Source of the DNA: Synechococcus lacustris
GTDB lineage: Bacteria; Cyanobacteriota; Cyanobacteriia; PCC-6307; Cyanobiaceae
DNA length: 64,000 bases
NCBI GenBank assembly: GCA_903943975.1
Contig: CAJAQB010000019.1
Coordinates: 124,001 to 188,000 of the forward strand
Reading direction: 5' to 3'
Shown here: in pieces, positions 1 through 64,000 of the stretch
Numbering within the stretch: position 1 is the stretch's first letter
How the letters are laid out: each line of letters begins with the position of its first letter
Position numbers and translations under genes: made by a program
The notes under the pieces: model-generated
The model's input: the letters and a program-made list of their open reading frames with translations, nothing else
Databases searched by the model: none
What the model was told of the DNA's origin: nothing

Positions 1-2
1 GC

Positions 3-911
3 CTGGCTGATCCTGAGGTGGAGGATGTGACTCCAGTGCACTGGAACTTTGTGCTCTGGCGTAATCCAGAAACCCGTACGACCCGATCTATCCTTGCCCT
101 TGGCTTTGAACCCAGCGATCCGCTATTTATTGATTCGATCCTGGCAAATCAGGCCGCAGAGCTGAACCAGCAGGGGCGGGTGCTATTTGATGAGCGCTCC
201 CGGGCTGAATTTGGCCCCGTGGGCCAGTGGTTTCGCCAGGGGCGGCTGGTGGAGTCTGAGGTGGCAGGTCAACGGCTGCGGGTGGCTGGCCTGGTGCAAC
301 TGGGGCCCTCCTTTGGGGCCGATGGGAACATGATCACCAGCCGCGAAACCTTTCGCAGCCTGCTGCCAACCAGCCCCCACGGCAGCATTGAACTGGGCTT
401 GATTCGGCTTAGCCCTGGTGCTGATCCCCTTCAGGTGGCGGCCCGCCTAAAGAAGCAACTTCCCCAGGATGTGAGCATATTTACTAAGCAACAGTTTATT
501 GAGTTCGAGAAGAACTACTGGCGTTCCAGCACTGCCATCGGCTTCATCTTTACCCTCGGGGCCGCCATGGGTTTTGTGGTGGGTTGTGTGATCGTTTATC
601 AGATCCTCTACAGCGATGTGAGTGATCACCTGCCGGAATACGCCACGTTGATGGCGATGGGCTACAAGCTCACGGATTTGCTGGGGGTGGTGGCCCGGGA
701 AGGATTATTGCTGGCGCTGATTGGTTATTTGCCGGCCTATGGCGCCGGCGAAGCTCTTTACGCCTTGATTCGTAATTCCACCAAATTGCCGGTGGGTATG
801 GAACTCCAGCGGGCCCTGGTGGTGTTCAGCATGATTCTGGTGATGTGCATGGGTTCCGCCCTCCTGGCGATGCGCAAGCTGGCGGATGCCGACCCGGCGG
901 AGATTTTCTGA
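3..911 (+). CDS. devC: DevC-type ABC exporter permease, 5' end outside the window
   Basis: Inner-membrane permease of a DevBCA-type ABC exporter, a family that works with a membrane-fusion protein and in heterocyst-forming relatives exports envelope glycolipids. The frame is open to the left edge, so the N-terminus and first membrane span are missing. Visible are a large periplasmic loop, then membrane segments around IGFIFTLGAAMGFVVGCVIV, a second near LLALIGYLPAYGAGEALYAL and a last one before the C-terminal LRMRKLADADP-like end, as expected for the FtsX/MacB-like fold. The stop is 1 nt before the devA start, so the two are one transcript. The substrate in this unicellular organism is unknown. 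Confidence 0.85.
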   Translation: MADPEVEDVTPVHWNFVLWRNPETRTTRSILALGFEPSDPLFIDSILANQAAELNQQGRVLFDERSRAEFGPVGQWFRQGRLVESEVAGQRLRVAGLVQLGPSFGADGNMITSRETFRSLLPTSPHGSIELGLIRLSPGADPLQVAARLKKQLPQDVSIFTKQQFIEFEKNYWRSSTAIGFIFTLGAAMGFVVGCVIVYQILYSDVSDHLPEYATLMAMGYKLTDLLGVVAREGLLLALIGYLPAYGAGEALYALIRNSTKLPVGMELQRALVVFSMILVMCMGSALLAMRKLADADPAEIF

Positions 912-912
912 G

Positions 913-1629
913 ATGGATCGCTCCAGGCCCAGCACGATCATCCGAGCCCGCCAGCTCTGTCATTCCTATGGCCAGGGGGAGCTGCGCCGTCAGGTGCTCC
1001 AGTCGATTGATCTCACGATTGCCGCCGGCGAGGTGGTGTTGCTCACCGGTCCCTCCGGCTGCGGTAAAACCACCCTGCTCACCTTGATTGGGGCGCTGCG
1101 CACGGTGCAGCAGGGGGAACTGGAGGTGCTGGGGCAGTCTTTGCAGGGGGCCAGCCGCGACCAACGCCGCTGCGTGCGCCAGAAAATCGGCATGATTTTT
1201 CAGGGCCACAACCTGCTGCGTTGCCTCACGGCCGAGCAAAACGTGCAGATGGGGGCAGACCTGCTGCCCCAACGCAGCTATGCCACCCGCCGCGGCTTGG
1301 CCAGGGAATGGCTGCGGGCCGTGGGCCTAGAGACTGAATTGGGGAAGCTGCCCCACGATTTGTCTGGGGGCCAGAAACAACGGGTGGCGATCGCCAGGGC
1401 CCTGGCGGCGGAACCACGCCTGTTGCTGGCCGATGAACCCACGGCCGCCCTCGATAGCCGCACCGGCCGCGAAGTGGTGGACCTGCTTAAGTCGCTGGCC
1501 CGGGATCAGGGCTGTGGGGTGTTGATGGTGACCCACGATCCCCGCATTCTTGATGTGGCCGATCGCCTACTGGAGATGGAGGATGGCCAACTCCAAGAAA
1601 CAACGGTGCTGCCGCAGGCGGGGCGCTAA
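913..1629 (+). CDS. devA: DevA-type ABC transporter ATP-binding protein
   Basis: Cytoplasmic ATPase of the exporter, 238 aa if it starts at ATG 913. Walker A GPSGCGKTT lies at about residues 46-54, the signature LSGGQKQR near 150 and Walker B LLLADEPTAALD near 172-183, followed by the switch histidine in VMVTHDPR. An in-frame ATG exists at 886 inside devC, but 913 sits directly after the devC stop (909-911) and gives the usual MacB/LolD-like length, so I prefer it. It pairs with the devC-type permease just upstream; a devB membrane-fusion gene would be expected further upstream, outside the window. Confidence 0.88.
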   Translation: MDRSRPSTIIRARQLCHSYGQGELRRQVLQSIDLTIAAGEVVLLTGPSGCGKTTLLTLIGALRTVQQGELEVLGQSLQGASRDQRRCVRQKIGMIFQGHNLLRCLTAEQNVQMGADLLPQRSYATRRGLAREWLRAVGLETELGKLPHDLSGGQKQRVAIARALAAEPRLLLADEPTAALDSRTGREVVDLLKSLARDQGCGVLMVTHDPRILDVADRLLEMEDGQLQETTVLPQAGR

Positions 1630-1660
1630 ACTGTAAATATCAAAAGGAGTTGATCGGCCC

Positions 1661-1816
1661 ATGGCGAAGCGTAGGAACCTGAAACGGGAAAAGCAGGAAC
1701 GCAACCGTGCCTATGCCCGCAAGTTCAAGAAGCGCAAGCTGCGGAATGATGGCCGTGGTGAAGGCGCTGGCAACGGCGTCACCGGCACCGCCAACAACGG
1801 CGGCGCCGCTGATTGA
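1661..1816 (+). CDS. small basic conserved protein, 51 aa
   Basis: Short gene with a strong ribosome binding site (aaaggag, 1643-1649) about 11 nt before ATG 1661. The product begins MAKRRNLKREKQERNRAYAR and its first 30 residues are dominated by Lys/Arg; the tail is Gly/Ala/Asn rich. I recall similar basic short proteins with this N-terminus in picocyanobacteria, but know of no assigned function. The composition suggests nucleic-acid or ribosome binding, which is inference only. It sits 31 nt after devA and is followed by a hairpin that looks like the transcript end, so it may be the last cistron of the dev operon. Confidence 0.75.
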   Translation: MAKRRNLKREKQERNRAYARKFKKRKLRNDGRGEGAGNGVTGTANNGGAAD

Positions 1817-1823
1817 TCCCTTG

Positions 1824-1860
1824 GCTGGCCGGCTGGGCTGATGTGTCCTAGCCGGCCAGC
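1824..1860 (+). terminator. hairpin terminator after the small basic protein gene
   Basis: Perfect 11-bp GC-rich inverted repeat (GCTGGCCGGCT at 1824-1834, AGCCGGCCAGC at 1850-1860) with a 15-nt loop, 7 nt past the stop codon. There is no long T-tract, so termination is inferred from stem strength and position. Confidence 0.6.
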
Positions 1861-1906
1861 TATTGCTAGAGCTGCTGCTTAAGGTGAGCAGGAATTTTTG
1901 AGCTCA

Positions 1907-2515
1907 ATGCTCCTTCAGCAGTTGTCCCTTGGGGGACCGGTGATGCTGCCCCTGCTGATCCTCTCGATCGCAGTGGTCACCATTGGGGTGGAGCGATTCA
2001 GTTTTTGGCGAAAGATTGGCAGGGCCTCTTCCCCCCGTTGGAGACGGCTGGAGGAGGAGCTTGCCGTTGGACAAATACCCCCCGCTTCCAGCCTTGACGG
2101 GCCCGTTGCTGGCTTATTGACACGACTTGCCACCGCCGAGGGCGAAGCCAACCGGCAACTGGTCCTACAACTCACCCTGCAGAAGGAACGCCAGCGCATG
2201 GCCAGGGGAGAAAGGCTGCTGGAAGCTGCCGCCGCCCTTGGGCCCCTGCTGGGCTTGCTGGGCACGGTCACAGGCTTGATGCGCACCTTCGCTTCCCTAG
2301 GCCAACAGGGCGACACGGCCAGCTCCGCCAGTCTGGCGGCCGCTGGCATTGCCGAAGTGCTGGTGGCCACGGCCATGGGCATCCTGCTGGCCCTGTTGGC
2401 GATTGTGGTGCTGCGGGTGAACGCCGCCTATCGCTCTTCCCAGCTAGCCCTGCTGGAACGGGTGGCCCTGGCCTTTGAACTAAATCAGAGTCGCCGCTTC
2501 GGGCCCCATGGATGA
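1907..2515 (+). CDS. exbB: ExbB/TolQ/MotA-family proton channel subunit
   Basis: Inner-membrane subunit that with ExbD converts the proton gradient into work on the outer membrane. About 202 aa with three predicted membrane spans: residues 10-30 (MLPLLILSIAVVTIGVERF), about 105-125 (ALGPLLGLLGTVTGLMRTF) and about 150-175 (VLVATAMGILLALLAIVVL). The last two carry the GLLGTVxG and ATAMG motifs typical of the family. An in-frame TTG at 1898 is closer to the GGA at 1891, so the start could be nine bases earlier. Its 3' end overlaps the first exbD-like gene by 8 nt. TolQ and MotA are related alternatives; the partners downstream favour ExbB. Confidence 0.85.
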   Translation: MLLQQLSLGGPVMLPLLILSIAVVTIGVERFSFWRKIGRASSPRWRRLEEELAVGQIPPASSLDGPVAGLLTRLATAEGEANRQLVLQLTLQKERQRMARGERLLEAAAALGPLLGLLGTVTGLMRTFASLGQQGDTASSASLAAAGIAEVLVATAMGILLALLAIVVLRVNAAYRSSQLALLERVALAFELNQSRRFGPHG

Positions 2516-2930
2516 TTTCTCCGGCGCCGAGGGCTGGGGTCGCTCCAGCGCCATCAGTGGTTTGATCCCGCTGATAGATGTGCTGTTGGTGGTGCTCACT
2601 TTTCTTGTCTGGGTGGCCCTGGCCCCCGCTGGCCCCGGTACCCCCCCCCAGGCCAGCAAGCAGTCGCTCGCCCCAGACCCCAGCCGCCCCCTACAGGTGG
2701 TGGCCCTCTCGATCGCCGGGGAGTGGTATCTGAACGGCCAGGCGATTACTAAAAACGAGCTGCTAAGCCTGCTCCAAAGCGAGAGTCGCAACCCCCAGGC
2801 CGCCCGGGTGCTGTTTTTGCCCTCAAACAAGCTGTCGATCGAAACCGTGGGCGACAGCTTTCAGCAACTCAAGGCCAGGGCTGGTGAGCGGCTGCGCCTG
2901 CGGTTGCCCGCCGCTGGGGCTGGCCGATGA
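2508..2930 (+). CDS. exbD: ExbD/TolR-family protein 1
   Basis: 140-aa single-span protein of the ExbD/TolR family, partner of the ExbB channel. The membrane span near residues 18-40 holds PLIDVLLVVLTFLVW, with the conserved aspartate that carries protons. The rest is a small periplasmic domain, including VVALSIAGEWYLNGQAIT, the usual beta-strand pattern of the family. It overlaps exbB by 8 nt and the next gene by 4 nt (ATGA), so stoichiometric translation by coupling is likely. The ORF lacks the basic N-terminus often seen in ExbD; it starts with an acidic MDDFSGAEG. Confidence 0.8.
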   Translation: MDDFSGAEGWGRSSAISGLIPLIDVLLVVLTFLVWVALAPAGPGTPPQASKQSLAPDPSRPLQVVALSIAGEWYLNGQAITKNELLSLLQSESRNPQAARVLFLPSNKLSIETVGDSFQQLKARAGERLRLRLPAAGAGR

Positions 2931-3346
2931 GCAAGCTGAACCGCTGGCAACAACCGCGCCGGGCTGGCCTGGGCCTAACGGACATCGGCTTAGTCCCAGA
3001 GGCAAATAACACCTACTGGTTGCCCCTGGTTGATTTGCTGCTGGTGCTGATTGCCTTCTGCGCCCTGCTGATCCCCACCCGCCTGGGTCTGAATGCCGTT
3101 GCTGGGGGCTATCTGCCCATTCGGATCAATGCCGCGGGCGACACCTCACTGCAGGGTCAGCCCGTGCCCCTGCGGCGCTTGCCGGCCCTGGTGAAGGCCT
3201 ACGCCAACCTTCACCCCGGCGGCCGGCTGCGGCTCTTGCCTGATCCCGAGGCGCCCTGGGGGGTGCTGGGGCCTGTGCTTGTGCTGCTCAAAGACTCGCC
3301 CACCCCAGTGGACCTGAAGCTCAGCAGCCGCAGCATCAGCCCATGA
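2927..3346 (+). CDS. ExbD/TolR-family protein 2
   Basis: Second ExbD-like protein, 139 aa. A membrane span at about residues 29-50 contains WLPLVDLLLVLIAFCALLIP, again with one intramembrane aspartate. The periplasmic part has YLPIRINAAGDTSLQGQPV, matching the strand that follows the span in ExbD. It is more diverged than the first copy and may form a hetero-oligomer with it. It starts with ATGA overlap on the stop of copy 1 and ends with ATGA overlap on the TonB-like gene. Two unlike ExbD genes in one operon occur in some TonB systems, so the arrangement is not unprecedented. Confidence 0.72.
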   Translation: MSKLNRWQQPRRAGLGLTDIGLVPEANNTYWLPLVDLLLVLIAFCALLIPTRLGLNAVAGGYLPIRINAAGDTSLQGQPVPLRRLPALVKAYANLHPGGRLRLLPDPEAPWGVLGPVLVLLKDSPTPVDLKLSSRSISP

Positions 3347-3954
3347 AAGTTAGCCAGCGTTTTGATCTAGGCCAGTTCCTGGGCCCCCATTGGCAACAAC
3401 GCCCCTTCTGGGCCGTGCCCCTGCTTATTGCCCTCGGCGCCCATGGGCTGGTGCTGTTGCTGCCGCAGGGGCCAGCTGGGCGGCTCCGCCCCCAGGCCCG
3501 GCAGGCCAGTGACCAAGCCCAATTACTAGACATCAGCCAGCAGTTGCTCAGTGAGAACCAAGCCGCCCAGCTGAACTCCCAACCGCTGCAATTACCTGTG
3601 GATACCCTGCCGCTGCCGCCTCCGGATCCCTTTCAGCGCAGCATCGCCACTGCTTCCCCCAGCCCTAATAACGGGGTGATCAAAGCCGCTGATCAGCATC
3701 GGGAGGGGCCAGGGGCCAGGCTTGAAGTTCAAACGGCTCTGCTTGAAAAACTCTGGGCCGAAGCCAAGCCGATCGAGGCGCAGCCCCCGGAGGAAATCGC
3801 CGATGCTTCCCAAGGGCGTCAGCTGCCTTTGGCGGCCTTGGTTGCAGCCCTGGGGACCGTCAAGGATGGAACTCAATTTCCGCTGCCTGGGGCCAGCCTG
3901 CTGATCCGGTTCAATGGGGATATCGCCACCCTCTGGCGCAGCCCGGTCAACTGA
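3343..3954 (+). CDS. TonB-like energy-transduction protein
   Basis: 203-aa protein with a short cytoplasmic N-terminus, one membrane span at about residues 21-42 (FWAVPLLIALGAHGLVLLL, including the histidine position seen in TonB spans), then a Pro/Gln/Leu-rich periplasmic spacer (LPVDTLPLPPPDPF) and a small C-terminal domain ending RFNGDIATLWRSPVN. The order after ExbB-ExbD-ExbD makes a TonB role likely. However, the C-terminal domain is short and I see no clear YP or beta-strand motif of classical TonB, so the assignment rests on topology and context. Confidence 0.6.
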   Translation: MKVSQRFDLGQFLGPHWQQRPFWAVPLLIALGAHGLVLLLPQGPAGRLRPQARQASDQAQLLDISQQLLSENQAAQLNSQPLQLPVDTLPLPPPDPFQRSIATASPSPNNGVIKAADQHREGPGARLEVQTALLEKLWAEAKPIEAQPPEEIADASQGRQLPLAALVAALGTVKDGTQFPLPGASLLIRFNGDIATLWRSPVN

Positions 3955-3982
3955 GTCGATCAGCGATCATGGGGGCACCGGT

Positions 3983-4924
3983 GTGGCCCCCGTGCTCTTC
4001 AGCGTTGTTATTCCCACCTACAACCGGCTGCCGATCCTGAGGAAATGCCTCAACGGCCTGGAGGCCCAGCGGGGCCTAGGGCCCGCTGACGATTTTGAGG
4101 TGGTGCTGGTGGATGACGGTTCCACCGATGGCACCGTGGAATGGCTCCAGCAGGAGGCGGAGGCCTATCCCCATGTGCGCTTGGTTTGCCAGGAGCATGG
4201 TGGGCCGGCCCTGGGGCGCAACCTCGGGGTGAGCTCCGCCCGGGGGGAGGTGATTGTCTTTATCGACAGCGACCTGGTGGTGCTACCGGATTTTCTAAGC
4301 CAGCACAGCCAGAGCCTGCGCCAGGCCTGGCAACGCCAGGGCAACCGCCTCTGCTTCACCTATGGGGCAGTGATCAACACCCACAACTTTGAAAATCCCA
4401 CCGCGGAACCCCACAAGCTGAGCGACCATTCCTGGGCTTATTTCGCCACGGGAAATGTGGCAATCGACCGGCAACTACTCGAACAATCAGGCTTGTTTGA
4501 CAGCGCCTTCCGCCTCTATGGCTGGGAAGACCTGGAGCTGGGGGAACGGCTGCGGCGCTTGGGGGTGCAGCTGGTGCGCTGCCCTGGGGCCAAGGGCTAC
4601 CACTGGCATCCGCCCCTCTCCCTAGATCAGGTGCCAGACCTGGTGCAAAAGGAACAGGAACGGGCACGGATGGGTCTGGTGTTCTATCGAAAACACCCCA
4701 CCCGCCGGGTGCGCTTCATCATTCAATTCACCATCTGGCACCGCCTGCTCTGGGAACTGCTCACCCTGGGGGGGCTGATTAATGAACGCAGCCTGCGGCC
4801 GCTGCTGGCTTGGTTGATCCGCAGCGGCCGGCCGGGGTTGGCCATGGAGCTGCTGCGGCTGCCGCTTAATCGCATCGGGGTGCGGGCCCTGCAGCAACAG
4901 GCCCAGCTGGCAGAGCTGGGCTGA
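3983..4924 (+). CDS. glycosyltransferase family 2
   Basis: Probable GT-A fold inverting glycosyltransferase of about 313 aa. The N-terminus has FSVVIPTYNRLPILRKCL, then VDDGSTDGT and IDSD (metal-binding DxD), and the acceptor-side motif GWEDLELGERLRRLG near residue 175. The C-terminal 90 residues are rich in hydrophobic and basic segments and may contact the membrane. The frame is open back to 3914, but those codons lie over the end of the TonB-like gene; GTG 3983 puts the start just before the conserved PTYN strand. The sugar and acceptor cannot be read from the sequence. Being 28 nt after the TonB-like gene, it is probably in the same transcript. Confidence 0.82.
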   Translation: MAPVLFSVVIPTYNRLPILRKCLNGLEAQRGLGPADDFEVVLVDDGSTDGTVEWLQQEAEAYPHVRLVCQEHGGPALGRNLGVSSARGEVIVFIDSDLVVLPDFLSQHSQSLRQAWQRQGNRLCFTYGAVINTHNFENPTAEPHKLSDHSWAYFATGNVAIDRQLLEQSGLFDSAFRLYGWEDLELGERLRRLGVQLVRCPGAKGYHWHPPLSLDQVPDLVQKEQERARMGLVFYRKHPTRRVRFIIQFTIWHRLLWELLTLGGLINERSLRPLLAWLIRSGRPGLAMELLRLPLNRIGVRALQQQAQLAELG

Positions 4925-5055
4925 GCCGTTCCACCGACTGGTAAGTTGGAAAGGTTCCTTCAACACCGCACACCCGCACGTTTCGGGTGAAGTCAATCCT
5001 TTTAGTGATTGTTCTTCCCTGGCGGGTGGTGGCCAACCCGAAACCCCACTGATCA
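4925..5055 (+). promoter_or_regulatory. rpsB leader region with small hairpins
   Basis: 131-nt spacer that should hold the rpsB-tsf promoter and leader. It contains a perfect 6-bp stem (CACCCG 4971-4976 with CGGGTG 4984-4989) and a second small dyad (CAATC 4994-4998 with GATTG 5006-5010). S2 autoregulates through its leader in other bacteria; whether these hairpins do so here is inference. No confident -10/-35 pair was identified. Confidence 0.35.
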
Positions 5056-5775
5056 ATGGCTGTAGTAACACTCTCCGAAATGATGGAGGCTGGTGCCCAC
5101 TTTGGACACCAGACCCGCCGCTGGAATCCCAAGATGCAGCGGTACATCTATTGCGCCCGTAACGGCGTTCACATCATTGACCTCGTGCAGACCGCCGTCT
5201 GCATGAACAACGCCTACAAATGGACCCGCAGTGCCGCCCGTTCCGGCAAGCGTTTCCTGTTTGTGGGTACCAAGAAACAGGCTGCCGAAGTGATCGCCCA
5301 GGAGGCGGGTCGCTGTGGCGCCAGCTATGTGAACCAACGCTGGTTGGGCGGCATGCTCACCAACTGGACCACGATGCGGGCCCGCATCGACCGGCTCAAG
5401 GATCTGGAGCGCATGGAAAGCTCCGGGGCGATTGCCATGCGTCCCAAGAAGGAAGCAGCTGTGCTGCGCCGCGAACTGGATCGGCTCCAGAAGTATCTGG
5501 GCGGTCTGAAGAACATGCGCCGCCTGCCGGATGTGGTGCTGCTGGTGGACCAGAAACGGGAATACAACGCCGTTCTGGAATGCCGCAAGCTCGACATCCC
5601 CCTGGTGTCAATGCTCGACACCAACTGTGACCCCGACCTCTGCGATGTGCCCATCCCCTGCAACGACGACGCCGTGCGTTCGGTGCAACTGGTGGTGAGC
5701 CGCCTGGCCGATGCGATCAATGAAGGTCGCCATGGGGCCCAAGACCAAGGCAACGACGTTGAAGACGAGGGCTGA
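5056..5775 (+). CDS. rpsB: 30S ribosomal protein S2
   Basis: Ribosomal protein S2 of the small subunit, 239 aa, complete. The N-terminus [20 protein letters not shown] and the segments [30 protein letters not shown] and DVVLLVDQ are hallmark S2 sequence. The length matches cyanobacterial S2. It is followed after 49 nt by tsf, the usual bacterial pairing, and the two are probably co-transcribed. The C-terminal tail (about 15 residues, [14 protein letters not shown]) is acidic and variable. Confidence 0.98.
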
Positions 5776-5824
5776 GGCCCTCCCGCTGTTTACAATCCGC
5801 CCCGCTTCCCCCCATTCCCCTGCC

Positions 5825-6478
5825 ATGGCTGAGATTTCCGCAAAGCTCGTTAAAGCACTGCGCGACCAGACCGGCGCCGGGATGATGGATTGCAAGAGGG
5901 CCCTCACCGAGTCCGGCGGCGATCTCAACAAGGCCACCGAATGGTTGCGCCAGAAGGGGATCGCCTCAGCCGAGAAAAAGGCTGGTCGCACCGCTGCCGA
6001 AGGTTCCGTGGGCAGCTACATCCACACCGGTGCCCGGGTGGGGGTGTTGGTGGAAATCAATTGTGAAACCGACTTTGTTGCCCGCGGTGAGGGCTTTCAG
6101 GAGTTGGTGCGCAATGTGGCAATGCAAATTGCCGCTTGCCCCAACGTTGAATTTGTAAGCATCAGCGACATCCCTGCGGCAGTGGCTGAACGGGAATCGG
6201 CGATCGAAATGGGTCGCGATGACCTCGGTAACAAGCCCGAAGCGATGAAGGCCAAGATCGTTGAAGGCCGGGTGGCCAAGCGCCTCAAGGAATTGGCTCT
6301 GCTCGACCAACCCTTCATCAAGGACAGCTCCCTGACCGTGGCTGAAATGGTCAAGCAGGTGGCTGGCACCATTGGCGAAAACATCCAGGTGCGTCGCTTC
6401 ACCCGATACACCCTTGGCGAGGGCATTGAGGTGGAGAAGGCTGATTTTGCAGCGGAAGTGGCCGCTATGACCGCTTGA
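5825..6478 (+). CDS. tsf: translation elongation factor Ts
   Basis: Guanine-nucleotide exchange factor for EF-Tu, 217 aa from ATG 5825. It begins [20 protein letters not shown] and shows the UBA-like N-terminal domain (MMDCKRAL), the TDFVAR motif ([12 protein letters not shown]) that inserts into EF-Tu, and the single-core architecture typical of the shorter cyanobacterial form. The frame is open back to 5711 inside rpsB, but the family start fits 5825. Its stop overlaps the next gene's TTG start (TTGA at 6475-6478). Confidence 0.97.
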
Positions 6479-7629
6479 TCCAGGGGGAACCCCGGGGGGC
6501 AGAGGCTGCCCAGGAGGAACTAAAGCGGCTGGGGGAACAGGGGGAGGCGGCAGTCCAGCGCCTGTATCCCATGCTGGCCAGTTACCTAGACGACCTGCGA
6601 ACTCACCTGGAGGCGAACCTGCTCCAGGCGGTTTTTCAGTTGGCTACCCAGCTTTACCCCCAACAATTCACCGCCCTCTCCGATGGCGAGCGCCAGGCCC
6701 TACGCCAACGCTTGCATCGCCTTTGCCAACGCTGCGGCAGCTTGCTCACCATTGAGCAGTTGTTGCAGCTAGCCCTGCGGCTGGAGCAGCACGACCCCAG
6801 CCCCCGGCCGCTCGAGCCCCATAGCGGCGAACTAGAAGTAGTGGAAGCCGAGGAGCCTTCGCTCCCCCCCGGCTCCATTGCCCTGGAGCTGGAAACCCCG
6901 CCGTTGCTGGGAAGCTTTGATCCCTGGTTGTTTAGTGGTCACCCGCCGGAGGAATCTGGAGACGATCCTGAAGACGAGGAAGACGATCAAGACGAAGTGG
7001 ATATTGATCCCATCGAAGGGCGGCAAGAGGAAGAATTCGGAGCCGAGGAAAACCAACGGCAGGAGTTAGATATCCGTTCCCGGGAAGCATTTGCTTTGCT
7101 CCAGGATCTGATGGGGGGCGGAGAGCTCCAAGCCAGCCCAACCCTGGAGGCGGAGGGTTTCACAGTGGCCTTCCCAATGCCGCGCCATCCCTTGGCGCTG
7201 CACCGTTGGCTCCAGGGCTGGGATAAGGCCCTCACCCGGCGGCTGCGCAACCTCAGCCACGCCGTCAATGTGGAACTGCTGCGTTTCGGTCTTACCCGCA
7301 GCCTGATGCCGATGGCGTTGCTGGATGCCGTGCTGGAGGGCCAGGCAGATGCCCAGTCGGCCCCGCCAAATCTGCTGAGCCTGAGCCTGCCACTGGGGGC
7401 CAATGGCATGGAGCGCGACTTCAACCTGCATGCGGTGCTGTTACGCAGCAGCGATTTTGAATATTTACGGCCGCCCCTGCGCCGCCGCCGGGCCCAGATT
7501 CGCCAACTAGGCAAAAACCTGCTCAAAATGGCGCGCAGACAGCATCATTGGCAGCAACGGCTAGCCATTCGCCAGGCTGAACAACAGTGGTTGGAGGACA
7601 ACGATCAACCCCTGAACCCCGAGCCCTGA
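6475..7629 (+). CDS. acidic conserved hypothetical protein between tsf and recG
   Basis: 384-aa protein of unknown function starting at TTG 6475, which overlaps the tsf stop as TTGA. The N-terminal ~120 residues look helical ([20 protein letters not shown], then a Cys-containing helical stretch). A low-complexity acidic linker follows at about 155-200, dominated by Asp/Glu. The C-terminal domain (about 215-384) has [20 protein letters not shown] and ends in a strongly basic helix, [20 protein letters not shown]. The acidic middle and basic end suggest contact with a nucleic acid or a basic partner, which is inference. I recall an ORF in this position in related picocyanobacteria. The next in-frame ATG is at 6571, so a shorter form is possible. 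Confidence 0.75.
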
Positions 7630-10097
7630 GCGGGGCTTCCCTGGCCCCAGAGTTGGATCTCTGGCTCAAACGGCTGCAGCGCAGCCTCAGCCTTGAGGCG
7701 GATAACGGCTTTCAAGACCTTCAGGGTCAACGCTTTCGCTTCCATGGCTTTATGGCCAGCAGCTGCAGCCAGCCCCCTGATCAGCTGCCCGCCCAGCACC
7801 GCCCAGCCCTGCAGGCCTTTGCCAGCCCCTTTGAGCGCTATCCCAGCATTGACCTAGACCAGCGCCGGCACCTGGTGATCCAGCTGCGCCAGCATCTCCA
7901 CGGCCTACGCAAGGCCCTTGATCCACCGGAACCAATCGGCCCGCCCCGGCTGCGGCTCCAGGGCCCTCAAGCGGCAACGTCAGATCAAATCCTGCAGCTA
8001 GACACGCCCCTGGGGCAGGTAAAAGCGATCGGCCCCCGGCTGGCCAGTCGCTTGGTACCGCTGGGCTTGCTGCTGGTGAGCGATTTACTGCGTTATTACC
8101 CCCGCGACTACGTCGACTACTCGCGGCTGGTGCGCATCAATGCTCTGCAAACAGGGGTTACCGCCACGGTGGTTGCCACGGTGCGCCGCTGCCATGCCTT
8201 TGCCAGCCCAAAAAATCCAAATCTGGCAATCCTTGAGCTGCAGTTGCAAGACCCCACCGGTCGCCTGCGGATTAGCAAATTCATGGCCGGCCGCCGCTTC
8301 ACCTCCCAGGGCTGGTTGCAGCAGCAACAAAGGCTTTACCCGGTGGGGGCCCAGGTGGCGGCCAGCGGCTTGGTGAAGGAGGGCCGCTTTGGCCTCAGCC
8401 TCCAGGAGCCGCTGATCGAAGTGCTCGGGGATCCCGCCGCTGGCCTGCAATCGGCGGAAATCGGCCGGGTGTTGCCGGTTTATGGGCTCACTGAAGGTTT
8501 GATTGCCGAAAAACTGCGCCAGGCGGTGCAGGCGGTGCTGCCGGTGCTGGCGAGGCTCCACGACCCCCTGGACCAGCGCTGGCGCCAGCAGTGGCAACTG
8601 CTGCCCCTGGCCGAAGCCCTCGAACAAATCCATGGGCCCAGCTCCAGGGAGGCGTTGGCGGCCAGTAGGCGCCGGCTGGTATTTGATGAATTTCTGCTGC
8701 TGCAATTGGCCCTGGGCCAACGGCGTCAGCAATTGCGCCAGCGGCCGGCGCCGGTGTTGGCCTTAGGCAGCCAGGGGCAGCGCCTCCAAGGATTTTTGAA
8801 GTTGTTGCCCTTTCGCTTCACCGATGCCCAGGACCGGGTACTAAAGGAAATCTGCGCAGACATGGCCCGCCCCCAGCCGATGGCGCGGCTGGTGCAGGGG
8901 GATGTGGGCAGTGGCAAAACCGTGGTGGCCGTGGCGGCTCTGCTCTCGGCCATTGATGCCGGCCACCAGGGGGCCCTGATGGCCCCCACGGAGGTGCTGG
9001 CCCAGCAGCATTACGAAAAGCTCTGCCAGTGGCTGCCGCAACTGCATGTAAGCGTCGACTTTCTTAGTGGTTCCACCCCAGCCCCCCGGCGGCGGCAACT
9101 GCTGCAGAACCTGGCCAATGGTCAGTTGCAACTGCTGGTGGGCACCCATGCCCTGATCGAAGACCCGGTGGAATTTGCCAGCCTCGGCCTGGTGGTGGTG
9201 GATGAACAGCACCGTTTTGGGGTGCACCAACGCAATCGGCTGCTCAGTAAGGGCCTGCAACCGCATTTGCTCAGCATGACCGCCACACCAATCCCCCGCA
9301 CCCTGGCCCTGAGCGTGCATGGGGACCTTGATGTGAGCCAAATCGATAGCCTGCCCCCCGGGCGGCAACCGATCAAAACCGAGGTGCTGAGCAGTGCCCA
9401 ACGGCCCAGGGCTGAGGCCCTGATCCGGGAGCAGATCGCCGCCGGCCGCCAGGCCTACCTGGTGCTGCCGCTGGTGGAGGAATCGGAGAAACTTGATTTG
9501 CGCTCCGCCATTGATGAACATCAACGCCTCGCCACAGAGGTGTTTCCGGATCTGCAGCTGGGCCTGTTGCACGGTCGGCTTTCCAGTGCCAACAAAACCG
9601 CTGCGATCGAAGCCTTTGCCGCCGGTCGCACCCAATTGCTGGTGTCTACCACCGTGGTGGAGGTGGGGGTGGATGTGCCCAATGCCACGGTGATGCTGAT
9701 CGACCATGCCGAACGGTTTGGCCTGGCCCAGTTGCATCAATTGCGGGGCCGGGTGGGCCGGGGCAGCTGCGCCTCCCACTGTTTGCTGATCAATGACAGC
9801 TCCTCAGCTCTGGCGAAACAGCGGCTGGAGGTACTGGCCCGTTGTAGCGATGGCTTTGAGATCGCCGAGGTGGACCTAAAGCTGCGGGGCCCTGGCCAGG
9901 TGCTGGGCACCCGGCAATCGGGGCTTCCCGATTTGGCCCTGGCCAGCCTCAGCGACGACGGCGCCGTGCTGGAGGAGGCCCGCAGCCTCGCCCAGGCGAT
10001 TCTGGAGGAGGATCCAAAGCTTGAACAGCATCAAGCCCTGGCGGACTGTTTGGCGGCCCAACGCCGCAGCCTCGCCGCCGCCGCCCGCCTGAATTAA
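7587..10097 (+). CDS. recG: ATP-dependent DNA helicase RecG
   Basis: Branch-migrating superfamily 2 helicase that remodels stalled forks and Holliday junctions. At 836 aa it carries the extra cyanobacterial N-terminal region before the wedge/OB domain (LLRYYPRDYVDYS). Helicase motifs are intact: Walker A GDVGSGKTVV, motif Ia APTEVLA, DEQH box VVVDEQHRFGV, motif III TATPIPRT and motif VI LRGRVGRG. The GTG start at 7587 overlaps the preceding gene by 43 nt; a TTG at 7653 (before LDLWLKRLQ) is an alternative. It is preceded by the acidic unknown and followed after 5 nt by the VanX-like gene. Confidence 0.97.
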   Translation: MVGGQRSTPEPRALSGASLAPELDLWLKRLQRSLSLEADNGFQDLQGQRFRFHGFMASSCSQPPDQLPAQHRPALQAFASPFERYPSIDLDQRRHLVIQLRQHLHGLRKALDPPEPIGPPRLRLQGPQAATSDQILQLDTPLGQVKAIGPRLASRLVPLGLLLVSDLLRYYPRDYVDYSRLVRINALQTGVTATVVATVRRCHAFASPKNPNLAILELQLQDPTGRLRISKFMAGRRFTSQGWLQQQQRLYPVGAQVAASGLVKEGRFGLSLQEPLIEVLGDPAAGLQSAEIGRVLPVYGLTEGLIAEKLRQAVQAVLPVLARLHDPLDQRWRQQWQLLPLAEALEQIHGPSSREALAASRRRLVFDEFLLLQLALGQRRQQLRQRPAPVLALGSQGQRLQGFLKLLPFRFTDAQDRVLKEICADMARPQPMARLVQGDVGSGKTVVAVAALLSAIDAGHQGALMAPTEVLAQQHYEKLCQWLPQLHVSVDFLSGSTPAPRRRQLLQNLANGQLQLLVGTHALIEDPVEFASLGLVVVDEQHRFGVHQRNRLLSKGLQPHLLSMTATPIPRTLALSVHGDLDVSQIDSLPPGRQPIKTEVLSSAQRPRAEALIREQIAAGRQAYLVLPLVEESEKLDLRSAIDEHQRLATEVFPDLQLGLLHGRLSSANKTAAIEAFAAGRTQLLVSTTVVEVGVDVPNATVMLIDHAERFGLAQLHQLRGRVGRGSCASHCLLINDSSSALAKQRLEVLARCSDGFEIAEVDLKLRGPGQVLGTRQSGLPDLALASLSDDGAVLEEARSLAQAILEEDPKLEQHQALADCLAAQRRSLAAAARLN

Positions 10098-10102
10098 TCC
10101 CC

Positions 10103-10756
10103 ATGCCCCGCCCCTGGAGCCCCCTACCGATCCATGAATGCTGTGAGCCGCTGCTGGTACTTCCCCCCAGCCTGCGGCGCTGGCAGCCCCACCCCTATGG
10201 TCAGTTGGGGGCCCCCTATCCAGAGGGCGTGGATCCCTATCAACTGCGCCAGGGGGTGACCCTGCGGCTGCTGCGGGCCCAACGCCTGCTTCAGGCCCTG
10301 CAGCCCCAGTTGCAACTGTTGATCTTTGATGCCTGGCGACCGCTGGCGGTGCAGCAATTCATGGTCGACTACAGCCTGGCCTTACCGGGCGCCAGCCAGG
10401 AATCAGTGGCGGCCCTCTGGGCCCCACCGAGCAGCGATCCGCTCACGCCACCGCCCCACAGCACCGGGGCGGCACTGGATCTCAGCCTTGCCTGGATAGG
10501 TGGCGAGCCCCTAGCCATGGGTGGCGAAATTGACGCCCTAGGGCCGATTGCCGAACCCGATCATTTCAGCCAAGCCAGCCCCGAGTCAGCGGAGGGCCAG
10601 TGGCATCAACAACGGCGCTGGCTGGCCGAGGCCATGGGCCGGGCCGGTTTTGCCCAGCACCCCGGCGAATGGTGGCATTTCAGCTGGGGCGATCAACTCT
10701 GGGCTTGGCGCTGTGGCCAGCGCTGGGCCCGCTATGGCCGGGTTCAGGCGGTCTGA
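10103..10756 (+). CDS. VanX-like D-alanyl-D-alanine dipeptidase (M15D)
   Basis: Zinc metallopeptidase of family M15D, 217 aa. The family signature is complete: DAWRP at about 76-80, the first zinc motif HSTGAALDLSL (His ... Asp) near 116-126 and EWWHFSWGD near 193-201 with the catalytic Glu and third zinc His. VanX-type enzymes cleave free D-Ala-D-Ala. With no vanA/vanH neighbours a vancomycin-resistance role is not supported; recycling of wall dipeptide is more likely. No signal peptide is visible, so it is probably cytoplasmic. The 3' end overlaps that of sir by 13 nt (convergent). Confidence 0.85.
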   Translation: MPRPWSPLPIHECCEPLLVLPPSLRRWQPHPYGQLGAPYPEGVDPYQLRQGVTLRLLRAQRLLQALQPQLQLLIFDAWRPLAVQQFMVDYSLALPGASQESVAALWAPPSSDPLTPPPHSTGAALDLSLAWIGGEPLAMGGEIDALGPIAEPDHFSQASPESAEGQWHQQRRWLAEAMGRAGFAQHPGEWWHFSWGDQLWAWRCGQRWARYGRVQAV

Positions 10757-12483
10757 CCGGCCACCTGAAGCAATTGCCCGAGGCTCTCGGCTCCGAGGCC
10801 ATGGCAATGGTCGCCGAAGCTGCTGCCCTTGCCCTGGTCGCGCCAATGGCGCAGCAGGGGCGTGAGCGTGGTTTCCAGCTGCTCAAGGGGCAGTTTTTCC
10901 AGGTAGGGCACGGCTAGGCGGGTGAGGCCGGGGCTGCCGCCCAGCCAGAGCTGGTATTGGTCAACGCCGCTGCCCACCAGGGCCAATTCGGCCATGTAAG
11001 GGCGGGCACAACCGTTGGGACAGCCGGTGATCCGGAACAGGATCGGCGTTGTGATCGCCTCCTGGGCCAGGAGCTGCTCCAAGCGATCGAGGATTTTGGG
11101 CAGGATCCGCTCGGATTCAGTGATCGCCAGGCCACAGGTGGGTAGGGCCGGGCAGGCAATCGCATGGCGACTGAGCAGACTGGTTTCGCCGGGGTTCTGC
11201 CATCCCAGCTCCGCCAAGGCAGCGGCAATCGTGTCCTTCTGGTTTTTGGCGATCTGGCAGAGCAGCAGGTCTTGGTTGGGGGTGAGCCGCACCTCCAATT
11301 GAAAGCGCTCCACCAGCTGGCGCAGGCCCCGTTTCCGTTCCCCCTCGAGCCGCCCGGAGAGCAGGGAAAGCCCCACAAACCAAAGGCCATCCCCCTGGGC
11401 ATGCCAACCGAGGTAATCCTTGAGCTGGGGCCTGGCTTCCTTCTGGGCAGGGGCAATCGGAGCCTCGAAATAGCGGGCCAGTTCCGTGCGGAACCAGTCG
11501 ATGCCGCGGTCTTGGATCAGGTACTTGAGGCGGGCATGGCGCCGTTGCTGCCGGTCACCATGGTCCCGCTGCAATGCCACCACCGCCTGCACCAGATCAA
11601 GGATCTCGGTGCCCTTCACATAGCCCAGCGAATCGGCGCTGCGGGCAAAGGTTTCCTCCTTGTTGTGGGTCCGGCCCATGCCGCCGCCCACATACACGTT
11701 GCAACCGCGCAGGCGACCGCCCAAATCGGTGAAGGCCACCAGCCCCAGGTCTTGGGTGAGCAAATCAACGGAGTTGTCGCCGGGCACGGTCACCGCCACC
11801 TTGAACTTGCGGGGCAGGTAGGTGGCGCCGTAGAGCGGTTCCTCTGGATCACCGCTGGCCAGGATTCCCTGCTGCTGGCGTTTACGCACCTTGCTGCTGG
11901 CCACTGAAGGCCGGATCTTGTAACGCTTCTCGCCATCCACCCAGAGCTCCAGGTAGGCGCCGGCGGCGGCTTTGGGGGCCAATAGGTCGGCAATGTCATC
12001 GGCTAGGCGGCGGGCCACTGGATAGCCCTGGTCCTGGAAGGGGGCCGCCGGCGCCATCACATTGCGGTTGATGTCGCCACAGGCCGCCAGGGTGGAGCCG
12101 AGGTTGCGCACGATCGTGCCCAGCACCGTGCGCAGATCCTGTTTGGCCACGCCATGGAGCTGAAAGGCCTGGCGGGTGGTGATCCGCATGCTGCCTACGC
12201 CGTAGTCGTCCGCCAGGCTGTCGAGGGCCAGGTAGAGCTGGGCAGGGATGCGGCCGCCGGGGCTGCGCAGCCGCAGCATCATTCCCCAGTCTTTTTCTTG
12301 CCCCTTCTGGCGGTTATCGCGGTTGTCCTGCTGGTAGGAACCGTGAAACTTCAGAATCTGAACCGCCCCTTCCGTGAAGTAAGGCAGGTCATTGGCTAGT
12401 TCGCTGGCCAGGGGTTCGCGCAGGTGCTGGCTACTGGCCTTTAGCTGCTCGAATTTGGTGGGGCGGTCGGGAACAACGGTCAC
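10744..12483 (-). CDS. sir: ferredoxin-sulfite reductase
   Basis: Assimilatory sulfite reductase using ferredoxin, 579 aa, six-electron reduction of sulfite to sulfide with sirohaem and a [4Fe-4S] cluster. The cluster ligands are in CPALPTCGLA (about 438-447) and RITGCPNGCARPYMAE (about 487-502), the two paired Cys motifs of the family. Substrate/sirohaem residues lie in the basic stretches RITTRQAFQLHG and NRNVMAP. Length and motifs separate it from nitrite reductase; DWGMMLRLRSPGG is the usual Sir N-domain. It is transcribed divergently from glyS across 89 nt and converges on the VanX-like gene. Confidence 0.95.
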   Translation of the reverse strand: MTVVPDRPTKFEQLKASSQHLREPLASELANDLPYFTEGAVQILKFHGSYQQDNRDNRQKGQEKDWGMMLRLRSPGGRIPAQLYLALDSLADDYGVGSMRITTRQAFQLHGVAKQDLRTVLGTIVRNLGSTLAACGDINRNVMAPAAPFQDQGYPVARRLADDIADLLAPKAAAGAYLELWVDGEKRYKIRPSVASSKVRKRQQQGILASGDPEEPLYGATYLPRKFKVAVTVPGDNSVDLLTQDLGLVAFTDLGGRLRGCNVYVGGGMGRTHNKEETFARSADSLGYVKGTEILDLVQAVVALQRDHGDRQQRRHARLKYLIQDRGIDWFRTELARYFEAPIAPAQKEARPQLKDYLGWHAQGDGLWFVGLSLLSGRLEGERKRGLRQLVERFQLEVRLTPNQDLLLCQIAKNQKDTIAAALAELGWQNPGETSLLSRHAIACPALPTCGLAITESERILPKILDRLEQLLAQEAITTPILFRITGCPNGCARPYMAELALVGSGVDQYQLWLGGSPGLTRLAVPYLEKLPLEQLETTLTPLLRHWRDQGKGSSFGDHCHGLGAESLGQLLQVAGQTA

Positions 12484-12572
12484 AGGCCGGAATGAGCTAC
12501 TGGATAGGTAAGGACGACCTTAAGCAACGATGCGGATCAATTCATAAAGTCAGCTACTGCTGAACACTTCCC
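12484..12572. promoter_or_regulatory. divergent spacer between sir and glyS
   Basis: 89 nt that must contain promoters for both sir (minus) and glyS (plus) or their leaders. I found no GTA-N8-TAC NtcA site and no convincing -10/-35 pair. An in-frame TGA at 12561 fixes the glyS start immediately downstream. Confidence 0.35.
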
Positions 12573-14735
12573 TTGGCCACGTTCCTACTGGAGATCGGCA
12601 CCGAGGAGTTGCCGGCGGATTTTGCCCGTTTGGCCCTCCCCCAGCTGGAGCACCTGGTTCGCAGCGATCTGGCTGAGCAACGGCTCTCCCACGGGGCTGT
12701 GACCTGCACCAGCACCCCTAGGCGCCTGAGCGTGCTGGTGGCAGACCTGGCTGCTGGCCAGCAGGACCTGGAGGAGGAGCGCAAGGGGCCCCCAGCGGGC
12801 CAGGCCTTCAAGGACGGGGTCCCCAGCCAGGCCGCCATCGGCTTTGCCAAGCGTTGTGGCATAGAAGCCACAGCCCTAGAGGTGCGTGAAACGGCCAAGG
12901 GCGCCTTTGTATTTGCCAGGGTTAGGGAGGCTGGCCGCCCCAGCGCCGAGGTGCTGGCCCAGCAGATCCCCCTCTGGATCCAAGCCCTGCAGGGGCGGCG
13001 TTTCATGCGTTGGGGGGAAGGCGACAACCGTTTCTCCCGACCGGTGCGCTGGCTGGTGGCCCTACTGGATGCCAACTTGATTCCGATCACCCTCAAGGGC
13101 AGCGACCCAGAGGTGGTGGCGGGCCAGCAGAGTCGTGGCCATCGCCTTTGGGCCGAATCGGTAACGATCCCCTCGGCGGATCGCTATGTAGAAACCCTGG
13201 CCGCCGTTGGGGTGGAGGTGAATCGCGCCAGCCGTAGGGCAGCGATCGAACAGGCCGTACAGCAGGCCGCCGCCGCCCTGGGGGCCCGGCCTGATCTACC
13301 AGAGGAGTTGCTGGAGGAACTCACCGACCTGGTGGAGGCGCCCCAATTGTTTGAAGGCTCAGTGGCCGAGCACTACCTATCGCTGCCAGCGGAGCTGCTG
13401 GCCACGGTGATGCGCTCCCACCAGCGCTATGTGCCCCTCTACCGCCTAGATGCGGAGCTGGATCCCCTCGCCCTAGATGCCAGGGACTGCCTGCTGCCCC
13501 GTTTCCTCTGCATTGGCAATGGTTTGGCCGCCGCCACCGCCACAGTGCGCCGGGGCAATGAACGGGTGCTGAAGGCCCGCTTGGCGGATGCTGAGTTCTT
13601 TGTTCAGGCCGACCGGGCCGTGGCCAGCATCGACCGCCGCGACCAGCTGGACCGGGTCACCTTTGCCGAAGGGCTGGGCAGCCTGCGGGACCGTTGCGAG
13701 CGGCTGGAGTGGTTTACAGATGTGTTGCTGGAGCTGTTGCCGCTCACCAGCACCAACGCTGACCAGGCCCGTCGGGCCGCCCACCTCTGCAAACACGATC
13801 TTGTGAGCCAGATGGTGGGCGAATTCCCTGAGCTCCAGGGGGTGATCGGCGCCAAATATCTGGTGGCGGAGGGGGAACCCCGGGAGGTGGCCCTGGCGGT
13901 GCTGGAGCATTACCTACCCCGGGGGGCCGGTGATCGGCTGCCCAGCTCCGCTGCCGGGGCGGTGCTGGCCCTGGCGGAGCGGCTGGAACTGTTGCTGAGC
14001 ATCTACGCCAAGGGGGAACGGCCCAGCGGCTCCTCCGACCCCTACGCCCTGCGCCGGGCCGGCAACGGCCTGCTGCAGATCCTCTGGGCCCAGGGCTGGG
14101 GCCTGGATCTGCAGGCCCTACTGCAACGGGCCAGCGCCCATTGGGCCGAATTGTTCCCGGATTTCGCGGTGGACGGCCCGGCCCTGGCGCTAGAGCTGGG
14201 GGAATTCCTGCGCCAGCGACTGCTGAGCCTGCTGGAGGAAGAGTTGCCTGCCGACTTAGTGCAGGCGGTGGCCGGTGAAAGCGTTGCCCTTGCTCGGGTG
14301 ATCAGCGACCCAGCCGATGCCCGCCAGCGGGCCGAATTACTGGTGAAGCTGCGCAGCCAGGGGACGTTGGCGGCGGTGCAGGCGGTGGTGCAACGGGCCT
14401 CGCGCCTGGCGGAAAAGGGGGATTTACCGGCAAGCGTGCTTGCCCCCGGCAGCGTTGTGCAGCCGGCTTTATTTGAGAAGAGCAGCGAAACCGCCATGCT
14501 CCAGGTGCTGAAGCAACTGGAGCCGATTGCCACCGGTAGCGACCCCGGTCGCTACGCCCAGCTGGCCGAAGGCCTGACTGCTGGAGCCGCGGCCCTGGCC
14601 GCCTTCTTTGATGGGGACCAGAGCGTGATGGTGATGGCAGACGACCCTGAGGTGCGCCGCAACCGGCTCAACCTCTTGGCGGTGCTGCGCAATCAGGCCT
14701 CAGTGTTGGCCGACTTCAGCCGGATCAACGGCTGA
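12573..14735 (+). CDS. glyS: glycyl-tRNA synthetase beta subunit (TTG start)
   Basis: Beta chain of the alpha2beta2 bacterial glycyl-tRNA synthetase, 720 aa, carrying tRNA-binding and anticodon-recognition parts. The N-terminus (M)ATFLLEIGTEELPADF is the family signature and GEFPELQGVIGAKYL is the conserved HD-like region; the C-terminal domain ends FFDGDQSVMVMADDPEVRRN. The start codon must be TTG 12573: an in-frame TGA sits at 12561-12563 with no other start between, and the family N-terminus begins exactly there. The alpha subunit gene (glyQ) is not in the window. The 3' end overlaps chlP by 11 nt (convergent). Confidence 0.96.
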   Translation: MATFLLEIGTEELPADFARLALPQLEHLVRSDLAEQRLSHGAVTCTSTPRRLSVLVADLAAGQQDLEEERKGPPAGQAFKDGVPSQAAIGFAKRCGIEATALEVRETAKGAFVFARVREAGRPSAEVLAQQIPLWIQALQGRRFMRWGEGDNRFSRPVRWLVALLDANLIPITLKGSDPEVVAGQQSRGHRLWAESVTIPSADRYVETLAAVGVEVNRASRRAAIEQAVQQAAAALGARPDLPEELLEELTDLVEAPQLFEGSVAEHYLSLPAELLATVMRSHQRYVPLYRLDAELDPLALDARDCLLPRFLCIGNGLAAATATVRRGNERVLKARLADAEFFVQADRAVASIDRRDQLDRVTFAEGLGSLRDRCERLEWFTDVLLELLPLTSTNADQARRAAHLCKHDLVSQMVGEFPELQGVIGAKYLVAEGEPREVALAVLEHYLPRGAGDRLPSSAAGAVLALAERLELLLSIYAKGERPSGSSDPYALRRAGNGLLQILWAQGWGLDLQALLQRASAHWAELFPDFAVDGPALALELGEFLRQRLLSLLEEELPADLVQAVAGESVALARVISDPADARQRAELLVKLRSQGTLAAVQAVVQRASRLAEKGDLPASVLAPGSVVQPALFEKSSETAMLQVLKQLEPIATGSDPGRYAQLAEGLTAGAAALAAFFDGDQSVMVMADDPEVRRNRLNLLAVLRNQASVLADFSRING

Positions 14736-16008
14736 GCTCGGCCTCTAGCTCCGCTTCCGTGCGCACGGCACTGGCCACGGGTTTATAGGCCTGGGGGGCA
14801 AGGGCATTTCCCCGCAGCATTGAACCAAGGGTGAGCAGGGTGAGCTTTAACTGCTGCCAGGGGTTCATCACCACCACGCGTTTGTATAGGTAACTGTCAA
14901 AGGTGAGTCTCTGCACATCCTTGTCGTCACACATTTCCACAAAGGCTTCCCTGGCCGCATCGTTTCGATAAAAAATATTTTGGAGGATTTCCAGCACCTT
15001 GTAGGTGGTGCCGTACTGGCGATCCCACTTCTTTAGGTAACCCTTGAGATCTTTTTCCGTGGGAATCCGGCTGCCATTGGCACTAGTGGCCACAATTTGT
15101 TCGGCGCACATGCGGCCGCTCTTGGCGGCGAAGTAGATCCCCTCGCCAGAACTCTTAGTCACATAACCGGCGGCATCGCCCACCAGGGCCATGCGGCCAA
15201 CAACCCGGCGGGGGCGGGGGTGTTCTGGAATCGGGTGGGCTTCCACCTTGATCACTTCCCCATGCAGCAGCCGCTTACTGGCCCGCTCACGAATACCCGC
15301 CTGTAATCCCTTAATCAAAGACTGGTTCTGTTGCATGGTGCCGGTGCCCACCGCCACGTGGTCATATTTAGGGAAGACCCAGGCGTAGAAGTCTGGGGAG
15401 ACATCGCTACCCACATACATCTCGGCCAGATCTTCGTAGTAGGCCATTTCCTCCTTGGGCAGGCGAATCCGCTCCTGGAAGGCGATAGCCACGTTGTAAT
15501 CGCCAGCATCCATCGCCTTGGCGATGCGACTGTTGGCGCCATCGGCACCGATTATTAAATCCACCTCCAGGGTTTTGAGCTCACCGGTGGCTCCACCGCT
15601 GCTGAAATCGGCATAGTTCAGGGTGTAGGGCCCCTGGCGCTGCTTGCCGGTATCCACCGACTGCACCAGCCCATTGATCAGGGTGGCCCCCAGGCCTGCG
15701 GCCCGCTCCCGCAGGAAGGCATCCATCACCTCCCTACGGCACATGCCGATGTATTCGTCGCTGTTTTCCAGGTGGATATCCACCTCCCGGTTGGAAGGGG
15801 AAATCATTTTCATGTGGCGCACCTTGCGATCGATGATCGAGGCGGGCAGGTCAAATTCCGAAACCATGCAGAGGGGAATCGCCCCACCGCAGGGCTTGGC
15901 ATTGTCGAGTTTTCGTTCAAAGATCCAGGTTTGAATCCCCGCCTTCGCCAGCACCTCAGCGGCGCAGGAACCGCTGGGACCACCACCAACAACAGCGACA
16001 CGCAACAT
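14725..16008 (-). CDS. chlP: geranylgeranyl diphosphate/chlorophyllide reductase ChlP
   Basis: Flavoprotein that reduces geranylgeranyl groups to phytyl for chlorophyll and tocopherol synthesis, at the thylakoid membrane. From ATG 16008 it is 427 aa and opens LRVAVVGGGPSGSCAAEVLA, the GxGxxG FAD fold, followed by the PCGGAIPLCM motif of plant-type ChlP; GDAAGYVTKSSGEGIYFA is the second FAD motif. The frame stays open to 16224, but the extra 72 residues look unlike the family and cross the divergent vanY-like gene, so I reject them. The C-terminus is Ala/Glu rich. Confidence 0.95.
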   Translation of the reverse strand: MLRVAVVGGGPSGSCAAEVLAKAGIQTWIFERKLDNAKPCGGAIPLCMVSEFDLPASIIDRKVRHMKMISPSNREVDIHLENSDEYIGMCRREVMDAFLRERAAGLGATLINGLVQSVDTGKQRQGPYTLNYADFSSGGATGELKTLEVDLIIGADGANSRIAKAMDAGDYNVAIAFQERIRLPKEEMAYYEDLAEMYVGSDVSPDFYAWVFPKYDHVAVGTGTMQQNQSLIKGLQAGIRERASKRLLHGEVIKVEAHPIPEHPRPRRVVGRMALVGDAAGYVTKSSGEGIYFAAKSGRMCAEQIVATSANGSRIPTEKDLKGYLKKWDRQYGTTYKVLEILQNIFYRNDAAREAFVEMCDDKDVQRLTFDSYLYKRVVVMNPWQQLKLTLLTLGSMLRGNALAPQAYKPVASAVRTEAELEAELSR

Positions 16009-16129
16009 TCCTGGGACCTTTTTCGCGGGGACTGAACTTGGGCTGAAGCTAACACTGCAGAACCTTTCACTGTCGGCAAGAAGCGAGCCTGGCACTAGGA
16101 TCTGACAGATTTGTTCGTCACCAGTCCGG
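16009..16129. promoter_or_regulatory. divergent spacer between chlP and vanY-like gene
   Basis: 121-nt spacer between two divergent starts, so promoters for chlP (minus) and the carboxypeptidase gene (plus) are expected here. No clear consensus boxes or strong dyads were seen. Confidence 0.35.
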
Positions 16130-16864
16130 ATGCGCAGCACCCGAGAGGAGCTTCCGGTGGCCCGGCGACTGAGCCGTCCCAGTAAGCGGCGGGAACTGCC
16201 AATTGCTCCGGTGGTGCTCTCCACCGCCCTCGCCCTAGGCGGCGGACTGGCGGCGCTGTTCCTGTTCCAAGAACAGCTGCAACAGCGTTTCTGGGGTCCA
16301 CCCCCCGTGGCAGGGATCAGTGCAAGGCCTGATTTCCAGGGGCGCCTCCTGGGCCATTTCCCCTATGGCGAGGTCAAGGCCAGCAATTTGGTGGATTTGG
16401 CCCCAGGGCTGCAACTAGACAGCGAAGCGGCGACCGCCTTCGAGGAAATGCGCAGCGCAGCAGCAGCAGATGGGGTGCAGCTGCGGGTGATCAGTGCCTT
16501 TAGGCCGATTGCCATGCAGAAGGAAATTTTCTTTGGGGTCAAGTCGGAACGCAATCAGAGTGCCGAAGAAAGGGCCCGGGTCAGTGCTCCCCCCGGCTAT
16601 TCAGAGCACAGCACCGGCCTGGCCATGGACCTAGGGGACGACAGCCTGCCCCAAACCAACCTGTCCGAAAGCTTTGAAGGCACCCCGGCCTTCTACTGGC
16701 TGCAAAACAACGCCCATCGCTTCCACTACCAGCTTTCCTTTGCCAAGGGCAATCGCCAGGGGGTTAGCTATGAACCCTGGCACTGGCGCTACGAAGGCTC
16801 TGCCCAAGCCCTGCAGCAGTTTGAGGCAGCCCACCGCTTCAATCAGTCCCGCGGCCCCTTCTGA
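16130..16864 (+). CDS. VanY-like D-alanyl-D-alanine carboxypeptidase (M15B)
   Basis: Membrane-anchored zinc carboxypeptidase, 244 aa, expected to trim the terminal D-Ala of peptidoglycan stem peptides in the periplasm. A basic N-terminus is followed by a membrane span at about residues 25-47 (PIAPVVLSTALALGGGLAALF). The catalytic domain has SAFRPIAMQ, the zinc motif SEHSTGLAMDLGD and EPWHWRY with the catalytic Glu and third zinc ligand. A GTG at 16157 could serve as a later start. It is the second M15 peptidase in the window; unlike the VanX-like enzyme it is anchored outside the cytoplasm. Confidence 0.88.
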   Translation: MRSTREELPVARRLSRPSKRRELPIAPVVLSTALALGGGLAALFLFQEQLQQRFWGPPPVAGISARPDFQGRLLGHFPYGEVKASNLVDLAPGLQLDSEAATAFEEMRSAAAADGVQLRVISAFRPIAMQKEIFFGVKSERNQSAEERARVSAPPGYSEHSTGLAMDLGDDSLPQTNLSESFEGTPAFYWLQNNAHRFHYQLSFAKGNRQGVSYEPWHWRYEGSAQALQQFEAAHRFNQSRGPF

Positions 16865-16941
16865 CGCATGAGGGGATAGACTACGTATGTTCAGCACCTG
16901 TCTCAGGGTGCGGTAGAGCTTCCGCTAAACACCATCTCCAA

Positions 16942-18750
16942 ATGAGCGCCAACGCTAAGTGCGCCGCGATCCGCAATATTGCGATCATCGCCCACGTTGA
17001 CCATGGCAAGACCACCCTGGTGGATGCCCTTCTGAAGCAATCAGGCATCTTCCGGGACGGCGAAGCCGTGCCCACCTGCGTAATGGATTCCAACGATCTC
17101 GAACGCGAGCGGGGGATCACGATCCTCTCGAAGAACACCGCGGTTGATTTCGAGGGCACCCGCATCAACATCGTTGACACCCCTGGTCACGCCGACTTCG
17201 GCGGTGAGGTGGAGCGGGTGCTGGGCATGGTTGATGGCTGTTTGCTGATTGTGGACGCCAACGAGGGGCCAATGCCCCAGACCCGTTTCGTGCTCAAAAA
17301 GGCCTTGGAAAAGGGCCTGCGGCCGATCGTGTTTGTTAACAAAATTGACCGACCGCGGGCAGATCCCGAGGTGGCGGTGAGCAAGGTGCTTGATCTGTTC
17401 ATCGATCTCGGTGCCGATGAGGACCAGTGCGATTTCACCTATCTGTTCGGCAGTGGCCTGGGCGGCTTCGCCAAACCAGATATGGCGACAGAAAGCGACA
17501 CAATGCTGCCGCTATTCAAAGCGATCTTGCGCCACGTGCCACCTCCCGTGGGCGATCCCGAGAAGCCCTTCCAGCTGCAGATAACCACCCTTGACTACTC
17601 CGACTTCCTCGGTCGGATTGTGATCGGCAAGATCCACAACGGTGTGGTGAAAGCTGGCCAAACAGCCGCCTTGCTCAAGGATGACGGCACGATCAAACGC
17701 AGTCGGATCACCAAGCTTCTTGGCTTCCAGGGCCTGCAGCGCATCGAGATTCAAGAGGCCAGCGCCGGCGACTTGGTGGCCATTGCTGGTTTTGACGATG
17801 TAAACATCGGTGAAACAGTTGCCTGCCCCGATAGCCCCTTGGCATTGCCGCTGATCAAGGTGGACGAACCCACCTTGCAGATGACTTTCTGCGTAAATGA
17901 TTCCCCCTTCGCTGGTAAGGAGGGCAAGTTTGTTACCAGCCGCCAGCTGCGGGAGCGTTTGCAGAAGGAACTGCTCACCAATGTGGCCCTGCGGGTTGAA
18001 GACACCGACTCCCCAGACCGATTCTCGGTCAGTGGCCGTGGGGAGTTGCACCTCGGCATCCTGATCGAAACCATGCGCCGGGAGGGCTTCGAATTCCAAG
18101 TTTCCCAACCCCAGGTGATTTTCCGCACCATCGATGGCTCCCCCTGTGAGCCCTTCGAAACCCTGGTGCTGGATGTGCCAGAAGAAGCGGTGGGTAACTG
18201 CATCGAACGGCTCGGCATCCGCAAGGGCGAGATGCAAAACATGGAAACGGGCACGGACAACCGCACCCAACTGGAGTTTGTGGTGCCTGCCCGGGGCTTG
18301 ATCGGTTTCCGTGGGGACTTCATCCGCGCCACCCGCGGCGAAGGAATCATGAGCCACTCCTTCCTTGAATACCGCAAGATGCAAGGGGACCTCGACCCCC
18401 GTCGCAATGGGGTGCTGATTTCCTTTGATGAGGGTGTCGCCACCTTCTATGCCCTAAAGGGCGCCGAAGATCGCGGTCAGTTCTTCATTACTCCAGGCAC
18501 CAAGGTGTACAAGGGAATGATTGTTGGTGAAAACAATCGGGCCCAGGATATTGAACTGAATGTCTGTAAGGCAAAGCAGGTCACCAACATCCGTTCCGCC
18601 GGCGCTGAAGTTCTAGACACACTCCAGGCTCCGATCCAGATGAATCTGGAACGGGCCCTGGAATACATCGGTCCCGACGAAATGCTTGAGGTCACCCCCG
18701 AGTCGATTCGGCTGCGTAAGCTGCCCGCCAAGAAGGCCGCCAAGCGCTGA
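16942..18750 (+). CDS. typA: ribosome-associated GTPase TypA/BipA
   Basis: Translational GTPase of the EF-G-like family, 602 aa, involved in ribosome assembly and stress adaptation. The G-domain motifs are intact: AHVDHGKTT (residues 17-25), [31 protein letters not shown], then EF-G-like domains III and V and the BipA-specific C-terminal domain with [16 protein letters not shown]. The start ATG 16942 gives the family N-terminus. The gene is followed 2 nt later by the TTG start of a DUF309 gene and 20 nt later by a strong terminator hairpin lying inside that gene. Confidence 0.97.
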
Positions 18751-18752
18751 AC

Positions 18753-19127
18753 TTGACGGATCCATTTAGTGACCCCCGTTTCGAAGCGGGGGTCATTTTT
18801 TTTAATGGGGGTGATTGGTATGCCAGCCACGACCTCTTTGAGGAACTCTGGCAGGAAACCAATGAACCGGAGCGCCGTTGGTTGCAAGGCATTGTCCAAA
18901 TTGCCGTCGCCCTGCTCCATGGGGAAAGGGGCAATAGCCACGGGGCCATGGTGCTGTTGGGCGAAGGTCTCGGCAGGTTGCGCACGGCCGCAGCCCCCCC
19001 CGCCCATTGGCAGGCACAGCCCTTGATCCAGCCCTGCCAGCAGCGGCTTTCAGCCCTGCAGCGGGGGGAAAATAACCCAGCAGAGCCCTTGCCCCAACTG
19101 ATCTTTTCCAAGCCTGAAGACGGGTAA
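18753..19127 (+). CDS. DUF309 protein containing an intrinsic terminator in its first codons
   Basis: 124-aa DUF309 protein of unknown function. The family core is visible: DPRFEAGVIFFNGGDWY, then the ASHDLFEELWQE helix with its conserved His and Glu, and LQGIVQIAVALLHGERGN with the second His and the GN turn, together suggesting a small helical, possibly metal-binding fold. The start is TTG 18753, 2 nt past the typA stop; no ATG or GTG occurs in frame nearby. Codons 7-17 encode a near-perfect terminator hairpin plus eight T. The stop (19125-19127) is 1 nt before lptA, linking it to the Lpt operon. The combination of coding sequence and terminator is unusual. Confidence 0.85.
   Translation: MTDPFSDPRFEAGVIFFNGGDWYASHDLFEELWQETNEPERRWLQGIVQIAVALLHGERGNSHGAMVLLGEGLGRLRTAAAPPAHWQAQPLIQPCQQRLSALQRGENNPAEPLPQLIFSKPEDG
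18771..18803 (+). terminator. intrinsic terminator 20 nt after typA, inside the DUF309 coding region
   Basis: Inverted repeat GACCCCCG (18771-18778) and CGGGGGTC (18787-18794), extendable inward by TTT/GAA pairs to about 11 bp with a tiny loop, followed by A and eight T (18796-18803). It has the textbook form of a rho-independent terminator and would end typA transcripts, yet it is translated as part of the DUF309 protein (DPRFEAGVIFF). Ribosomes starting at TTG 18753 would cover it. Confidence 0.85.
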
Positions 19128-19128
19128 T

Positions 19129-19677
19129 ATGGCCCTCAACCAAAGCAACGGCCCCATGCCGAACCCTGCGTCGGCGCCGGTCCCCTGGCAGCTAGCTGCT
19201 CTGCTGCTGGGCTGGTTGTGGATACCCGTTGCTGCCACTGCCCAGCCCCAGCCGCTTGCCCAGCCCCAGCCAGTTGTCCAGCCCCAGCCCCTACCCCAGT
19301 CAGAACAAGTTTCTCCCGGCGCTGCGGCTCAAACGCCGGCGGCCCCCTCGGCCGGTCCGCTGATCACCGTGCAATCAGACCTGCAACAGGCCGACAACAC
19401 CACTGGGGTGGTAACTGCCACCGGCAATGTGAGAGTGATTTATCCCGAGAAGAAGCTTGTGGCTACGGCCCGGCAAGCCCAATACTTCACTAAGGAAGGG
19501 CGCATTGTGCTGGTCGGTGATGTGGAGGTGGTGCAGGAGGGGGGCAACCGTCTCAAGGCCCAGCGGGTCACGTATTTGGTGGCGGCAGATCGGCTTGTGG
19601 CTGATCCCGCCCGGGGAGATCAGGTGAAGAGTTGGTTCCGCATCAAGCGTCAGTCAGCGGTGGTACCAAGCCCATGA
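19129..19677 (+). CDS. lptA: LptA/OstA-family lipopolysaccharide transport protein
   Basis: Periplasmic bridge protein of the Lpt machine that carries lipopolysaccharide across the periplasm. 182 aa with a signal peptide (LAALLLGWLWIPVAATA, about 21-37), a repeated Gln-Pro linker (QPQPLAQPQPVVQPQPLPQ, about 39-57), and the OstA beta-jellyroll core: ITVQSDLQQADNTTGVVTAT, GNVRVIYPEKKLVATARQAQ and LVGDVEVVQEGGNRLKAQRV. It overlaps lptB by 4 nt. The repeat linker is longer than in E. coli LptA. Confidence 0.88.
   Translation: MALNQSNGPMPNPASAPVPWQLAALLLGWLWIPVAATAQPQPLAQPQPVVQPQPLPQSEQVSPGAAAQTPAAPSAGPLITVQSDLQQADNTTGVVTATGNVRVIYPEKKLVATARQAQYFTKEGRIVLVGDVEVVQEGGNRLKAQRVTYLVAADRLVADPARGDQVKSWFRIKRQSAVVPSP
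19244..19302 (+). repeat. CAGCCCCAGCC repeats encoding the LptA Gln-Pro linker
   Basis: Imperfect repeats of CAGCCCCAGCC, three clear copies (around 19243, 19261 and 19279) with 18-nt spacing, encode repeated QPQP units. They lie in the flexible region after the signal peptide, so copy number could drift without loss of function. Confidence 0.6.
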
Positions 19678-20402
19678 GCCTGGAGCTCCAGTCTGTTGAG
19701 CTCACCCTCGGTGGTCGCCCGGTGGTGAAGGGGGTGAGCCTGGAATTGCAACCCGGCGAAGTGGTGGGACTACTTGGCCCTAATGGCGCCGGTAAAACCA
19801 CCACCTTCAATCTGGTCACGGGCCTGCTGCGGCCGGATAGTGGTGATGTGCTGCTTGATGGCCGTTCGATTAAGGCCCTGGCCATGCCCCAGCGGGCCCG
19901 CCAGGGCATCGGCTATCTGCCCCAGGAAGCCAGTGTCTTCCGCAGTCTCAGCGTGCGAGACAATCTGCTGCTGGCCCTGCAGGAAAGTGGCTTTCCTGCC
20001 CCCCTACGCCGGGGCCGCCTGGAGGAACTGATCGAGGAATTTCAGTTGGCCCGTTTCTGCCATCGCCGTGGCTTTCAACTCTCCGGGGGGGAACGGCGCC
20101 GCACGGAGGTGGCCAGGGCCCTAGCGGTGGGCCGAGAGGGGCCCCGTTTTCTGTTGCTAGATGAACCCTTTGCCGGCGTTGATCCCCTGGCGGTCCATGA
20201 CCTTCAACATCTGATCACCAGCCTCAAGTTGAAGGGGGTGGGCATGCTGATCACCGACCACAACGTCAGGGAAACCCTGACGATCACCGACCGTGCCTAC
20301 ATCCTCACCGAAGGCCAGATTTTGGCCGCCGGTACGGCCCTGGAGGTGGCGGCAAATCCCCAGGTGAAACGCCATTACCTCGGAGAAAGCTTCAAGTTGT
20401 GA
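19674..20402 (+). CDS. lptB: LPS export ABC transporter ATPase LptB
   Basis: Cytoplasmic ATPase of the LptBFG complex, 242 aa. Start ATG 19674 overlaps the lptA stop (ATGA). Walker A GPNGAGKTTTF is at about 37-47, the Q-loop in YLPQEASVF, signature LSGGERRRTEVARAL at about 138-152, Walker B LLLDEPFAGVDPL and the switch histidine in LITDHNVRETL, which is an LptB trait. An upstream in-frame start at 19632 lies inside lptA and is rejected. It overlaps the LptF/G permease gene by 4 nt. Confidence 0.95.
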   Translation: MSLELQSVELTLGGRPVVKGVSLELQPGEVVGLLGPNGAGKTTTFNLVTGLLRPDSGDVLLDGRSIKALAMPQRARQGIGYLPQEASVFRSLSVRDNLLLALQESGFPAPLRRGRLEELIEEFQLARFCHRRGFQLSGGERRRTEVARALAVGREGPRFLLLDEPFAGVDPLAVHDLQHLITSLKLKGVGMLITDHNVRETLTITDRAYILTEGQILAAGTALEVAANPQVKRHYLGESFKL

Positions 20403-21610
20403 TGATGAATTCTTCAGATTCCCGCTCTTTTTTCCGCCAGGTGTTGCAAAGAATCCAGGGCCTGGGCCAGCGCCTCTGGCAAAGGATCCCCTTGATGGAT
20501 CGCTGGTTAGTGGCTGAGTTGGTTGCCCCGCTGCTCTTCGGTGTGGCGGCCTTCACCGCCGTCACCCTTTCCGTGGGGGTGGTGTTTGAACTGGTGCGCA
20601 AGGTGGCGGAAGCGGGCCTGCCCCTTGATGTGGCCCTGAAGGTGTTGCTGTTGAAGTTGCCGGGCTTCCTGGTGCTCTCCTTCCCGATGGCCACGCTGAT
20701 GGCCACCCTGCTGGCCTACAGCCGTCTTTCCGGGGGCAGTGAACTCACGGCCCTGCGCAGCATTGGCGTGTCCACGGCCCGCTTCGTGCTGCCGGCCCTG
20801 GTGCTGGCCGGTCTGATGAGCGGCCTCACATTTGTGTTTAACGACGCAATTGTTCCCCCCAGCAACCGGGCCGGCTATGTAACTCTGCAGAAGGCCTTGG
20901 GCCGCAGCATTGATTCTGAAAAGGGGGAAAATATCATCTATCCCCGCTATGGCAAGGTGGCCGGCGCTGTGGATAGTGAGAAAGAAAGACTCGTACAACT
21001 CTTCTACGCCCGTAACTATTTTAACGGGGCGATGATTGATGTGACTCTTCTTGACTTTAGTCGGCCAAACTATCGGCAGATGTTGAAGGCCAAGCAGGCC
21101 CGCTATGATCAGAAGCGCGGCAGTTGGGAATTCCTGGACGGAAGCATAATTACCATTGCTGAGAATGGTGGAATGAACACCACTGCAGATTTCCTGAGCT
21201 ACTTCTATCCCCTCGACGGTGGACCTATAGACCTGGCTGATCTGCCCAAAGATGCCAACAACATGACCGTTGCCCAGGCCCGGGAGGGGCTCCGTATCCT
21301 TGATCAGGCGGGAGACCGCAAGGAGGCACGCAAGTTAAGGGTTCGTATCCAGGAAAAGTTTTCCTTCCCTGCCATCTGTCTGGTGTTTGGCCTGATTGGC
21401 GCCAGTCTCGGCGCCCGTCCCAACGGTCGCACCAGCCGCAGCCAAGGCTTTGGCATCAGTGTGCTGCTGATTTTTCTCTATTACCTGTTGGCCTTTGTAT
21501 TCAGCTCCCTCGGGGTGAAAGGCACTCTGATCCCCTTCGTGTCTGCCTGGTCCCCAGTGGCGATTGGTCTAGTGGGGGGCCTCTGGCTGCTGCGGGACGC
21601 CAGCCGCTGA
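20399..21610 (+). CDS. lptF: LptF/LptG-family permease (YjgP/YjgQ)
   Basis: Inner-membrane permease that extracts lipopolysaccharide for LptA, about 403 aa. Three membrane spans near the N-terminus ([20 protein letters not shown], then [20 protein letters not shown], then [17 protein letters not shown]), a large periplasmic jellyroll domain (about 150-290) and three spans at the C-terminus ([19 protein letters not shown] onward) give the family layout. Start candidates are GTG 20399, ATG 20402 and ATG 20405. Only one such gene is present here; cyanobacteria often have a single LptF/G homologue, probably acting as a homodimer. Confidence 0.92.
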
Positions 21611-21665
21611 CCCCGATCCGGGCTCGCCTGGCTTAGACCTAGGGCACTTTGTTCCGCTTGAAACG

Positions 21666-22601
21666 GTGTTGAAGGATCCGGTTCTGCTGCTTGGTTTGCT
21701 GGCTTTTGCTTCATTGCTGCTGGCCCTGCCCCTTTCTTTCTGGTCCCTGAGTGCCAGCGGCGGTGCCAGTAGCGGCAAACCTGTCCCAGTGGCCCAGCTG
21801 GTGCGCCTGCTGGTGGTGGCTGCCAATCTGTTGCTCACCAGCCAATTGCTTTGGCGCTGGCTGGATTCTGGTCACTTCCCGATCAGCAATCTCTACGAAT
21901 CCCTCTGTTTTCTGGCCTGGGGTTGCACCCTCACCCAGCTCCTGGTGGAACGTAGTTGGCCCTCACCGCTGGTGCCAGCGGCCACTACGCCCATGGCTTT
22001 GGTTTGTGTGGCCTTTGCCAGCTTTGTGTTGCCAGACAGCCTGCAAAACTCCGCCCCGCTGGTGCCAGCCCTGCGTTCCAGCTGGCTCGTGATGCACGTC
22101 AGCGTGATCATGATGAGCTATGCCGCCCTGCTGGTGGGCTCGCTGTTGTCGTTGGCGGTGCTCTGGACCCAACGGGGTGATGCGGTGGAACTGCGCAGTA
22201 GTTCCATCGGCACTGGCGCCTATCAGCGCTCCCAGCGGGCTGCAGAGGGGCCGCTGCAACTGCAGTCGGTGCCCATTGGTTTGAGTGAACGCCTAGACAA
22301 CCTCAGCTACCGCACGATCACCGTGGGCTTTCTGATGCTCACGATCGGCATCATCAGCGGTGCCGTTTGGGCCAATGAGGCCTGGGGCAGCTGGTGGAGT
22401 TGGGACCCCAAGGAAACCTGGGCCCTGATCTGCTGGTTGGTGTATGCCGCCTACCTACACACCCGCCTCACCAGGGGCTGGCAGGGGCGCCGGCCCGCCT
22501 GGTTGGCGGTGGGGGGTCTGGTGGTGATCAGCGTTTGCTACATCGGCGTCAACCTGCTGGGTATCGGCCTGCATAGCTACGGCTGGTTCTTTGATAGCTG
22601 A
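21666..22601 (+). CDS. ccsA: c-type cytochrome biogenesis protein CcsA
   Basis: Haem-handling membrane protein of system II cytochrome c maturation, 311 aa, acting at the thylakoid lumen with Ccs1/CcsB. Multiple membrane spans include [19 protein letters not shown] and [20 protein letters not shown], the latter holding one of the conserved His. The tryptophan-rich WWD signature lies in [18 protein letters not shown], followed by the AAYLHTR helix with a further His. The start is GTG 21666 or the adjacent TTG 21669. The gene ends in a convergent hairpin shared with rpe. Confidence 0.95.
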
Positions 22602-22603
22602 GG

Positions 22604-22622
22604 GCCCCAGGGCTACTGGGGC
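22604..22622. terminator. bidirectional hairpin between ccsA and rpe
   Basis: Perfect 7-bp stem (GCCCCAG 22604-22610, CTGGGGC 22616-22622) with a 5-nt loop in the 27-nt gap between the converging stop codons. No T-tract on either strand, so the terminator call is from position and symmetry. Confidence 0.5.
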
Positions 22623-22628
22623 AATTCA

Positions 22629-23312
22629 TCAGGCGGCCACCATCTCCGGGCGACGGCTGTGGCGGATGCCCTCGATCGCCGCGGCATAGTCCGGGGCGTT
22701 GAACACTGCGGAGCCGGCCACGAGGGCATTGGCGCCAGCTTCGATCACCTGCCAAGCATTGCTGGCCTTAACGCCCCCATCCACCTCAATCCAGGGATCT
22801 AGGCCGCGCTCATCGCACATGCGCCGCAGGCTGCGCACCTTGTCTACGGCGGAGGGAATGAAGCTCTGGCCCCCGAAACCGGGGTTCACGCTCATGATCA
22901 ACACCAGATCACAGAGCTCCAGGCAGTACTCGAGGGTGCTGAGCGGGGTGCTGGGGTTGAGCACTGCCCCGGCCTTGCAGCCCAGGTCCTTGATCTGGCC
23001 AAGGTTGCGGTGCAGGTGCGGACAGGCTTCCACCTGCACATAAATGTGATCGGCGCCGGCCTTGGCGAAATCAGCCACGTAGCGCTCTGGCTCCACGATC
23101 ATCAGGTGCACGTCTAGGGGCTTGCTGGTGACTGGCCGTAGCGCTTCCACCACCAGGGGTCCAATCGTGATGTTTGGCACAAAACGACCATCCATCACAT
23201 CCACATGGATCCAGTCGGCACCGGCCTGGTCCACGGCCCTCACATCGTCCCCGAGCCTGGAGAAGTCGGCCGACAGGATCGACGGCGCGATCACAAGGGA
23301 TTTCGTGGTCAT
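22629..23312 (-). CDS. rpe: ribulose-phosphate 3-epimerase
   Basis: Interconverts ribulose 5-phosphate and xylulose 5-phosphate in the Calvin and pentose phosphate cycles; TIM barrel, 227 aa from ATG 23312. Motifs: [16 protein letters not shown] at the N-terminus, [38 protein letters not shown] and [10 protein letters not shown] carry the metal and phosphate ligands. The frame continues upstream to 23360, but family members start at [11 protein letters not shown]. It is transcribed divergently from glpX, another Calvin cycle gene, over 130 nt. Confidence 0.97.
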
Positions 23313-23442
23313 CGCTAGGGCAGCGGGGGCGGAAAGTCTACGGAGCCAGCTGCCCGGCAACTGCGGTGGCTAGCACTGATACAGTTGCCGCCGCTATAGG
23401 CCCAAAGGCCTTAGGCCCCAGCCCTTTTCGCCCCGAAACACC
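23313..23442. promoter_or_regulatory. divergent rpe/glpX regulatory spacer
   Basis: 130 nt between divergent Calvin cycle genes. It contains the in-frame stops (TAG 23371, TGA 23377) that force the TTG start of glpX. No clear promoter boxes or operators were recognised. Confidence 0.35.
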
Positions 23443-24447
23443 TTGGACCGCACTCTCATCCAGGAAATCCTTGAAGTTGTCGAGCAGGCGGCCATCGCCT
23501 CCGCGAAACTCACTGGGCTGGGCAAGAAGGACGAAGCTGATGCCGCAGCAGTGGAGGCGATGCGCCTGCGCATGGGCCAGATCCAGATGCAGGGTCGGAT
23601 CGTGATCGGCGAAGGCGAGCGCGATGAAGCGCCCATGCTTTACATCGGCGAGGAAGTTGGCACTGGCACTGGTCCTGGCGTTGATTTCGCCGTGGACCCC
23701 TGCGAAGGCACCAACCTCTGCGCCAACAACCAGGACGGTTCGATGGCTGTGCTGGCCGCCAGCGACCGCGGCGGGCTGTTCTATGCCCCCGACTTTTACA
23801 TGAAGAAACTGGCTGCCCCCCCGGCCGCCAAGGGCAAGGTGGACATCCGCAAGTCGGCCACTGAGAACATCGCCATACTCAGCGAAGTGCTGGGTCTGCC
23901 CGCCAGCGATCTGGTGATCGTGGTGATGGATCGCGCCCGCCACAAGGGGCTGATCGCTGAAATCCGTGCCACCGGCGCCCGGGTGAAGCCGATCTCCGAT
24001 GGCGATGTGCAAGCCGCCATTGCCTGTGGTTTTGCCGGCACCGGCACCCATGCCCTGATGGGCATCGGCGCCGCCCCCGAAGGTGTGATCTCCGCCGCTG
24101 CCCTGCGGGCCCTTGGCGCCCATTTCCAGGGGCAACTGGTCTATGACCCCGCCGTGGCCCAAACCACTGAGTGGGCCGACTACACCAAGGAAGGCAACAT
24201 CGCCCGCCTCAACGAGATGGGTATCACCGATGTGGACAAGGTCTATGAGGCTGAGGAACTGGCCTCCGGCGAAAACGTGGTGTTTGCCGGCAGTGGCATC
24301 ACCGACGGCCTGTTGTTCCACGGGGTCAAGTTTGAAAAGGACTGCACCCGCACCAGCAGCCTGATCATCAGCACCCTTGACAACACGGCCCGGTTCACCG
24401 ACACCATCCACATAAAGGAAGGTGCCAAGAGCATCGCCCTCCGCTGA
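23443..24447 (+). CDS. glpX: class II fructose-1,6-/sedoheptulose-1,7-bisphosphatase (TTG start)
   Basis: Bifunctional GlpX-type FBPase/SBPase of the cyanobacterial Calvin cycle, 334 aa. It begins (M)[18 protein letters not shown], with [30 protein letters not shown] (metal site) and the repeated Gly-rich segments [13 protein letters not shown] and [12 protein letters not shown]. The start is TTG 23443: between it and the in-frame TGA at 23377 there is no ATG, GTG or other TTG codon, so the TTG is forced and matches the family N-terminus. It is followed by hemA after 65 nt. Confidence 0.97.
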
Positions 24448-24460
24448 GTTCTGCCATAGT

Positions 24461-24486
24461 CGGGGTTGGGCATCGGCTCGACCCCG
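24461..24486 (+). terminator. weak hairpin between glpX and hemA
   Basis: Stem CGGGGTT (24461-24467) with GACCCCG (24480-24486), one G-T pair, 14 nt past the glpX stop. No T-tract follows; it may be a weak terminator or part of the hemA leader. Confidence 0.35.
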
Positions 24487-24512
24487 GTCATCGGCCCTCC
24501 CCCAACTGACGC

Positions 24513-25853
24513 ATGCACCTAGCCGTCGTAGGGCTCAGCCACCACACGGCTCCCGTTGAGATCCGCGAACGGCTGAGCATTCCTGAGCACTCCCTACAGA
24601 GCTCACTGATCACCTTGCGTGCCGATGATCAGGTGCTGGAGGCCTCGATCCTCAGCACCTGCAATCGTCTCGAGATCTACAGCCTCCTGCGCCAACCCCA
24701 AGAGGGGGTGGCCGCCATCCAAAACTTCCTATCGCTCCACAGTGGCCTCCCTGGTCAGGAGCTAAATCCGCACCTGTTTGCCCTCCACCATGAGGAGGCG
24801 ATTCAGCACCTGTTGCGGGTTAGCGCCGGCCTAGACAGCCTGGTGCTGGGGGAGGGGCAAATCCTCAGCCAGGTGAAAAAAATGTATCGACTGGGGCAAG
24901 ACCACCAGTCGATCGGCCCAATCCTGAATCGCCTGCTCAACCAGGCGGTGAGCACCGGTAAACGGGTCCGCAGCGAAACCAAGCTGGGTTCTGGAGCAGT
25001 TTCGATCAGTTCCGCAGCCGTGGAACTGGCCCAGCTGAAGGTGGGCCAGGGCCAGGGCCTAGACGAACTGGTTTCCCTCTGTGATGAGCAGATCGCCGTA
25101 GTGGGCGCCGGTCGCATGGGCCGACTCTTGATTCAGCACCTTCAGGCCAAGGGGGCGAGACGGCTGGTGCTGATCAATCGCACCGTCGCCAAGGCTGAAG
25201 CGCTCTCCGCCGATTTCCCCGACCTGCCGATCCGTTGTCTAGGCCTCGACCAACTGGATGCCCAGCTGCAGGACTGCTCGCTGCTGTTCACCAGTACCGG
25301 CGCCGATGAACCCCTGATCAACTGCCAGCGCCTAAATGGGCTGCGGCGCCGCCAGCGGCTGATGTTGGTGGACATTGGCGTGCCCCGCAACATCAGTTCC
25401 GATGCCGGCCAGGCGTCAAACGTGCAGTGTTTCGATGTGGACGACCTCCAGGAGGTGGTGGAGCGCAACCAGGCGGCCCGCCGGGAACTGGCCCTGCAGG
25501 CGGAGGTGCTGCTGGAGGAAGACCAGCGCGCCTTCCTCGAGTGGTGGGATGGCCTTGAGGCCGTGCCCACGATCAACCGGCTGCGCCGTCAGCTGGAAGA
25601 TATCCGCGAGCAGGAACTGCTCAAGGCCCTCAGCCGCATGGGACCAGATTTTTCCGAGCGGGAACGCAAGGTGGTGGAAGCGCTCAGCAAGGGGATCATC
25701 AACAAAGTGCTGCATGGCCCCACCACTGCCCTGAGGGCGCCGCAACCCCGGGTCCAACGGCTCCAGACCATGGAATCACTGGAACGGCTGTTCGAGCTAA
25801 ACAGCCAGGGGGAGGCCAGCGATGGCTCCAAAGACGGCGGCAAAATCAGCTGA
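24513..25853 (+). CDS. hemA: glutamyl-tRNA reductase
   Basis: First committed enzyme of tetrapyrrole (chlorophyll, haem, bilin) synthesis, NADPH-dependent reduction of glutamyl-tRNA to glutamate semialdehyde; 446 aa. The N-terminal catalytic domain has GLSHHTAPVEIRERLS and LSTCNRLEIYS with the nucleophilic cysteine near residue 50. The NADPH fold begins at IAVVGAGRMGRLL, and the C-terminal dimerisation helix region includes DIREQELLKALSRM. Placed next to glpX and glgC as in related picocyanobacteria. The extended Ser/Lys/Gly-rich tail is variable. Confidence 0.97.
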   Translation: MHLAVVGLSHHTAPVEIRERLSIPEHSLQSSLITLRADDQVLEASILSTCNRLEIYSLLRQPQEGVAAIQNFLSLHSGLPGQELNPHLFALHHEEAIQHLLRVSAGLDSLVLGEGQILSQVKKMYRLGQDHQSIGPILNRLLNQAVSTGKRVRSETKLGSGAVSISSAAVELAQLKVGQGQGLDELVSLCDEQIAVVGAGRMGRLLIQHLQAKGARRLVLINRTVAKAEALSADFPDLPIRCLGLDQLDAQLQDCSLLFTSTGADEPLINCQRLNGLRRRQRLMLVDIGVPRNISSDAGQASNVQCFDVDDLQEVVERNQAARRELALQAEVLLEEDQRAFLEWWDGLEAVPTINRLRRQLEDIREQELLKALSRMGPDFSERERKVVEALSKGIINKVLHGPTTALRAPQPRVQRLQTMESLERLFELNSQGEASDGSKDGGKIS

Positions 25854-25893
25854 CTTGCTACAGGCCCTTGCCGGTTAGGGGGCGGCTACTTCA

Positions 25894-25903
25894 GAGTGCA
25901 CTC
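25894..25903. promoter_or_regulatory. 10-bp palindrome upstream of glgC
   Basis: GAGTGCACTC, a perfect 10-bp dyad, lies 15 nt before the glgC start in a 65-nt spacer. It could be an operator or chance; one copy only. Confidence 0.2.
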
Positions 25904-25918
25904 GGATGTAGGGATTGA

Positions 25919-27214
25919 ATGAAAAGGGTTCTGGGGATCGTGTTGGGAGGCGGGGCCGGCACCCGGCTGTTTCCTCTCACCAAGATGCGTGCCAAGCCAG
26001 CGGTGCCCTTGGCCGGCAAGTATCGCCTGATCGACATCCCTGTCAGCAACTGCATTAACAGCGGGATCAACAAGATCTACGTGTTGACCCAGTTCAACAG
26101 TGCCTCGCTCAATCGCCACATCAGTCAGACCTATAACCTCTCCTCTGGTTTTGGTCAGGGTTTTGTAGAGGTTCTTGCTGCCCAGCAAACCCCCGATAGC
26201 CCCAGCTGGTTCGAAGGTACCGCCGATGCGGTGCGCAAATACGAATGGCTATTTCAGGAATGGGATGTGGATGAGGTGCTGATCCTCTCGGGGGATCAGC
26301 TCTACCGCATGGATTACGCCCTCTTTGTGGAGGAGCATCGCCGCAGCGGCGCAGACCTCACCGTGGCGGCCCTGCCGGTGGATGGCGAGCAAGCCGAGGG
26401 CTTCGGGTTGATGCGCACAGACGAGGGGGGCTGGATTCGCCAGTTCAAGGAAAAACCCAAGGGCGACGAGCTGCTGGAAATGCATGTGGACACCGCCAGC
26501 ATGGGCCTCAGTGCCGAGGAGGCGGCCCGCAGGCCCTATCTGGCCTCCATGGGCATTTATGTGTTCAAGCGGGATGTGCTGTTCAATCTGCTGAAGGAAA
26601 ATCCCGGCGCCACTGATTTTGGCAAGGAAATCATCCCCACGGCCCTAGGGAACGGCCTGCAGCTGCGCTCCTACCTGTTTGACGACTACTGGGAGGACAT
26701 CGGCACGATCCGGGCCTTCTACGAGGCCAACCTGGCGCTCACGGTGCAACCGCAACCGCCTTTTTCCTTCTACGACAAGAAATTTCCGATCTATACCCGT
26801 ACCCGCTACCTGCCGCCCTCCAAGCTCCAGGACGCCCAGGTGACCGAGTCGATCATTGGCGAAGGTTCGCTGCTCAAGGCCTGCAGCATCCACCGTTGCG
26901 TGCTTGGGGTCAGAAGTCGCATCGAAAACGAGGTGGTGCTCCAGGACACCCTGGTGATGGGGGCCGACTACTTCGAATCGGGAGAGGAACGGGCCCTGCT
27001 CAGGGAACGGGGGGGCATCCCGTTGGGGGTGGGCCAGGGCACCACGGTGAAACGGGCAATCCTCGATAAGAACGTTCGCATTGGTTCGAACGTGACGATC
27101 GTCAATAAAGACCACGTGGAGGAGGCCGATCGCCCCGAGCACGGCTTCTACATCCGCAATGGCCTGGTGGTGGTGGTGAAAAACGCCTCAATCGCCGATG
27201 GCACGGTGATCTGA
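25919..27214 (+). CDS. glgC: glucose-1-phosphate adenylyltransferase (ADP-glucose pyrophosphorylase)
   Basis: Makes ADP-glucose for glycogen synthesis, 431 aa, tetramer regulated in cyanobacteria by 3-phosphoglycerate and phosphate. Motifs: [20 protein letters not shown] (nucleotide binding), [37 protein letters not shown] (glucose-1-phosphate site) and [17 protein letters not shown], then the C-terminal beta-helix with [20 protein letters not shown]. The length and N-terminus [12 protein letters not shown] match cyanobacterial GlgC, so the ATG at 25919 is well supported. Confidence 0.98.
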
Positions 27215-27248
27215 GTCAGCTGCAACACTTGGGATCCCAAACAGAAGC

Positions 27249-27269
27249 GGCGCCTTAACCGGCGCCTTA
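27249..27269 (+). terminator. GC-rich hairpin / direct repeat after glgC
   Basis: GGCGCC at 27249-27254 and again at 27261-27266 can pair as a 6-bp stem with loop TTAACC; each is followed by TTA, so the 9-mer GGCGCCTTA is also a direct repeat. It lies 35 nt after the glgC stop. Confidence 0.4.
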
Positions 27270-27316
27270 CGGTCCCCACGGCAGACTGCTGCCTAAGCCA
27301 ATTGAAGCAACACCGC

Positions 27317-28735
27317 ATGGGCAAAGGTCATTTCGGATTGATTGGCCTCGGGGTGATGGGAGAAAACCTTGTGCTCAATGCCGAGCGCAATGGTTTCTCC
27401 AGTGTTGTTTACAACCGCACAGCGCAGAAAACCGACGATTTCCTGGCCGGTCTTGGCGCCGGTAAGCAGATCAGCGCTGCTTACTCGCTCCAGGAATTCG
27501 TAGACAAGCTCGAAAAGCCGCGCCGGATCCTGATGATGATCAAGGCCGGCCAACCGATCGACGACACCATCGCCAGCATTGCCCCCTACCTGGAAGAGGG
27601 GGATCTGCTGATCGACGGCGGCAACTCGCTCTTCAAGGACACCGAACGGCGGGTGGCTGAGCTGGAGAGCATGAGTTTTGGTTACATCGGTATGGGCGTT
27701 TCCGGCGGCGCAAAAGGGGCCCTGGAGGGGCCAAGCATGATGCCCGGCGGCACCCGTCAGGCCTACGACGCGATTGAAAGCTTGGTGAGCAAGATGGCCG
27801 CCCAGGTGGAGGACGGCCCCTGCGTCACCTACATCGGCCCGGGCGGTTCCGGCCACTTCGTCAAGACCGTGCACAACGGCATTGAGTACGGAGTTGAGCA
27901 AATCCTTGCGGAGGCCTACGACCTGATGAAACGGGGGGCTGGCCTCAACGGCAGCCAGATGGCCGATGTGCTTGGCCAGTGGAACAGCACAGAAGAACTT
28001 TCCTCCTATTTGGTGGAAATCACTGAGGTTTGTTTGCGCACCAAGGACCCTGAGGACGGTGGCGACCTCGTCGAAAAAATCGTTGATGTGGCCGGCCAGA
28101 AGGGCACCGGTCTCTGGACTGTGATCAGCGCCCTCGAGCTGGGGGTGGCGGTGCCCACGATTTATGAATCAGTTAATGCGAGGGTGCTGAGCTCCCTGCA
28201 TGGGGAGCGCCAAAAGGCCGAAACCGTGCTGCATGGCCCTGGGGCCACGGCCCTCGAGCTCGGTAGCCCCATTGATGGCATGGCACCCCTGCAGGATGCC
28301 TGCGTACTCAGCTGCATCGCCAGCTATGCCCAGGGCATTGCCCTGATCGAAGAAGCTTCACGGGTTTACAACTACGAGCTCAACATCGCCGCCATTGCCC
28401 AGATCTGGAAGGGGGGCTGCATCATCCGGGCCCGGCTGCTCAAGCGCATCCAAGAGGCCTATAACAACAACAGTGAACTGGCAAACCTGATGCTGGATCC
28501 CTGGTTTGCAGAACAGATCCAGCGACGGCTGCCGGGGCTGCGCCAAACGGTTATTGAAGCCACCCGGGCGGGAATTCCTGTGCCCTGCTTCGCCGCTTCG
28601 CTCAGCTACATCGACAGTTACCGCACGGCGCGCTTGCCCCAAAACCTGGTGCAGGCCATGCGCGACTGCTTTGGCTCCCACACCTACAAGCGCCTCGACA
28701 AGGGGGGCGATTTCCACACCGAGTGGTTGCCTTGA
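27317..28735 (+). CDS. gnd: 6-phosphogluconate dehydrogenase (decarboxylating)
   Basis: Oxidative pentose phosphate pathway enzyme producing ribulose 5-phosphate and NADPH, 472 aa from ATG 27317. The NADP fold GHFGLIGLGVMGENLVLN opens the protein; GMGVSGGAKGALEGPSMMPG and GPGGSGHFVKTVHNGIEYG are substrate and catalytic Lys motifs, and IWKGGCIIRARLL and SFDGYRTARLP-like SYIDSYRTARLP the C-terminal ones. A TTG at 27302 would add five residues. Its stop overlaps the TTG start of pgl. Confidence 0.97.
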   Translation: MGKGHFGLIGLGVMGENLVLNAERNGFSSVVYNRTAQKTDDFLAGLGAGKQISAAYSLQEFVDKLEKPRRILMMIKAGQPIDDTIASIAPYLEEGDLLIDGGNSLFKDTERRVAELESMSFGYIGMGVSGGAKGALEGPSMMPGGTRQAYDAIESLVSKMAAQVEDGPCVTYIGPGGSGHFVKTVHNGIEYGVEQILAEAYDLMKRGAGLNGSQMADVLGQWNSTEELSSYLVEITEVCLRTKDPEDGGDLVEKIVDVAGQKGTGLWTVISALELGVAVPTIYESVNARVLSSLHGERQKAETVLHGPGATALELGSPIDGMAPLQDACVLSCIASYAQGIALIEEASRVYNYELNIAAIAQIWKGGCIIRARLLKRIQEAYNNNSELANLMLDPWFAEQIQRRLPGLRQTVIEATRAGIPVPCFAASLSYIDSYRTARLPQNLVQAMRDCFGSHTYKRLDKGGDFHTEWLP

Positions 28736-29445
28736 CCAGCTATCAACTGATCCAGCTGCCGGATCGCCAGGCCCTAGCCCAACGGGCCTCTGAGCTGATG
28801 GCCCAGGCGATAGACCTGGCCCTGGGCCAGCGGGATCGGGCCCAGGTGGCCCTCTCCGGGGGAAGCACCCCGGAGCAGACCTATCACCTGTTGGGTCGCC
28901 AACACCTGGCCTGGGATCGGGTCGATTTATTGCTGGGCGATGAACGCTGGGTGGCCGCCGATCATCCGCTCAGCAATGCCCGGATGGTGCGGGCCAGCCT
29001 GCTGGCGGCAGAACCGGGCTGCCATGCCAGTTTCCATCCGGTGCCCACCGAGTTGGCGAGCGTGGAAGAGGGCATAACGAGCTACGGCCACACCGTTGAG
29101 CAGCTCTGTGGCAGTAGGCCGCCGCTGCTTGACCTGGTGCTGCTGGGGCTGGGGGACGACGGCCACACGGCCTCATTGTTCCCTGGCACCGCCGCCACCC
29201 GGGTGACAGACCGCTGGGTCACCGTTGGCGAAGGCAAGGGGATCCCTCGGATTAGTTTCACGGCACCGCTGCTTTCCGCCGCCCGACAGGTGATCTTTCT
29301 GGTGGCCGGTGCTGCCAAGCAGCAGGCCCTCAGCCGCCTATTGGATCCAAACGAAGATCCAGAGCGCACCCCTGCCAAGTTGGTGCAGCCGACCAATGCC
29401 ATCCTGGTTTTGGCCGATGCGGAGGCCTGTGGGGGCTTGGGCTGA
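28732..29445 (+). CDS. pgl: 6-phosphogluconolactonase
   Basis: Hydrolyses 6-phosphogluconolactone between glucose-6-phosphate dehydrogenase and Gnd; about 237 aa, cytoplasmic. Family motifs are VALSGGSTPEQTYHLLG, LLGDERWVAADHPLSN, LVLLGLGDDGHTASLFPGT (catalytic His) and the C-terminal RISFTAPLLSAARQVIFLVAG. The likely start is TTG 28732 (TTGA overlapping the gnd stop); GTG 28723 is three codons upstream. Translational coupling with gnd makes pathway sense. Confidence 0.95.
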   Translation: MTSYQLIQLPDRQALAQRASELMAQAIDLALGQRDRAQVALSGGSTPEQTYHLLGRQHLAWDRVDLLLGDERWVAADHPLSNARMVRASLLAAEPGCHASFHPVPTELASVEEGITSYGHTVEQLCGSRPPLLDLVLLGLGDDGHTASLFPGTAATRVTDRWVTVGEGKGIPRISFTAPLLSAARQVIFLVAGAAKQQALSRLLDPNEDPERTPAKLVQPTNAILVLADAEACGGLG

Positions 29446-29449
29446 ACTG

Positions 29450-29995
29450 ATGACTTTGCTGATCGCCAGTGGGGCTGGATTTAGCGGCTGGAACAGCCTC
29501 AACGACACGATCATGGGCGGCCGCAGCCAGGGCAGCTGCGGGGTAAGTAGCGACGGTTTGCTGATGGAAGCGCTGGTGGTAGCTGAGGGCGGCGGCTTTG
29601 TGAGTTGCCGCTCCCCCCGTTGGCAGCCCCCCCTCGATCTCTCGGCTGCGAAAGCATTGGTCTTGGAGTTGGAGGGGGACGGTCGCCGCTACAAGTTGGC
29701 AGTGGCCCCTGGGGACCTGGCCGGGCGCCTGGGGGAACTTATCCCAGGGGGATTGCGCTGGGTTACCGATTTCGACACCGAAGCGGAGGGCATCACCAGG
29801 GTCACGATTCCCTTTGAGCAGCTGCGGCCCACGGTGCGGGCCACCCCTGTTTCCTTGCCGCTGCGCTTTGACCCCTCCCGCGTCAGTCAGCTGCAGATCC
29901 TGCATTCCCGCTTCAGCGATGCTGGCGGCGAAAACCCTGGCTTTCGGGCCGGCCCCCTGCGGCTGTTGTTGCGCCGCATCGAGGCGGTCTCGTGA
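29450..29995 (+). CDS. CIA30-family protein
   Basis: 181-aa protein of the CIA30 family (complex I intermediate-associated protein 30 homologues), which in cyanobacteria is linked with NDH-1 or photosynthetic assembly but not firmly assigned. Start ATG 29450, 4 nt after the pgl stop. The family signature is visible: SGWNSLNDTIMGGRSQGSC near the N-terminus, GGGFVSCRSPRW, and the C-terminal IPFEQLRPTVRA and SRFSDAGGENPGFRAGPLRL galactose-binding-like strands. The frame is open upstream to 29309 within pgl, rejected because the family starts here. Confidence 0.88.
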   Translation: MTLLIASGAGFSGWNSLNDTIMGGRSQGSCGVSSDGLLMEALVVAEGGGFVSCRSPRWQPPLDLSAAKALVLELEGDGRRYKLAVAPGDLAGRLGELIPGGLRWVTDFDTEAEGITRVTIPFEQLRPTVRATPVSLPLRFDPSRVSQLQILHSRFSDAGGENPGFRAGPLRLLLRRIEAVS

Positions 29996-30005
29996 AGGGG
30001 CGCCA

Positions 30006-30057
30006 ATGAGCAGCGAAAGGCTATGAGCAGCAAAAGCCGATGAGAGGCAACGGATGA
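30006..30057 (+). promoter_or_regulatory. tandem ATGA-linked mini-ORF ladder before the 30054 gene
   Basis: Two 17-nt repeats beginning ATGAGCAGC (30006-30022, 30023-30039) and a third partial unit (30040-30053) create three mini-ORFs: MSSERL (30006-30026), MSSKSR (30023-30043) and MRGNG (30040-30057). Each stop overlaps the next ATG as ATGA, the last being the start of the 132-aa gene at 30054. The arrangement could couple translation from CIA30 or act as a uORF series. Function is inference. Confidence 0.55.
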
Positions 30058-30452
30058 CGGACGACTGGTTGCCCACGGCCGATCAGCCCGAGGCCCAGGC
30101 GGAGCTCTGCCAGCAGATCTGTAGGGCAGCGGATCTCAGCCGTCCAGGCCTCAAGCATGCCGCCCTGCCCATGGAGCAGGAGCCCCGCAGCTGGAGCCTG
30201 CGGCTGGAGGTGCGCGATGGCCAGGGCCAACGGCTGCAGCGGGAAGATCTGGAGCTGGAGCTTTATGGCTCGGCCGTGGACCCATCCCTGCAATTGGGCT
30301 GGCTATTTCAACAAGAGCAACCGCTGCTCTGGCAGGGCCGTCACCCGGTGTGGATGGACGCCAGCAGCGGCGCCCGCTGCGAACGGCCGGAGGGCGGTAT
30401 GGCCTTGGAAACCCTGGCCAGGCGGCTGCGGGCCCAGCTGGTGGGGGGCTAA
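30054..30452 (+). CDS. conserved hypothetical protein, 132 aa
   Basis: Small soluble protein without signal peptide or membrane span. It reads MTDDWLPTADQPEAQAELCQ, a helical N-terminal part, and then strand-rich segments SWSLRLEVRDGQGQRLQRED, LGWLFQQEQPLLWQGRHPVW and a final helix ALETLARRLRAQLVGG. It resembles small unassigned picocyanobacterial proteins; I do not recognise a domain. Its start is the end of the mini-ORF ladder. It converges on ilvD with 17 nt between the stops. Confidence 0.7.
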   Translation: MTDDWLPTADQPEAQAELCQQICRAADLSRPGLKHAALPMEQEPRSWSLRLEVRDGQGQRLQREDLELELYGSAVDPSLQLGWLFQQEQPLLWQGRHPVWMDASSGARCERPEGGMALETLARRLRAQLVGG

Positions 30453-30469
30453 ACCCCCCGTTATCTGGC

Positions 30470-32146
30470 TCAGAACAAATCTGTTACGGCCCCTTCACTA
30501 CTGCAGCTAACTAGGCGGGCGTACTTACCCAGCACCCCCCGGGTGTAACGGGGCGCAGGTTGCACCCAGGCGGCCCGGCGCCGTTCCAACTCGGCCTCAT
30601 CCACATTCAATTGAATCAGCAACTGGTGGGCATCAATGGTGATGCTGTCTCCTTCCTGCACTAAACCGATCGTGCCGCCCACCGCCGCCTCGGGGGCCAC
30701 GTGGCCCACCACCATGCCGTAGGTGCCCCCGGAGAAGCGCCCGTCGGTGATTAACGCCACCTTGTCGCCAAGGCCCTGGCCAATGATCGCTGAGGTGGGC
30801 GACAACATTTCGCGCATGCCAGGGCCCCCCACGGGACCCTCGTAGCGCACTACAACCACATCACCTTCTTTGATCTGACTTGCTAAAATTGCGGCCAGAC
30901 AGGTTTCTTCACTTTCAAAAACCCGCGCCGGGCCAGTGATAACTGGGTTCTTGACGCCACTGATCTTGGCAACACTGCCCTCTGGGGCCAGGTTGCCCTT
31001 CAGCACCGCCAAGTGACCCTTGGCATACAAAGGTTTTGAGAGGGGATGGATCACATCTTGATCCGCCCTTGGGGCTGAGGGCACAGGGGCCAACAGTTCA
31101 CTTAGTGTTTTGCCCTCGATCGTTTTGCAATCGCCATGGAGCAGGCCCGCATCCAGCAACAATTTCATTACCTGGGGAATACCACCAGCCTGATGAAGGT
31201 CGGTGGCCACATAGCGTCCACTGGGTTTTAGGTCGCAGATCACCGGCACCCGCTGGCGAATCGCTTCGAAGTCGTCGATGCTCAATGGCACATCGGCACT
31301 GCGGGCAATGGCCAGCAGGTGCAGCACAGCATTGGTGGAACCCCCCACCGCCATGATCACGCTGATGGCGTTTTCAAAGGCCTCACGGGTTAGTAAATCG
31401 CGGGGGCGGATATTTGCTTTGATCGCCTCCACAAGCACCTCTGCAGATCGGGCAGCACTATCGGCCTTTTCAGGATCTACTGCGGCCATGGTGGAGCTGT
31501 AGGGCAAGCTCAAGCCCATGGCTTCAATGGCGGAACTCATCGTGTTGGCAGTGAACATGCCGCCGCAGCTGCCGGCCCCTGGGCAGGCATTTTTTTCAAC
31601 TGCGATCAGTTGCTGCTCATCGATTTTGCCAGCGGTAAATTGACCCACCGCTTCAAAAGCACTAACAACAGTGAGATCAGTGCCCCCCAGCTTGCCGGGC
31701 TTGATTGTGCCGCCATAAACAAAGATGGCGGGGATATTCATCCTTGCCATGGCGATCAAGGCGCCCGGCATATTCTTATCGCAACCACCTACGGCCAGCA
31801 CAGCATCCATGCTCTCGCCATTGCAGGCGGTTTCGATCGAATCGGCAATAACTTCCCTAGAAACCAGCGAATATTTCATCCCCTCGGTACCCATCGAGAT
31901 GCCATCACTCACGGTGATGGTGCCAAACATCTGAGGCATAGCCCCAGCCCCATGGGCCGCCTGCTCCGCCCGTTTGGCCAGATCATTCAGCCCCATGTTG
32001 CAGGGGGTGATCGTGCTGAAGCCGTTGGCTATGCCGATGATCGGCTTATTGAAATCACCGTCACCGAAGCCCACAGCCCGCAGCATCGCCCGGTTGGGAC
32101 TGCGTTGGATGCCCTGGGTGATGGCGCTGGAACGGAGGGGGGCCAT
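30470..32146 (-). CDS. ilvD: dihydroxy-acid dehydratase
   Basis: Iron-sulfur dehydratase of branched-chain amino acid synthesis, 558 aa from ATG 32146. Conserved Fe-S cysteines lie in [17 protein letters not shown] and [36 protein letters not shown] is the C-terminal family motif. The frame is open ten codons further upstream, overlapping the next gene, but the family begins at the [19 protein letters not shown] stretch just after ATG 32146. A small membrane protein gene sits directly upstream on the same strand. Confidence 0.97.
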
Positions 32147-32172
32147 GGAAACGAAACCACTGCCCCTGATCC

Positions 32173-32454
32173 TCACATTGACTGGGGGGAGTCTGGGGAA
32201 AGATCCTCCAGCTGCCGGCGCACATCATCGATGGCGAGATTGAGCCGTTGCACCCGCTCCTCCAAGCTTTCCTGGCTGTGGGGCAAGGGGGAGGAGCTGG
32301 TGTTGGGCAGGGCCCGCAGGCGCCGCACCTGCTGGCCGAGGGCCTGGCGCCGCTCCGCCCTGGAGAGCAGCCACCAGGTGAGCCCCGCCACCCCGATGGC
32401 AGCTCCGGTGAGGGCGCTGAGCAGAATGGAGCTGGAGCTGTCCTGATCGGCCAT
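32173..32454 (-). CDS. small single-span membrane protein, hypothetical
   Basis: 93-aa protein with an N-terminal membrane span at about residues 9-30 ([21 protein letters not shown]) and a following basic/coiled-coil region ([22 protein letters not shown], read in pieces: a heptad-like pattern at about 63-85). Function unknown. It is 26 nt upstream of the ilvD start on the same strand and 20 nt downstream of upp, so it may be a passenger in an upp-to-ilvD transcript. Confidence 0.7.
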
Positions 32455-32474
32455 GGCAGGGCCTAAAGATGGTT

Positions 32475-33146
32475 TCAGGTTAGGAAATCATCGGCATGGG
32501 TGCCGTAAAGCCGATCGCCGGCATCGCCAAGGCCCGGAACAATGAACTGACGGCTGTCTAATTCCGGATCAATGCAGGCTGTGTAGATAGTTAGCTCCGG
32601 AAATTTTTCGGCCAAATGCTGCAAGCCCGGGGCAGCGGCAAGGGCGGTAATCACCCGCACCCGCTGGCCAGTGACGCCACGCTCTGCCAATAATTCCAAA
32701 ACCGAGGCGAGGCTGCCGCCGGTGGCCAGCATTGGATCAAAAACCATCACCCCCACCCGTTCACCGATCTGCTTCGGCAGCCGATCCAGGTAGGTGGAAG
32801 GCAGGGCCGTTTCCTCATCACGCACCAAGCCCATGTGGGCCACGCGGGCATGGGGCAGCACCTCCTGGCCGCCGGCCCAAAGCCCCAGCCCCGCCCGTAA
32901 CACCGGCACCACCAAGAGCGCCGCCGTCGGGTCCATCACCTGGCCGGCGCATGGGGCCAGCGGGGTCTCGATCTGTACGGACACCTGGGGTAACCAATCC
33001 CGGGCGGCCTCATAGGTGAGCCAGCGCCCCAGCTCTTTCATGGCTGTGCAAAACAGCGGCGAGGGGGTGTCGCGATCGCGCAGCACCGTTAACCAATGGG
33101 CCACCAGGGGGTGGGGCGGAACAATTACGCGCAAAGACATGCTCAT
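32475..33146 (-). CDS. upp: uracil phosphoribosyltransferase
   Basis: Salvages uracil to UMP with PRPP, about 223 aa. The PRPP loop is in VMVFDPMLATGGSLASVLELL (about 140-160), and the uracil-binding C-terminus shows YTACIDPELD and VPGLGDAGDRLYG. Start is ATG 33146 or the second Met two codons later (33140); the frame runs on upstream to 33341, where it overlaps the divergent pentapeptide gene, which I reject. The N-terminus SLRVIVPPHPLVAHWLTVLR is typical. Confidence 0.95.
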   Translation of the reverse strand: MSMSLRVIVPPHPLVAHWLTVLRDRDTPSPLFCTAMKELGRWLTYEAARDWLPQVSVQIETPLAPCAGQVMDPTAALLVVPVLRAGLGLWAGGQEVLPHARVAHMGLVRDEETALPSTYLDRLPKQIGERVGVMVFDPMLATGGSLASVLELLAERGVTGQRVRVITALAAAPGLQHLAEKFPELTIYTACIDPELDSRQFIVPGLGDAGDRLYGTHADDFLT

Positions 33147-33202
33147 GGGCCCGCAGCGGCCCAGCCCCTGCCATACCTTGGGCGCAAAGCCTAGGGGCAG
33201 CC

Positions 33203-33733
33203 ATGACACTGAAACCGCCCAGGCGCCCATGGCGCCGCTGGTTAATGCTGCTGGGGCTACTGCTGGCAGTGGCTCTGCCGGGGGCGCTGCTGCTGCCAGC
33301 CCCCAGCTGGGCGACCACGGCCCCGGAACTTCGGGGGGCAAAATCCTTGCAAAACCTCAGTGCAGACATGCACGGCAGGAATTTGCAGCAGCAGGAATTT
33401 CTCAAGGCAGATCTGCAGGGGGTCAACTTCAGCGCCGCCGACCTGCGGGGCGCTGTGTTCAATGGCAGCCAGCTCCAGGGGGCCAACCTGCAGGGGGCTG
33501 ATCTCAGGGATGTGATCGCCTTTGCCAGCCGCTTTGATGGGGCAGACCTGCGCCAGGCCCGCCTTGATAACGGCATGTTGTTGCAGAGCCATTTCCGTGA
33601 TGCCCTGATCAGCGGTGCCGATTTCAGCGAGGCGGTGCTGGATCAACCGGAGCAAAGGGCCCTCTGCGCCAGGGCTGATGGGCTGAATGAGAGCACTGGG
33701 ATCAGCACCAGCGAGAGCCTGCGTTGCCGCTAG
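33203..33733 (+). CDS. exported pentapeptide-repeat protein
   Basis: 176-aa protein with a signal peptide (basic RRPWRRW, then LMLLGLLLAVALPGALLL, cleavage probably after PSWA, about residue 37) and a central right-handed beta-helix of A(D/N)LxX repeats: FLKADLQGVNFSAADLRGAV, then GANLQGADLRDVIAF and GADLRQARLDN. Two Cys near the C-terminus (LCARADG, SLRCR) may form a disulfide. Lumenal pentapeptide proteins are common in cyanobacteria and mostly unassigned. It lies just upstream of the B12 riboswitch. Confidence 0.85.
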   Translation: MTLKPPRRPWRRWLMLLGLLLAVALPGALLLPAPSWATTAPELRGAKSLQNLSADMHGRNLQQQEFLKADLQGVNFSAADLRGAVFNGSQLQGANLQGADLRDVIAFASRFDGADLRQARLDNGMLLQSHFRDALISGADFSEAVLDQPEQRALCARADGLNESTGISTSESLRCR

Positions 33734-33737
33734 GCGG

Positions 33738-33872
33738 CTGGTGTTACGGTCTCATTCCGGCTTTCTGGGGGATCAACCTAGGAAGAAAACGGGGAAAGAC
33801 CGGTGTAATTCCGGCACTGTCCCGCAGCTGTGAAGGTCCTTTGGGGCCCAGTCAGAACACCCGCCGGCTTTA
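33738..33872 (+). ncRNA. cobalamin (B12) riboswitch
   Basis: Classic cobalamin riboswitch core in a 176-nt leader: GGTG...GG at 33740-33748, the conserved GGGGAAAGACCGGTGTAATT-like box (33791-33810), CCGGCACTGTCCCGCAGCTG B12 box (33811-33830) and AGTCAGAACACCCGCCGGC (33850-33868). It lies between the pentapeptide gene and a HupE/UreJ-type gene. Between box and ATG 33910 there is a C-rich run and a CCGG/CCGGC dyad that may hide the start. Homologous riboswitches repress B12 or cobalt transport genes when B12 is plentiful. Confidence 0.93.
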
Positions 33873-33909
33873 CCCCCCCCACCATCCCCGGCGCGGACCG
33901 GCTCTTCGG

Positions 33910-34524
33910 ATGACCAAACATTTTTCAGCCGGGTACGCCGTTGGCGGCCTTGGCCTGGCTTCAGTTCTGGTGCTTTGCCTGCAGGGGCCAGCCTCCGCCC
34001 ATCACCTGATGGGGCTTTTCAAACTCGGCCCCAGCCCCTTATCGGGCCTGCTCAGTGGCTTAATGCACCCGCTGCTGGGTCCAGATCATCTCTTGTTTCT
34101 GCTGGCGATCGGTCTAGTGGGCCTGCAGCAGCCGCGCCGCTGGCTGCTGGGCCTGCTAGTTACTGGCCTGGCCGCTGCCGGTTTAGGTATCTGGCTGCCA
34201 GGTTTTCCCGCGGCTGAGCCGCTAGTAGCCCTTTCCCTGGTAGCCGTTGGCCTAGTGCTACTTGAACGGCTGCCCCGCTGGCTGCTTTTCCCGGCCATGG
34301 CCCTGCACGGCTATGTGCTCAGTGCCACCGTGATTGGCTGGGAACCATCGCCGCTGCTCTTTTATCTGATTGGTCTGGCCTTGGGCCAGGGCCTGCTGCT
34401 GCTCGCAGCTGTGGGCCTGGTGCGCCCCTGGGCCCAGCACTGCAGCCCAGCCAAGCTGCGGCTGCTGGCCGGCATCCTGATCGGCGTAGGGGCCAGCTTC
34501 GCTTGGACGAGCCTGGTGCCCTGA
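33910..34524 (+). CDS. hupE: HupE/UreJ-family protein, B12-regulated probable cobalt/nickel transporter
   Basis: 204-aa membrane protein with signal-like N-terminus and six predicted spans. The HupE signature HPLLGPDHLLFLLAIGL (about 55-72) carries the conserved His/Asp metal ligands, and HGYVLSAT a later His. The start is ATG 33910, directly after the riboswitch; the ORF continues back to 33724 through the riboswitch, which is rejected. B12 riboswitch control fits a cobalt importer role, proposed for cyanobacterial hupE in comparative genomics. It overlaps nothing and is followed 2 nt later by cobW. Confidence 0.88.
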   Translation: MTKHFSAGYAVGGLGLASVLVLCLQGPASAHHLMGLFKLGPSPLSGLLSGLMHPLLGPDHLLFLLAIGLVGLQQPRRWLLGLLVTGLAAAGLGIWLPGFPAAEPLVALSLVAVGLVLLERLPRWLLFPAMALHGYVLSATVIGWEPSPLLFYLIGLALGQGLLLLAAVGLVRPWAQHCSPAKLRLLAGILIGVGASFAWTSLVP

Positions 34525-34526
34525 CC

Positions 34527-35567
34527 ATGCAATCCAAATCGAAGCGACTGCCCGTCACCGTGGTGACAGGTTTCCTTGGGGCGGGAAAAACCACCCTGAT
34601 GCGCCACCTGCTGCGCCAGAGCGGCCTGCGCCTGGCGGTGCTGGTGAATGAATTCGGTGAGGTGGGTATTGACGGGGCTCTGCTGCGTTCCTGCGCTGCC
34701 TGTGATGACGACGGCCAGGCAGCCCCCGTGGTGGAACTGGCCAATGGCTGCCTCTGCTGCACGGTGCAGGACGATTTCCTGCCAACGATGGAGCTGGTGC
34801 TGCAACACCAAGACCGCCTAGACGGGATCGTGATTGAAACCAGCGGTCTGGCCCTGCCGGAACCGTTGTTGCAGGCCTTCCAGTGGCCCGAGATTCGCCA
34901 TCGCACCCGGGTGAATGGGGTGGTGACAGTGGTTGATGGCCAGGCCCTTGCCCAGGGACGGGTGGTGGCCGATGCCGAAGCCCTGGAGCGCCAACGCCAG
35001 GCGGACCCCAGCCTTGACCACCAGGACGCCATCGAAGACCTGTTCCGTGAACAGCTGGAGGTGGCTGATCTGGTCTTGATCAGCCGTGCAGATCTACTCA
35101 GCGGCGAGCAACTGGACCAGGCCAAGGGCTGGCTGCGGCAACAGCAGCTGCGGGTGCAGGCCCAGCCAGCCCCCGCCTTGGCCATGGGCCGCGCTGCCAT
35201 CGATCCCGCTTTGGTGTTGGGCCTGGATCGCCTGGAACTCAGCGACGACGAGGACCAAGCCCACGACCACAGCCATCCGGAGCTGCAGGCCACCTCCCTG
35301 GCGGTGGAGGGCCAGTGGCGCCGGGACCTGCTGGAGCCGATCCTGCAGAAGGCAATTCAGCAGATGGGATTGCTGCGGCTTAAGGGAAGAATCCCCGTGC
35401 GCGATAAAGCTCTGCCCTTGCAGATCCAGGCCGTGGGTCGGCGCTTGGAAAGCTGGTTTGAACAGGACGGTTTGCCCCAGGAAAGCCTCCAGCTGGTGAT
35501 GATTGGCCTGGCCCCAGACCGGGCCGCCCTGGAGCAGGAGCTGCTGGCGGCCCTAATCCAGGGGTAA
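34527..35567 (+). CDS. cobW: CobW/CobW_C metal chaperone GTPase
   Basis: G3E GTPase, 346 aa, which delivers metal (zinc or cobalt) to client proteins. GTP loop VVTGFLGAGKTTLMRHLL (about 11-28), the metal-binding CLCCTVQDDF near 81-90, SGLALPEP switch region, NRAD-like SRADLLSGEQL, a His/Asp-rich linker DDEDQAHDHSHPE near 245, and the CobW_C domain (GLLRLKGRIPVRDKALPLQI). ATG 34527 sits 2 nt after the hupE stop, so the B12 riboswitch probably governs both. The CXCC plus His-rich linker is typical of COG0523 proteins; exact metal is inference. Confidence 0.9.
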   Translation: MQSKSKRLPVTVVTGFLGAGKTTLMRHLLRQSGLRLAVLVNEFGEVGIDGALLRSCAACDDDGQAAPVVELANGCLCCTVQDDFLPTMELVLQHQDRLDGIVIETSGLALPEPLLQAFQWPEIRHRTRVNGVVTVVDGQALAQGRVVADAEALERQRQADPSLDHQDAIEDLFREQLEVADLVLISRADLLSGEQLDQAKGWLRQQQLRVQAQPAPALAMGRAAIDPALVLGLDRLELSDDEDQAHDHSHPELQATSLAVEGQWRRDLLEPILQKAIQQMGLLRLKGRIPVRDKALPLQIQAVGRRLESWFEQDGLPQESLQLVMIGLAPDRAALEQELLAALIQG

Positions 35568-35876
35568 CGGACCCTTGGCGCAGAGTTGGCCCCAGCAGAG
35601 CACCTGGGGCGGTGGCCCATCCCAACGGGGTTCGGCCCGTTGCCAGGGCCCCTGGTTGCGGCGCATTTTGACGCTGCCACTGCCGTCGTGCAGGAAACTC
35701 CAGCGTTGCTTGCCCACCTGCACCTGCCAGCGGCTGCCGGGTTCCTGCACTGCCACCTCACAGGCGCTCCAGCCCTGGCTCCCCACCCGGCATTCAGTGT
35801 TTACCACCAGCGCCTGGGCCTGGTCGGGGGGCTGGGCTAGGGCTACAGCCAGCAGCAGGGGAACGATGGATGCCAA
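35553..35876 (-). CDS. exported hypothetical protein, 107 aa
   Basis: Short protein with a clear signal peptide (IVPLLLAVALAQPPDQAQA, residues 4-22) and a mature part with four cysteines (NTECRVGSQGWSACEVAV, QVLCWGQLC), which suggests disulfides in the periplasm. No domain is recognised; I would expect homologues in other picocyanobacteria. Its 3' end overlaps cobW by 15 nt. It faces purS with only 89 nt between the starts. Confidence 0.7.
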   Translation of the reverse strand: MASIVPLLLAVALAQPPDQAQALVVNTECRVGSQGWSACEVAVQEPGSRWQVQVGKQRWSFLHDGSGSVKMRRNQGPWQRAEPRWDGPPPQVLCWGQLCAKGPLPLD

Positions 35877-35965
35877 GGCTCAACATGGGTCTCATCTTCA
35901 CCATGCATAGCAATGCTGTAGATGGCAGCCCAAGCTGCGAGGATCTCAATACTTGCCTTGGCCGT

Positions 35966-36226
35966 TTGCCACGCTTCATCGCCCGGGTGCAGGTGCAATT
36001 GCGCCCTTCCGTGTTGGACCCTGCCGGGGAGGCCACCCGCGCCGCCGCCAGTCGGCTGGGGGTGAATGGCCTTCAGAAACTGCGGATCGGCAAGGCTGTG
36101 GAATTGGAATTGGAAGCAGAGAGCGCCGCCACAGCCCGGCAGCAGCTGAGCCTGCTCTGTGATCGGTTGCTGGCTAACCCGGTCACGGAAAACTGGAGCT
36201 TGGAGCTGGAGGAGCTGGCCCCATGA
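35966..36226 (+). CDS. purS: phosphoribosylformylglycinamidine synthase subunit PurS (probable TTG start)
   Basis: Small scaffold subunit of the FGAM synthase complex (PurS-PurQ-PurL), about 86 aa. The conserved core is (M)[20 protein letters not shown], then [20 protein letters not shown] and [14 protein letters not shown], the full fold of PurS. A TTG at 35966 gives exactly that N-terminus and length; ATG codons at 35885 and 35903 would add 21-27 unrelated residues. No good SD precedes any of them. It overlaps purQ by 4 nt (ATGA). Confidence 0.85.
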
Positions 36227-36876
36227 CAATCGGCATCGTGGTCTTCCCGGGCTCTAATTGCGACCGGGACATGGCCTGGGCCCTGGAAGGTTGCCTGGGG
36301 CTAGCCAGCCGATTCCTCTGGCATGGGGACACTGACCTGGCCGGGGTTAGCGCCGTGGTGCTTCCCGGTGGCTTCAGCTATGGCGATTACCTGCGCTGCG
36401 GTGCCCTGGCCCGCTTTGCCCCCTTGCTGAAGGAAGTGCAGCAGTTTGCTGAACGGGGTGGCCCGGTGCTTGGCATCTGCAACGGCTTTCAGATTCTTAC
36501 CGAAATGGGCCTGCTGCCCGGGGCTCTCACCCGCAACCGGGATCTGCATTTCCGCTGTGAGCCCTGTGAATTGCGGGTGGCACCAGGCAACAGCCAGTTC
36601 CTGAAGGGCTATGCCCCCCAGGCATTAGTTCAATTCCCGATCGCCCACGGGGAAGGCTGCTATCAATGCGATCCAGACACCTACAAGGCCCTGGACCAGG
36701 GGGGGCAGATCGTGCTCCGCTACACCAAGAATCCCAACGGCTCCCAGGGGGATGTGGCTGGCCTGAGCAATGCCCAGGGCAATGTGCTCGGCCTGATGCC
36801 CCACCCGGAGCGGGCCTGTGACCCGCTGCTGGGGGGCACCGATGGCCGACTGCTGCTTCAGAACCTATTGAGCTGA
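36223..36876 (+). CDS. purQ: phosphoribosylformylglycinamidine synthase subunit PurQ (glutaminase)
   Basis: Glutamine amidotransferase subunit that feeds ammonia to PurL in purine synthesis, 217 aa. The class I triad: nucleophile in [10 protein letters not shown] (near residue 86), [11 protein letters not shown] with the His and Glu; N-terminal [18 protein letters not shown] is the purQ marker. Coupled by ATGA overlap to purS. purL is not in this window. A bidirectional hairpin follows the stop. Confidence 0.97.
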
Positions 36877-36905
36877 GCCCACCCCCTTTTCCAGGGGGCA
36901 GGCTC
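36875..36905. terminator. bidirectional hairpin between purQ and the peroxiredoxin gene
   Basis: GAGCC (36875-36879) pairs with GGCTC (36901-36905) and CCCCC (36882-36886) with GGGGG (36894-36898), with a short internal loop. T run TTTT lies in the loop. It sits between the converging purQ and peroxiredoxin stops. Confidence 0.55.
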
Positions 36906-36914
36906 AGGGCTGGT

Positions 36915-37517
36915 TCAGTTAACCGCCGCGAAGAAGTCCTTGCTTCCCACGGGGTCGGGGTTCATGGTGCGGTCGCCGGGGGTCCAGTTGGCTGGGCACA
37001 CCTCATCGGGGTGGGTTTGCACGTGCTGGAAGGCCTGAAGCACCCGCAGGGTTTCCTCTACGTTGCGACCCACGGGCAGGTTGTTGATGGTGGCGTGCTG
37101 CACCACCCCCTGGGGATCAATGATGAACAGACCGCGGATGGCCACACCGGCGTCTTCGTCGAGAACGTTGTAGGCGCGGGCGATTTCCTTCTTGAGGTCG
37201 GCCACCAATGGATAGTTCAGGTCGCCAAGGCCGCCCTGCTTGCGCTCGGTTTGAATCCAGGCCAGGTGGCTGAACTGGCTATCTACGGAGACGCCAAGCA
37301 CCTCGGTGTTCTTGCTGCTGAATTCGCTGTAGCGATCGCTGAAGGCGATGATCTCCGTGGGGCACACGAAGGTGAAATCCAAGGGATAGAAGAACAAAAC
37401 CACGTACTTGCCCCGGTACTGGGACAGGCTGATCTCCTTGAACTCTTGGTCCACCACTGAGGTGGCTGTGAATTCGGGGGCCTGCTGGCCAACCCGCAGG
37501 CTTCCGTTGCTGGTCAT
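36915..37517 (-). CDS. 2-Cys peroxiredoxin (AhpC/TSA)
   Basis: Thiol peroxidase of 200 aa that reduces H2O2 and organic peroxides with thioredoxin as donor. Peroxidatic Cys is in [14 protein letters not shown] (about residue 55), resolving Cys in [12 protein letters not shown] (near 174); the C-terminal [10 protein letters not shown] is the cyanobacterial/chloroplast typical-2-Cys end. Start ATG 37517 gives the standard N-terminus [16 protein letters not shown]; the frame continues upstream to 37565 and is rejected. A 17-bp near-perfect dyad lies 28 nt upstream. Confidence 0.94.
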
Positions 37518-37544
37518 GGGAGGGGTCCTGAAGGAAGAGGCGTT

Positions 37545-37595
37545 GCGCCTAAGCCGAAGTGCCAAGCGTATGCGGAGTCACTTCGCCTTAGGTGC
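37545..37595 (-). promoter_or_regulatory. long inverted repeat in the peroxiredoxin leader
   Basis: Arms 37545-37561 (GCGCCTAAGCCGAAGTG) and 37579-37595 (CACTTCGCCTTAGGTGC) pair over 17 bp with one C-C mismatch and one G-T pair, around a 17-nt centre. It begins 28 nt upstream of the peroxiredoxin start and is too symmetric for chance. It could be a regulator-binding dyad or an mRNA leader hairpin. Confidence 0.55.
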
Positions 37596-37685
37596 AATCA
37601 CAAATTATCACAGGCAGCCTTTGCTAGGGGCCTAGGCTGGGCTTCTTGCTTTTGGAGCACAGGCTTGAGTTGGGATCCGGCGCTG

Positions 37686-37961
37686 ATGCGCAAATACAAC
37701 GCCACTGGCCATTTCCGGCTGCTGAACCAGTTGCGCTCAGAACTAAAGAGCCAGCCGATCGTGCGACCGGAACGGCAAGCCGATGAAACCGGTCGCCAGG
37801 GTTCACCAATTCGCACGGTAGAAGTGCGTCCCCAGGGCTATCAGGGGGGCCGCAGCCGCCGGCCGCTTCAGGTTTCAGCTGCTGAAGCTTCCTCCCGGGC
37901 CAGCGAAGCCAATAACGGCTCCAGTTTCCGCGAACGTCTCAACGCGATCGACATGCGCTGA
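37686..37961 (+). CDS. small hypothetical protein, 91 aa
   Basis: 91-aa basic, hydrophilic protein (start ATG 37686; an in-frame TTG at 37665 would add seven residues). It reads MRKYNATGHFRLLNQLRSEL, then a disordered Arg/Gln/Gly-rich middle (RPQGYQGGRSRRPLQV) and a short C-terminal helix (SFRERLNAIDMR). No membrane span or domain is recognised. Codon use looks ordinary for the window. It lies upstream of the tRNA on the opposite strand. Reality is supported by start, composition and its position, but not by a known family. Confidence 0.55.
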   Translation: MRKYNATGHFRLLNQLRSELKSQPIVRPERQADETGRQGSPIRTVEVRPQGYQGGRSRRPLQVSAAEASSRASEANNGSSFRERLNAIDMR

Positions 37962-37995
37962 GCAGAGCTCTACAGGGGGATTCGGTTGGGTGAAA

Positions 37996-38069
37996 TGGCT
38001 CGGGGGAGACTTGAACTCCCGACCCCGGGGTTATGAATCCCGTGCTCTAACCAGCTGAGCTACCGAGCC
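37996..38069 (-). tRNA. trnM-CAU: tRNA-Met (CAT anticodon)
   Basis: 74-nt cloverleaf on the minus strand, including discriminator A, no encoded CCA. Acceptor GGCTCGG pairs with CCGAGCC, D-stem GCTC/GAGC, T-arm GGGAG-TTCAAGT-CTCCC. The anticodon loop is TTCATAA with anticodon CAT. The anticodon stem CGGGA/CCCCG has one A-C mismatch at its loop end. Features fit an elongator Met tRNA: the acceptor is fully paired, unlike an initiator. tRNA-Ile2 (CAT, lysidine-modified) is a weaker alternative. Confidence 0.9.
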
Positions 38070-38096
38070 TCGGCAGCCCATGAGCATAGGGGATGA

Positions 38097-39104
38097 TCAG
38101 CCCTTGGCTGACAGGAAAGGCATGGGGTTCACGGCACCGGATCCAGGGGGATGAATCTCAAAGTGGAGGTGGGGACCGGTGCTGTGGCCAGTGCTTCCCA
38201 TCAACGCCAGGGGAGTGCCCTGGGCCACGGTCATGCCCTTGGATACCAGTAAGCGACTGCTGTGGGCGTAGCGAGTAACGGTGCCGTCCCTGTGGGACAG
38301 CTCCACTAAGTAGCCATAGCCACCGTCATTCCAACCCGAACTGATCACAACCCCATCGGCAACGGCAACAATTGGGGTGCCTACGCTATTGGCGATGTCT
38401 ATGCCCTTGTGCATCCGCCCCCAGCGCCAGCCATAGCCCGAGGTCAACGGGCCGGCGGCGGGCCGGAGGAAGCTGCCGTAGTTGCGCTGGGAAGGCTGGG
38501 GGGCACCGAAATCAGGCAGCTGGGGCCAGCTGAGGCCCCCGCTGCCGCCGGGAAGGATGGCCAGGGTCATGCGGGCCCGGGCCGGCTGCAACAGCCGCAC
38601 AGGGGTATCAACGGCAAGCTTGGCCAGGGGATTCATGCCGGGGTTGAGCCGCACCAGCTCCGCCAAGGGCAATTCGTAGCGGGCAGCGATCTTGGCGAGG
38701 TTGTCGCCCACCCGGGCTACTGCGGCATCCCGGGCCAGGGAGGCGCGGCTGGGGGCGGAGCGGCGCAGGTCTGATTCATCAAGGGCGGCCACCAGGCGCA
38801 GGTTCTCTTGGGCCCGCTGCGGTAAGGCCACCCAGTCGTTGGAGCTGAAGCGGTGGTTTGTTTCGGTGTCGTTCAGCTGGGCCAGGCGTTCGCTGGAGAG
38901 CTCCAGTGACTGGGCTAGTTGGTCCAGGGTCACGTCAAAGCGCACCCGCACCCAGATTTGGGCCCCTTCGGCACTGGCCAGCAGCACAACGGGGGGAGGG
39001 GGGGCGATGCGATCGGCTTCGGTGTGGCCTGGCAGACCAGCGACCACCAACAAAGATGCTGGTGATAACAGTGATCCAAGCAAAAACAGCACTGAAGGCT
39101 TCAT
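38097..39104 (-). CDS. M23-family murein endopeptidase with LysM-like domains
   Basis: 335-aa exported protein. Signal peptide at about 1-22 (LFLLGSLLSPASLLVVAG), then two LysM-like segments (VTLDQLAQSLELSSERLAQL and VGDNLAKIAARYELPLAELV) and a C-terminal M23 lytic domain. Zinc ligands are in GRMHKGIDIANSVGTPIVAV (HxxxD) and GPHLHFEIH (HxH). Such proteins cut or activate cutting of peptide cross-links during envelope growth. Its 5' leader contains an imperfect hairpin around 39126-39153. Confidence 0.92.
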   Translation of the reverse strand: MKPSVLFLLGSLLSPASLLVVAGLPGHTEADRIAPPPPVVLLASAEGAQIWVRVRFDVTLDQLAQSLELSSERLAQLNDTETNHRFSSNDWVALPQRAQENLRLVAALDESDLRRSAPSRASLARDAAVARVGDNLAKIAARYELPLAELVRLNPGMNPLAKLAVDTPVRLLQPARARMTLAILPGGSGGLSWPQLPDFGAPQPSQRNYGSFLRPAAGPLTSGYGWRWGRMHKGIDIANSVGTPIVAVADGVVISSGWNDGGYGYLVELSHRDGTVTRYAHSSRLLVSKGMTVAQGTPLALMGSTGHSTGPHLHFEIHPPGSGAVNPMPFLSAKG

Positions 39105-39229
39105 GCATCAAATTTCAAACAACAAGCCCCCGCGAGAAGCCAACATCTCGGGGACGGGCAGAGAATAGACCACTGAGCCTGAGAGTTCAAGTGCCTAAGA
39201 AGACAAAATGCGCTGAAAAAGCAAAAATC

Positions 39230-39697
39230 TCAGTCCTGAACAGGTTTCTGTATCTTTCGCAACGCTTCGAATAAAACAACGGCCACAGCAACCGAGAGAT
39301 TGAGGCTACGCACTGCGGCACAGGACAGTGGTACAGATAGGACATTGTCACAGTCCCCCAGGGCGAAGTCGGGCAGGCCCCTGGTTTCGCAGCCGAAAAG
39401 CAGCCAATCTGCTGATTGGAAATCAAAGTCTAAATATGAGACTGAGGCGTGGCGACTGAGCCCCACCAGTCGTCCCCCCTGGGGGCGGCGCTGCTCTTGA
39501 AAGGCACCCCAATCCCCATGGCGATGCAGCTGCACATGGGGCCAATAGTCGAGCCCTGCCCTTTTCAGTTGGCGGTCGTTGATCTCAAAACCCAGCGGAT
39601 CAATTAAATGCAGCGGCGTGCCCGTGGCGGCGCAGGTGCGGGCGACGTTGCCGGTGTTGGGGGGGATTTCCGGGGTTAACAGCACCACCTGGGGCAT
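39230..39697 (-). CDS. trmL: tRNA (cytidine/uridine-34-2'-O)-methyltransferase TrmL
   Basis: SPOUT methyltransferase of 155 aa that methylates the wobble ribose of leucine tRNAs in E. coli. Knot motifs: PEIPPNTGNVARTCAATGTPLHL read as two parts, NTGNVARTCAATG for motif 1, FGCETRGLP for motif 2, and VPLSCAAVRSLNLSVAVAVV for motif 3, where RSLNLS is diagnostic. ATG 39697 gives the family N-terminus MPQVVLLTPEIPPNTG; upstream codons to 39757 read into cobU. It is 4 nt downstream of cobU. Confidence 0.9.
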   Translation of the reverse strand: MPQVVLLTPEIPPNTGNVARTCAATGTPLHLIDPLGFEINDRQLKRAGLDYWPHVQLHRHGDWGAFQEQRRPQGGRLVGLSRHASVSYLDFDFQSADWLLFGCETRGLPDFALGDCDNVLSVPLSCAAVRSLNLSVAVAVVLFEALRKIQKPVQD

Positions 39698-39701
39698 GGG
39701 G

Positions 39702-40265
39702 TTAGCGGCGGGGGGGCAGCGGGGTGGCCAGCTGGTGCAGGGGCAGGGCCTGGCCATCGAGCACGAGCCAGCGTTGCCCGCAGAGGGCTGCCGTTTCCCT
39801 GGTTAGACGGCCACAGCGGTCCCTAAACAGTCCGCCCAGGGCCGTGGGCGGCACTACCCCCCAGCCCACCTCCTCGGCCACCAGCACCGTGGGGGGCCTT
39901 CGTTCGGCAAGAAGTTTGAGGAAATCAGCCTGGAGCCCAAGCCAATCAACCTCTGGGAGGGCTAGGTGATGGGCCACCCAGCTACCGAGCGAATCCAGTA
40001 ACACCAGCTGCTGGGCAAGGGCTGCCGTTGGCAGCAACGCTTCCACCAGATTGGCCCCCACCTCCCGCAGCTGCCAACTGCTGGGCCGGCGTTGGCGATG
40101 CAGGGCCAGCCGTTGCTGCCAGGCGGGATCCTCCCCATGGCTGCCGCCGGTGGCCAGATAGACGACGGGGTAAGCGTCGCCCAGCTGGGCTACCAGGTGC
40201 TCGGCCCACTCGCTCTTGCCCCCCCGGCTGGGGCCACTCACCAGGATGCAATCAGCCGCCGCCAT
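39702..40265 (-). CDS. cobU: adenosylcobinamide kinase / guanylyltransferase CobU
   Basis: Bifunctional enzyme of the nucleotide-loop step of cobalamin synthesis, 187 aa. P-loop VSGPSRGGKSEWAEHL (residues 9-24) is the CobU/CobP signature; YLATGG is motif II, and LVAEEVGWGVVPPTALGGLFRD with the R near the C-terminus matches the third conserved block (VVxEVGxGVVP). It overlaps the upstream pxcA stop by 14 nt and is followed by trmL after 4 nt. Confidence 0.93.
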   Translation of the reverse strand: MAAADCILVSGPSRGGKSEWAEHLVAQLGDAYPVVYLATGGSHGEDPAWQQRLALHRQRRPSSWQLREVGANLVEALLPTAALAQQLVLLDSLGSWVAHHLALPEVDWLGLQADFLKLLAERRPPTVLVAEEVGWGVVPPTALGGLFRDRCGRLTRETAALCGQRWLVLDGQALPLHQLATPLPPRR

Positions 40266-41391
40266 TCATATTGCGCAAGGTGGCCACGGAGGATGGAGAT
40301 ACGCGATTGAGGTAACGGAAGATCCAATACTTAAATATTGTGGCCAGAATCACTGGAAAAGTGGCAATAAATAAATCAATGAACTTTTGCTGGGCTGGTA
40401 AGCCCAGATGTTCAGATATCCCCTCCAGTAACACTGTCCAGCCTTCGGGGCTGTGGAAGCCCACGAAGATATCGGTGAACAGAATGATCACAAAGGCCTT
40501 GGCACTATCGCTAAGGCCATAGACCATTTCATCCAGGAAGCCGCGCAGTACCCGCAGCTCCTCCCTGCCGAACAGGCAAACCAAGAAAAATCCGAGCAGG
40601 GCCAAGCCGTCGGCCAGTACGTTCTTGATCGCATTGGTGCTTTCCGAATCAGCCTCCTCCTTGAGACTGCTGGCCTTTTCGGCCAGCTTTTCGCGAAGCA
40701 CCTCAATCGAGGGGGCCTCCTTTCCCTCCAGCAGGGCGGCAAATTCAATTTTTGCTTTGAAAAGCCGTAGCTGCTCCACCGCCGACTCCTCTAGGCGCGG
40801 TTTGGTGTAGCTAAGAAAAGAGACATCTGGCGCCACCCGATCCACCAGGGGCGAAATCAGGTAGCTGCGCGAAACCTGTTGCACCAGCAATGGCACCAGC
40901 ACCAGCAGCAGCAGGATCCGTAGCGAAACAAGGGTGGAATCACGACGTCGCCGGAAACCGGCCACCACACTGGCCTCGGCCTCCGGATCCAGTTCATTGC
41001 GAACCCGGTCGAATACACCGAGCAGGCTGCGGGGCAAGGGGTTTGGCCGCCTCATCAACCCTGGGGTATCGGCGGTGCCGTAACGGCGCACCACCGCTTC
41101 GATCAACTGGAGCTGTCGCAGTTCCTGGCTGTCAAATTCGGAGCGATGCCGCTCAATAGTGCCCAGCAACTGCCGACAGACCGATATCCCCACCCGGAAA
41201 CGTCTAAAGATCTGAGCCTGGGTGGGCTTCGGCAGACCCAGGTCCACATCCAAACGCACTGGGCGATCGTGGAAGTACTCCAGCTCCAGGCCCTGAATCA
41301 TCAGCGCCGATTCATAGGCGTGTTCCAGGTCGTTGCTCAAGCCCAGGGCCTCGGCCTTACCAAAAGTTCCCAACCAATCGTTCAAGCCCAT
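40252..41391 (-). CDS. pxcA: proton extrusion protein PxcA (CemA family)
   Basis: Cyanobacterial PxcA/PcxA, homologue of chloroplast CemA, needed for light-driven proton extrusion; 379 aa. The C-terminal half has four predicted membrane spans, including LRILLLLVLVPLLVQQVSRS, ALLGFFLVCLFG and the hallmark end FIATFPVILATIFKYWIFRY then LNRVSPSSVATLRNMN. The N-terminal 140 residues are soluble and cyanobacterium-specific. ATG 41391 is preferred over the longer frame to 41466. The stop region overlaps the cobU start. Confidence 0.94.
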   Translation of the reverse strand: MGLNDWLGTFGKAEALGLSNDLEHAYESALMIQGLELEYFHDRPVRLDVDLGLPKPTQAQIFRRFRVGISVCRQLLGTIERHRSEFDSQELRQLQLIEAVVRRYGTADTPGLMRRPNPLPRSLLGVFDRVRNELDPEAEASVVAGFRRRRDSTLVSLRILLLLVLVPLLVQQVSRSYLISPLVDRVAPDVSFLSYTKPRLEESAVEQLRLFKAKIEFAALLEGKEAPSIEVLREKLAEKASSLKEEADSESTNAIKNVLADGLALLGFFLVCLFGREELRVLRGFLDEMVYGLSDSAKAFVIILFTDIFVGFHSPEGWTVLLEGISEHLGLPAQQKFIDLFIATFPVILATIFKYWIFRYLNRVSPSSVATLRNMNGGG

Positions 41392-41428
41392 GCGTGGCCG
41401 GTGTTGCCGGCCCCATGATGGCGCCCGA

Positions 41429-42091
41429 TCAGCGGGAGAACACCCACCAAGTGGCCATCGGCACAACCGTGCCTACCACCAACAGGGCGATCAACCAGGT
41501 GCGGGCATTGCTGGAGGCGGTTTCCTCGGCGGTGGGCACATTGCTCACCACTGCGATCTGCTCCACCTGCAGCGGCGGTCCGGGGTCCTCGGCGCCGGCG
41601 AGCACGGTGCTGAGCCGATTCAGGCCATCAAGCACTGCCTGGCGGTAGAGACCACCGTCCCGCAGGGGCTGGGCCATCGTGGTGTCAGCCGTGCTGGCAA
41701 GCAGCGATTGGGGCAACAGCGGCTCCGCCTCGCGATCGCCTCGAATGGCGGCGCTATTTGATTTGGTTTCGATCAACAGCAGAATCTGGGCGTCATCTGG
41801 GTTCTGCCAGCGCTGGAGCAGCTGATCCCCCAGCTCGTTGAGGCTGAGGCCATAGTCAAGGCGCCGCAGGGTGATCAGCCGGGCCTGCACGTGGGCCTGT
41901 TCAAAGCTGTCTAATTTATTTTCCAAATCGGTCACAGTGGCGCGACTCAGCACCTCGGCCCCGTCCAGCACGCTGCTGCTGGGGGCATTGAGGGGAAAAT
42001 CCGCTGCCGCCACCGCCCAGGCGGGGGCGCTGGGCCATAGCAAGCCCAGCACCAGGATCAGCAGCGAAAGAAACCGAGGAAGGCGGGGCAT
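41429..42091 (-). CDS. TPM-domain exported protein (Psb32-like)
   Basis: 220-aa protein with a signal peptide (LSLLILVLGLLWPSAPAWA, about 8-26), the TPM domain (about 45-170, including VLDGAEVLSRATVTDLENKL and IRGDREAEPLLPQSL) and a C-terminal membrane span (WLIALLVVGTVVPMATWWVF). TPM proteins such as Psb32 and TLP18.3 take part in photosystem II repair or act as phosphatases. The topology with a lumenal TPM domain and a membrane anchor is that of Psb32. Located 37 nt upstream of pxcA on the same strand. Confidence 0.85.
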   Translation of the reverse strand: MPRLPRFLSLLILVLGLLWPSAPAWAVAAADFPLNAPSSSVLDGAEVLSRATVTDLENKLDSFEQAHVQARLITLRRLDYGLSLNELGDQLLQRWQNPDDAQILLLIETKSNSAAIRGDREAEPLLPQSLLASTADTTMAQPLRDGGLYRQAVLDGLNRLSTVLAGAEDPGPPLQVEQIAVVSNVPTAEETASSNARTWLIALLVVGTVVPMATWWVFSR

Positions 42092-42122
42092 CGATTAACG
42101 GCGCAGGTTCAAATTCTGCCGC

Positions 42123-42542
42123 TTAATTCGCCTGATCCAAGGCCAAAGCATCGCGATGTAGCACGTCCATAACTTCAAGGATCTGCTTGGCTCGCCCCTC
42201 AGGCAGTTGCAAACCTGCGGCCAGCTGATCGAGAAAGGCCAGCTCCTCGGCTTCCAGTACCCGATCAACCCGCACTAATTGGGTGGCCACCGCCAGGGCG
42301 GTTTCCCTTTGCTCCAGGCTGAGCTGGGGCAGGGCCAGGCGCACCAAACCCTCGGTACCCTCCTGGCGCCAGAGCAACAACAGCCGGTCAAACAGATCGA
42401 CGAGAACGTCCTCATCCATTGAGCTGTAGGGGGTGCGGAAATCCAGTTCCACCCGCAGGCTGCGGGCCTCATCACGGCCTAGTACCCCGTCGCTGGCAAC
42501 GGCCGCCAGGCAAATGGCAGCAAAAGACTCAGCGCTGTTCAT
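42123..42542 (-). CDS. TerB-like (DjlA N-terminal) domain protein
   Basis: 139-aa all-helical protein of the TerB/DjlA type: FAAICLAAVASDGVLGRDEA with the conserved acidic D-G-x-x-x-x-E helix turn, and VRVDRVLEAEELAFLDQLAA, a second such motif, both possible metal sites. The family is linked to stress and tellurite resistance, but the housekeeping role in cyanobacteria is unknown. No signal peptide. Same strand as the TPM gene, 31 nt upstream of it. Confidence 0.75.
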   Translation of the reverse strand: MNSAESFAAICLAAVASDGVLGRDEARSLRVELDFRTPYSSMDEDVLVDLFDRLLLLWRQEGTEGLVRLALPQLSLEQRETALAVATQLVRVDRVLEAEELAFLDQLAAGLQLPEGRAKQILEVMDVLHRDALALDQAN

Positions 42543-42610
42543 AGCTAGAAAGCTGGGAATCCCTATTTCAACCCCAACCGGGCGGGATGGCAGCCTTTCG
42601 TTGAAAGATC

Positions 42611-43255
42611 ATGCCGATGCCCCCCTCAGCCCGCCTTGCCTTTAGCTGTGGCCTGCTGGGCCTGATCCTCACGGTGCTGAACCAATTCAGTGCCCAAGGA
42701 CTCCCAGACGCCCTAAGCCCCGCCATCAGCCGCGCGGGGGTGCTGGCGGGGGTGTTGGCCGTAGGGCTGATGTTGGTGGGCCTGCTCTGGACCCAGGCCC
42801 AACCGCCGCCAAGGGATCGGGTGGCCTTGGCGGGCCGCGAAGGGCTGGAGCTGGATGCCGATCTGCCGGAGCCCCTGCGCCAGGAATTGGCCTGGGGCAG
42901 CACGATGCTGCTCACGGCCACCCCTGCCGCCACGCTGCTATTGGTTTGGGATGGGCGGGTGTTGTTGAGACGCGGACTGCTGGCGGAGCAGGCCTTCCAG
43001 GAGGGGCCGATCAGCGCCCGGGCCCGCAGTCAGCAACAGCTGATCTCTCTGGTGAACCTCAGTTTGTATCCGGGGGCTGCCGAGTTCAGTTACCTGCCGG
43101 AGGGGGTGCCCGCTGTGCTGCTTTATCCGCTGGGCCAGCGCGGTTTGCTGGTGCTGGGGGGCTGGGCGGTGCGCTGCTTCAGCCGTAGCGATGAACGTTG
43201 GATTCAGGGCTGGGGGGAACGGGTCAGAACTGCACTGGAGGCCCTTGGGGCTTAG
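42611..43255 (+). CDS. cofactor assembly of complex C, CCB2/CCB4-like protein
   Basis: 214-aa membrane protein matching the CCB2/CCB4 family, which attaches haem ci to cytochrome b6 in the b6f complex. Two N-terminal spans (RLAFSCGLLGLILTVLNQFS and AGVLAGVLAVGLMLVGLLW) flank a short loop, then a soluble domain with LLRRGLLAEQAF and GLLVLGGWAVRCFSRSDERW. The order of hairpin plus domain is the CCB pattern. It is transcribed convergently with lptC and the 3' ends overlap by 32 nt. Confidence 0.78.
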   Translation: MPMPPSARLAFSCGLLGLILTVLNQFSAQGLPDALSPAISRAGVLAGVLAVGLMLVGLLWTQAQPPPRDRVALAGREGLELDADLPEPLRQELAWGSTMLLTATPAATLLLVWDGRVLLRRGLLAEQAFQEGPISARARSQQQLISLVNLSLYPGAAEFSYLPEGVPAVLLYPLGQRGLLVLGGWAVRCFSRSDERWIQGWGERVRTALEALGA

Positions 43256-44393
43256 TGGCAGCAGCCCCTGGGGCAAAACGCAGCTGGGTTTCCACCCGTT
43301 GGCCCGGGGCAGAGAACAACACGGTGCCATCGGCGCCGCTGCTTCCTTCGAGCCGCTCGGCCCGGGTGAGCTGTTGCAGCTTGTCGCGGTGCAGCTGCAC
43401 AGCCCCTTCCGCCACCAGGGCGCCGCTGATCCAATTCCAACGGCAGCGCTCGGCCCGTAACCATTCCCCGGGCTGACGCAGGAAACAGTTGCGTCCCACA
43501 GAAACCTGATGCTGCCGATCCAACAATTCCAAGTCACTACCCGAGACCTGCAGCTTGCGGATCTGCCCCTGGGCCGGCTCGGCGCTGGTCACCCGCTCCG
43601 CCTCGATCCACCAGCGGCTGCGTCCCGCCTGGATCTGAATCTTCTCAGCGGGGTCGTTTAAGGAAACTGGCGCCAAGAAATCAAGCCATTGTTCCCGGGT
43701 GTTGCCCTCCAGCCCAGAGGCAGTGAGCAGGCGCTGCTTCTGCTTCTGCCGCTGGACGCTGCGAATCGGCCCTGCCGCCTTGAGCAGCCCCGTTTGGGTG
43801 TACCAATCGGCCCTACTGGTGAGTAATTCAAGGCTGGGGACAGTGAGGTGGGATTGCTGGCGTCGCCACTGGCGCAACAGCGGTTGCTGGCGCAGCTCAA
43901 GCAATTCATTTTTTAGATAAAAGCGGGCCTGGCCGGCGGTAAGGCGCTGGCCAGGATCCTCTGCCATCGGTTTGCCCAGCAAATCAATGGTGTCTTTGCC
44001 TGGGCGCCAGATAGCTCGGCGGCTGGTGATTACCAGTTGACGGCCATCGAGGCTGACAAGCCGGGCCCCATCCAGCAGATCCACCTGTTCACCGTCGTTG
44101 TAAACCACCCCCCGGGGCGCCGTGATCCGGTAGTGGGGCTTGCCCTTGCGGAACAACAGCCCCACCGGTTGTTGCACCACCGCCTGGCGTTCGTGCAGCT
44201 TGTAGCGGGCTTTGGGACTCTGCAATTCCCAGAGGGGTTGCCCTTGGGGATCATTTTGGCGTAGCCGCAGGGAACGGAACTGGAAGGGTTCTGGCTTCTC
44301 CTGCTGTTCCACTGGGGATACACAGCCGCTGAGCAGACCCAGCAGGAGCAAAGGAAACCAAAGCTTCCCGCCGCCGCCCCTGGGGCCGTTCAA
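43224..44393 (-). CDS. lptC: LptC-like LPS transport lipoprotein, enlarged
   Basis: 389-aa protein of the LptC/DUF1239 family, which links the LptBFG pump to LptA. The start is TTG 44393, overlapping the metG stop (TTGA). A lipoprotein signal follows: LWFPLLLLGLLSGC with lipobox LLSGC at about 20-24. Beta-jellyroll segments: EPFQFRSLRLRQNDPQGQPL, PHYRITAPRGVVYNDGEQVD and ARLVSLDGRQLVITSRRAIW. It is about twice the length of E. coli LptC and has a long second half (about 190-389) that may be an added OstA-like domain. A membrane anchor by lipid rather than by a span is unusual for LptC. Confidence 0.82.
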   Translation of the reverse strand: MNGPRGGGGKLWFPLLLLGLLSGCVSPVEQQEKPEPFQFRSLRLRQNDPQGQPLWELQSPKARYKLHERQAVVQQPVGLLFRKGKPHYRITAPRGVVYNDGEQVDLLDGARLVSLDGRQLVITSRRAIWRPGKDTIDLLGKPMAEDPGQRLTAGQARFYLKNELLELRQQPLLRQWRRQQSHLTVPSLELLTSRADWYTQTGLLKAAGPIRSVQRQKQKQRLLTASGLEGNTREQWLDFLAPVSLNDPAEKIQIQAGRSRWWIEAERVTSAEPAQGQIRKLQVSGSDLELLDRQHQVSVGRNCFLRQPGEWLRAERCRWNWISGALVAEGAVQLHRDKLQQLTRAERLEGSSGADGTVLFSAPGQRVETQLRFAPGAAATKPQGPPVQF

Positions 44394-45928
44394 AGGGGCT
44401 CCTCCAGTTCCAGGCGCTGCAGAATCGGGGTTGGTTCCTCCAGGGGCTGGCCGGGAAGCAGCTGTCCCCAATGCAACTGCCCCTGCCAATCGCTGGCGGG
44501 GGGCAGCCCCAACTGGGCCAGCAGCCGAGCGCTCAGGTCGGGCAGCAGGGCCGCCAGCAGCACCCCCACCAAGCGCGTGGTCTCCAACACGGCATAAATG
44601 TCTTCCGCCACTTGTTCCTGTTTGGCGGGATCCTTGATCGCCGTCCAAGGGGCCCGTTCACTTAGGTAGCCATTGGCGGCAATTGCCAGTTGCAACACAT
44701 CCTGGGCAGCGCGCTGGAAGGCCAGTTGGCCGTAGTGGTCATCCAGCTGGGCGCTGGCGGCGGCGGCGCCCAGGGCAAGGGGATGCTGGCTATCGGGCAG
44801 TTGCAATGGATTGGGCACCCCTTCAAACCACTTACGGGCCATCGCAATCGTGCGATTCAGCAGATTGCCGATCGTATTTGCCAGGTCATTGTTGACGAGG
44901 TCTAGTAAACGCTGTTGCTGGATATCACCATCATCTCCAAATTGAATGTCGCGCAGCAGATACCAGCGCACCGCATCGGCACCACAGATATCCAGTAGGC
45001 GCATTGGGTCGAGGCTATTGCCGAGCGACTTACCCATTTTCTGCCCTTCGCGGGTGAGAAAACCATGGCCAAAAACCGCCTGCGGCGGCTCAATCCCCGC
45101 CGACATACACATGGCCGGCCAATAAACGGCATGGAAGCGCAGGATGTCTTTACCGATCACATGCAGCTGGGCCGGCCAGCCCCGGGCCAAGGCCACATCT
45201 AGATCGGCCGGATCATCGGGCTCCAGCAGGGCGGTGATGTAACCAAGCAGGGCATCAAACCAAACATAGAAGGTGTGCTCCCCATGGCCAGGCACAGGAA
45301 TACCCCAGGGCAGGTTTATGCGGGAAATAGAGAAATCCTTCAAGCCACCCTGCACAAAGTTCTCCACCTCGTGGCGGCGGCTGGCGGGCCGAATGAAATC
45401 CGCTTGGCTAATTAGCGCTTCAATCTCAGCTTGATAACGGGAGAGCCGAAAAAAGAGATTGAGTTCATCGCGCCACTCCAGCGGCCGTTGGTGGATCGGG
45501 CAATCGGGGGCAGTGGCGCTGGCGGCATCGTCTTTGTATTCCTCACAGGCAACGCAATACCAACCCTGCTGGCGCCCTTCCACGATGTCACCCTTGGCCT
45601 GCACCCGTTCAAAGAATTGGGCCACCAGCAGCTTATGGCGGGGGTCGGTGGTGCGGATAAAGCGATCGTTGCTGATGCCCCAGGCTGCCCAAGTGGCTGC
45701 ATAGGCGTCACTGATCGTGTCGCAGTGCTGCTGGGGTTCCAGGCTGGCAAGTTCGGCGGTGCGTTGAATTTTTTGACCGTGCTCGTCACAGCCGGTGATA
45801 AACATCACCTTTTCCCCCCGCAAGCGCTTGAAGCGCGCGAGGGTATCAACCGCCAACGTCGTGTAGACACTGCCGATGTGCGGCCGGTCGTTGACGTAAT
45901 AAAGGGGTGTTGTGAGCGTAAAAGTCAT
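44390..45928 (-). CDS. metG: methionyl-tRNA synthetase
   Basis: Class I synthetase charging tRNA-Met, 512 aa from ATG 45928. HIGH motif is TPLYYVNDRPHIGSVYTTLA, zinc knuckle WYCVACEEYK plus DCPIH (two Cys pairs with one His replacement at the last), and the KMSKS loop reads QKMGKSLGNSLDP. No C-terminal tRNA-binding appendage is present. An in-frame start six codons upstream (45946) is possible. The 3' end overlaps the lptC start. It is divergent from the FAD oxidoreductase. Confidence 0.96.
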   Translation of the reverse strand: MTFTLTTPLYYVNDRPHIGSVYTTLAVDTLARFKRLRGEKVMFITGCDEHGQKIQRTAELASLEPQQHCDTISDAYAATWAAWGISNDRFIRTTDPRHKLLVAQFFERVQAKGDIVEGRQQGWYCVACEEYKDDAASATAPDCPIHQRPLEWRDELNLFFRLSRYQAEIEALISQADFIRPASRRHEVENFVQGGLKDFSISRINLPWGIPVPGHGEHTFYVWFDALLGYITALLEPDDPADLDVALARGWPAQLHVIGKDILRFHAVYWPAMCMSAGIEPPQAVFGHGFLTREGQKMGKSLGNSLDPMRLLDICGADAVRWYLLRDIQFGDDGDIQQQRLLDLVNNDLANTIGNLLNRTIAMARKWFEGVPNPLQLPDSQHPLALGAAAASAQLDDHYGQLAFQRAAQDVLQLAIAANGYLSERAPWTAIKDPAKQEQVAEDIYAVLETTRLVGVLLAALLPDLSARLLAQLGLPPASDWQGQLHWGQLLPGQPLEEPTPILQRLELEEPL

Positions 45929-46008
45929 CGGGCGGATCTTAGCCATCCGTGCTCAGCCAAGCCCCTTGAAGCCCTCCAACACCGTTCACCTCCCCCTGGC
46001 CTCCTGCC

Positions 46009-47694
46009 ATGGCAACAGCCCAGCTCCAGGTTCCGGTACTCGTGCTTGGCGGCGGCACGGGGGGCCTAGCGGCAGCGCTGCAATGCGCCCGCTCCGGCAC
46101 TGCCTGCCTGCTGGTGACCCCAGGCCCCTGGCTGGGGGGCATGCTCAGCGCCAGTGGCGTATCAGCCCCCGACGGCAACGAACTCAGTGCCTGGCAAACG
46201 GGGCTCTGGGGGGCGCTGCTGCGGGAACTGCGCCAGCAGCTGCCGGCTGGCCTTGACCACAACTGGGTGAGTTGCTTTGGTTTCCAGCCGGCCCAGGCGG
46301 AGGCGGTGCTGCAGGGCTGGGTGGCCCAAACAAGCCAATTGCAGTGGCTGCCAAACTTGGCCCTGAAGGAACTGCGCCGCCGCGGCGATCGGCTCGAATC
46401 AGCCCTGTTTAGCGATGGCGAACGCCTGCTGGAGGTGAAATTTGAGCTGTTGGTGGATGGCACTGAATTGGGGGAGAGCCTGCCCCTGGCTGATCTGCCC
46501 TTCCGGCTGGGTTGGGAAGCCCAGGAGCTGTGGCAGGAGCCCAGTGCCCCCAGCCAGGCGCGCCTAGCTGGCGAAAGCTTTTTCCAGGAGCAGCCAGTGC
46601 AGTCCCCCACCTGGGTGGTGCTGGGCCAGTGGCAGGGCCCCTGGGACCACCAGCTGCAACCGGCCAGCCTGGGGCGCTGCCTCAGTTACGGCCGGTTGCC
46701 TGGCGACCTGGTGATGCTCAATTGGCCCCTGGAGGGCAACGACTGGCATCAAGATCCCGCTGCTGCCTTCAGCCCAGACCCGGCCAGGCGCCTGCGTCAG
46801 CAGCAGGGGATGCAGGCCCACAGCCTCAATTACCTGGAGAGGCTCACTAAGGAAAGCGGCGGCCGCCTAACCCCGGCACGGGCCTTCCCCGGCGACGCTT
46901 GCTTGGCCCTGCAGGCCTACTGGCGGGAAAGTCGCCGCTTGATCGGCAGCAGCACGGTGCTGGAACAGGACCTGTTGCCCGGTTCCCCCAACCAGGAACA
47001 ACGGCGCCAGAGCATCGCCGTGGGTAACTACCCCAACGACCACCACTACCCAGGCAGCGATTGGCCTTTGGCCCCCAAAAGCCAGCCCTGGGGCGGGCGC
47101 TGGAGTGGCACCCCTTTCTGTATACCCTTCGGGGCCCTGCATGGGCCCCAGGCCCTAAATCTGCTGATGGCCGATAAGGGCATCAGCGTGAGCCATATGG
47201 CCAACGGGGCCACCCGCCTGGGGCCCCTGGTGCTGAATGTGGGCCAGGCGGCGGGGCTGGCCGCCGCCCTTTGCCAGCAGAAGGGGCTGCTTCCAGCCGA
47301 GTTGCCAGTGGCCGAGCTGCAGGCCGCCCTGGTGGCAGCTCCACACGCCCCCGCCGGCCCGGCCCCCTTAATTGATCTGCCCTGGCACGACCCCCGTTGG
47401 CGCCAGGCCCAGCGGCGCTGGCTGCAGGAGGGCCCCCCAGAGGCTGCGCCCCTTGCCGGTGGTAACCCCGCCGAGGCACCGCCAGAACCAGGGGAGGAGG
47501 AGGTGCTGATGGAGCTAAACATCGAAGCGCCGGAGCGCTGGTGGGGCAGCAGCGCCGGCCAGCGCTGGCCCTTAATCAGCCTCGAACCGGCGGTGCAGCA
47601 GCAGATTGCCGGATTCGATGGCAAGAGCGTGCGGCTGCGGGGCCGGGCCAACCCCTGGGGCCCCTGGTGGCGGATTAACCGGCTGTGCCCGTGA
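46009..47694 (+). CDS. FAD-dependent oxidoreductase (FAD_oxidored family)
   Basis: 561-aa flavoprotein. The N-terminus has the dinucleotide fold PVLVLGGGTGGLAAALQCAR (GxGxxG) and PGPWLGGMLSASGVSAPDGN, a hallmark of the FAD_oxidored (xanthan-lyase-associated) group; LLVDGTELGE is the FAD-contact strand, and the C-terminal half includes GAATRLGPLVLNVGQAAGLA, with Gly residues of the second FAD motif. The substrate is unknown. The 3' end overlaps the ribonuclease gene by 20 nt. It is divergent from metG by 80 nt. Confidence 0.82.
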   Translation: MATAQLQVPVLVLGGGTGGLAAALQCARSGTACLLVTPGPWLGGMLSASGVSAPDGNELSAWQTGLWGALLRELRQQLPAGLDHNWVSCFGFQPAQAEAVLQGWVAQTSQLQWLPNLALKELRRRGDRLESALFSDGERLLEVKFELLVDGTELGESLPLADLPFRLGWEAQELWQEPSAPSQARLAGESFFQEQPVQSPTWVVLGQWQGPWDHQLQPASLGRCLSYGRLPGDLVMLNWPLEGNDWHQDPAAAFSPDPARRLRQQQGMQAHSLNYLERLTKESGGRLTPARAFPGDACLALQAYWRESRRLIGSSTVLEQDLLPGSPNQEQRRQSIAVGNYPNDHHYPGSDWPLAPKSQPWGGRWSGTPFCIPFGALHGPQALNLLMADKGISVSHMANGATRLGPLVLNVGQAAGLAAALCQQKGLLPAELPVAELQAALVAAPHAPAGPAPLIDLPWHDPRWRQAQRRWLQEGPPEAAPLAGGNPAEAPPEPGEEEVLMELNIEAPERWWGSSAGQRWPLISLEPAVQQQIAGFDGKSVRLRGRANPWGPWWRINRLCP

Positions 47695-49708
47695 GCCTGA
47701 GCAGGTCTTGGTCGGCGGCCACCGCCTCCACTTGCACCAGGAGGCGATCCCCCGGTTGCAGCTGACCCTTAAGCCGCACCGGTAACTCCATCGCCCAGGC
47801 CTCTAATCGCACGAGGGCCAGGCCGTCGTCGGCCCGGAGCCAGCGCAACAACAACCCCTCCTGGGCTGGCACGCCCCCAGGGGTGGCCTCCAGCCACTGG
47901 AGCAGGGCCAGCCGTTGGTCTTCTCGGGCGATTTGATTGGCCTCCCGACCCAAACGGTCTAGGGCCTCCAGCCAGGGCCCCAGGGCCGGGGCGGCCAGGG
48001 GCTCGCCGGGGAGGCTGCCGCTGTAGGTGAGCCATTGGCGGTGGGCCAGCAGATCGCCATAGCGGCGGATCGGTGAAGTCCACTGCAGGTAGGCCGGCAG
48101 CCCCAGGGCACTGTGGGGTCCAGCCTGGGCATGCAAGCGGCTGCGGCCCAGTCCAATGCGCTGGTGGGCCCAGCGCACCGGCCCGATTGGCAGCGCCTGG
48201 AGCGCCTCGGGGGCGAGGCTGCTGTTGCCCTCCTGGCAGCGGAATGGCATCGCCAGCCCCTGCCCCTCAGCCCAGGCGGCCACGGCGGCCCCGGCCAGGA
48301 TCATTGCTTCGGATACCAGCTGCCGGGCCGGGCCAGGCTCACTGATCTCCAGTTCCAGCACGCCAGCTTCCCGGAAAAGTCGGCCCTCCGCCTGCTCCAT
48401 GGCCAGGGCCCCCCGCTGTTCCCGCCAGAGGCGCCGCCGGCGCAGTAGAGCATCCAGCTGGGCCAGGTCGGGGTCTTCGGGGGGGGCCAGCTCGATTAGT
48501 TCATCGGCATCGGCGTAGGTGAGGGCGTAGGTGACCCGGATCCAGCTGCGCAGGATCTCGCAGTGCAGCACCTCCCCCTCAGCGGAGAGCTCCAGCGCCA
48601 CACTCACCGCCGCCCGCCGCTGGCCGGCCGTGAGGCTTAAGGGCCCAGCCCCCAGCGCCAGGGGAAACATCGGCCTTAGGCCAGCGCTGAGGTAGAGGGT
48701 GGTGGAACGGCGCCGGGCCTCGAGGTCAAGGATGCTGTCGGGCTGAATCAGGCGGTGGGGATCAGCCACATGCACCCAGAGCCGTTGGCGGCCGTCCTCC
48801 AGTTGCTCCAGGGAAAGGGCATCGTCCACCTCCTTGGTGTCGGCATCGTCAATGCTGAAGGCCCGCAGCTGGCTGAGCTCGCGCCGGTCGTCGTCGCCGG
48901 GTTGGGGTTCGTCGCTTTTTTGCAGTAATGCTTCGGCGGCGGCCAGGCATTCGGCCGGAAAGCTGGCAGCCCAGGCGGAACCGAGCAAACCGAGCGGTTC
49001 CCCCTCCGGCAGGCGGCCCAGATCCACCAACAGCGAACGCAATGCGTGGTGGCTGCCATCCCAGCCGGCCTGGCGCAGGGCCTGGGCCAGGTCATTGGGC
49101 AGGTCGGCGGAGGGATCCCCCGAAGCCCCAGCCGCCGCCAGGGAATCAAGCAATGCAAGCTGCTGGGCCTGGGGGGAACCCGGCAGCTGTGGGGGTAGGG
49201 GGAGCCGCTGGCGAATCAGTTGGAGAAATTGCTCCTGGGCCTGCTGGATCAGGGCCTGGCGGCGCCGATCCCTTCGCAACAGGCGCAGATCATGGGCATT
49301 GCGCCAAAGGATCTCCTCCTTCCGCAGCCGAAACAGATCCTGGGCCCCAGCCAGGGCCAACCAGGCGGCCGCCAGCTGCGGCGCCTGGGGTTGGCCATGG
49401 AGCAGCCGCACGAATCCCTGCAGGTCTAGGGGTTGCTGCGGTTCGGGCCGCCGCGCCTGTTCCGTCCAGGCGGTGGCCAGCAGATTTGAACTAAGCGGAG
49501 GCACCAGCAGGGCCGCCTCCAAATCAGCGGCGGGCCAAGTTGCCGCTGGCGCCACAGGCGCAAGCTCCCTTAGGGGAACCCCCCGGGAGCTGGTGCTGCG
49601 ATCTAAGGCAAACCGCAATAGCGCTTTACCCGATCGCAGTTCATTAACAATGGCCAGCGCCGGCTGTCGCTCAGCGCTGTAGATCCCCACCAGATCGCCG
49701 GGCTTCAC
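47675..49708 (-). CDS. RNase II/R-family exoribonuclease
   Basis: 677-aa 3'-5' exoribonuclease of the RNB family; GTG start at 49708. The catalytic RNB domain (about 285-590) shows FSIDDADTKEVDDALSLEQL with the four metal-binding Asp and YLSAGLRPMFPLAL; the C-terminal S1-like segment (about 610-677) is short and weakly conserved. An Arg-rich N-terminal part may be a wHTH/CSD. The size falls between RNase II and RNase R, as in cyanobacterial Rnb/Rnr. It follows rpsR by 22 nt on the same strand, the cyanobacterial ribosomal protein-RNase operon. Confidence 0.9.
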   Translation of the reverse strand: MKPGDLVGIYSAERQPALAIVNELRSGKALLRFALDRSTSSRGVPLRELAPVAPAATWPAADLEAALLVPPLSSNLLATAWTEQARRPEPQQPLDLQGFVRLLHGQPQAPQLAAAWLALAGAQDLFRLRKEEILWRNAHDLRLLRRDRRRQALIQQAQEQFLQLIRQRLPLPPQLPGSPQAQQLALLDSLAAAGASGDPSADLPNDLAQALRQAGWDGSHHALRSLLVDLGRLPEGEPLGLLGSAWAASFPAECLAAAEALLQKSDEPQPGDDDRRELSQLRAFSIDDADTKEVDDALSLEQLEDGRQRLWVHVADPHRLIQPDSILDLEARRRSTTLYLSAGLRPMFPLALGAGPLSLTAGQRRAAVSVALELSAEGEVLHCEILRSWIRVTYALTYADADELIELAPPEDPDLAQLDALLRRRRLWREQRGALAMEQAEGRLFREAGVLELEISEPGPARQLVSEAMILAGAAVAAWAEGQGLAMPFRCQEGNSSLAPEALQALPIGPVRWAHQRIGLGRSRLHAQAGPHSALGLPAYLQWTSPIRRYGDLLAHRQWLTYSGSLPGEPLAAPALGPWLEALDRLGREANQIAREDQRLALLQWLEATPGGVPAQEGLLLRWLRADDGLALVRLEAWAMELPVRLKGQLQPGDRLLVQVEAVAADQDLLRLTGTAG

Positions 49709-49730
49709 GGTCTGCGCTCAGCCCCGCCGC

Positions 49731-49952
49731 TCAACCTTCGGGATTAACGAAGGGGAGCAGGGCCATGATCCGTGCCCGCTTCACCGAATTGGTGAGGTCG
49801 CGCTGCTGCTTGGCGGTGAGGCCGGTCATGCGCCGGGGCAGCAACTTGCCGCGCTCGGTGATGAATTTCTTGAGCAGGTCGGTGTCTTTGTAGTCAATCG
49901 GATCGCCGGGCTTGATCGGCGAAAGACGCTTTTTGAAGAAGGAACTAGACAT
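49731..49952 (-). CDS. rpsR: 30S ribosomal protein S18
   Basis: 73-aa small-subunit protein. The body [40 protein letters not shown] and [10 protein letters not shown] is the standard S18 sequence. It sits between rpmG (66 nt upstream) and the ribonuclease gene (22 nt downstream). N-terminus [20 protein letters not shown] is the cyanobacterial type. Confidence 0.98.
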
Positions 49953-50017
49953 GGAATGGATGGAGGGAAGTTCAGGAAAGGTTCAGCGTTAGCTGCCGAA
50001 GGCAAGGCCCAGGGAAA

Positions 50018-50212
50018 TCACTTGATTTCCTTATGGGGCGTCGACTTATTGCAGTGGGGGCAGAACTTTTTGATCTCCAGCCTTTCGGTGGTGTTCCGGC
50101 GGTTCTTCTCGGTGGTGTAACGGGACACCCCGGGGGTCCGCTTGGCGGGATTGGACCGGCATTCGGTGCACTCGAGAGTGATCACGATCCGGACGCCCTT
50201 GTTTTTGGCCAT
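50018..50212 (-). CDS. rpmG: 50S ribosomal protein L33
   Basis: 64-aa large-subunit protein with [38 protein letters not shown] and [16 protein letters not shown]; four Cys in two CxxC pairs, the zinc-binding version of L33. It is first of the rpmG-rpsR-RNase run and divergent from pheT over 101 nt. Confidence 0.97.
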
Positions 50213-50313
50213 AAGGACGTTGCGCCGCTTGTGCTTGGCGGTGTGACAATCCAGCAGCTTAACTGATCGACTGCAACCGCTCTGTAGGATCCGCGAGCCT
50301 TGGAAACCAGCCC
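50213..50313. promoter_or_regulatory. divergent rpmG/pheT spacer
   Basis: 101 nt between rpmG (minus) and pheT (plus) starts; promoters for both are expected here. Nothing distinctive was recognised. Confidence 0.3.
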
Positions 50314-52743
50314 ATGCGGGTGTCGCTGCAATGGCTCAGGGAGCTAGTTCCCTTTCGCAGCGAACCGGGGGAACTGGCGGAACGCCTCTCCCTGGCAGGT
50401 TTTGAAGTGGAAACCGATGAGGACCTGGCCGCCCGCGCCCAGGGGGTGGTTGTAGGCCGAGTACTCAGCAAAACAGCGCACCCTGATGCCACCAAACTGA
50501 ACGTTTGTTCGGTATCTATCGGTGGCAGCGATCCGCTGCAGATCGTTTGTGGGGCCGCCAATGTGCGGGAGGGCATGGCCGTGGCCGTGGCCACGCTTGG
50601 CAGTTTTCTGCCGGCGGTGAAGCTCACCATCAAACCAGCAGTACTGCGGGGGGTAGATAGCTGCGGCATGCTCTGCTCCCTGGCGGAACTGGGTCTCCAG
50701 GCCAGTGCCGATGGCCTGGTCGACCTGGATGAACTGGCAGAGACCAGTGGCCGCCCCCTCCCTGAGTTGGGTCAGCCGGTGGGACCGCTGCTGGGGCTAG
50801 ATGATCGAATCCTCGAACTGGCGATCACCGCCAACCGCCCCGACGGCCTCTCGATGCTGGGCATCGCCCGCGAGGTGGCCGCCCTTGAAGATCTGCCCGT
50901 GCAGGCCCCGGCCGTGGCCGCTGGCCCCAGCCCCCAGGCCCTCGACCCTGGGGCCTTCAGCCCCTTCAGTGGCCTCTTCTCACTCACCAGTCTCACCGGA
51001 CTGACCGTTGCCCCTTCCCCCGCCTGGCTGCAACAGCGCCTGGAGGCGGCTGGGCTCAGGCCGCTGAACAACGTGGTGGATATCACCAATCTGGTGATGC
51101 TGGAAACCGGCCAGCCCCTGCATGCCTATGACAGCGAGCTGCTGGGTGCTGCCGGGGCAGAAGCATTTGGCCTGCGGTTAGCAGAAGCCGGTGAAACCCT
51201 GGTGAGCCTTGATGGCCAAGAACGCCAATTAGACCCCCAGAACCTGCTGGTCACCCATGCCAATCAGCCCGTGGCCCTGGCTGGGCTGATTGGTGGCATT
51301 GGCAGCGCCGTTGGGGCAAACACCCGCCAGATCTGGCTAGAGGCGGCTGTGTTTAACCCCACCGATGTGCGCCGCAGCAGCCGCAGTGCAGGCCTACGTA
51401 CAGAAGCTTCCTCCCGCTTTGAACGGGGGGTGGCCCGGGCGGCCACCCTCGCAGCCGCCGACCGCGCCCTTGGCCTGCTCCAGGAGCTGGCTGGCGCCGA
51501 GCTCGGCGGCCGCTGGCTCGCCCAGGTAGAGGAACCAGAGCCCGCCCCCTTGCTGTTGCGGCGTTCAGCAATTGAACGGCTGCTTGGGCCCCTGGCTGGG
51601 GAAGATGGCTATGAAGAGATAGATGACGAGACCGTTGAGGGGATCCTCACGCGCCTGGGTTGCAGCCTGCAGCCGGACGGGGAGAACTGGTTGGTAACGG
51701 TGCCCCCCTCCAGGCAACTGGACCTGTTGCGGGAAGTGGATCTGATTGAGGAGCTGGCGCGGCTAATCGGCTACGACCGCTTCTGCAGCCACCTGCCCGA
51801 CCCGGTGGAAGCCGGCGGCCTCGAGCTGGAGGCCCAACTGCTGCGCCGGCTGCGGGCCGCCCTAAGGGGGGCCGGTCTTCAGGAAATCAGCCATCTATCG
51901 CTGGTGGCCCACGACCCTGAGGCCCAAGACCAGGTGGCCCTAGGCAATCCGCTCCTGGCCGACTACGGCCACCTGCGCACAGACCTGCGCCAGGGGTTGT
52001 TGCAGGCGGCCGCCCGTAATTTGCAAGCCTCCCAGCCCGGCTTCTGGGGTTTTGAACTGGGCAAGGTGTTCCGGCTGCGCGAGGGCAAATACGAAGAGGA
52101 GCAGCGGCTCAGTGGCTTAATTGCCGGCGAACGGCGCTCGGAACGCTGGAGCAGCAGCGGTCAACCCCGCCCCCTGGATTATTTCCAGGCCCGCGGCCTG
52201 CTGGCCCAGGGCCTGCGGGAGCTGGGGCTCGAACTCCAAGACCGCCGCTGCCAGGACGATCCCCAGCTGCACCCCGGCCGGGCTGCCCAGTTGGTGCTGG
52301 AAGGCAGGGTGATCGGCAAATTTGGTCAGCTGCACCCGGCCCTGGCCGCCGACCAGCACCTGCCTGACGCCAGTTACCTATTTGATTTGGCGCTGGCACC
52401 ACTGCTCAGCGCCGCCTGCCGCAGTAACCGCTCCTGCCCCAGCTTCAGCAGCTATGCCACGGTGCCGGCCAGCGAGCGGGACCTGGCCTTTGTGGTGGCC
52501 GAAGCCACTGAAGTGAGCAGCGTGCTGCAGGCGATCCGTAAAGCCGGAGGCACCCTGCTGGAACAGGCGGAATTGCTGGATCGCTACCAGGGCCAACCGA
52601 TTGCCGCAGGCTTCTGTAGCCTGGCGGTAAGGCTGCGCTTCCGGGATCCCAACAACACCCTGCGGGATGAACAGGTGGAACCCCTGGTGGAGAAAGTGAG
52701 GGCCAGCCTTGAAAAAACCTTCAAGGCTGATCTGCGCTCTTAA
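50314..52743 (+). CDS. pheT: phenylalanyl-tRNA synthetase beta subunit
   Basis: Beta chain of the alpha2beta2 synthetase, 809 aa. N-terminal OB-fold tRNA-binding domain ([29 protein letters not shown]), B3/B4 editing domain ([20 protein letters not shown]), B5 ([35 protein letters not shown]), B6/B7 synthetase-like and the C-terminal FDX-ACB anticodon domain ([35 protein letters not shown]). Start ATG 50314 is the family start ([12 protein letters not shown]). pheS is not in the window. Confidence 0.97.
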
Positions 52744-52752
52744 GCGGTACTC

Positions 52753-54114
52753 CTAACCAGCACTGCTAACCAGCAGGGCCAGCGCTTCGCAATGGCTGGT
52801 TTGGGGAAAGAAATCAAGGGGCTGCACCGATTCCAGTTTCAGCTGGCCCGTGGCTGTAAGCCGCTGCAGATCCCTGGCCAGGGTGGCGGGATTACAGCTC
52901 ACATAGGCCACCCGGGCTGGCGCCTCGCTGGCAATGGCTGTGCAGAGGGATTCGCTTAGGCCCTTGCGGGGTGGATCCAGCAGCAGGGCGTCGGCCATGG
53001 GCAGCCATTCGCCCAGCCGTTGATCCACGCCCCCAGCCACAAATTCAGCCTGCTCCAGCCCATTGAGGCGAGCATTGTCCCGGGCTCGCTCAACACTGCT
53101 GGCCTGCTGTTCAATGCCAATCAGGCGCACCCCGGGGCTAAGCAGCGGCAAGCTCAGGGTGCCGATCCCACAGAAGCCATCGAGCAACACCTGGCCAGGC
53201 TGGAGGGCCAAGTGTTGGCGCAGCAGGGGGATCAGCCGTTCGGCCTGGGCCGTATGCACCTGAAAAAAGGTGTCGAGGCCGATCTGGAAAGTGCGATCAG
53301 CGAAACGTTCCAACAGCCAGGGGCGACCAGCCAGTAACTGGTTATGGGGCCCCAACAGGGTGTTGGTGGGCTTTGGCTGGTGGTTGAGCACCACCCCCAC
53401 CACCTGGGGCCAGCGTTCCATCCATTCCTCAGCCAGCACCGTTGCCTCATCAAGGGAGGCATCACGCACCACCAGCCCCAACAGAATTTCGCCGCTGTTG
53501 GCGCCAATCCTCAGCACCAGGTGGCGCAGCACGCCGGTGCGGCTTTCTTCGTTGTAGGGGGCCCAGCCGGTGGCTTCGAGGTCTTCTTTAAGCGGTGCGA
53601 TCAGTTCATCAAGGCGGGGATCCAGCACCAGGCAGTGGTTCATGTTCACCACGTCATGGCTGTGGCGGCGATAGAAGCCCGCCTTAAAGCCGTTGGGCCC
53701 CCACTGAATCGGAATGATGGCGCGGTTGCGGTAGCCCAGCACCGCCTCTGCCGCCAGGATCGGCTCCACCTCGAGGCTTATGCCGCCCAGGCGGTTGAGG
53801 GATTGCTGGACCTTCTGCTCTTTCCACTGGGCCTGGGCCGGGTCACTCCAGTGCTGGAGGCTGCAGCCGCCACAGTCGGCCGCCAGGATGCAGGGGGGTT
53901 GGCGCCGTTCGGGCGAGGCCTGGTGCAGGGTGCGCAGTTCGCCGCGCAACATGCCGCGGCTGCCCCCCACCAAGCGGGTCTCCACCCGTTCGCCGGGCAA
54001 GGCACCGCCAACAAAAACGATGCGCCCCTCCGACTGGCCGATGCCATCGCCCTCGTGGCTGAGGTCGCGGATCTCCACATCGAGGAGATTGGGGTGGTCT
54101 GGGGAATGGGTCAC
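52753..54114 (-). CDS. rlmD: 23S rRNA uracil-5-methyltransferase (RlmD/RumA family)
   Basis: 453-aa class I methyltransferase with a TRAM domain (about 8-65) and the [4Fe-4S] cysteines in [17 protein letters not shown] plus a later Cys; methyl-donor motif [13 protein letters not shown], catalytic Cys in [13 protein letters not shown], and [17 protein letters not shown] start at 54114 is the only in-frame candidate at the family N-terminus. Subfamily (RlmD, RlmC, or TrmA-type) is uncertain; the TRAM + Fe-S combination favours RlmCD/RumA. Confidence 0.9.
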
Positions 54115-54191
54115 CCCATGACCTTAAAGCGGGGGCGTTACAGCTCACGGCGAAACAGCCGCTTTCCGGCATTTCTGGCCTATGGGCTGGA

Positions 54192-54197
54192 TACAAT
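54192..54197 (+). promoter_or_regulatory. possible -10 element of apcD
   Basis: TACAAT at 54192-54197, 21 nt before the apcD start, matches a -10 box (within GGATACAATAAC). No good -35 lies at 17 nt upstream. Low confidence. Confidence 0.3.
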
Positions 54198-54218
54198 AAC
54201 AACGGCACAGGGGCTGCG

Positions 54219-54713
54219 ATGAGCGTTGTTCGCGATCTGATCCTTCAAGCTGATGATGAGCTTCGGTATCCCACCGGGGGCGAACTGAGCTCGATGGTGG
54301 AATTTCTGAAGGGCGGCAGCCAGCGGCTGAGGATTGCCCAAGTGCTTACGGATAACGAGCGCAAGATCGTTGCTGAAGCCGCCAAGCAGCTGTTTGGCCT
54401 CAAGCCTGACTACGTGGCCCCTGGGGGCAATGCCTACGGGCAGAAGCAACGGGCCCAGTGCCTGCGGGACTTCAGCTGGTACCTACGCCTGGCCACCTAC
54501 GGCGTATTAGCTGGCAGCACCCGTTCGATCGACAACATCGGCTTGGCCGGAGCCCGGGAGATGTACAACAGCCTCGGCGTTCCCCTGCCGGGCATGGTCG
54601 AATCGATTCGCTGCCTCAAGCAGGCATCGATCGGCCTGGTGTCCCCTGAGGACAGCGCCCTGCTGGGTCCCTACTTTGATTTCATGATCCAAGGGATGCA
54701 AACCAGCTGCTGA
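54219..54713 (+). CDS. apcD: allophycocyanin alpha-B subunit ApcD
   Basis: Terminal-emitter phycobiliprotein of the phycobilisome core, 164 aa. The chromophore cysteine is in [16 protein letters not shown] (near residue 80) and conserved allophycocyanin segments [24 protein letters not shown] and [13 protein letters not shown] are present. It resembles ApcD more than ApcA by the YPTxGEL N-terminus. A second Cys (IRCLK) and a Cys at the C-terminal end are noted. Its presence shows that this organism builds phycobilisomes. ApcD stands alone here, as is usual for the gene. Confidence 0.93.
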
Positions 54714-54789
54714 GTTCTGGCCCCCAGTGGTGGGTAAGGGCAGAGCTGCGGCTCATCTGTCTCAGATTGGGCGCAGCACGGGACCCAGG

Positions 54790-54804
54790 TCAAGCACTGC
54801 TTGA
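54790..54804. promoter_or_regulatory. small dyad before the L,D-transpeptidase gene
   Basis: Perfect inverted repeat TCAAGC-ACT-GCTTGA (54790-54804), 42 nt before the start at 54846. It could be a regulator site or a chance dyad; one copy only. Confidence 0.25.
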
Positions 54805-54845
54805 GATACTTGGGCTAACATTTTTATCGACTGAATTTCGACGGC

Positions 54846-55367
54846 ATGTTGTTTGCCCTTGTCCTGCCCCTGCTGGGGCCGACACTTCCCTTCGCAGCAG
54901 TTGAGAATTCAGCTGTTGTCAATAATCCAGCCATTGAGACACCAGCGGCGGAACTAAAGCCAGCGCCGGCGATAGCCGAGGTGGAACTTTCCCTAAAGGA
55001 ACGGGCAATTCGGGTACGCCGTGATGGCCAGGTGTACGGGCCCTGGCCCGTGGCCATTGGCGCCCCCGCCACCCCCACTCCGAAGGGGGTTTATCAGGTG
55101 CAAAACAAACTGCTTAATCCGGTTTATCAAAGCCCGAAAACTGGTTCAGTTAGTGGTGCCGTTGGAGGTGGTGCCCCTTTGGGGGATCGCTGGATTGGCT
55201 TTTTGCAAAAAGGCGCTGATCAATTCGGCATTCACGGCACCCCCTGGCCCTGGTGGGTGGAATGGCGGGGGGCGATCACCCACGGCTGCGTGCGCATGCT
55301 CAATGACCATGTCCGCAAGCTTTTCGACCTGGTGGAAGTGGGTTCACGGGTTGTAGTTAAGGACTGA
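54846..55367 (+). CDS. L,D-transpeptidase (YkuD domain)
   Basis: 173-aa exported wall enzyme. Signal peptide at the N-terminus (LFALVLPLLGPTLPFAAV), an Ala/Pro-rich spacer (about 25-45), and the YkuD domain with FGIHGTPWPWW and the catalytic motif ITHGCVRMLNDHV (nucleophile Cys). It makes 3-3 cross-links or attaches proteins to peptidoglycan. A strong terminator follows 30 nt after the stop. Confidence 0.92.
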   Translation: MLFALVLPLLGPTLPFAAVENSAVVNNPAIETPAAELKPAPAIAEVELSLKERAIRVRRDGQVYGPWPVAIGAPATPTPKGVYQVQNKLLNPVYQSPKTGSVSGAVGGGAPLGDRWIGFLQKGADQFGIHGTPWPWWVEWRGAITHGCVRMLNDHVRKLFDLVEVGSRVVVKD

Positions 55368-55397
55368 GCTCACTCAAACGGCCTGAAATCAATCCAT

Positions 55398-55435
55398 CCC
55401 TGCCGGGCCGCAGTGCGCTCAGGCAGGGTTTTTTT
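55398..55435 (+). terminator. intrinsic terminator after the L,D-transpeptidase gene
   Basis: Stem CCCTGCC (55398-55404) with GGCAGGG (55422-55428) and a 17-nt loop, followed by seven T (55429-55435). Well-formed rho-independent terminator. Confidence 0.8.
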
Positions 55436-55486
55436 ATGCGCTGGCCGCAGCGGGGCCATGGGGATTGGGGTCACCGGACAATAGGG

Positions 55487-55528
55487 ACTAGGGGCAATGG
55501 ACTACGGGCAATGGACAACGGGCAATAG
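55487..55528 (+). repeat. 14-nt tandem repeat, three copies
   Basis: ACTAGGGGCAATGG, ACTACGGGCAATGG and ACAACGGGCAATAG follow each other without spacer; a more degenerate copy may precede at 55473-55486. Not an integer multiple of three and not in a gene. Confidence 0.75.
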
Positions 55529-55919
55529 GGGCCACGCCAACTGATCGCAGTCGCCTTGACTGAGACACGTTGCTAGACCAGTTATTGGACTATTCCAGGG
55601 CAATTGAGACATGGAATAATCCTGCGTGTCCCAAATGCGGCCAGCTGCTAGACTTATATGTAGACCAGGCTGAGTCAAGGGAGACTTAACGGTCTCCCAC
55701 GGGTCTTAGTTGAACCCCAGCACGGGAATCAGAAGTAGACCAGCGTGAAACAAGCGAAACTTATTGGCTCTCGAATATCTTGCCTGAAACCCCTTGCAAG
55801 ACTATTGTTGCGTCCCATCTGCCACCTGTAAGACACTTGTTTTGCTGTCCAGACGGGCCAGCGACCCGGGGATCCAAAGCTTGCTACGAAAACGAGGTCA
55901 GCCCTAGCCGCAATTGCTG

Positions 55920-55950
55920 CTGCGTACCTGTGTTTGACACAGGTACGCAG
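55920..55950. repeat. perfect 14-bp hairpin
   Basis: CTGCGTACCTGTGT (55920-55933) and ACACAGGTACGCAG (55937-55950) are exact reverse complements separated by TTG. No T-tract follows, so a terminator is not the obvious explanation. Confidence 0.75.
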
Positions 55951-56226
55951 ACTTGGAAGATGGCAGAAAAACCCTGTTCAATACTGATATTTCAGGATTG
56001 ATTAGCGATGGTCCAAAACCCGTTGGACAAGCAATGGCCGGGGGATGGTGCGGTCTTGGGCGAGCAATGGCTGATGTCAGTTGATATGAGCTGCTTAGGA
56101 CTACTAATCAGGCTTGGTTCACTGGAATTAGATATTCATTTGCATGTTTCAGCAGATAACAGCCCTTCAGTTGGGTTCATGGTGCCACATTTGGAATCAC
56201 CAATAATTTAGGGTTTTTATCTTTTG

Positions 56227-56240
56227 CTTGTAATTACAAG
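56227..56240. promoter_or_regulatory. 14-bp palindrome CTTGTAATTACAAG
   Basis: Perfect AT-rich 14-bp dyad in the non-coding island. Its symmetry resembles an operator, but no gene starts nearby on either strand. Confidence 0.4.
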
Positions 56241-56411
56241 TCTTAGTTGGGACTGGCCAGTAGACTATTCTTGAGTCCAAGGTGAGAGGGAAGAGATCTG
56301 CTCCTGAAGAAAATCTTGAGTAAATCTTGAGAAATCTTTGGGTAGTCAGTGAAAATTTGGTGGAAATCACGAAGACAGCCCCAGGATTTTGGAGATTTGT
56401 CCATGCTGCGC

Positions 56412-57386
56412 TCAGGCCGGCTTGCGGTATTGCTGTTTAAGTAATTGATAGGCCTCGTTCAGCCGGCGCATTTCTTCGGGATCACCGCCAGCGTCGGGGT
56501 GATGGTCTAGGGCCTGGAGCCGATAGGCCTCACGGATCTGGTTGAGGGTGAGGCTGTGGCCAGGAGCCGTGGGCAGCTTTAAAAGCTTGAGGGCGCCTGT
56601 GGTGCTCATCGTTGACTGCAGGTCTAGGAAGGGGGTGCCGCGCCGCCGGCGTCTTAGGCGTTGCACCATGCGACCCACCAGGGACGGAATCCGTTGGGGC
56701 AAGCCCGGCGCCCCAAACGGATCCTCTAGGACCCCTGCGGCCACCACCACCCGATCCACCGAGGGATCGCGCAGTTCCCAGCTGGGCACATAGCCCACCA
56801 GCACCTGCTGCAGCGCATTCCAGGTGAAGGCCTGACCATCAGCGGCATCGGAGCTGGGCCAGATGTCACAGCCCAACCAGTGCATCGCCGCTTCCAAAAC
56901 CGCCTGGCCTGGGGCAGTGCCGTAGAGATGGCTCCAATGCTGTTGCACCGCCAGCAGGGCCGCCTGCAGCTGGGTGCTATCCATCACCTGGAAGTGTTCG
57001 CTGGCTACCTGCTCCACCACGGGGGCCTTGAGGCTGCGGCGCAGTTGGCTGGAACGCTTCTGAACAAAGCCTGGTAGATCGATGCCGCTGGGTCGATGAT
57101 CTCCTGGACTCTCCTCCTCCTCAGGCCAGCCGTCGGCAGAAGGATCTTCTTGGTAGCCGGGCTCCCGCACCAGTACCAAGGCCCCCTGTAGGTGCTCAGG
57201 TTCCGGTTCGGGCTCAGTCTCGCCATCCAGCAGCGACTCAGGGGTACTGAGCACCATTAAGAGCAGACGCTCGAGGGCAGGGCCCCTGGAACGCATGCCC
57301 CACTGCTTGCGCAGTTCATCCACCTGGGCGAGGAGATCAGTGCTGAGAATTACCGAGATCTTGCGTTGATCGGCGGGTTCAGCCAA
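56412..57386 (-). CDS. J-domain protein with N-terminal ribbon-helix-helix-like segment
   Basis: 324-aa protein with a TTG start at 57386. The C-terminal ~65 residues form a DnaJ-type J domain: LTLNQIREAYRLQALDHHPD with the HPD signature near residue 296, then ADAGGDPEEMRRLNEAYQLL-type end (read as AGGDPEEMRRLNEAYQLL). The N-terminus KISVILSTDLLAQVDELRKQ resembles a ribbon-helix-helix DNA-binding segment. Between them is an acidic linker (TEPEPEPEH) and a helical domain. Small cyanobacterial J proteins with unrelated N-domains exist; function unknown, probably a Hsp70 cochaperone with its own client. Confidence 0.78.
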   Translation of the reverse strand: MAEPADQRKISVILSTDLLAQVDELRKQWGMRSRGPALERLLLMVLSTPESLLDGETEPEPEPEHLQGALVLVREPGYQEDPSADGWPEEEESPGDHRPSGIDLPGFVQKRSSQLRRSLKAPVVEQVASEHFQVMDSTQLQAALLAVQQHWSHLYGTAPGQAVLEAAMHWLGCDIWPSSDAADGQAFTWNALQQVLVGYVPSWELRDPSVDRVVVAAGVLEDPFGAPGLPQRIPSLVGRMVQRLRRRRRGTPFLDLQSTMSTTGALKLLKLPTAPGHSLTLNQIREAYRLQALDHHPDAGGDPEEMRRLNEAYQLLKQQYRKPA

Positions 57387-57412
57387 GGGGGAGAGCCAGG
57401 GGTGCTGGGAGA

Positions 57413-58999
57413 CTATCTATAGAACCAGTTGCGCATCAACTGATAAGGGCGCGTGGGATCCAGCATCGCTGGGCTGGAGGGGGGCCAACCACTGGAGGGC
57501 ATCACCGGTGGTGGCGCCGTCAATGGCGGGCCCAACTTCGGGCCACGGCTTGTAACCCTGTCACTGGCCGGCTTGTTTTGGGGGCTAACGGGCTTGCGGC
57601 TGATGGCGGTGGCGGTGGGTCGAATCTGGGGACTTTGGGCTGCAGGCAGCCCCTCTGGCATCGGTGGGTTGACCACCAGCATCGGAGCAGCGGCGGCCGC
57701 CTTGCGGGCTGTTTCGAGGCGATTCTCCTGCTCCCTCAGCCGGGCCATTTGTTGATCAGGAACAACGCTAAGCAGATGGCCTGGGGTGGCATCGGCGGGA
57801 TAAACCAGGCTTACCCGTACGCGGCTTGGTCGCTCCGGGCTGAGCTCAAGGCTCTTCAAAGCCAGGCTTTGGCCGGAACGCATGCCCACATGGAGCTCCT
57901 CGTAGCCCTTGTCGGTGGTGATGCCAATCGTGCCGCGGAAGGCGGTGAACTGGCGGCCCACCAGGGTTGGATGACTCAGCACCAGCTGGTACGGGCCACT
58001 GCCGGTGAGATTGAGGTCCACGTCGTAACGCACCCCGTAGGTGCCGATGTTGTCGAGGGAGGAATCCACCATCCGAGAAACAAGCGGATTCACCTGGGAT
58101 TCACCGGTGCCGAAATGGTGGCGATTGGTGGTGGTAAGGGGCACATGCAATGGGCTGCTCTGCAGGTTGTGCTGCACCGTGGCCTGGTAGGTGTCGCCAA
58201 TGGCAACGCCCCCCACCCGGGAGAAGACAGTGCGGTTATTGATCTGATCCAGCCGACCCAAATAGGTGCGACCAGGGGCAAAGCGGCCCTCATCGAGCAC
58301 CCGCAGGATGTCTCCATCACCGCGGGGGTCCTGGGCGGCCACTACCGCCAGCTGGAAGGGCCCATCACTGCGGCCCTTGAGCAGGGCATTGGCGATGCCC
58401 CGGGCGGGTAGTTCGGTGCTGAACAAAACGACGCGACTGTGGGCCGGCAGGCGCACCTGCTCCGGCAACTTGCGGTCTAGGCCGCCGCGCAGCATCTGCA
58501 CGGCGGTGGCAGCGCCAGGGCCGGTGTTCCAGGGGCGGGTGCCTTGAGGTATCACCCCCATCAGGTTGGTGGCCAGGTATGGGGCTTCAAAGCTGTTCTT
58601 CACCGAACCGCGCTCAAAGCGCAAAGTCACGTCGCGGTCGCCAGGGTTGATGGCTATGGCAGCGAGCGTTAGCTGACCCCGTTGGCCGCCATAGCCCATG
58701 CGGGCGGAATCACTGGGGAAATACTTGTGGTGGGCGTGCAGGCCGAAATCGCCATTGAAGGTGTAAGTGGCGTGGGCCAGGCTCTGGCCATTTTCCGCCA
58801 AGCCTTCCCCTGAGCTTGTGCTCACCAGGATGCCAGGGCCGGCCACCTCCTCCGGTTGATTTGAGTGGAGCACCGGCACGCTATTGAAACTGCCCCCGAG
58901 GGGCTGGGCCTGCTGACCCGCCATCAACACCACGTTGGCCCAGGCCGCCGGGCTGAACCCCAGGATCGAAGCAGCGGCTACGAGAAGGACGGGACGCAT
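57413..58999 (-). CDS. DUF3370 exported protein
   Basis: 528-aa protein with a signal peptide from ATG 58999 (MRPVLLVAAASILGFSPAAWA, given here in part: VLLVAAASILGFSPAAWA), the DUF3370 domain filling about residues 22-430 (QAQPLGGSFNSVPVLHSNQP, HAHHKYFPSDSARMGYGGQR, GVIPQGTRPWNTGPGAATA) and a Pro/Ser/Thr-rich, low-complexity C-terminal 100 residues. DUF3370 is found mainly in cyanobacteria, with a periplasmic or surface location and no assigned role. The frame stays open to 59125 but the signal peptide fixes the start at 58999. Confidence 0.82.
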   Translation of the reverse strand: MRPVLLVAAASILGFSPAAWANVVLMAGQQAQPLGGSFNSVPVLHSNQPEEVAGPGILVSTSSGEGLAENGQSLAHATYTFNGDFGLHAHHKYFPSDSARMGYGGQRGQLTLAAIAINPGDRDVTLRFERGSVKNSFEAPYLATNLMGVIPQGTRPWNTGPGAATAVQMLRGGLDRKLPEQVRLPAHSRVVLFSTELPARGIANALLKGRSDGPFQLAVVAAQDPRGDGDILRVLDEGRFAPGRTYLGRLDQINNRTVFSRVGGVAIGDTYQATVQHNLQSSPLHVPLTTTNRHHFGTGESQVNPLVSRMVDSSLDNIGTYGVRYDVDLNLTGSGPYQLVLSHPTLVGRQFTAFRGTIGITTDKGYEELHVGMRSGQSLALKSLELSPERPSRVRVSLVYPADATPGHLLSVVPDQQMARLREQENRLETARKAAAAAPMLVVNPPMPEGLPAAQSPQIRPTATAISRKPVSPQNKPASDRVTSRGPKLGPPLTAPPPVMPSSGWPPSSPAMLDPTRPYQLMRNWFYR

Positions 59000-59196
59000 G
59001 GGTCCACTAAGCCTTACTACTCTCAGCTTGCGTCTCGTTCGAGATTCCGGTCTCAAAACAGCAGGATTATTTAGGGACAATGTCATATCAATCACAGCTG
59101 TCAACTTGCTTTCCGGTGGTTTCACAGGGAAGGGGCAAGGGACAACAAATGCGACGGGCCGTTCGCTAGAACAAGCTCATCTCTCAACATTTTCCC
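59000..59196. promoter_or_regulatory. spacer upstream of the DUF3370 gene
   Basis: 197 nt with a lower GC content and T-rich stretches that probably contains the DUF3370 promoter on the minus strand; around 59065-59095 the minus strand reads TTGATA then TAAATAATCC, a loose match to promoter boxes with spacing too irregular to claim. Confidence 0.3.
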
Positions 59197-59385
59197 ATGT
59201 TTTCCCCCCTTGGTTGTTGCTGGTCTGACCGTCCGCCGCTAGAAGCCCACGGACGGCACCAGCGGCGCAAGCTGCATCTGTTGAAGGGTTGGCGAGACGC
59301 TGTGGAACGGCAACTGGCCGCAGTTAATGCGGCCATCTCCACCATGGAGCAACAGATGCAACGGGACGGCACCAGCGCCGAATAA
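59197..59385 (+). CDS. small hypothetical protein, 62 aa
   Basis: Possible 62-aa protein. The C-terminal 35 residues look like a real helix (KGWRDAVERQLAAVNAAIST then MEQQMQRD), similar in style to short coiled-coil proteins of picocyanobacteria, while the N-terminal 25 (MFSPLGCCWSDRPP) look random. The true start may be the TTG before KGWRDA, giving about 35 aa. It converges on the sigma factor gene 16 nt away. Confidence 0.45.
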   Translation: MFSPLGCCWSDRPPLEAHGRHQRRKLHLLKGWRDAVERQLAAVNAAISTMEQQMQRDGTSAE

Positions 59386-59401
59386 CGACTCTGCTAGGCC
59401 C

Positions 59402-60100
59402 TCAGCTGGCCAAGGGGCTTAGTTCCTGGCGCAACAACGTCAGAGCAGACCGCAGCCTGCGGTGAATCGTCATGGCGCTGGTCTTTTCCTGGCGGGCCAC
59501 GTGGCGCAGGCTTTGGCCCGCCAGCATCACCGCCTCCACACTGCGCCGCTGGGGGGCATCCAGGCGCCCTAGGGCCCGGCCCAGGGCCCTGTGGCGCTCA
59601 TGGCGCAGCAGCGGTCGGTAGGCATCGGCCCCAGGGTCCATCGGCAGCTGCTCGGCGCTGAGCCCCTCCAGCGGCTTGAGCTGGAACTGCCAATGCCACC
59701 AGCGGTGACGTTCCTGGGCTGAGGCGGAGCAGGGGCGGGAGCGGGATTGCAAGCGTTGGGGTAGGCGCACGGGGGCTGCCTGGTCCCTCAGGTAATGGAG
59801 CATCGCCCCCCGCACATGGGCAGTGAGGAAGGGTTCGATCGGTCGGCCTGGGGCGGGTTGGAAATGCTGGAGGGCCAGCAGCAGGCCGAGATAGCCCACC
59901 TGGCGCAGGTCCTCCAGCTCGGCACCGTTGCAGCCGCGATAACGGCGGGCTAAGTGATGCACCAGGCCCCGGTAGCGGGCCACCAGTTCGCTGGAGGCGG
60001 GGGTGGAAGCAGGGGTGGAAGCGGTCGAAGGGGAAAGCGTGTTCAAGGGTTGAAACCACCGGACCCTTTCAGCAGAGCAAAGGCCTGCGGTGCCGCGCAT
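59402..60100 (-). CDS. sigma-70 family RNA polymerase sigma factor (group 3-like)
   Basis: 232-aa sigma factor. Region 2 is visible in LVARYRGLVHHLARRYRGCN, DLRQVGYLGLLLALQHFQP and HVRGAMLHYLRDQAAPVRLP; region 4 in GRLDAPQRRSVEAVMLAGQS and TSAMTIHRRLRSALTLLRQE. It lacks region 1.1 and much of region 3, which points to the SigF/SigB-like group 3 class. A short Ser/Thr/Pro repeat (STASTPASTPASS) sits at the N-terminus. It is the last gene of the minus-strand run but separated by 36 nt from the Ap4A phosphorylase gene. No anti-sigma gene adjoins it. Confidence 0.88.
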   Translation of the reverse strand: MRGTAGLCSAERVRWFQPLNTLSPSTASTPASTPASSELVARYRGLVHHLARRYRGCNGAELEDLRQVGYLGLLLALQHFQPAPGRPIEPFLTAHVRGAMLHYLRDQAAPVRLPQRLQSRSRPCSASAQERHRWWHWQFQLKPLEGLSAEQLPMDPGADAYRPLLRHERHRALGRALGRLDAPQRRSVEAVMLAGQSLRHVARQEKTSAMTIHRRLRSALTLLRQELSPLAS

Positions 60101-60136
60101 CCGTAGCCCTACGGGATTTGCTGGAATTGCCCTGAA

Positions 60137-60964
60137 CTAAGGCCTTGGCAGCGCCGCCTCAGCCAACAGGGCCAGGGGCCCCTGCTGGGCCAGCCAAGCC
60201 ACATCCGAGTTTTCTGTGGCCAGCAGATACCCCCCATAGGCGAGGGCGTTGAGGCTGAAGCCCCCATGGCCCTCCAAGCGCCTCGGCACCAAGGCAAACC
60301 AGCTAGGTGTGATTAAGAGGTTGTAGGGCCGTTGGGGGGATGCGTCCAACCGTGGTGAACCCAGCCCCTGGGCCCCGGCCAGCTCGCCATAGATCGCGGC
60401 GAGGGTCTCAGCGCTAGGGGGCTGGGAAGGATCAAGGGGGCTGAGGCCCAATTGCCAGGGCCAGGGGGTGACGCCGCTCTCCAGGGCCTGCAAAAACTGG
60501 CCAGCCAAGGGGCAGGGCTGTTGCCCCGGCCGCCGCGGTAGCAACTGCAGGTGGCGATGGGGCTGGCTGGCGCCGGCCTCAGGGCCACTGTTAAAAAACC
60601 AGAGGCCGTTCTGCTGGCCCCAAAGCGCCGCCACCGCCCCCCAGTCGTCCCGGTTCAACCAACCACCCTGGTGCTGCCAGTCGCGGGTGATTAAGAGCAG
60701 ATGACCCGGTTCCACCGGGTATTTATTCAGCAGCACCACATGCCGATCCAGGCCAAACACCTCCAGCCGCCGGTCCCAGGGCTGAAACGGGTTGGGCTTT
60801 GGCCCTGGGGCATGGAGATGCTTGGGGGTGGCGGAGAGCAGCCGACGCACCTGAAAGGGGGGCCAGGGGCTGGAATCAAGCAACTCCGTGGCCAGGGGCA
60901 CCAGGGCCCCCTCCGCCAGGGCCCTTTGCTGGCAGGCCAAAGAACGCTGGGCCAGGGAGCTCAT
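60137..60964 (-). CDS. ATP adenylyltransferase (Ap4A phosphorylase)
   Basis: 275-aa HIT-superfamily enzyme that phosphorolyses Ap4A to ATP and ADP. The HIT-like signature is in GASQPHRHLQLLP (His-x-His-x pattern, near residue 135); PFQPWDRRLEVF, LLNKYPVEPGHLLLITRDWQ and RPYNLLITPSWFALVPR are typical. Start ATG 60964 overlaps the spoIID-like stop (ATGA). Cyanobacterial Apa homologues of this size are known. Confidence 0.9.
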   Translation of the reverse strand: MSSLAQRSLACQQRALAEGALVPLATELLDSSPWPPFQVRRLLSATPKHLHAPGPKPNPFQPWDRRLEVFGLDRHVVLLNKYPVEPGHLLLITRDWQHQGGWLNRDDWGAVAALWGQQNGLWFFNSGPEAGASQPHRHLQLLPRRPGQQPCPLAGQFLQALESGVTPWPWQLGLSPLDPSQPPSAETLAAIYGELAGAQGLGSPRLDASPQRPYNLLITPSWFALVPRRLEGHGGFSLNALAYGGYLLATENSDVAWLAQQGPLALLAEAALPRP

Positions 60965-61911
60965 CCTGCGGGCCTCAGGCGGGCCAAACGGGCGCCTCGG
61001 TAATAGGTGGAAAGGATCTGGCCATAGCGGTAGCCCTTTTGCGCTAGCTGCCTGGCCCCCTGCTGACTCATGCTCGCCCCCAGGTGCCCATGGGCCTCAT
61101 AGGCCAGCTGCCGATCAGAGGCATAAAGGCTTTCGACGATGCCGCCTTGATAGCTAAGGATCAAACCGCTGGTGGCCTCCACCGCCGCCCGGGAGGGGCC
61201 ACTCTCACTGGCTAGCCCCTGGTAGGCCTGCCAGCGGGTGGTGGCCCCCAGGTTCCAGTGGGGATCAGCGGGTCGTGCCATGTGCACCAGGGCATAGGAA
61301 CGGGCGGCCACCGCCTGGGCCCGCAGCGCCTCATCGGGCCAGTAACTGGGCATCTCCGCCCCCACCACCGAGGCGATGTAGTCCTCCATCGGTAGGTGGT
61401 TTACCACCGTTAATCCCTTGCCCTCACAGAACAAACGCAACTGGCCGCGATAGGGGTTGCCATTCAGCTGCACCGAGCCGGCCTCGGCCCGCAACCACAG
61501 TTCCAACGGACCAGATTGGTCACCAAGGCTTAGCCCTGCCGCCCCACAACTAAGCGGCGCCGCCCCGTTGCCGGCCCGCCAGATCAGCCCATCCCGCTGG
61601 CGCAATTGCCAGGGACCCTCAGCGCCCACCTGGGCCCCTTGCTGGCCCTGCTGCAGCATCACCCGCATCTCCAGCGCCGGCCCCGGGCCAACTGGCTTTG
61701 GCGGCTCTTGATCCGGCGCGGGTAGTTGCGGCGCTGCCTGGGCCTGCTGGGGCGTTGGGTCCTGGAGCATGGCCTGGAGCAGCTGCGGATCCAGCTGGGG
61801 CCGCGGTGGCGTCAGGGTGGGGGCCACCAGGGCCACTAAAAAGCCGCCAACGGCCAGCGGTGCCACGCAGAGCATCCAGCCGGGTCCGTGCTCCCGCAGC
61901 TGCAGGTGCAT
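60961..61911 (-). CDS. SpoIID/LytB-domain protein
   Basis: 316 aa from ATG 61911. An N-terminal membrane anchor (WMLCVAPLAVGGFLVALVAP) is followed by a Pro/Gln-rich linker (about 30-65) and the SpoIID domain with the signature AEMPSYWPDEALRAQAVAAR then SYALVHMARPADPHW. SpoIID enzymes are lytic transglycosylases that act on stripped glycan. The frame is open to 62076, but the first 55 residues overlap the phzF-like gene; the start at 61911 is 8 nt past its stop. Confidence 0.85.
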   Translation of the reverse strand: MHLQLREHGPGWMLCVAPLAVGGFLVALVAPTLTPPRPQLDPQLLQAMLQDPTPQQAQAAPQLPAPDQEPPKPVGPGPALEMRVMLQQGQQGAQVGAEGPWQLRQRDGLIWRAGNGAAPLSCGAAGLSLGDQSGPLELWLRAEAGSVQLNGNPYRGQLRLFCEGKGLTVVNHLPMEDYIASVVGAEMPSYWPDEALRAQAVAARSYALVHMARPADPHWNLGATTRWQAYQGLASESGPSRAAVEATSGLILSYQGGIVESLYASDRQLAYEAHGHLGASMSQQGARQLAQKGYRYGQILSTYYRGARLARLRPAG

Positions 61912-61919
61912 CCTTTGCT

Positions 61920-62786
61920 TCAGGCGACCGCAAACCTCCACTGCTCTGCCGAGGCGAGCTCGGGTGGCCAGGGCATCAGGCCATCCCATAGGTGTATTCC
62001 AGCTCCAATGATGCGGATCATGCCTGAGTCCAACGGTTGAGCGTGCATGCCCCCAGGCCGATGGGACGGTTGCCATCCCGCCACAGTCGCCTTACCCAGC
62101 CGTTGGCACCAGAAAGGCGCCACCAGGGCATGGGCGGAACCGGTAACCGGATCCTCGTGGATACCCAGGCCCGGGCCAAAAAAACGCAGCTGGTAGTCGT
62201 AGGGGGCCGTAGCCGCCTGCATCAGCACCCAGGCCCGTTCCGGCCCTTCAGCCCAGGCGCTGGCCCCAGGATCCAGGGCGGCGAGGGGATAGTCATCGGG
62301 CAACAGCAGCACGCCGTAGCCCAGCGCTGAACTCCACTGGCCCAGGGGGGGGCGACCCAGCACGGCTTCCATCCAGGGGGCCCCAGGGCGGGGCAGCAGG
62401 CCAGGGGAGGGCAGGTCCAGGCTGACCAGGCCAGCGGCCGTTAACTCCACCCGCAGGGGGCCGCTGCGGCTGTGGAGGGCCAGCGGCTGGCCAATGGATA
62501 GCAAGCCCCAGTGGTGCAGCGCCAGGGTGGCCCCCAGGGTGGCGTGGCCGCAGAGGGGCACCTCGCAGCTGGGGGTGAACCAGCGCAGCCGCCAAGCGTC
62601 GGCGTCTTGCCAGAGAAAGGCAGTTTCCGACTGCTGTAATTCAGCGGCCAGGGCCTGCATCCAGGCGGCCGAAGCCGGCCCCGGCAGGAGGGCCACCGTG
62701 GCGCCATTGCCCGCCAGCGGTGTGCTGGTGAAGGCATCCACCGCCGCCAGACGCACCGCCGCCATTTGCACCTCTGTTTTCGTCAT
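61920..62786 (-). CDS. PhzF-family isomerase-like protein
   Basis: 288-aa PhzF/diaminopimelate-epimerase-fold protein. N-terminal half: DAFTSTPLAGNGATVALLPG and FTPSCEVPLCGHATLGATLA, with the family's GHATLG motif; C-terminal half: GIHEDPVTGSAHALVAPFWC. The usual catalytic Glu of PhzF is in the QQSETAFLW segment. Substrate unknown. Start ATG 62786 overlaps the gpsA stop (ATGA). A later Met at residue 8 is an alternative. Confidence 0.88.
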   Translation of the reverse strand: MTKTEVQMAAVRLAAVDAFTSTPLAGNGATVALLPGPASAAWMQALAAELQQSETAFLWQDADAWRLRWFTPSCEVPLCGHATLGATLALHHWGLLSIGQPLALHSRSGPLRVELTAAGLVSLDLPSPGLLPRPGAPWMEAVLGRPPLGQWSSALGYGVLLLPDDYPLAALDPGASAWAEGPERAWVLMQAATAPYDYQLRFFGPGLGIHEDPVTGSAHALVAPFWCQRLGKATVAGWQPSHRPGGMHAQPLDSGMIRIIGAGIHLWDGLMPWPPELASAEQWRFAVA

Positions 62787-63691
62787 TCGCTCCTCAGCCG
62801 CCGTTCCATCAATTCCTGCAGGGCCGTGCCGGGATCCTTGCGGCCCTCCACCAGGGCCTGCACCTGACGGGCAATCGGCAGGCTCCAACCATGCTCCTCC
62901 GCCAATCGGCAGAGCCCCGCACAGGTGGGCACCCCCTCCACGGTGGCGCCGATGCGTTGCAAGGCCTCTGGCGCCGTTAAGCCCTCCGCCAGGGCCATGC
63001 CAAAGCGATAGTTGCGGCTCAGGGGGCTGGTGGCGGTGGCCAACAGGTCGCCCAGGCCCGCCAGGCCAAACAGGGTTTCCTGGCGGCCCCCCAGGGCTTG
63101 GATCACCAGGCCCATCTCCGCCAGGGCGCGGGTGAGCAGGGAAGCCCGGGCATTGGCCCCCAGCTTGAGGCCATCGCAAACGCCAGCGGCAATCGCCATC
63201 ACATTTTTGAGACCACCGGCCAGTTCGGTGCCGAGCGGATCGCTGTTGCGATAAAGCCGGAAACGGTCGGTGCTGAGCGCCCGCTGATAGCGGCTCACCA
63301 GCGGTTCATCGCTGCCCGCCAGCACGCTGGCCGCCGGTAGCCCCTGGGCCAGTTCCTGGGCCAGGTTTGGGCCACTGAGCACCAACAGCGGCCAGCTGGG
63401 GCAATGGCGTTGCCAGAGCTGGCTGGCGGTGAGGCCAGTGGCGGGATCCAGCCCCTTGGAACAACTCACCAGGGGGCGGGGTTGGGCCCAGGGGGCCAGC
63501 TGGCCGGCGAGGGGCTCCACGCCCACCAGGGCCACGGCGCTTACCACCAGGTCGCAAACCTGCAGGTCTGCTAAGGCCGCTGGCCCATCGCGGCGCCGCC
63601 AGAGCTTCACCCCATGGCCGGCCTGGCCAAACAACTGGGCCAGGGTGGAACCCCAGGCTCCCCCACCCAACACAGCGATCGCCAGGGTCAA
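62783..63691 (-). CDS. gpsA: NAD(P)-dependent glycerol-3-phosphate dehydrogenase
   Basis: Makes glycerol 3-phosphate for lipid synthesis, 302 aa. Rossmann motif AVLGGGAWGSTLAQLFG at the N-terminus, SGPNLAQELAQGLPAA, the catalytic Lys in ELAGGLKNVMAIAAGVCDGL and GLAGLGDLLATATSPLSRNY for the C-terminal helical domain. About 30 residues shorter than E. coli GpsA, as in related picocyanobacteria. It follows the DUF2237 gene by 24 nt and overlaps phzF-like by 4 nt. Confidence 0.95.
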   Translation of the reverse strand: MTLAIAVLGGGAWGSTLAQLFGQAGHGVKLWRRRDGPAALADLQVCDLVVSAVALVGVEPLAGQLAPWAQPRPLVSCSKGLDPATGLTASQLWQRHCPSWPLLVLSGPNLAQELAQGLPAASVLAGSDEPLVSRYQRALSTDRFRLYRNSDPLGTELAGGLKNVMAIAAGVCDGLKLGANARASLLTRALAEMGLVIQALGGRQETLFGLAGLGDLLATATSPLSRNYRFGMALAEGLTAPEALQRIGATVEGVPTCAGLCRLAEEHGWSLPIARQVQALVEGRKDPGTALQELMERRLRSE

Positions 63692-63715
63692 TCAGCCAGG
63701 CCAGTGCGTTGGCCA

Positions 63716-64000
63716 TTATTCCCTGGAGACCGCCTTTTCCTGCAGCAAGCTCAGCTCAATCAATTCCAGGCTGCTGCGTTCACAGGCCTCGAGGATTACC
63801 CCCGGCGCCATGCCATCCCAGTAGGCCTCCAGCCAGCGGGCCGCACAGAGGCACCAACGGTCGCCGGGCTTAAGGCCAGGGAACAGCTGGGCTGGTTTTG
63901 GGGTGCTGAGGTCATTGCCCTGGGCCTTGCTGTAGCGGAGGAAGGAATCGGTAAGCACCACACAAACCGTGTGGCGGCCAATGTCATCAGCATCGGTGCG
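63716..64000 (-). CDS. DUF2237 protein, 5' end outside the window
   Basis: C-terminal 94 codons of a DUF2237 protein on the minus strand; the frame runs out of the right edge. Visible are RTDADDIGRHTVCVVLTDSF, FLRYSKAQGNDLSTPKPA, FPGLKPGDRWCLCAARWLEA and EACERSSLELIELSLLQ. Several Cys are conserved in the family. Function unknown; first member of the minus-strand run seen here. Confidence 0.85.
   Translation of the reverse strand, partial: RTDADDIGRHTVCVVLTDSFLRYSKAQGNDLSTPKPAQLFPGLKPGDRWCLCAARWLEAYWDGMAPGVILEACERSSLELIELSLLQEKAVSRE

Follow-up and report, generated by a model that had tools for sequence, protein, structure and literature searches.

A putative intrinsic terminator inside the DUF309 coding sequence at the typA-lpt junction of Synechococcus lacustris

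In a 64,000-nt stretch of DNA from Synechococcus lacustris (hereafter the window), typA is followed on the same strand by a DUF309 gene and by genes for the export of lipopolysaccharide (LPS), and a hairpin with a run of T lies within the first codons of DUF309. Is this element a terminator kept by selection or a by-product of the encoded protein, and what would it mean for the genes behind it? We analyzed the locus in the window and in related genomes, and propose that it is probably a selected intrinsic terminator inside a coding sequence, which would partly end the typA mRNA and throttle DUF309-lptA-lptB-lptF.

A terminator-like element within the DUF309 gene

The features of the locus are listed in Table 1. 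The stop codon of typA (TGA, 18748-18750) was read directly from the sequence, and 18 nt beyond it begins a stable GC-rich hairpin (GUGACCCCCGUUUCGAAGCGGGGGUCAU) directly followed by a U-tract, the last base of the hairpin being the first T of the tract. Together they (18769-18803) occupy DUF309 codons 6-17. A sequence-only reading of the window had described a strong terminator with a stem of 8-11 bp and eight T, correctly placed to end the typA transcript and coinciding with DUF309 codons 7-17; the position, the eight T and the codons (GAC of codon 7 to TTT of codon 17 in ORF 18753-19127) are borne out, and the stem is longer, 12 bp, with G.U pairs counted.

Table 1. Coordinates of the features at the typA-DUF309-lpt locus in the window
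Feature	Position	Strand	Remarks
typA/bipA, ribosome-associated GTPase	16942..18750	+	Pfam GTP_EFTU, BipA_C; hairpin would end its transcript
DUF309 start codon TTG	18753..18755	+	2 nt past typA stop
DUF309 gene, PF03745, 124 aa	18753..19127	+	Intact ORF; Pfam E 1.5e-20
Putative terminator hairpin, 12 bp, 4-nt loop	18769..18796	+	-20.9 kcal/mol; DUF309 codons 6-15
U-tract, eight T	18796..18803	+	Encoded by I15-F16-F17 codons ATT TTT TTT; U-tract score 4.85
lptA-like, LptD_N/OstA domain	19129..19677	+	Pfam E 4.1e-07; ATG 19129 one nt past DUF309 stop
lptB-like ABC ATPase	19632..20402	+	Pfam
lptF/lptG-type permease	20399..21610	+	Pfam E 5.8e-70
ccsB/ccsA-type cytochrome c assembly gene	21666..22601	+	Pfam; next gene, same strand, in most relatives

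Only two hairpins in the 64-kb window have a U-tract this strong, namely this element and one ending at 55428. The latter (55398-55435, with an equal U-tract, T7) is intergenic, lies ~61 nt past a same-strand stop codon and resembles an ordinary terminator. No Rfam family matched the DUF309 hairpin above its gathering threshold (best 23 bits against 55). Weak terminator-like matches ~415 nt upstream, in typA, were set aside as imperfect hairpins in conserved coding sequence.

The DUF309 protein belongs clearly to its family (73 bits against a curated cut-off of 27; PDB relatives 2cwy and 2ijq), on which our literature search found no paper in cyanobacteria. Since the Pfam match starts at residue 10, the hairpin encodes the beginning of the family core, as had been claimed. 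Downstream of TTG 18753, no further in-frame ATG, GTG or TTG occurs before the conserved core, and the DUF309 genes of genus-mates start at the homologous position (GTG GAA GCA TTT... in L002 and GTG GAT CCA TTT... in L003); thus, the hairpin would be translated whenever the DUF309 protein is made, and the putative terminator overlaps translated sequence, as is the case for ribosome-mediated attenuators. The earlier placing of lptA one nucleotide past the DUF309 stop also holds.

Rho and promoter searches

A search in which positive control genomes matched found no Rho gene in this genome, and Rho is absent from the cyanobacterial phylum (PMC13289151). In Synechococcus elongatus, the one cyanobacterium with a detailed map of transcript ends, most of these ends are unexplained, and 3' ends with a hairpin plus U-tract behave as intrinsic terminators, longer U-tracts being stronger and two terminators having been confirmed in vitro (PMC13289151). 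Because Rho is lacking and such ends act as terminators in S. elongatus, termination would be expected at 18797-18803, and activity of the predicted terminator at its U-tract is very probable.

The sequence-only reading had also offered a promoter inside DUF309 for lptA. A search for -10-like TANNNT motifs gave no candidate: from 18804 to 19140 the sole match lies at 19125, too far downstream to serve lptA, and the part of DUF309 downstream of the hairpin has no TANNNT in 21 of 22 hairpin-bearing loci. As DUF309 contains no promoter-like -10 element, the downstream genes would depend on read-through.

Comparison with coding constraint

A simple terminator scan of the region found 7 terminators against 9.6 in shuffled sequences, which is not significant by count, and the fold z-score of the hairpin region was only -2.0. 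Shuffling is the wrong control here, because the codons for D-P-R-F-x-x-G-V alone can spell GACCCC...GGGGTC. Our own terminator score, taken alone, is permissive within GC-rich genes, so weight was placed on synonymous recoding, position and the U-tract. When the first 22 DUF309 codons were recoded synonymously with local codon usage in 20,000 versions, 33 of them reached the score of the hairpin and none equaled it in both stem energy and U-tract; that is, the element goes beyond coding constraint.

Gene order and recurrence in relatives

Relatives were sampled by similarity to the DUF309 of the window, and all counts given here ignore kinship. A search of 300 Cyanobiaceae genomes found DUF309 in 277, and a class-wide search found it in 241 of 242 Cyanobacteriia genomes; a contig search with an alignment query yielded 80 named loci, and a single-protein query found none. 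In every one of the 214 Cyanobiaceae loci taken (214/214), DUF309 comes immediately after typA in the same orientation, and lptB and lptF follow DUF309 in nearly all loci of relatives long enough to tell. Among 174 distinct junctions, 117 have a DUF309 start codon that overlaps the typA stop, and in most of the remainder the two codons are close together. Five genomes of one other cyanobacterial genus (f22/g80; G329, G408, G455, G507 and G512) have one in-frame TAG inside the DUF309 match.

Terminator-like hairpins scoring ≤-18 are located at the L16-F17-N18 codons in 25 of 155 junctions, where synonymous recoding predicts 1.9. With a score of ≤-20, hairpins ending at these codons occur in 22 of 174 junctions and fall into one 25-nt bin, every other such bin within 700 nt on either side containing 0-4. 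The stems vary by lineage: GUGACCCCCGUU... in the window, AGCCUGAUGG...CCGUCAGGCU in a freshwater Vulcanococcus-type group, GGCUCGACGCC... in L146, GAGGACGACC... in both L140 and L123, and GCUGAUCGCC... in L101. On a typA tree the hairpin trait requires ~10 changes, at least five of which are forced by supported branches. The hairpin starts 11-13 nt past the typA stop in L140 and L123, and 84 nt past typA in L101. In L101 and L103, which have hairpins at the same codons, the F10 codon follows the typA stop at a distance of 103 and 83 nt, respectively, so the translational link between typA and DUF309 would be looser there.

Three genus-mates were compared. L002 and L004 lack the window's hairpin, as does L003 (genus-mate G001; reverse complement), which has a weaker and different candidate hairpin, GTGGATC-CATTTTTA-GATCCAC, earlier in the same stretch. 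The L003 hairpin is made of two Asp-Pro codon pairs, contains one base N and is followed by GNTTTT at the DUF309 start. As the three genus-mates lack the window's hairpin, it probably arose on the lineage of the window and is not ancestral, and most relatives thus manage without it. The sequence-only reading had expected a hairpin in close relatives, which fails for these three genus-mates; hairpins stand at the same codons in other lineages.

The DUF309 codons of five loci (L006, L007, L018, L026 and L028) form GACCCCC...GGGGGTC hairpins without a U-tract, showing that the protein motif itself appears to predispose to such stems.

Codon choice and covariation

The Vulcanococcus-type clade uses rare codons at the positions concerned: AGG for Arg15 in 15 of 15 loci (1.7% of Arg codons in these genes), CTT for Leu16 in 16 of 16 (6.4% usage) and AAT for Asn18 in 16 of 16 (9.3% usage). 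AGG and CTT are the codons required by the 3' arm and the U-tract, and common synonyms exist for them. Synonymous conservation, measured as codon identity within this clade, reaches 0.81 over the hairpin codons, compared with 0.58 over the remainder of the gene (p 0.0015); in hairpin-free sisters the corresponding values are 0.53 and 0.62. Moreover, when stem strength is judged without the L16-F17 codons, CTT or TTT is present at L16 in 20 of 31 strong-stem loci against 7 of 63 weak-stem ones among GC-rich loci (p 2e-7, kinship ignored). These codon choices show that the predicted signal is kept by selection.

The earlier proposal that alignment of related genomes would be informative proved correct in that different stems recur at the same position in several lineages, with rare codons conserved. 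It had also asked whether compensatory changes keep the pairing, and here the answer was weaker: in the Vulcanococcus-type clade, the one clade where covariation could be counted, L027 has the single double change (C-G to G-C), one pair varies as U.G, C-G and U-A, and the counts are not convincingly above those in shuffles. The stem hardly differs among these loci, which accounts for the slight covariation.

Proposed mechanism and alternative explanations

We propose the following sequence of events. RNA polymerase leaving typA would meet the hairpin and U-tract 19-53 nt further on, and a fraction would stop there. The typA mRNA would be the main product, and only polymerases that read through would transcribe DUF309, lptA, lptB and lptF. 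By this route the cell may tune its LPS-export genes by whether RNA polymerase passes the predicted terminator.

That translation also takes part, as the sequence-only reading had suggested, is a more tentative matter. A ribosome at the typA stop, or one initiating at TTG 18753, reaches to about 18765-18768, just short of the stem. The sequence-only reading had the ribosome that starts 2 nt past the typA stop cover the stem; the start codon is as described, and such a ribosome (reaching ~18767-18768) would adjoin the stem and could disrupt it only after advancing. The stem is part of a coding sequence and begins just past the reach of a ribosome sitting on the typA stop, so a ribosome re-initiating at TTG 18753 and moving one or two codons on would keep the stem from forming or unfold it. 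More polymerases would then read through when translation continues closely from typA into DUF309, and the terminator may, at somewhat less than even chances, be released in this way. The release step is plausible on this geometry, which is loose in L101. Coupled ribosomes can antiterminate intrinsic terminators, and in the same assays terminators no more than 100 nt into an ORF worked at almost full efficiency (Li et al. 2015, as cited in PMC7858274); at the present locus, however, ribosomes may already follow closely from typA. Transcripts ending at the U-tract would have a DUF309 start and no stop codon, so that re-initiating ribosomes would need rescue.

Neither an antiterminator structure nor a leader peptide with regulatory codons stood out in the fold or on reading through the sequence. 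One candidate antiterminator, ACCCCCG in typA (~18694-18700), could pair with the 3' arm over 7 bp against the 12 bp of the local hairpin; it lies in conserved EVTPES codons and was set aside.

Extended to the whole family, the release step would give a recurrent switch that reads translation: LPS-export transcription would continue only if ribosomes pass from the typA stop into DUF309, with polarity built in without Rho. Reuse of the same codons across lineages would follow from the ease with which the DUF309 motif DPRF..(G/A)V.LFN can be recoded as a terminator. We hold this broader reading to be possible and somewhat more doubtful than release itself.

A static partial terminator, which would fix the ratio of typA to lpt mRNA, with polymerase outrunning the ribosomes so that translation is irrelevant, and which genome compactness would have placed in the next gene, fits all of the terminator evidence equally well. 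Its closeness to the typA stop in the window, as in L140 and L123, is of the kind that has been read as pointing to runaway transcription (Johnson 2020, as cited in PMC7858274). What it leaves unexplained is the linkage to the start codon that is kept in hairpin loci, a weak objection since hairpin-free loci are linked alike, and we regard this explanation as unlikely.

Far less probable is a translational or mRNA-stability element that ties DUF309 translation to typA or shields a typA 3' end produced by processing, the U-run being incidental to the L-F-N codons. The overlap or direct contact of start codon and typA stop at most junctions, and the many GC-rich relatives with strong stems and no U-tract, agree with it, but stem and rare U-rich codons co-occur, and the hairpin-bearing clade has fixed CTT and AAT despite a strong codon bias against them. 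Least probable is a coding coincidence without function, in which D-P-R-F-x-x-G-V spells GAC CCC ... GGG GTC and I-F-F-N spells U8: the motif does favor palindromes (as in L006, L007, L018 and L026) and the genus-mates lack the window's hairpin, but the scarcity of equally good recodings, the family-wide excess over the recoding expectation, the single-bin positional peak and the conserved rare codons speak against it. A selected intrinsic terminator that partly ends the typA mRNA remains the reading we favor.

Comparison with known systems

The element is similar to the intrinsic terminators mapped in S. elongatus PCC 7942 (PMC13289151) in having a GC-rich hairpin and a U-tract shortly after a stop codon, in a phylum that lacks Rho, and differs from them in sitting inside the coding sequence of the next gene. 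The searches for undetected terminators in PCC 7942 covered only the interval between a stop codon and the following start codon (PMC13289151), so an element of this type would have gone uncounted. Terminators hidden in the next gene are missed by intergenic-only searches, and the present case offers a putatively selected element at a fixed codon position ahead of outer-membrane LPS export genes.

With premature termination inside ORFs (E. coli 3' ends within ORFs, PMC7815308; the assays of Li et al. 2015, as cited in PMC7858274), the element shares a terminator in translated sequence that ribosomes can block; unlike those cases, it is located at a linked stop/start gene junction and recurs at the same codons across lineages. 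It possibly resembles trp/his-type ribosome-mediated attenuators in that the position of the ribosome decides whether the terminator hairpin forms, whereas no leader peptide, regulatory codons or antiterminator hairpin was identified at this locus. As in translational coupling by stop/start overlap (TGATG, TTGA), the DUF309 start lies over the typA stop in about two thirds of junctions, but plain coupling has no termination signal. Hairpin-bearing and hairpin-free relatives form a natural set for asking about the coupling of transcription and translation in cyanobacteria. At the level of sequence, the element is best described as a putative intragenic intrinsic terminator at a coupled gene junction that has arisen more than once at the same codons.

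Follow-up and report, generated by a model that had tools for sequence, protein, structure and literature searches.

The locus described here raises the question of whether a string of very short reading frames, lying between a CIA30-domain gene and the conserved gene of a 132-aa protein in Synechococcus lacustris, relays ribosomes from the first gene to the second, or is a by-product of the way in which DNA arose between them. The locus lies in the window, the 64,000-nt stretch of DNA that was analysed. The original prediction, made from the letters of the window, placed mini-ORFs at ATG 30006, ATG 30023 and ATG 30040, linked by ATGA overlaps to the gene ATG at 30054, and this was found to be exact in the sequence. 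The three mini-ORFs hold, but the start of the chain has to be moved upstream, since a frame opening at GTG 29992 adds an earlier link to CIA30. With this frame, which reads GTG AAG GGG CGC CAA TGA, four mini-ORFs (5, 6, 6 and 5 codons) and five 4-nt overlaps form an unbroken bridge from CIA30 to the 132-aa gene, advancing in steps of 14, 17, 17 and 14 nt. All five junctions within 29992-30057 have the form NTGA, the links among mini-ORFs 1 to 3 and the gene being ATGA, and scripts tracing stop/start overlaps recovered the same four-mini-ORF chain. The coordinates are collected in Table 1, where the start of the CIA30 gene at 29450 is the analyst's choice.

Table 1. Features of the junction between the CIA30-domain gene and the 132-aa gene, in window coordinates
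Feature	Position	Strand	Evidence
CIA30-domain gene, 181 aa, upstream partner	29450..29995	+	Translation; Pfam PF08547, E 6.6e-34
CIA30 stop codon TGA, within GTGA	29993-29995	+	Sequence
Mini-ORF 0: GTG 29992, 5 codons, TGA 30007-30009 overlapping ATG 30006	29992..30009	+	
Mini-ORF 1: ATG 30006, 6 codons, TGA 30024-30026 overlapping ATG 30023	30006..30026	+	
Mini-ORF 2: ATG 30023, 6 codons, TGA 30041-30043 overlapping ATG 30040	30023..30043	+	
Mini-ORF 3: ATG 30040, 5 codons, TGA 30055-30057 overlapping gene ATG 30054	30040..30057	+	
58-nt lineage-specific spacer, CIA30 stop to 132-aa gene start	29996..30053	+	Absent from 9/9 near relatives
Two-copy 17-nt tandem repeat, 82% identical	30006..30039	+	Repeat search, Tandem Repeats Finder, shuffles
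132-aa conserved gene, downstream partner	30054..30452	+	Translation; near-relative N-termini (MxxxWLP) support the start

The junction was read in 88 genomes, mostly the best-scoring ones, comprising 29 loci (L002-L030) and 59 of 60 further stretches; the remaining stretch, L087, was dropped from the count as no CIA30 match was found in it. Nine named loci (L031-L039) were also read and were excluded from the counts, most of them repeating genomes already included. Nine of the 29 loci (L002-L010), which are 56-63% identical by tblastn, have alignable N-termini and represent three genera including the window's own, were taken as near relatives. Another locus, L094, was left out of this set, its 57% identity coming from an incomplete match in which the first 47 residues are not covered; its nearest start is at -8. 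In all nine near relatives the two genes meet without a spacer, the CIA30 stop and the gene start sharing 1 nt in eight (TAATG or TGATG) and 4 nt in one (ATGA). Using a permissive measure in which any in-frame ATG, GTG or TTG counts, the nearest start was at or before +4 in 76 of the 88 relatives, at +28 or beyond in three and at +58 or beyond in one. A single mini-ORF chained to an in-frame start at +5 to +60 was seen in four of the 88 (L058, L067, L077 and L097), and no chain of more than one mini-ORF was found in any of them within 75 nt past the CIA30 stop.

A BLAST search of 400 family genomes with the 64-nt stretch gave matches at E <= 0.01 in four, the own genome and three others. The matches in the three others lie elsewhere, with neither CIA30 nor the 132-aa gene nearby, so that only the own genome matches at the locus. 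Likewise, the 17/17/14 NTGA pattern was present in one of 300 genomes, the own, and the backward control gave one match, in another genome. Because the near relatives overlap directly and the 400-genome search found nothing else at the locus, the two genes most likely overlapped directly, stop on start, in the ancestor, and among the genomes seen the spacer is lineage-specific, the chain being known from a single genome without a strain-level relative. Comparison with relatives had been set beforehand as the observation that could refute the original prediction; the repeats were absent from all nine near loci, which leaves a conserved relay unsupported.

The 132-aa gene itself is widely conserved, a search of 300 family genomes finding it matched in 266, and its named relatives come from Synechococcus and Prochlorococcus records, RCC307 among them. 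Its protein found no match passing the cut-off in Pfam, NCBIfam or PHROGs, and nothing scored below E 0.4 when solved structures were searched with its profile. The structural model is confident (mean pLDDT 92.2) and has a helix/antiparallel-sheet/helix arrangement. Since no clear counterpart to this model was found in the PDB, Foldseek returning nothing at E <= 0.001 and the highest VIA-align Z, 6.0, being tied, no fold family is claimed. In three relatives (L016, L020 and L027) the stop-to-stop frame holding the homologue extends over 834, 829 and 818 codons, which may reflect a fusion, or a frame left open by chance where the DNA is rich in G+C.

The pattern had originally been described as two 17-nt repeats followed by a third, shortened unit, and replication slippage had been offered as its source. 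For the two 17-nt units this is borne out: they are 82% identical, the likeness of their tails beyond NTGA was equalled by 3 of 5000 shuffles, and Tandem Repeats Finder reports 2.5 copies of 17 nt at 30002-30044, reaching 5 nt into the last unit. The third unit, however, could not be detected as a copy, since 655 of 5000 shuffles aligned its 14-nt unit's tail equally well with the second 17-nt unit, and slippage or duplication is not borne out for it. In the shuffle comparison the first unit, mini-ORF 0, resembled none of the others. The duplication that is proven from the sequence thus covers just one of the four mini-ORFs. Local similarity of the spacer to CIA30, to the 132-aa gene and to 5 kb on either side never rose above that of shuffles, which counts against duplication of the junction itself as its source. 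Elsewhere in the window a 14-nt unit, GGACTACGGGCAAT, stands in three copies head to tail at 55485-55526, with 92% matches; they sit in a stretch without an ORF of at least 80 aa, about 50 nt past a T run that looks terminator-like by eye.

The geometry of such a duplication was examined by simulation. When a segment beginning at the NTGA was duplicated in silico at 54 direct -4 overlaps of this genome, a one-mini-ORF relay appeared in all 54 at lengths of 11, 14, 17, 20, 23, 26 and 29 nt; every remaining length between 9 and 30 nt gave 0 of 54. A duplication of 3k+2 nt at an NTGA overlap leaves both proteins intact in these simulations. It follows from the 3k+2 rule that an accident of one length in three can make a coupled junction longer and yet leave its chain whole.

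Where ribosomes might enter was judged from duplex energies with an assumed anti-SD, ACCUCCUUU, since a search of the own genome for the 16S 3' end pattern gave no match. The energies obtained with it place SD-like sites before GTG 29992 (CGAGGCGG, -6.5 kcal/mol) and before ATG 30006 (UGAAGGGGC, -7.5 kcal/mol, spacing 4), and a further one, AGAGGC, inside mini-ORF 3 (-5.8 kcal/mol, spacing 5 from the gene ATG 30054). For comparison, 300 random ATGs of the window gave a median of -2.4 kcal/mol, with 13% reaching -5.8 and 5% reaching -7.5. Against this background no SD-like site was found at ATG 30023 or at ATG 30040, both of which gave -1.9 kcal/mol. The nine near relatives range from no SD-like site (L010) to -9.3 kcal/mol (L002 and L003). 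Going by these energies, ribosomes could enter at 29992, at 30006 and again at 30054, and the middle starts at 30023 and 30040 would depend mainly on reinitiating ribosomes.

The reading that we prefer, and to which we give an even chance of being right as a whole, is that duplication at the junction produced a spacer which relays itself, mainly as a tolerated by-product. An ancestral direct overlap, such as the near relatives have, would have coupled CIA30 to the 132-aa gene. Between the two genes 58 nt would then have arisen in this lineage, including the 17-nt tandem duplication that the repeat analysis detects. Wherever a segment of 3k+2 nt starting from an NTGA overlap was duplicated, a mini-ORF joining both overlaps would result and the proteins would remain unaltered. 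A ribosome ending CIA30 at the GTGA could restart there and reach ATG 30054 by way of the four mini-ORFs. Some probably take this route, their number falling with every step, and the 132-aa gene would also be entered from its own SD-like AGAGGC, alongside the relay. Positive selection for the relay is unproven; we see it chiefly as something that duplication at the coupled junction left behind and that was tolerated.

What a bare gap of this length would do to coupling can be judged from published pairs. At +38 nt, two E. coli pairs had lost 80-90% of their coupling and a third had lost all of it (PMC10666635). A review (PMC12548453) cites another study in which coupling was undiminished up to +25 nt, and a phage pair in which it persisted at +62 nt. 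As coupling can fall steeply with distance, a bare 58-nt gap would be expected to weaken or end it, and the chain of overlaps could keep part of the coupling, with loss at each step. The suggestion that the repeats form a relay from the CIA30 gene to the 132-aa gene fares unevenly: the geometry is complete and the near relatives overlap directly, but the repeats are absent from relatives. A bolder version, in which this is a natural multi-step reinitiation relay whose four mini-ORFs replaced a lost overlap, and in which NTGA duplication is a general way for junctions to grow while relaying themselves, we consider unlikely.

The chain could instead be pure coincidence, the spacer being neutral, the gene translated alone from its AGAGGC-ATG 30054 and the mini-ORFs unused. 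We think this possible, though we incline against it. Of 200,000 dinucleotide shuffles of the 58-nt spacer, the odds of which presume that no unit was copied, 14 contained the full four-mini-ORF chain and 15,963 some chain of one mini-ORF; with one 17-nt copy removed before shuffling, a three-mini-ORF chain arose in 262 of 200,000. Shuffling the two outer links alone was uninformative, their 10-nt stretches holding no T and hence no stop. The rarity of the full chain speaks against coincidence, as does the direct overlap of CIA30 and the 132-aa gene in the near relatives. On the other side, once the ATGA motifs are given, the chain needs only a 3k+2 spacing (about 1/3 each, and for the spacings together an estimated 1 in 27 or so) and the lack of an in-frame stop, so that its excess over chance is modest. 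Moreover, since the chain was picked from a scan, the shuffle odds do not prove selection. The SD-like site ahead of the 132-aa gene, the relatives read, none of which goes beyond a one-mini-ORF chain, and the single genome of 300 with the 17/17/14 pattern are likewise what coincidence would lead one to expect.

The same rival was weighed on a sample of the genome, 464 kb made up of 20 stretches and the window, in which crude hexamer gene calls gave 431 genes. There were 255 co-directional pairs, 62 of them with a -4 or -1 overlap. Among the 137 spacers of 5-150 nt, chains with one mini-ORF were found three times, with two once and with four once, the last being this junction. Shuffles (1000 for each of the 137 spacers) lead one to expect 3.3 chains with one mini-ORF, 0.40 with two and 0.003 with three, and a chain of four was never produced in 1000 shuffles of each spacer. 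The shorter chains agree with coincidence; the four-mini-ORF chain speaks against it. Without the lower gap limit, seven one-mini-ORF chains were counted, four of them with gaps below 5 nt and hence outside the 137. A genome-wide habit of relaying was considered and rejected, chains of one or two mini-ORFs being about as common as in shuffles. The sample also holds a second chained junction, on the minus strand of another stretch of the own genome (L121, C19:248001-268000; 6783-6813 of its reverse complement). Here two 6-codon mini-ORFs linked by TTGA span 30 nt between two called genes, and the chain ends in GTGA at a GTG start; it is the one such chain seen against the 0.40 expected in the sample.

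A relay kept by selection, in which the frames were retained or tuned after the spacer opened and reinitiation sets the ratio of the two proteins, appears to us rather improbable. The complete chain of five overlaps, the direct overlap in all nine near relatives, the strong SD-like site at ATG 30006, of a strength attained by 5% of the 300 random ATGs, and the SD-like site within mini-ORF 3 ahead of the gene are all in keeping with it. The middle starts, however, are without SD-like sites, the chain occurs in one genome in which shorter chains show no clear excess, and duplication needs no selection to produce this geometry at every third length.

Short ORFs upstream of a gene also call to mind a leader-peptide attenuator or a ribosome-slowing device, and slowing of ribosomes was part of the original prediction. 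This is very unlikely and finds no support: the stretch folds no better than its shuffles (z 0.34), has no Rfam match at the gathering score and no terminator-like site, and is not present in the relatives read. Searches at the junction for RNA structure, RNA families, promoters and terminators found nothing.

Least credible of all, and largely refuted, is the insertion of a mobile or dispersed MIRU-like repeat at the overlap: as with MIRUs, which insert at start codons so that their ORF meets the gene in a -4 overlap (PMC12548453), there is extra DNA at a stop/start junction and its ORFs are joined by NTGA, but exact matches to the 14-nt repeat core number two in the genome and lie at the junction, with four one-mismatch matches elsewhere, and BLAST of the 64-nt stretch against the own genome gave five weak partial matches of 14-26 nt (best E 0.02). 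As candidates for a dispersed repeat, eight other BLAST matches (L107-L111 and L132-L134) were rejected, as neither CIA30 nor the 132-aa protein is encoded near them and they have at most one -4 link; five of the eight were also inspected by eye.

The comparison with MIRUs bears on what kind of junction this is. At senX3-regX3 the spacer holds, depending on the strain, three 77-bp MIRUs or two of 77 bp and one of 53 bp (PMC4213456). The likeness consists in units that NTGA joins where a stop meets a start, though here just two of four are demonstrably alike. The units differ in size, being 14-17 nt long against 77 and 53 bp. MIRUs are also known by their dispersed copies, and the own genome has no exact core away from the junction and no second array among its matches to the 64-nt stretch. 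RTGA-coupled small ORFs are over-represented in mycobacteria (PMC4633059).

Two further systems invite comparison. In a bicistronic design (BCD) leader, a short ORF with an internal SD has its stop overlapping the start of the gene. Mini-ORF 3 resembles such a leader in this feature, as it holds AGAGGC (-5.8 kcal/mol) and ends in an ATGA shared with the gene ATG. The difference is that four leaders stand here in series in place of one, and that they are natural, intergenic and preceded by an upstream gene. Termination-reinitiation (TeRe), a mechanism established for overlapping genes, couples pairs that overlap by -4 or -1; such pairs are similar in that all junctions of the chain are -4 and the direct junctions of the near relatives -1 or -4. 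A known TeRe pair, however, has one junction, whereas the chain has five in series over 58 nt with frames of 5-6 codons, and as regards the proximity that defines such pairs, CIA30 and the 132-aa gene stand 58 nt apart while in 9/9 near relatives they overlap. In its way of working the chain is like MIRUs and bicistronic leaders, yet it fails as a member of the MIRUs on size and dispersal. Apart from the accounts of MIRUs, no natural chain of several mini-ORFs was found in the accessible portions of the open-access literature searched, and what was looked up there on CIA30 added nothing useful.

The chain is real, complete, apparently young and of uncertain use. Judged by its sequence, the junction would be one form of a type already known. 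Should ribosomes indeed walk along it, nature would have supplied a compact test of the number of termination-reinitiation steps that a ribosome can take, and of whether a chain of mini-ORFs can restore coupling across distances at which it otherwise weakens or vanishes. The geometry of duplication would, in addition, suggest how tandem repeats such as MIRUs can grow harmlessly in coupled operons.
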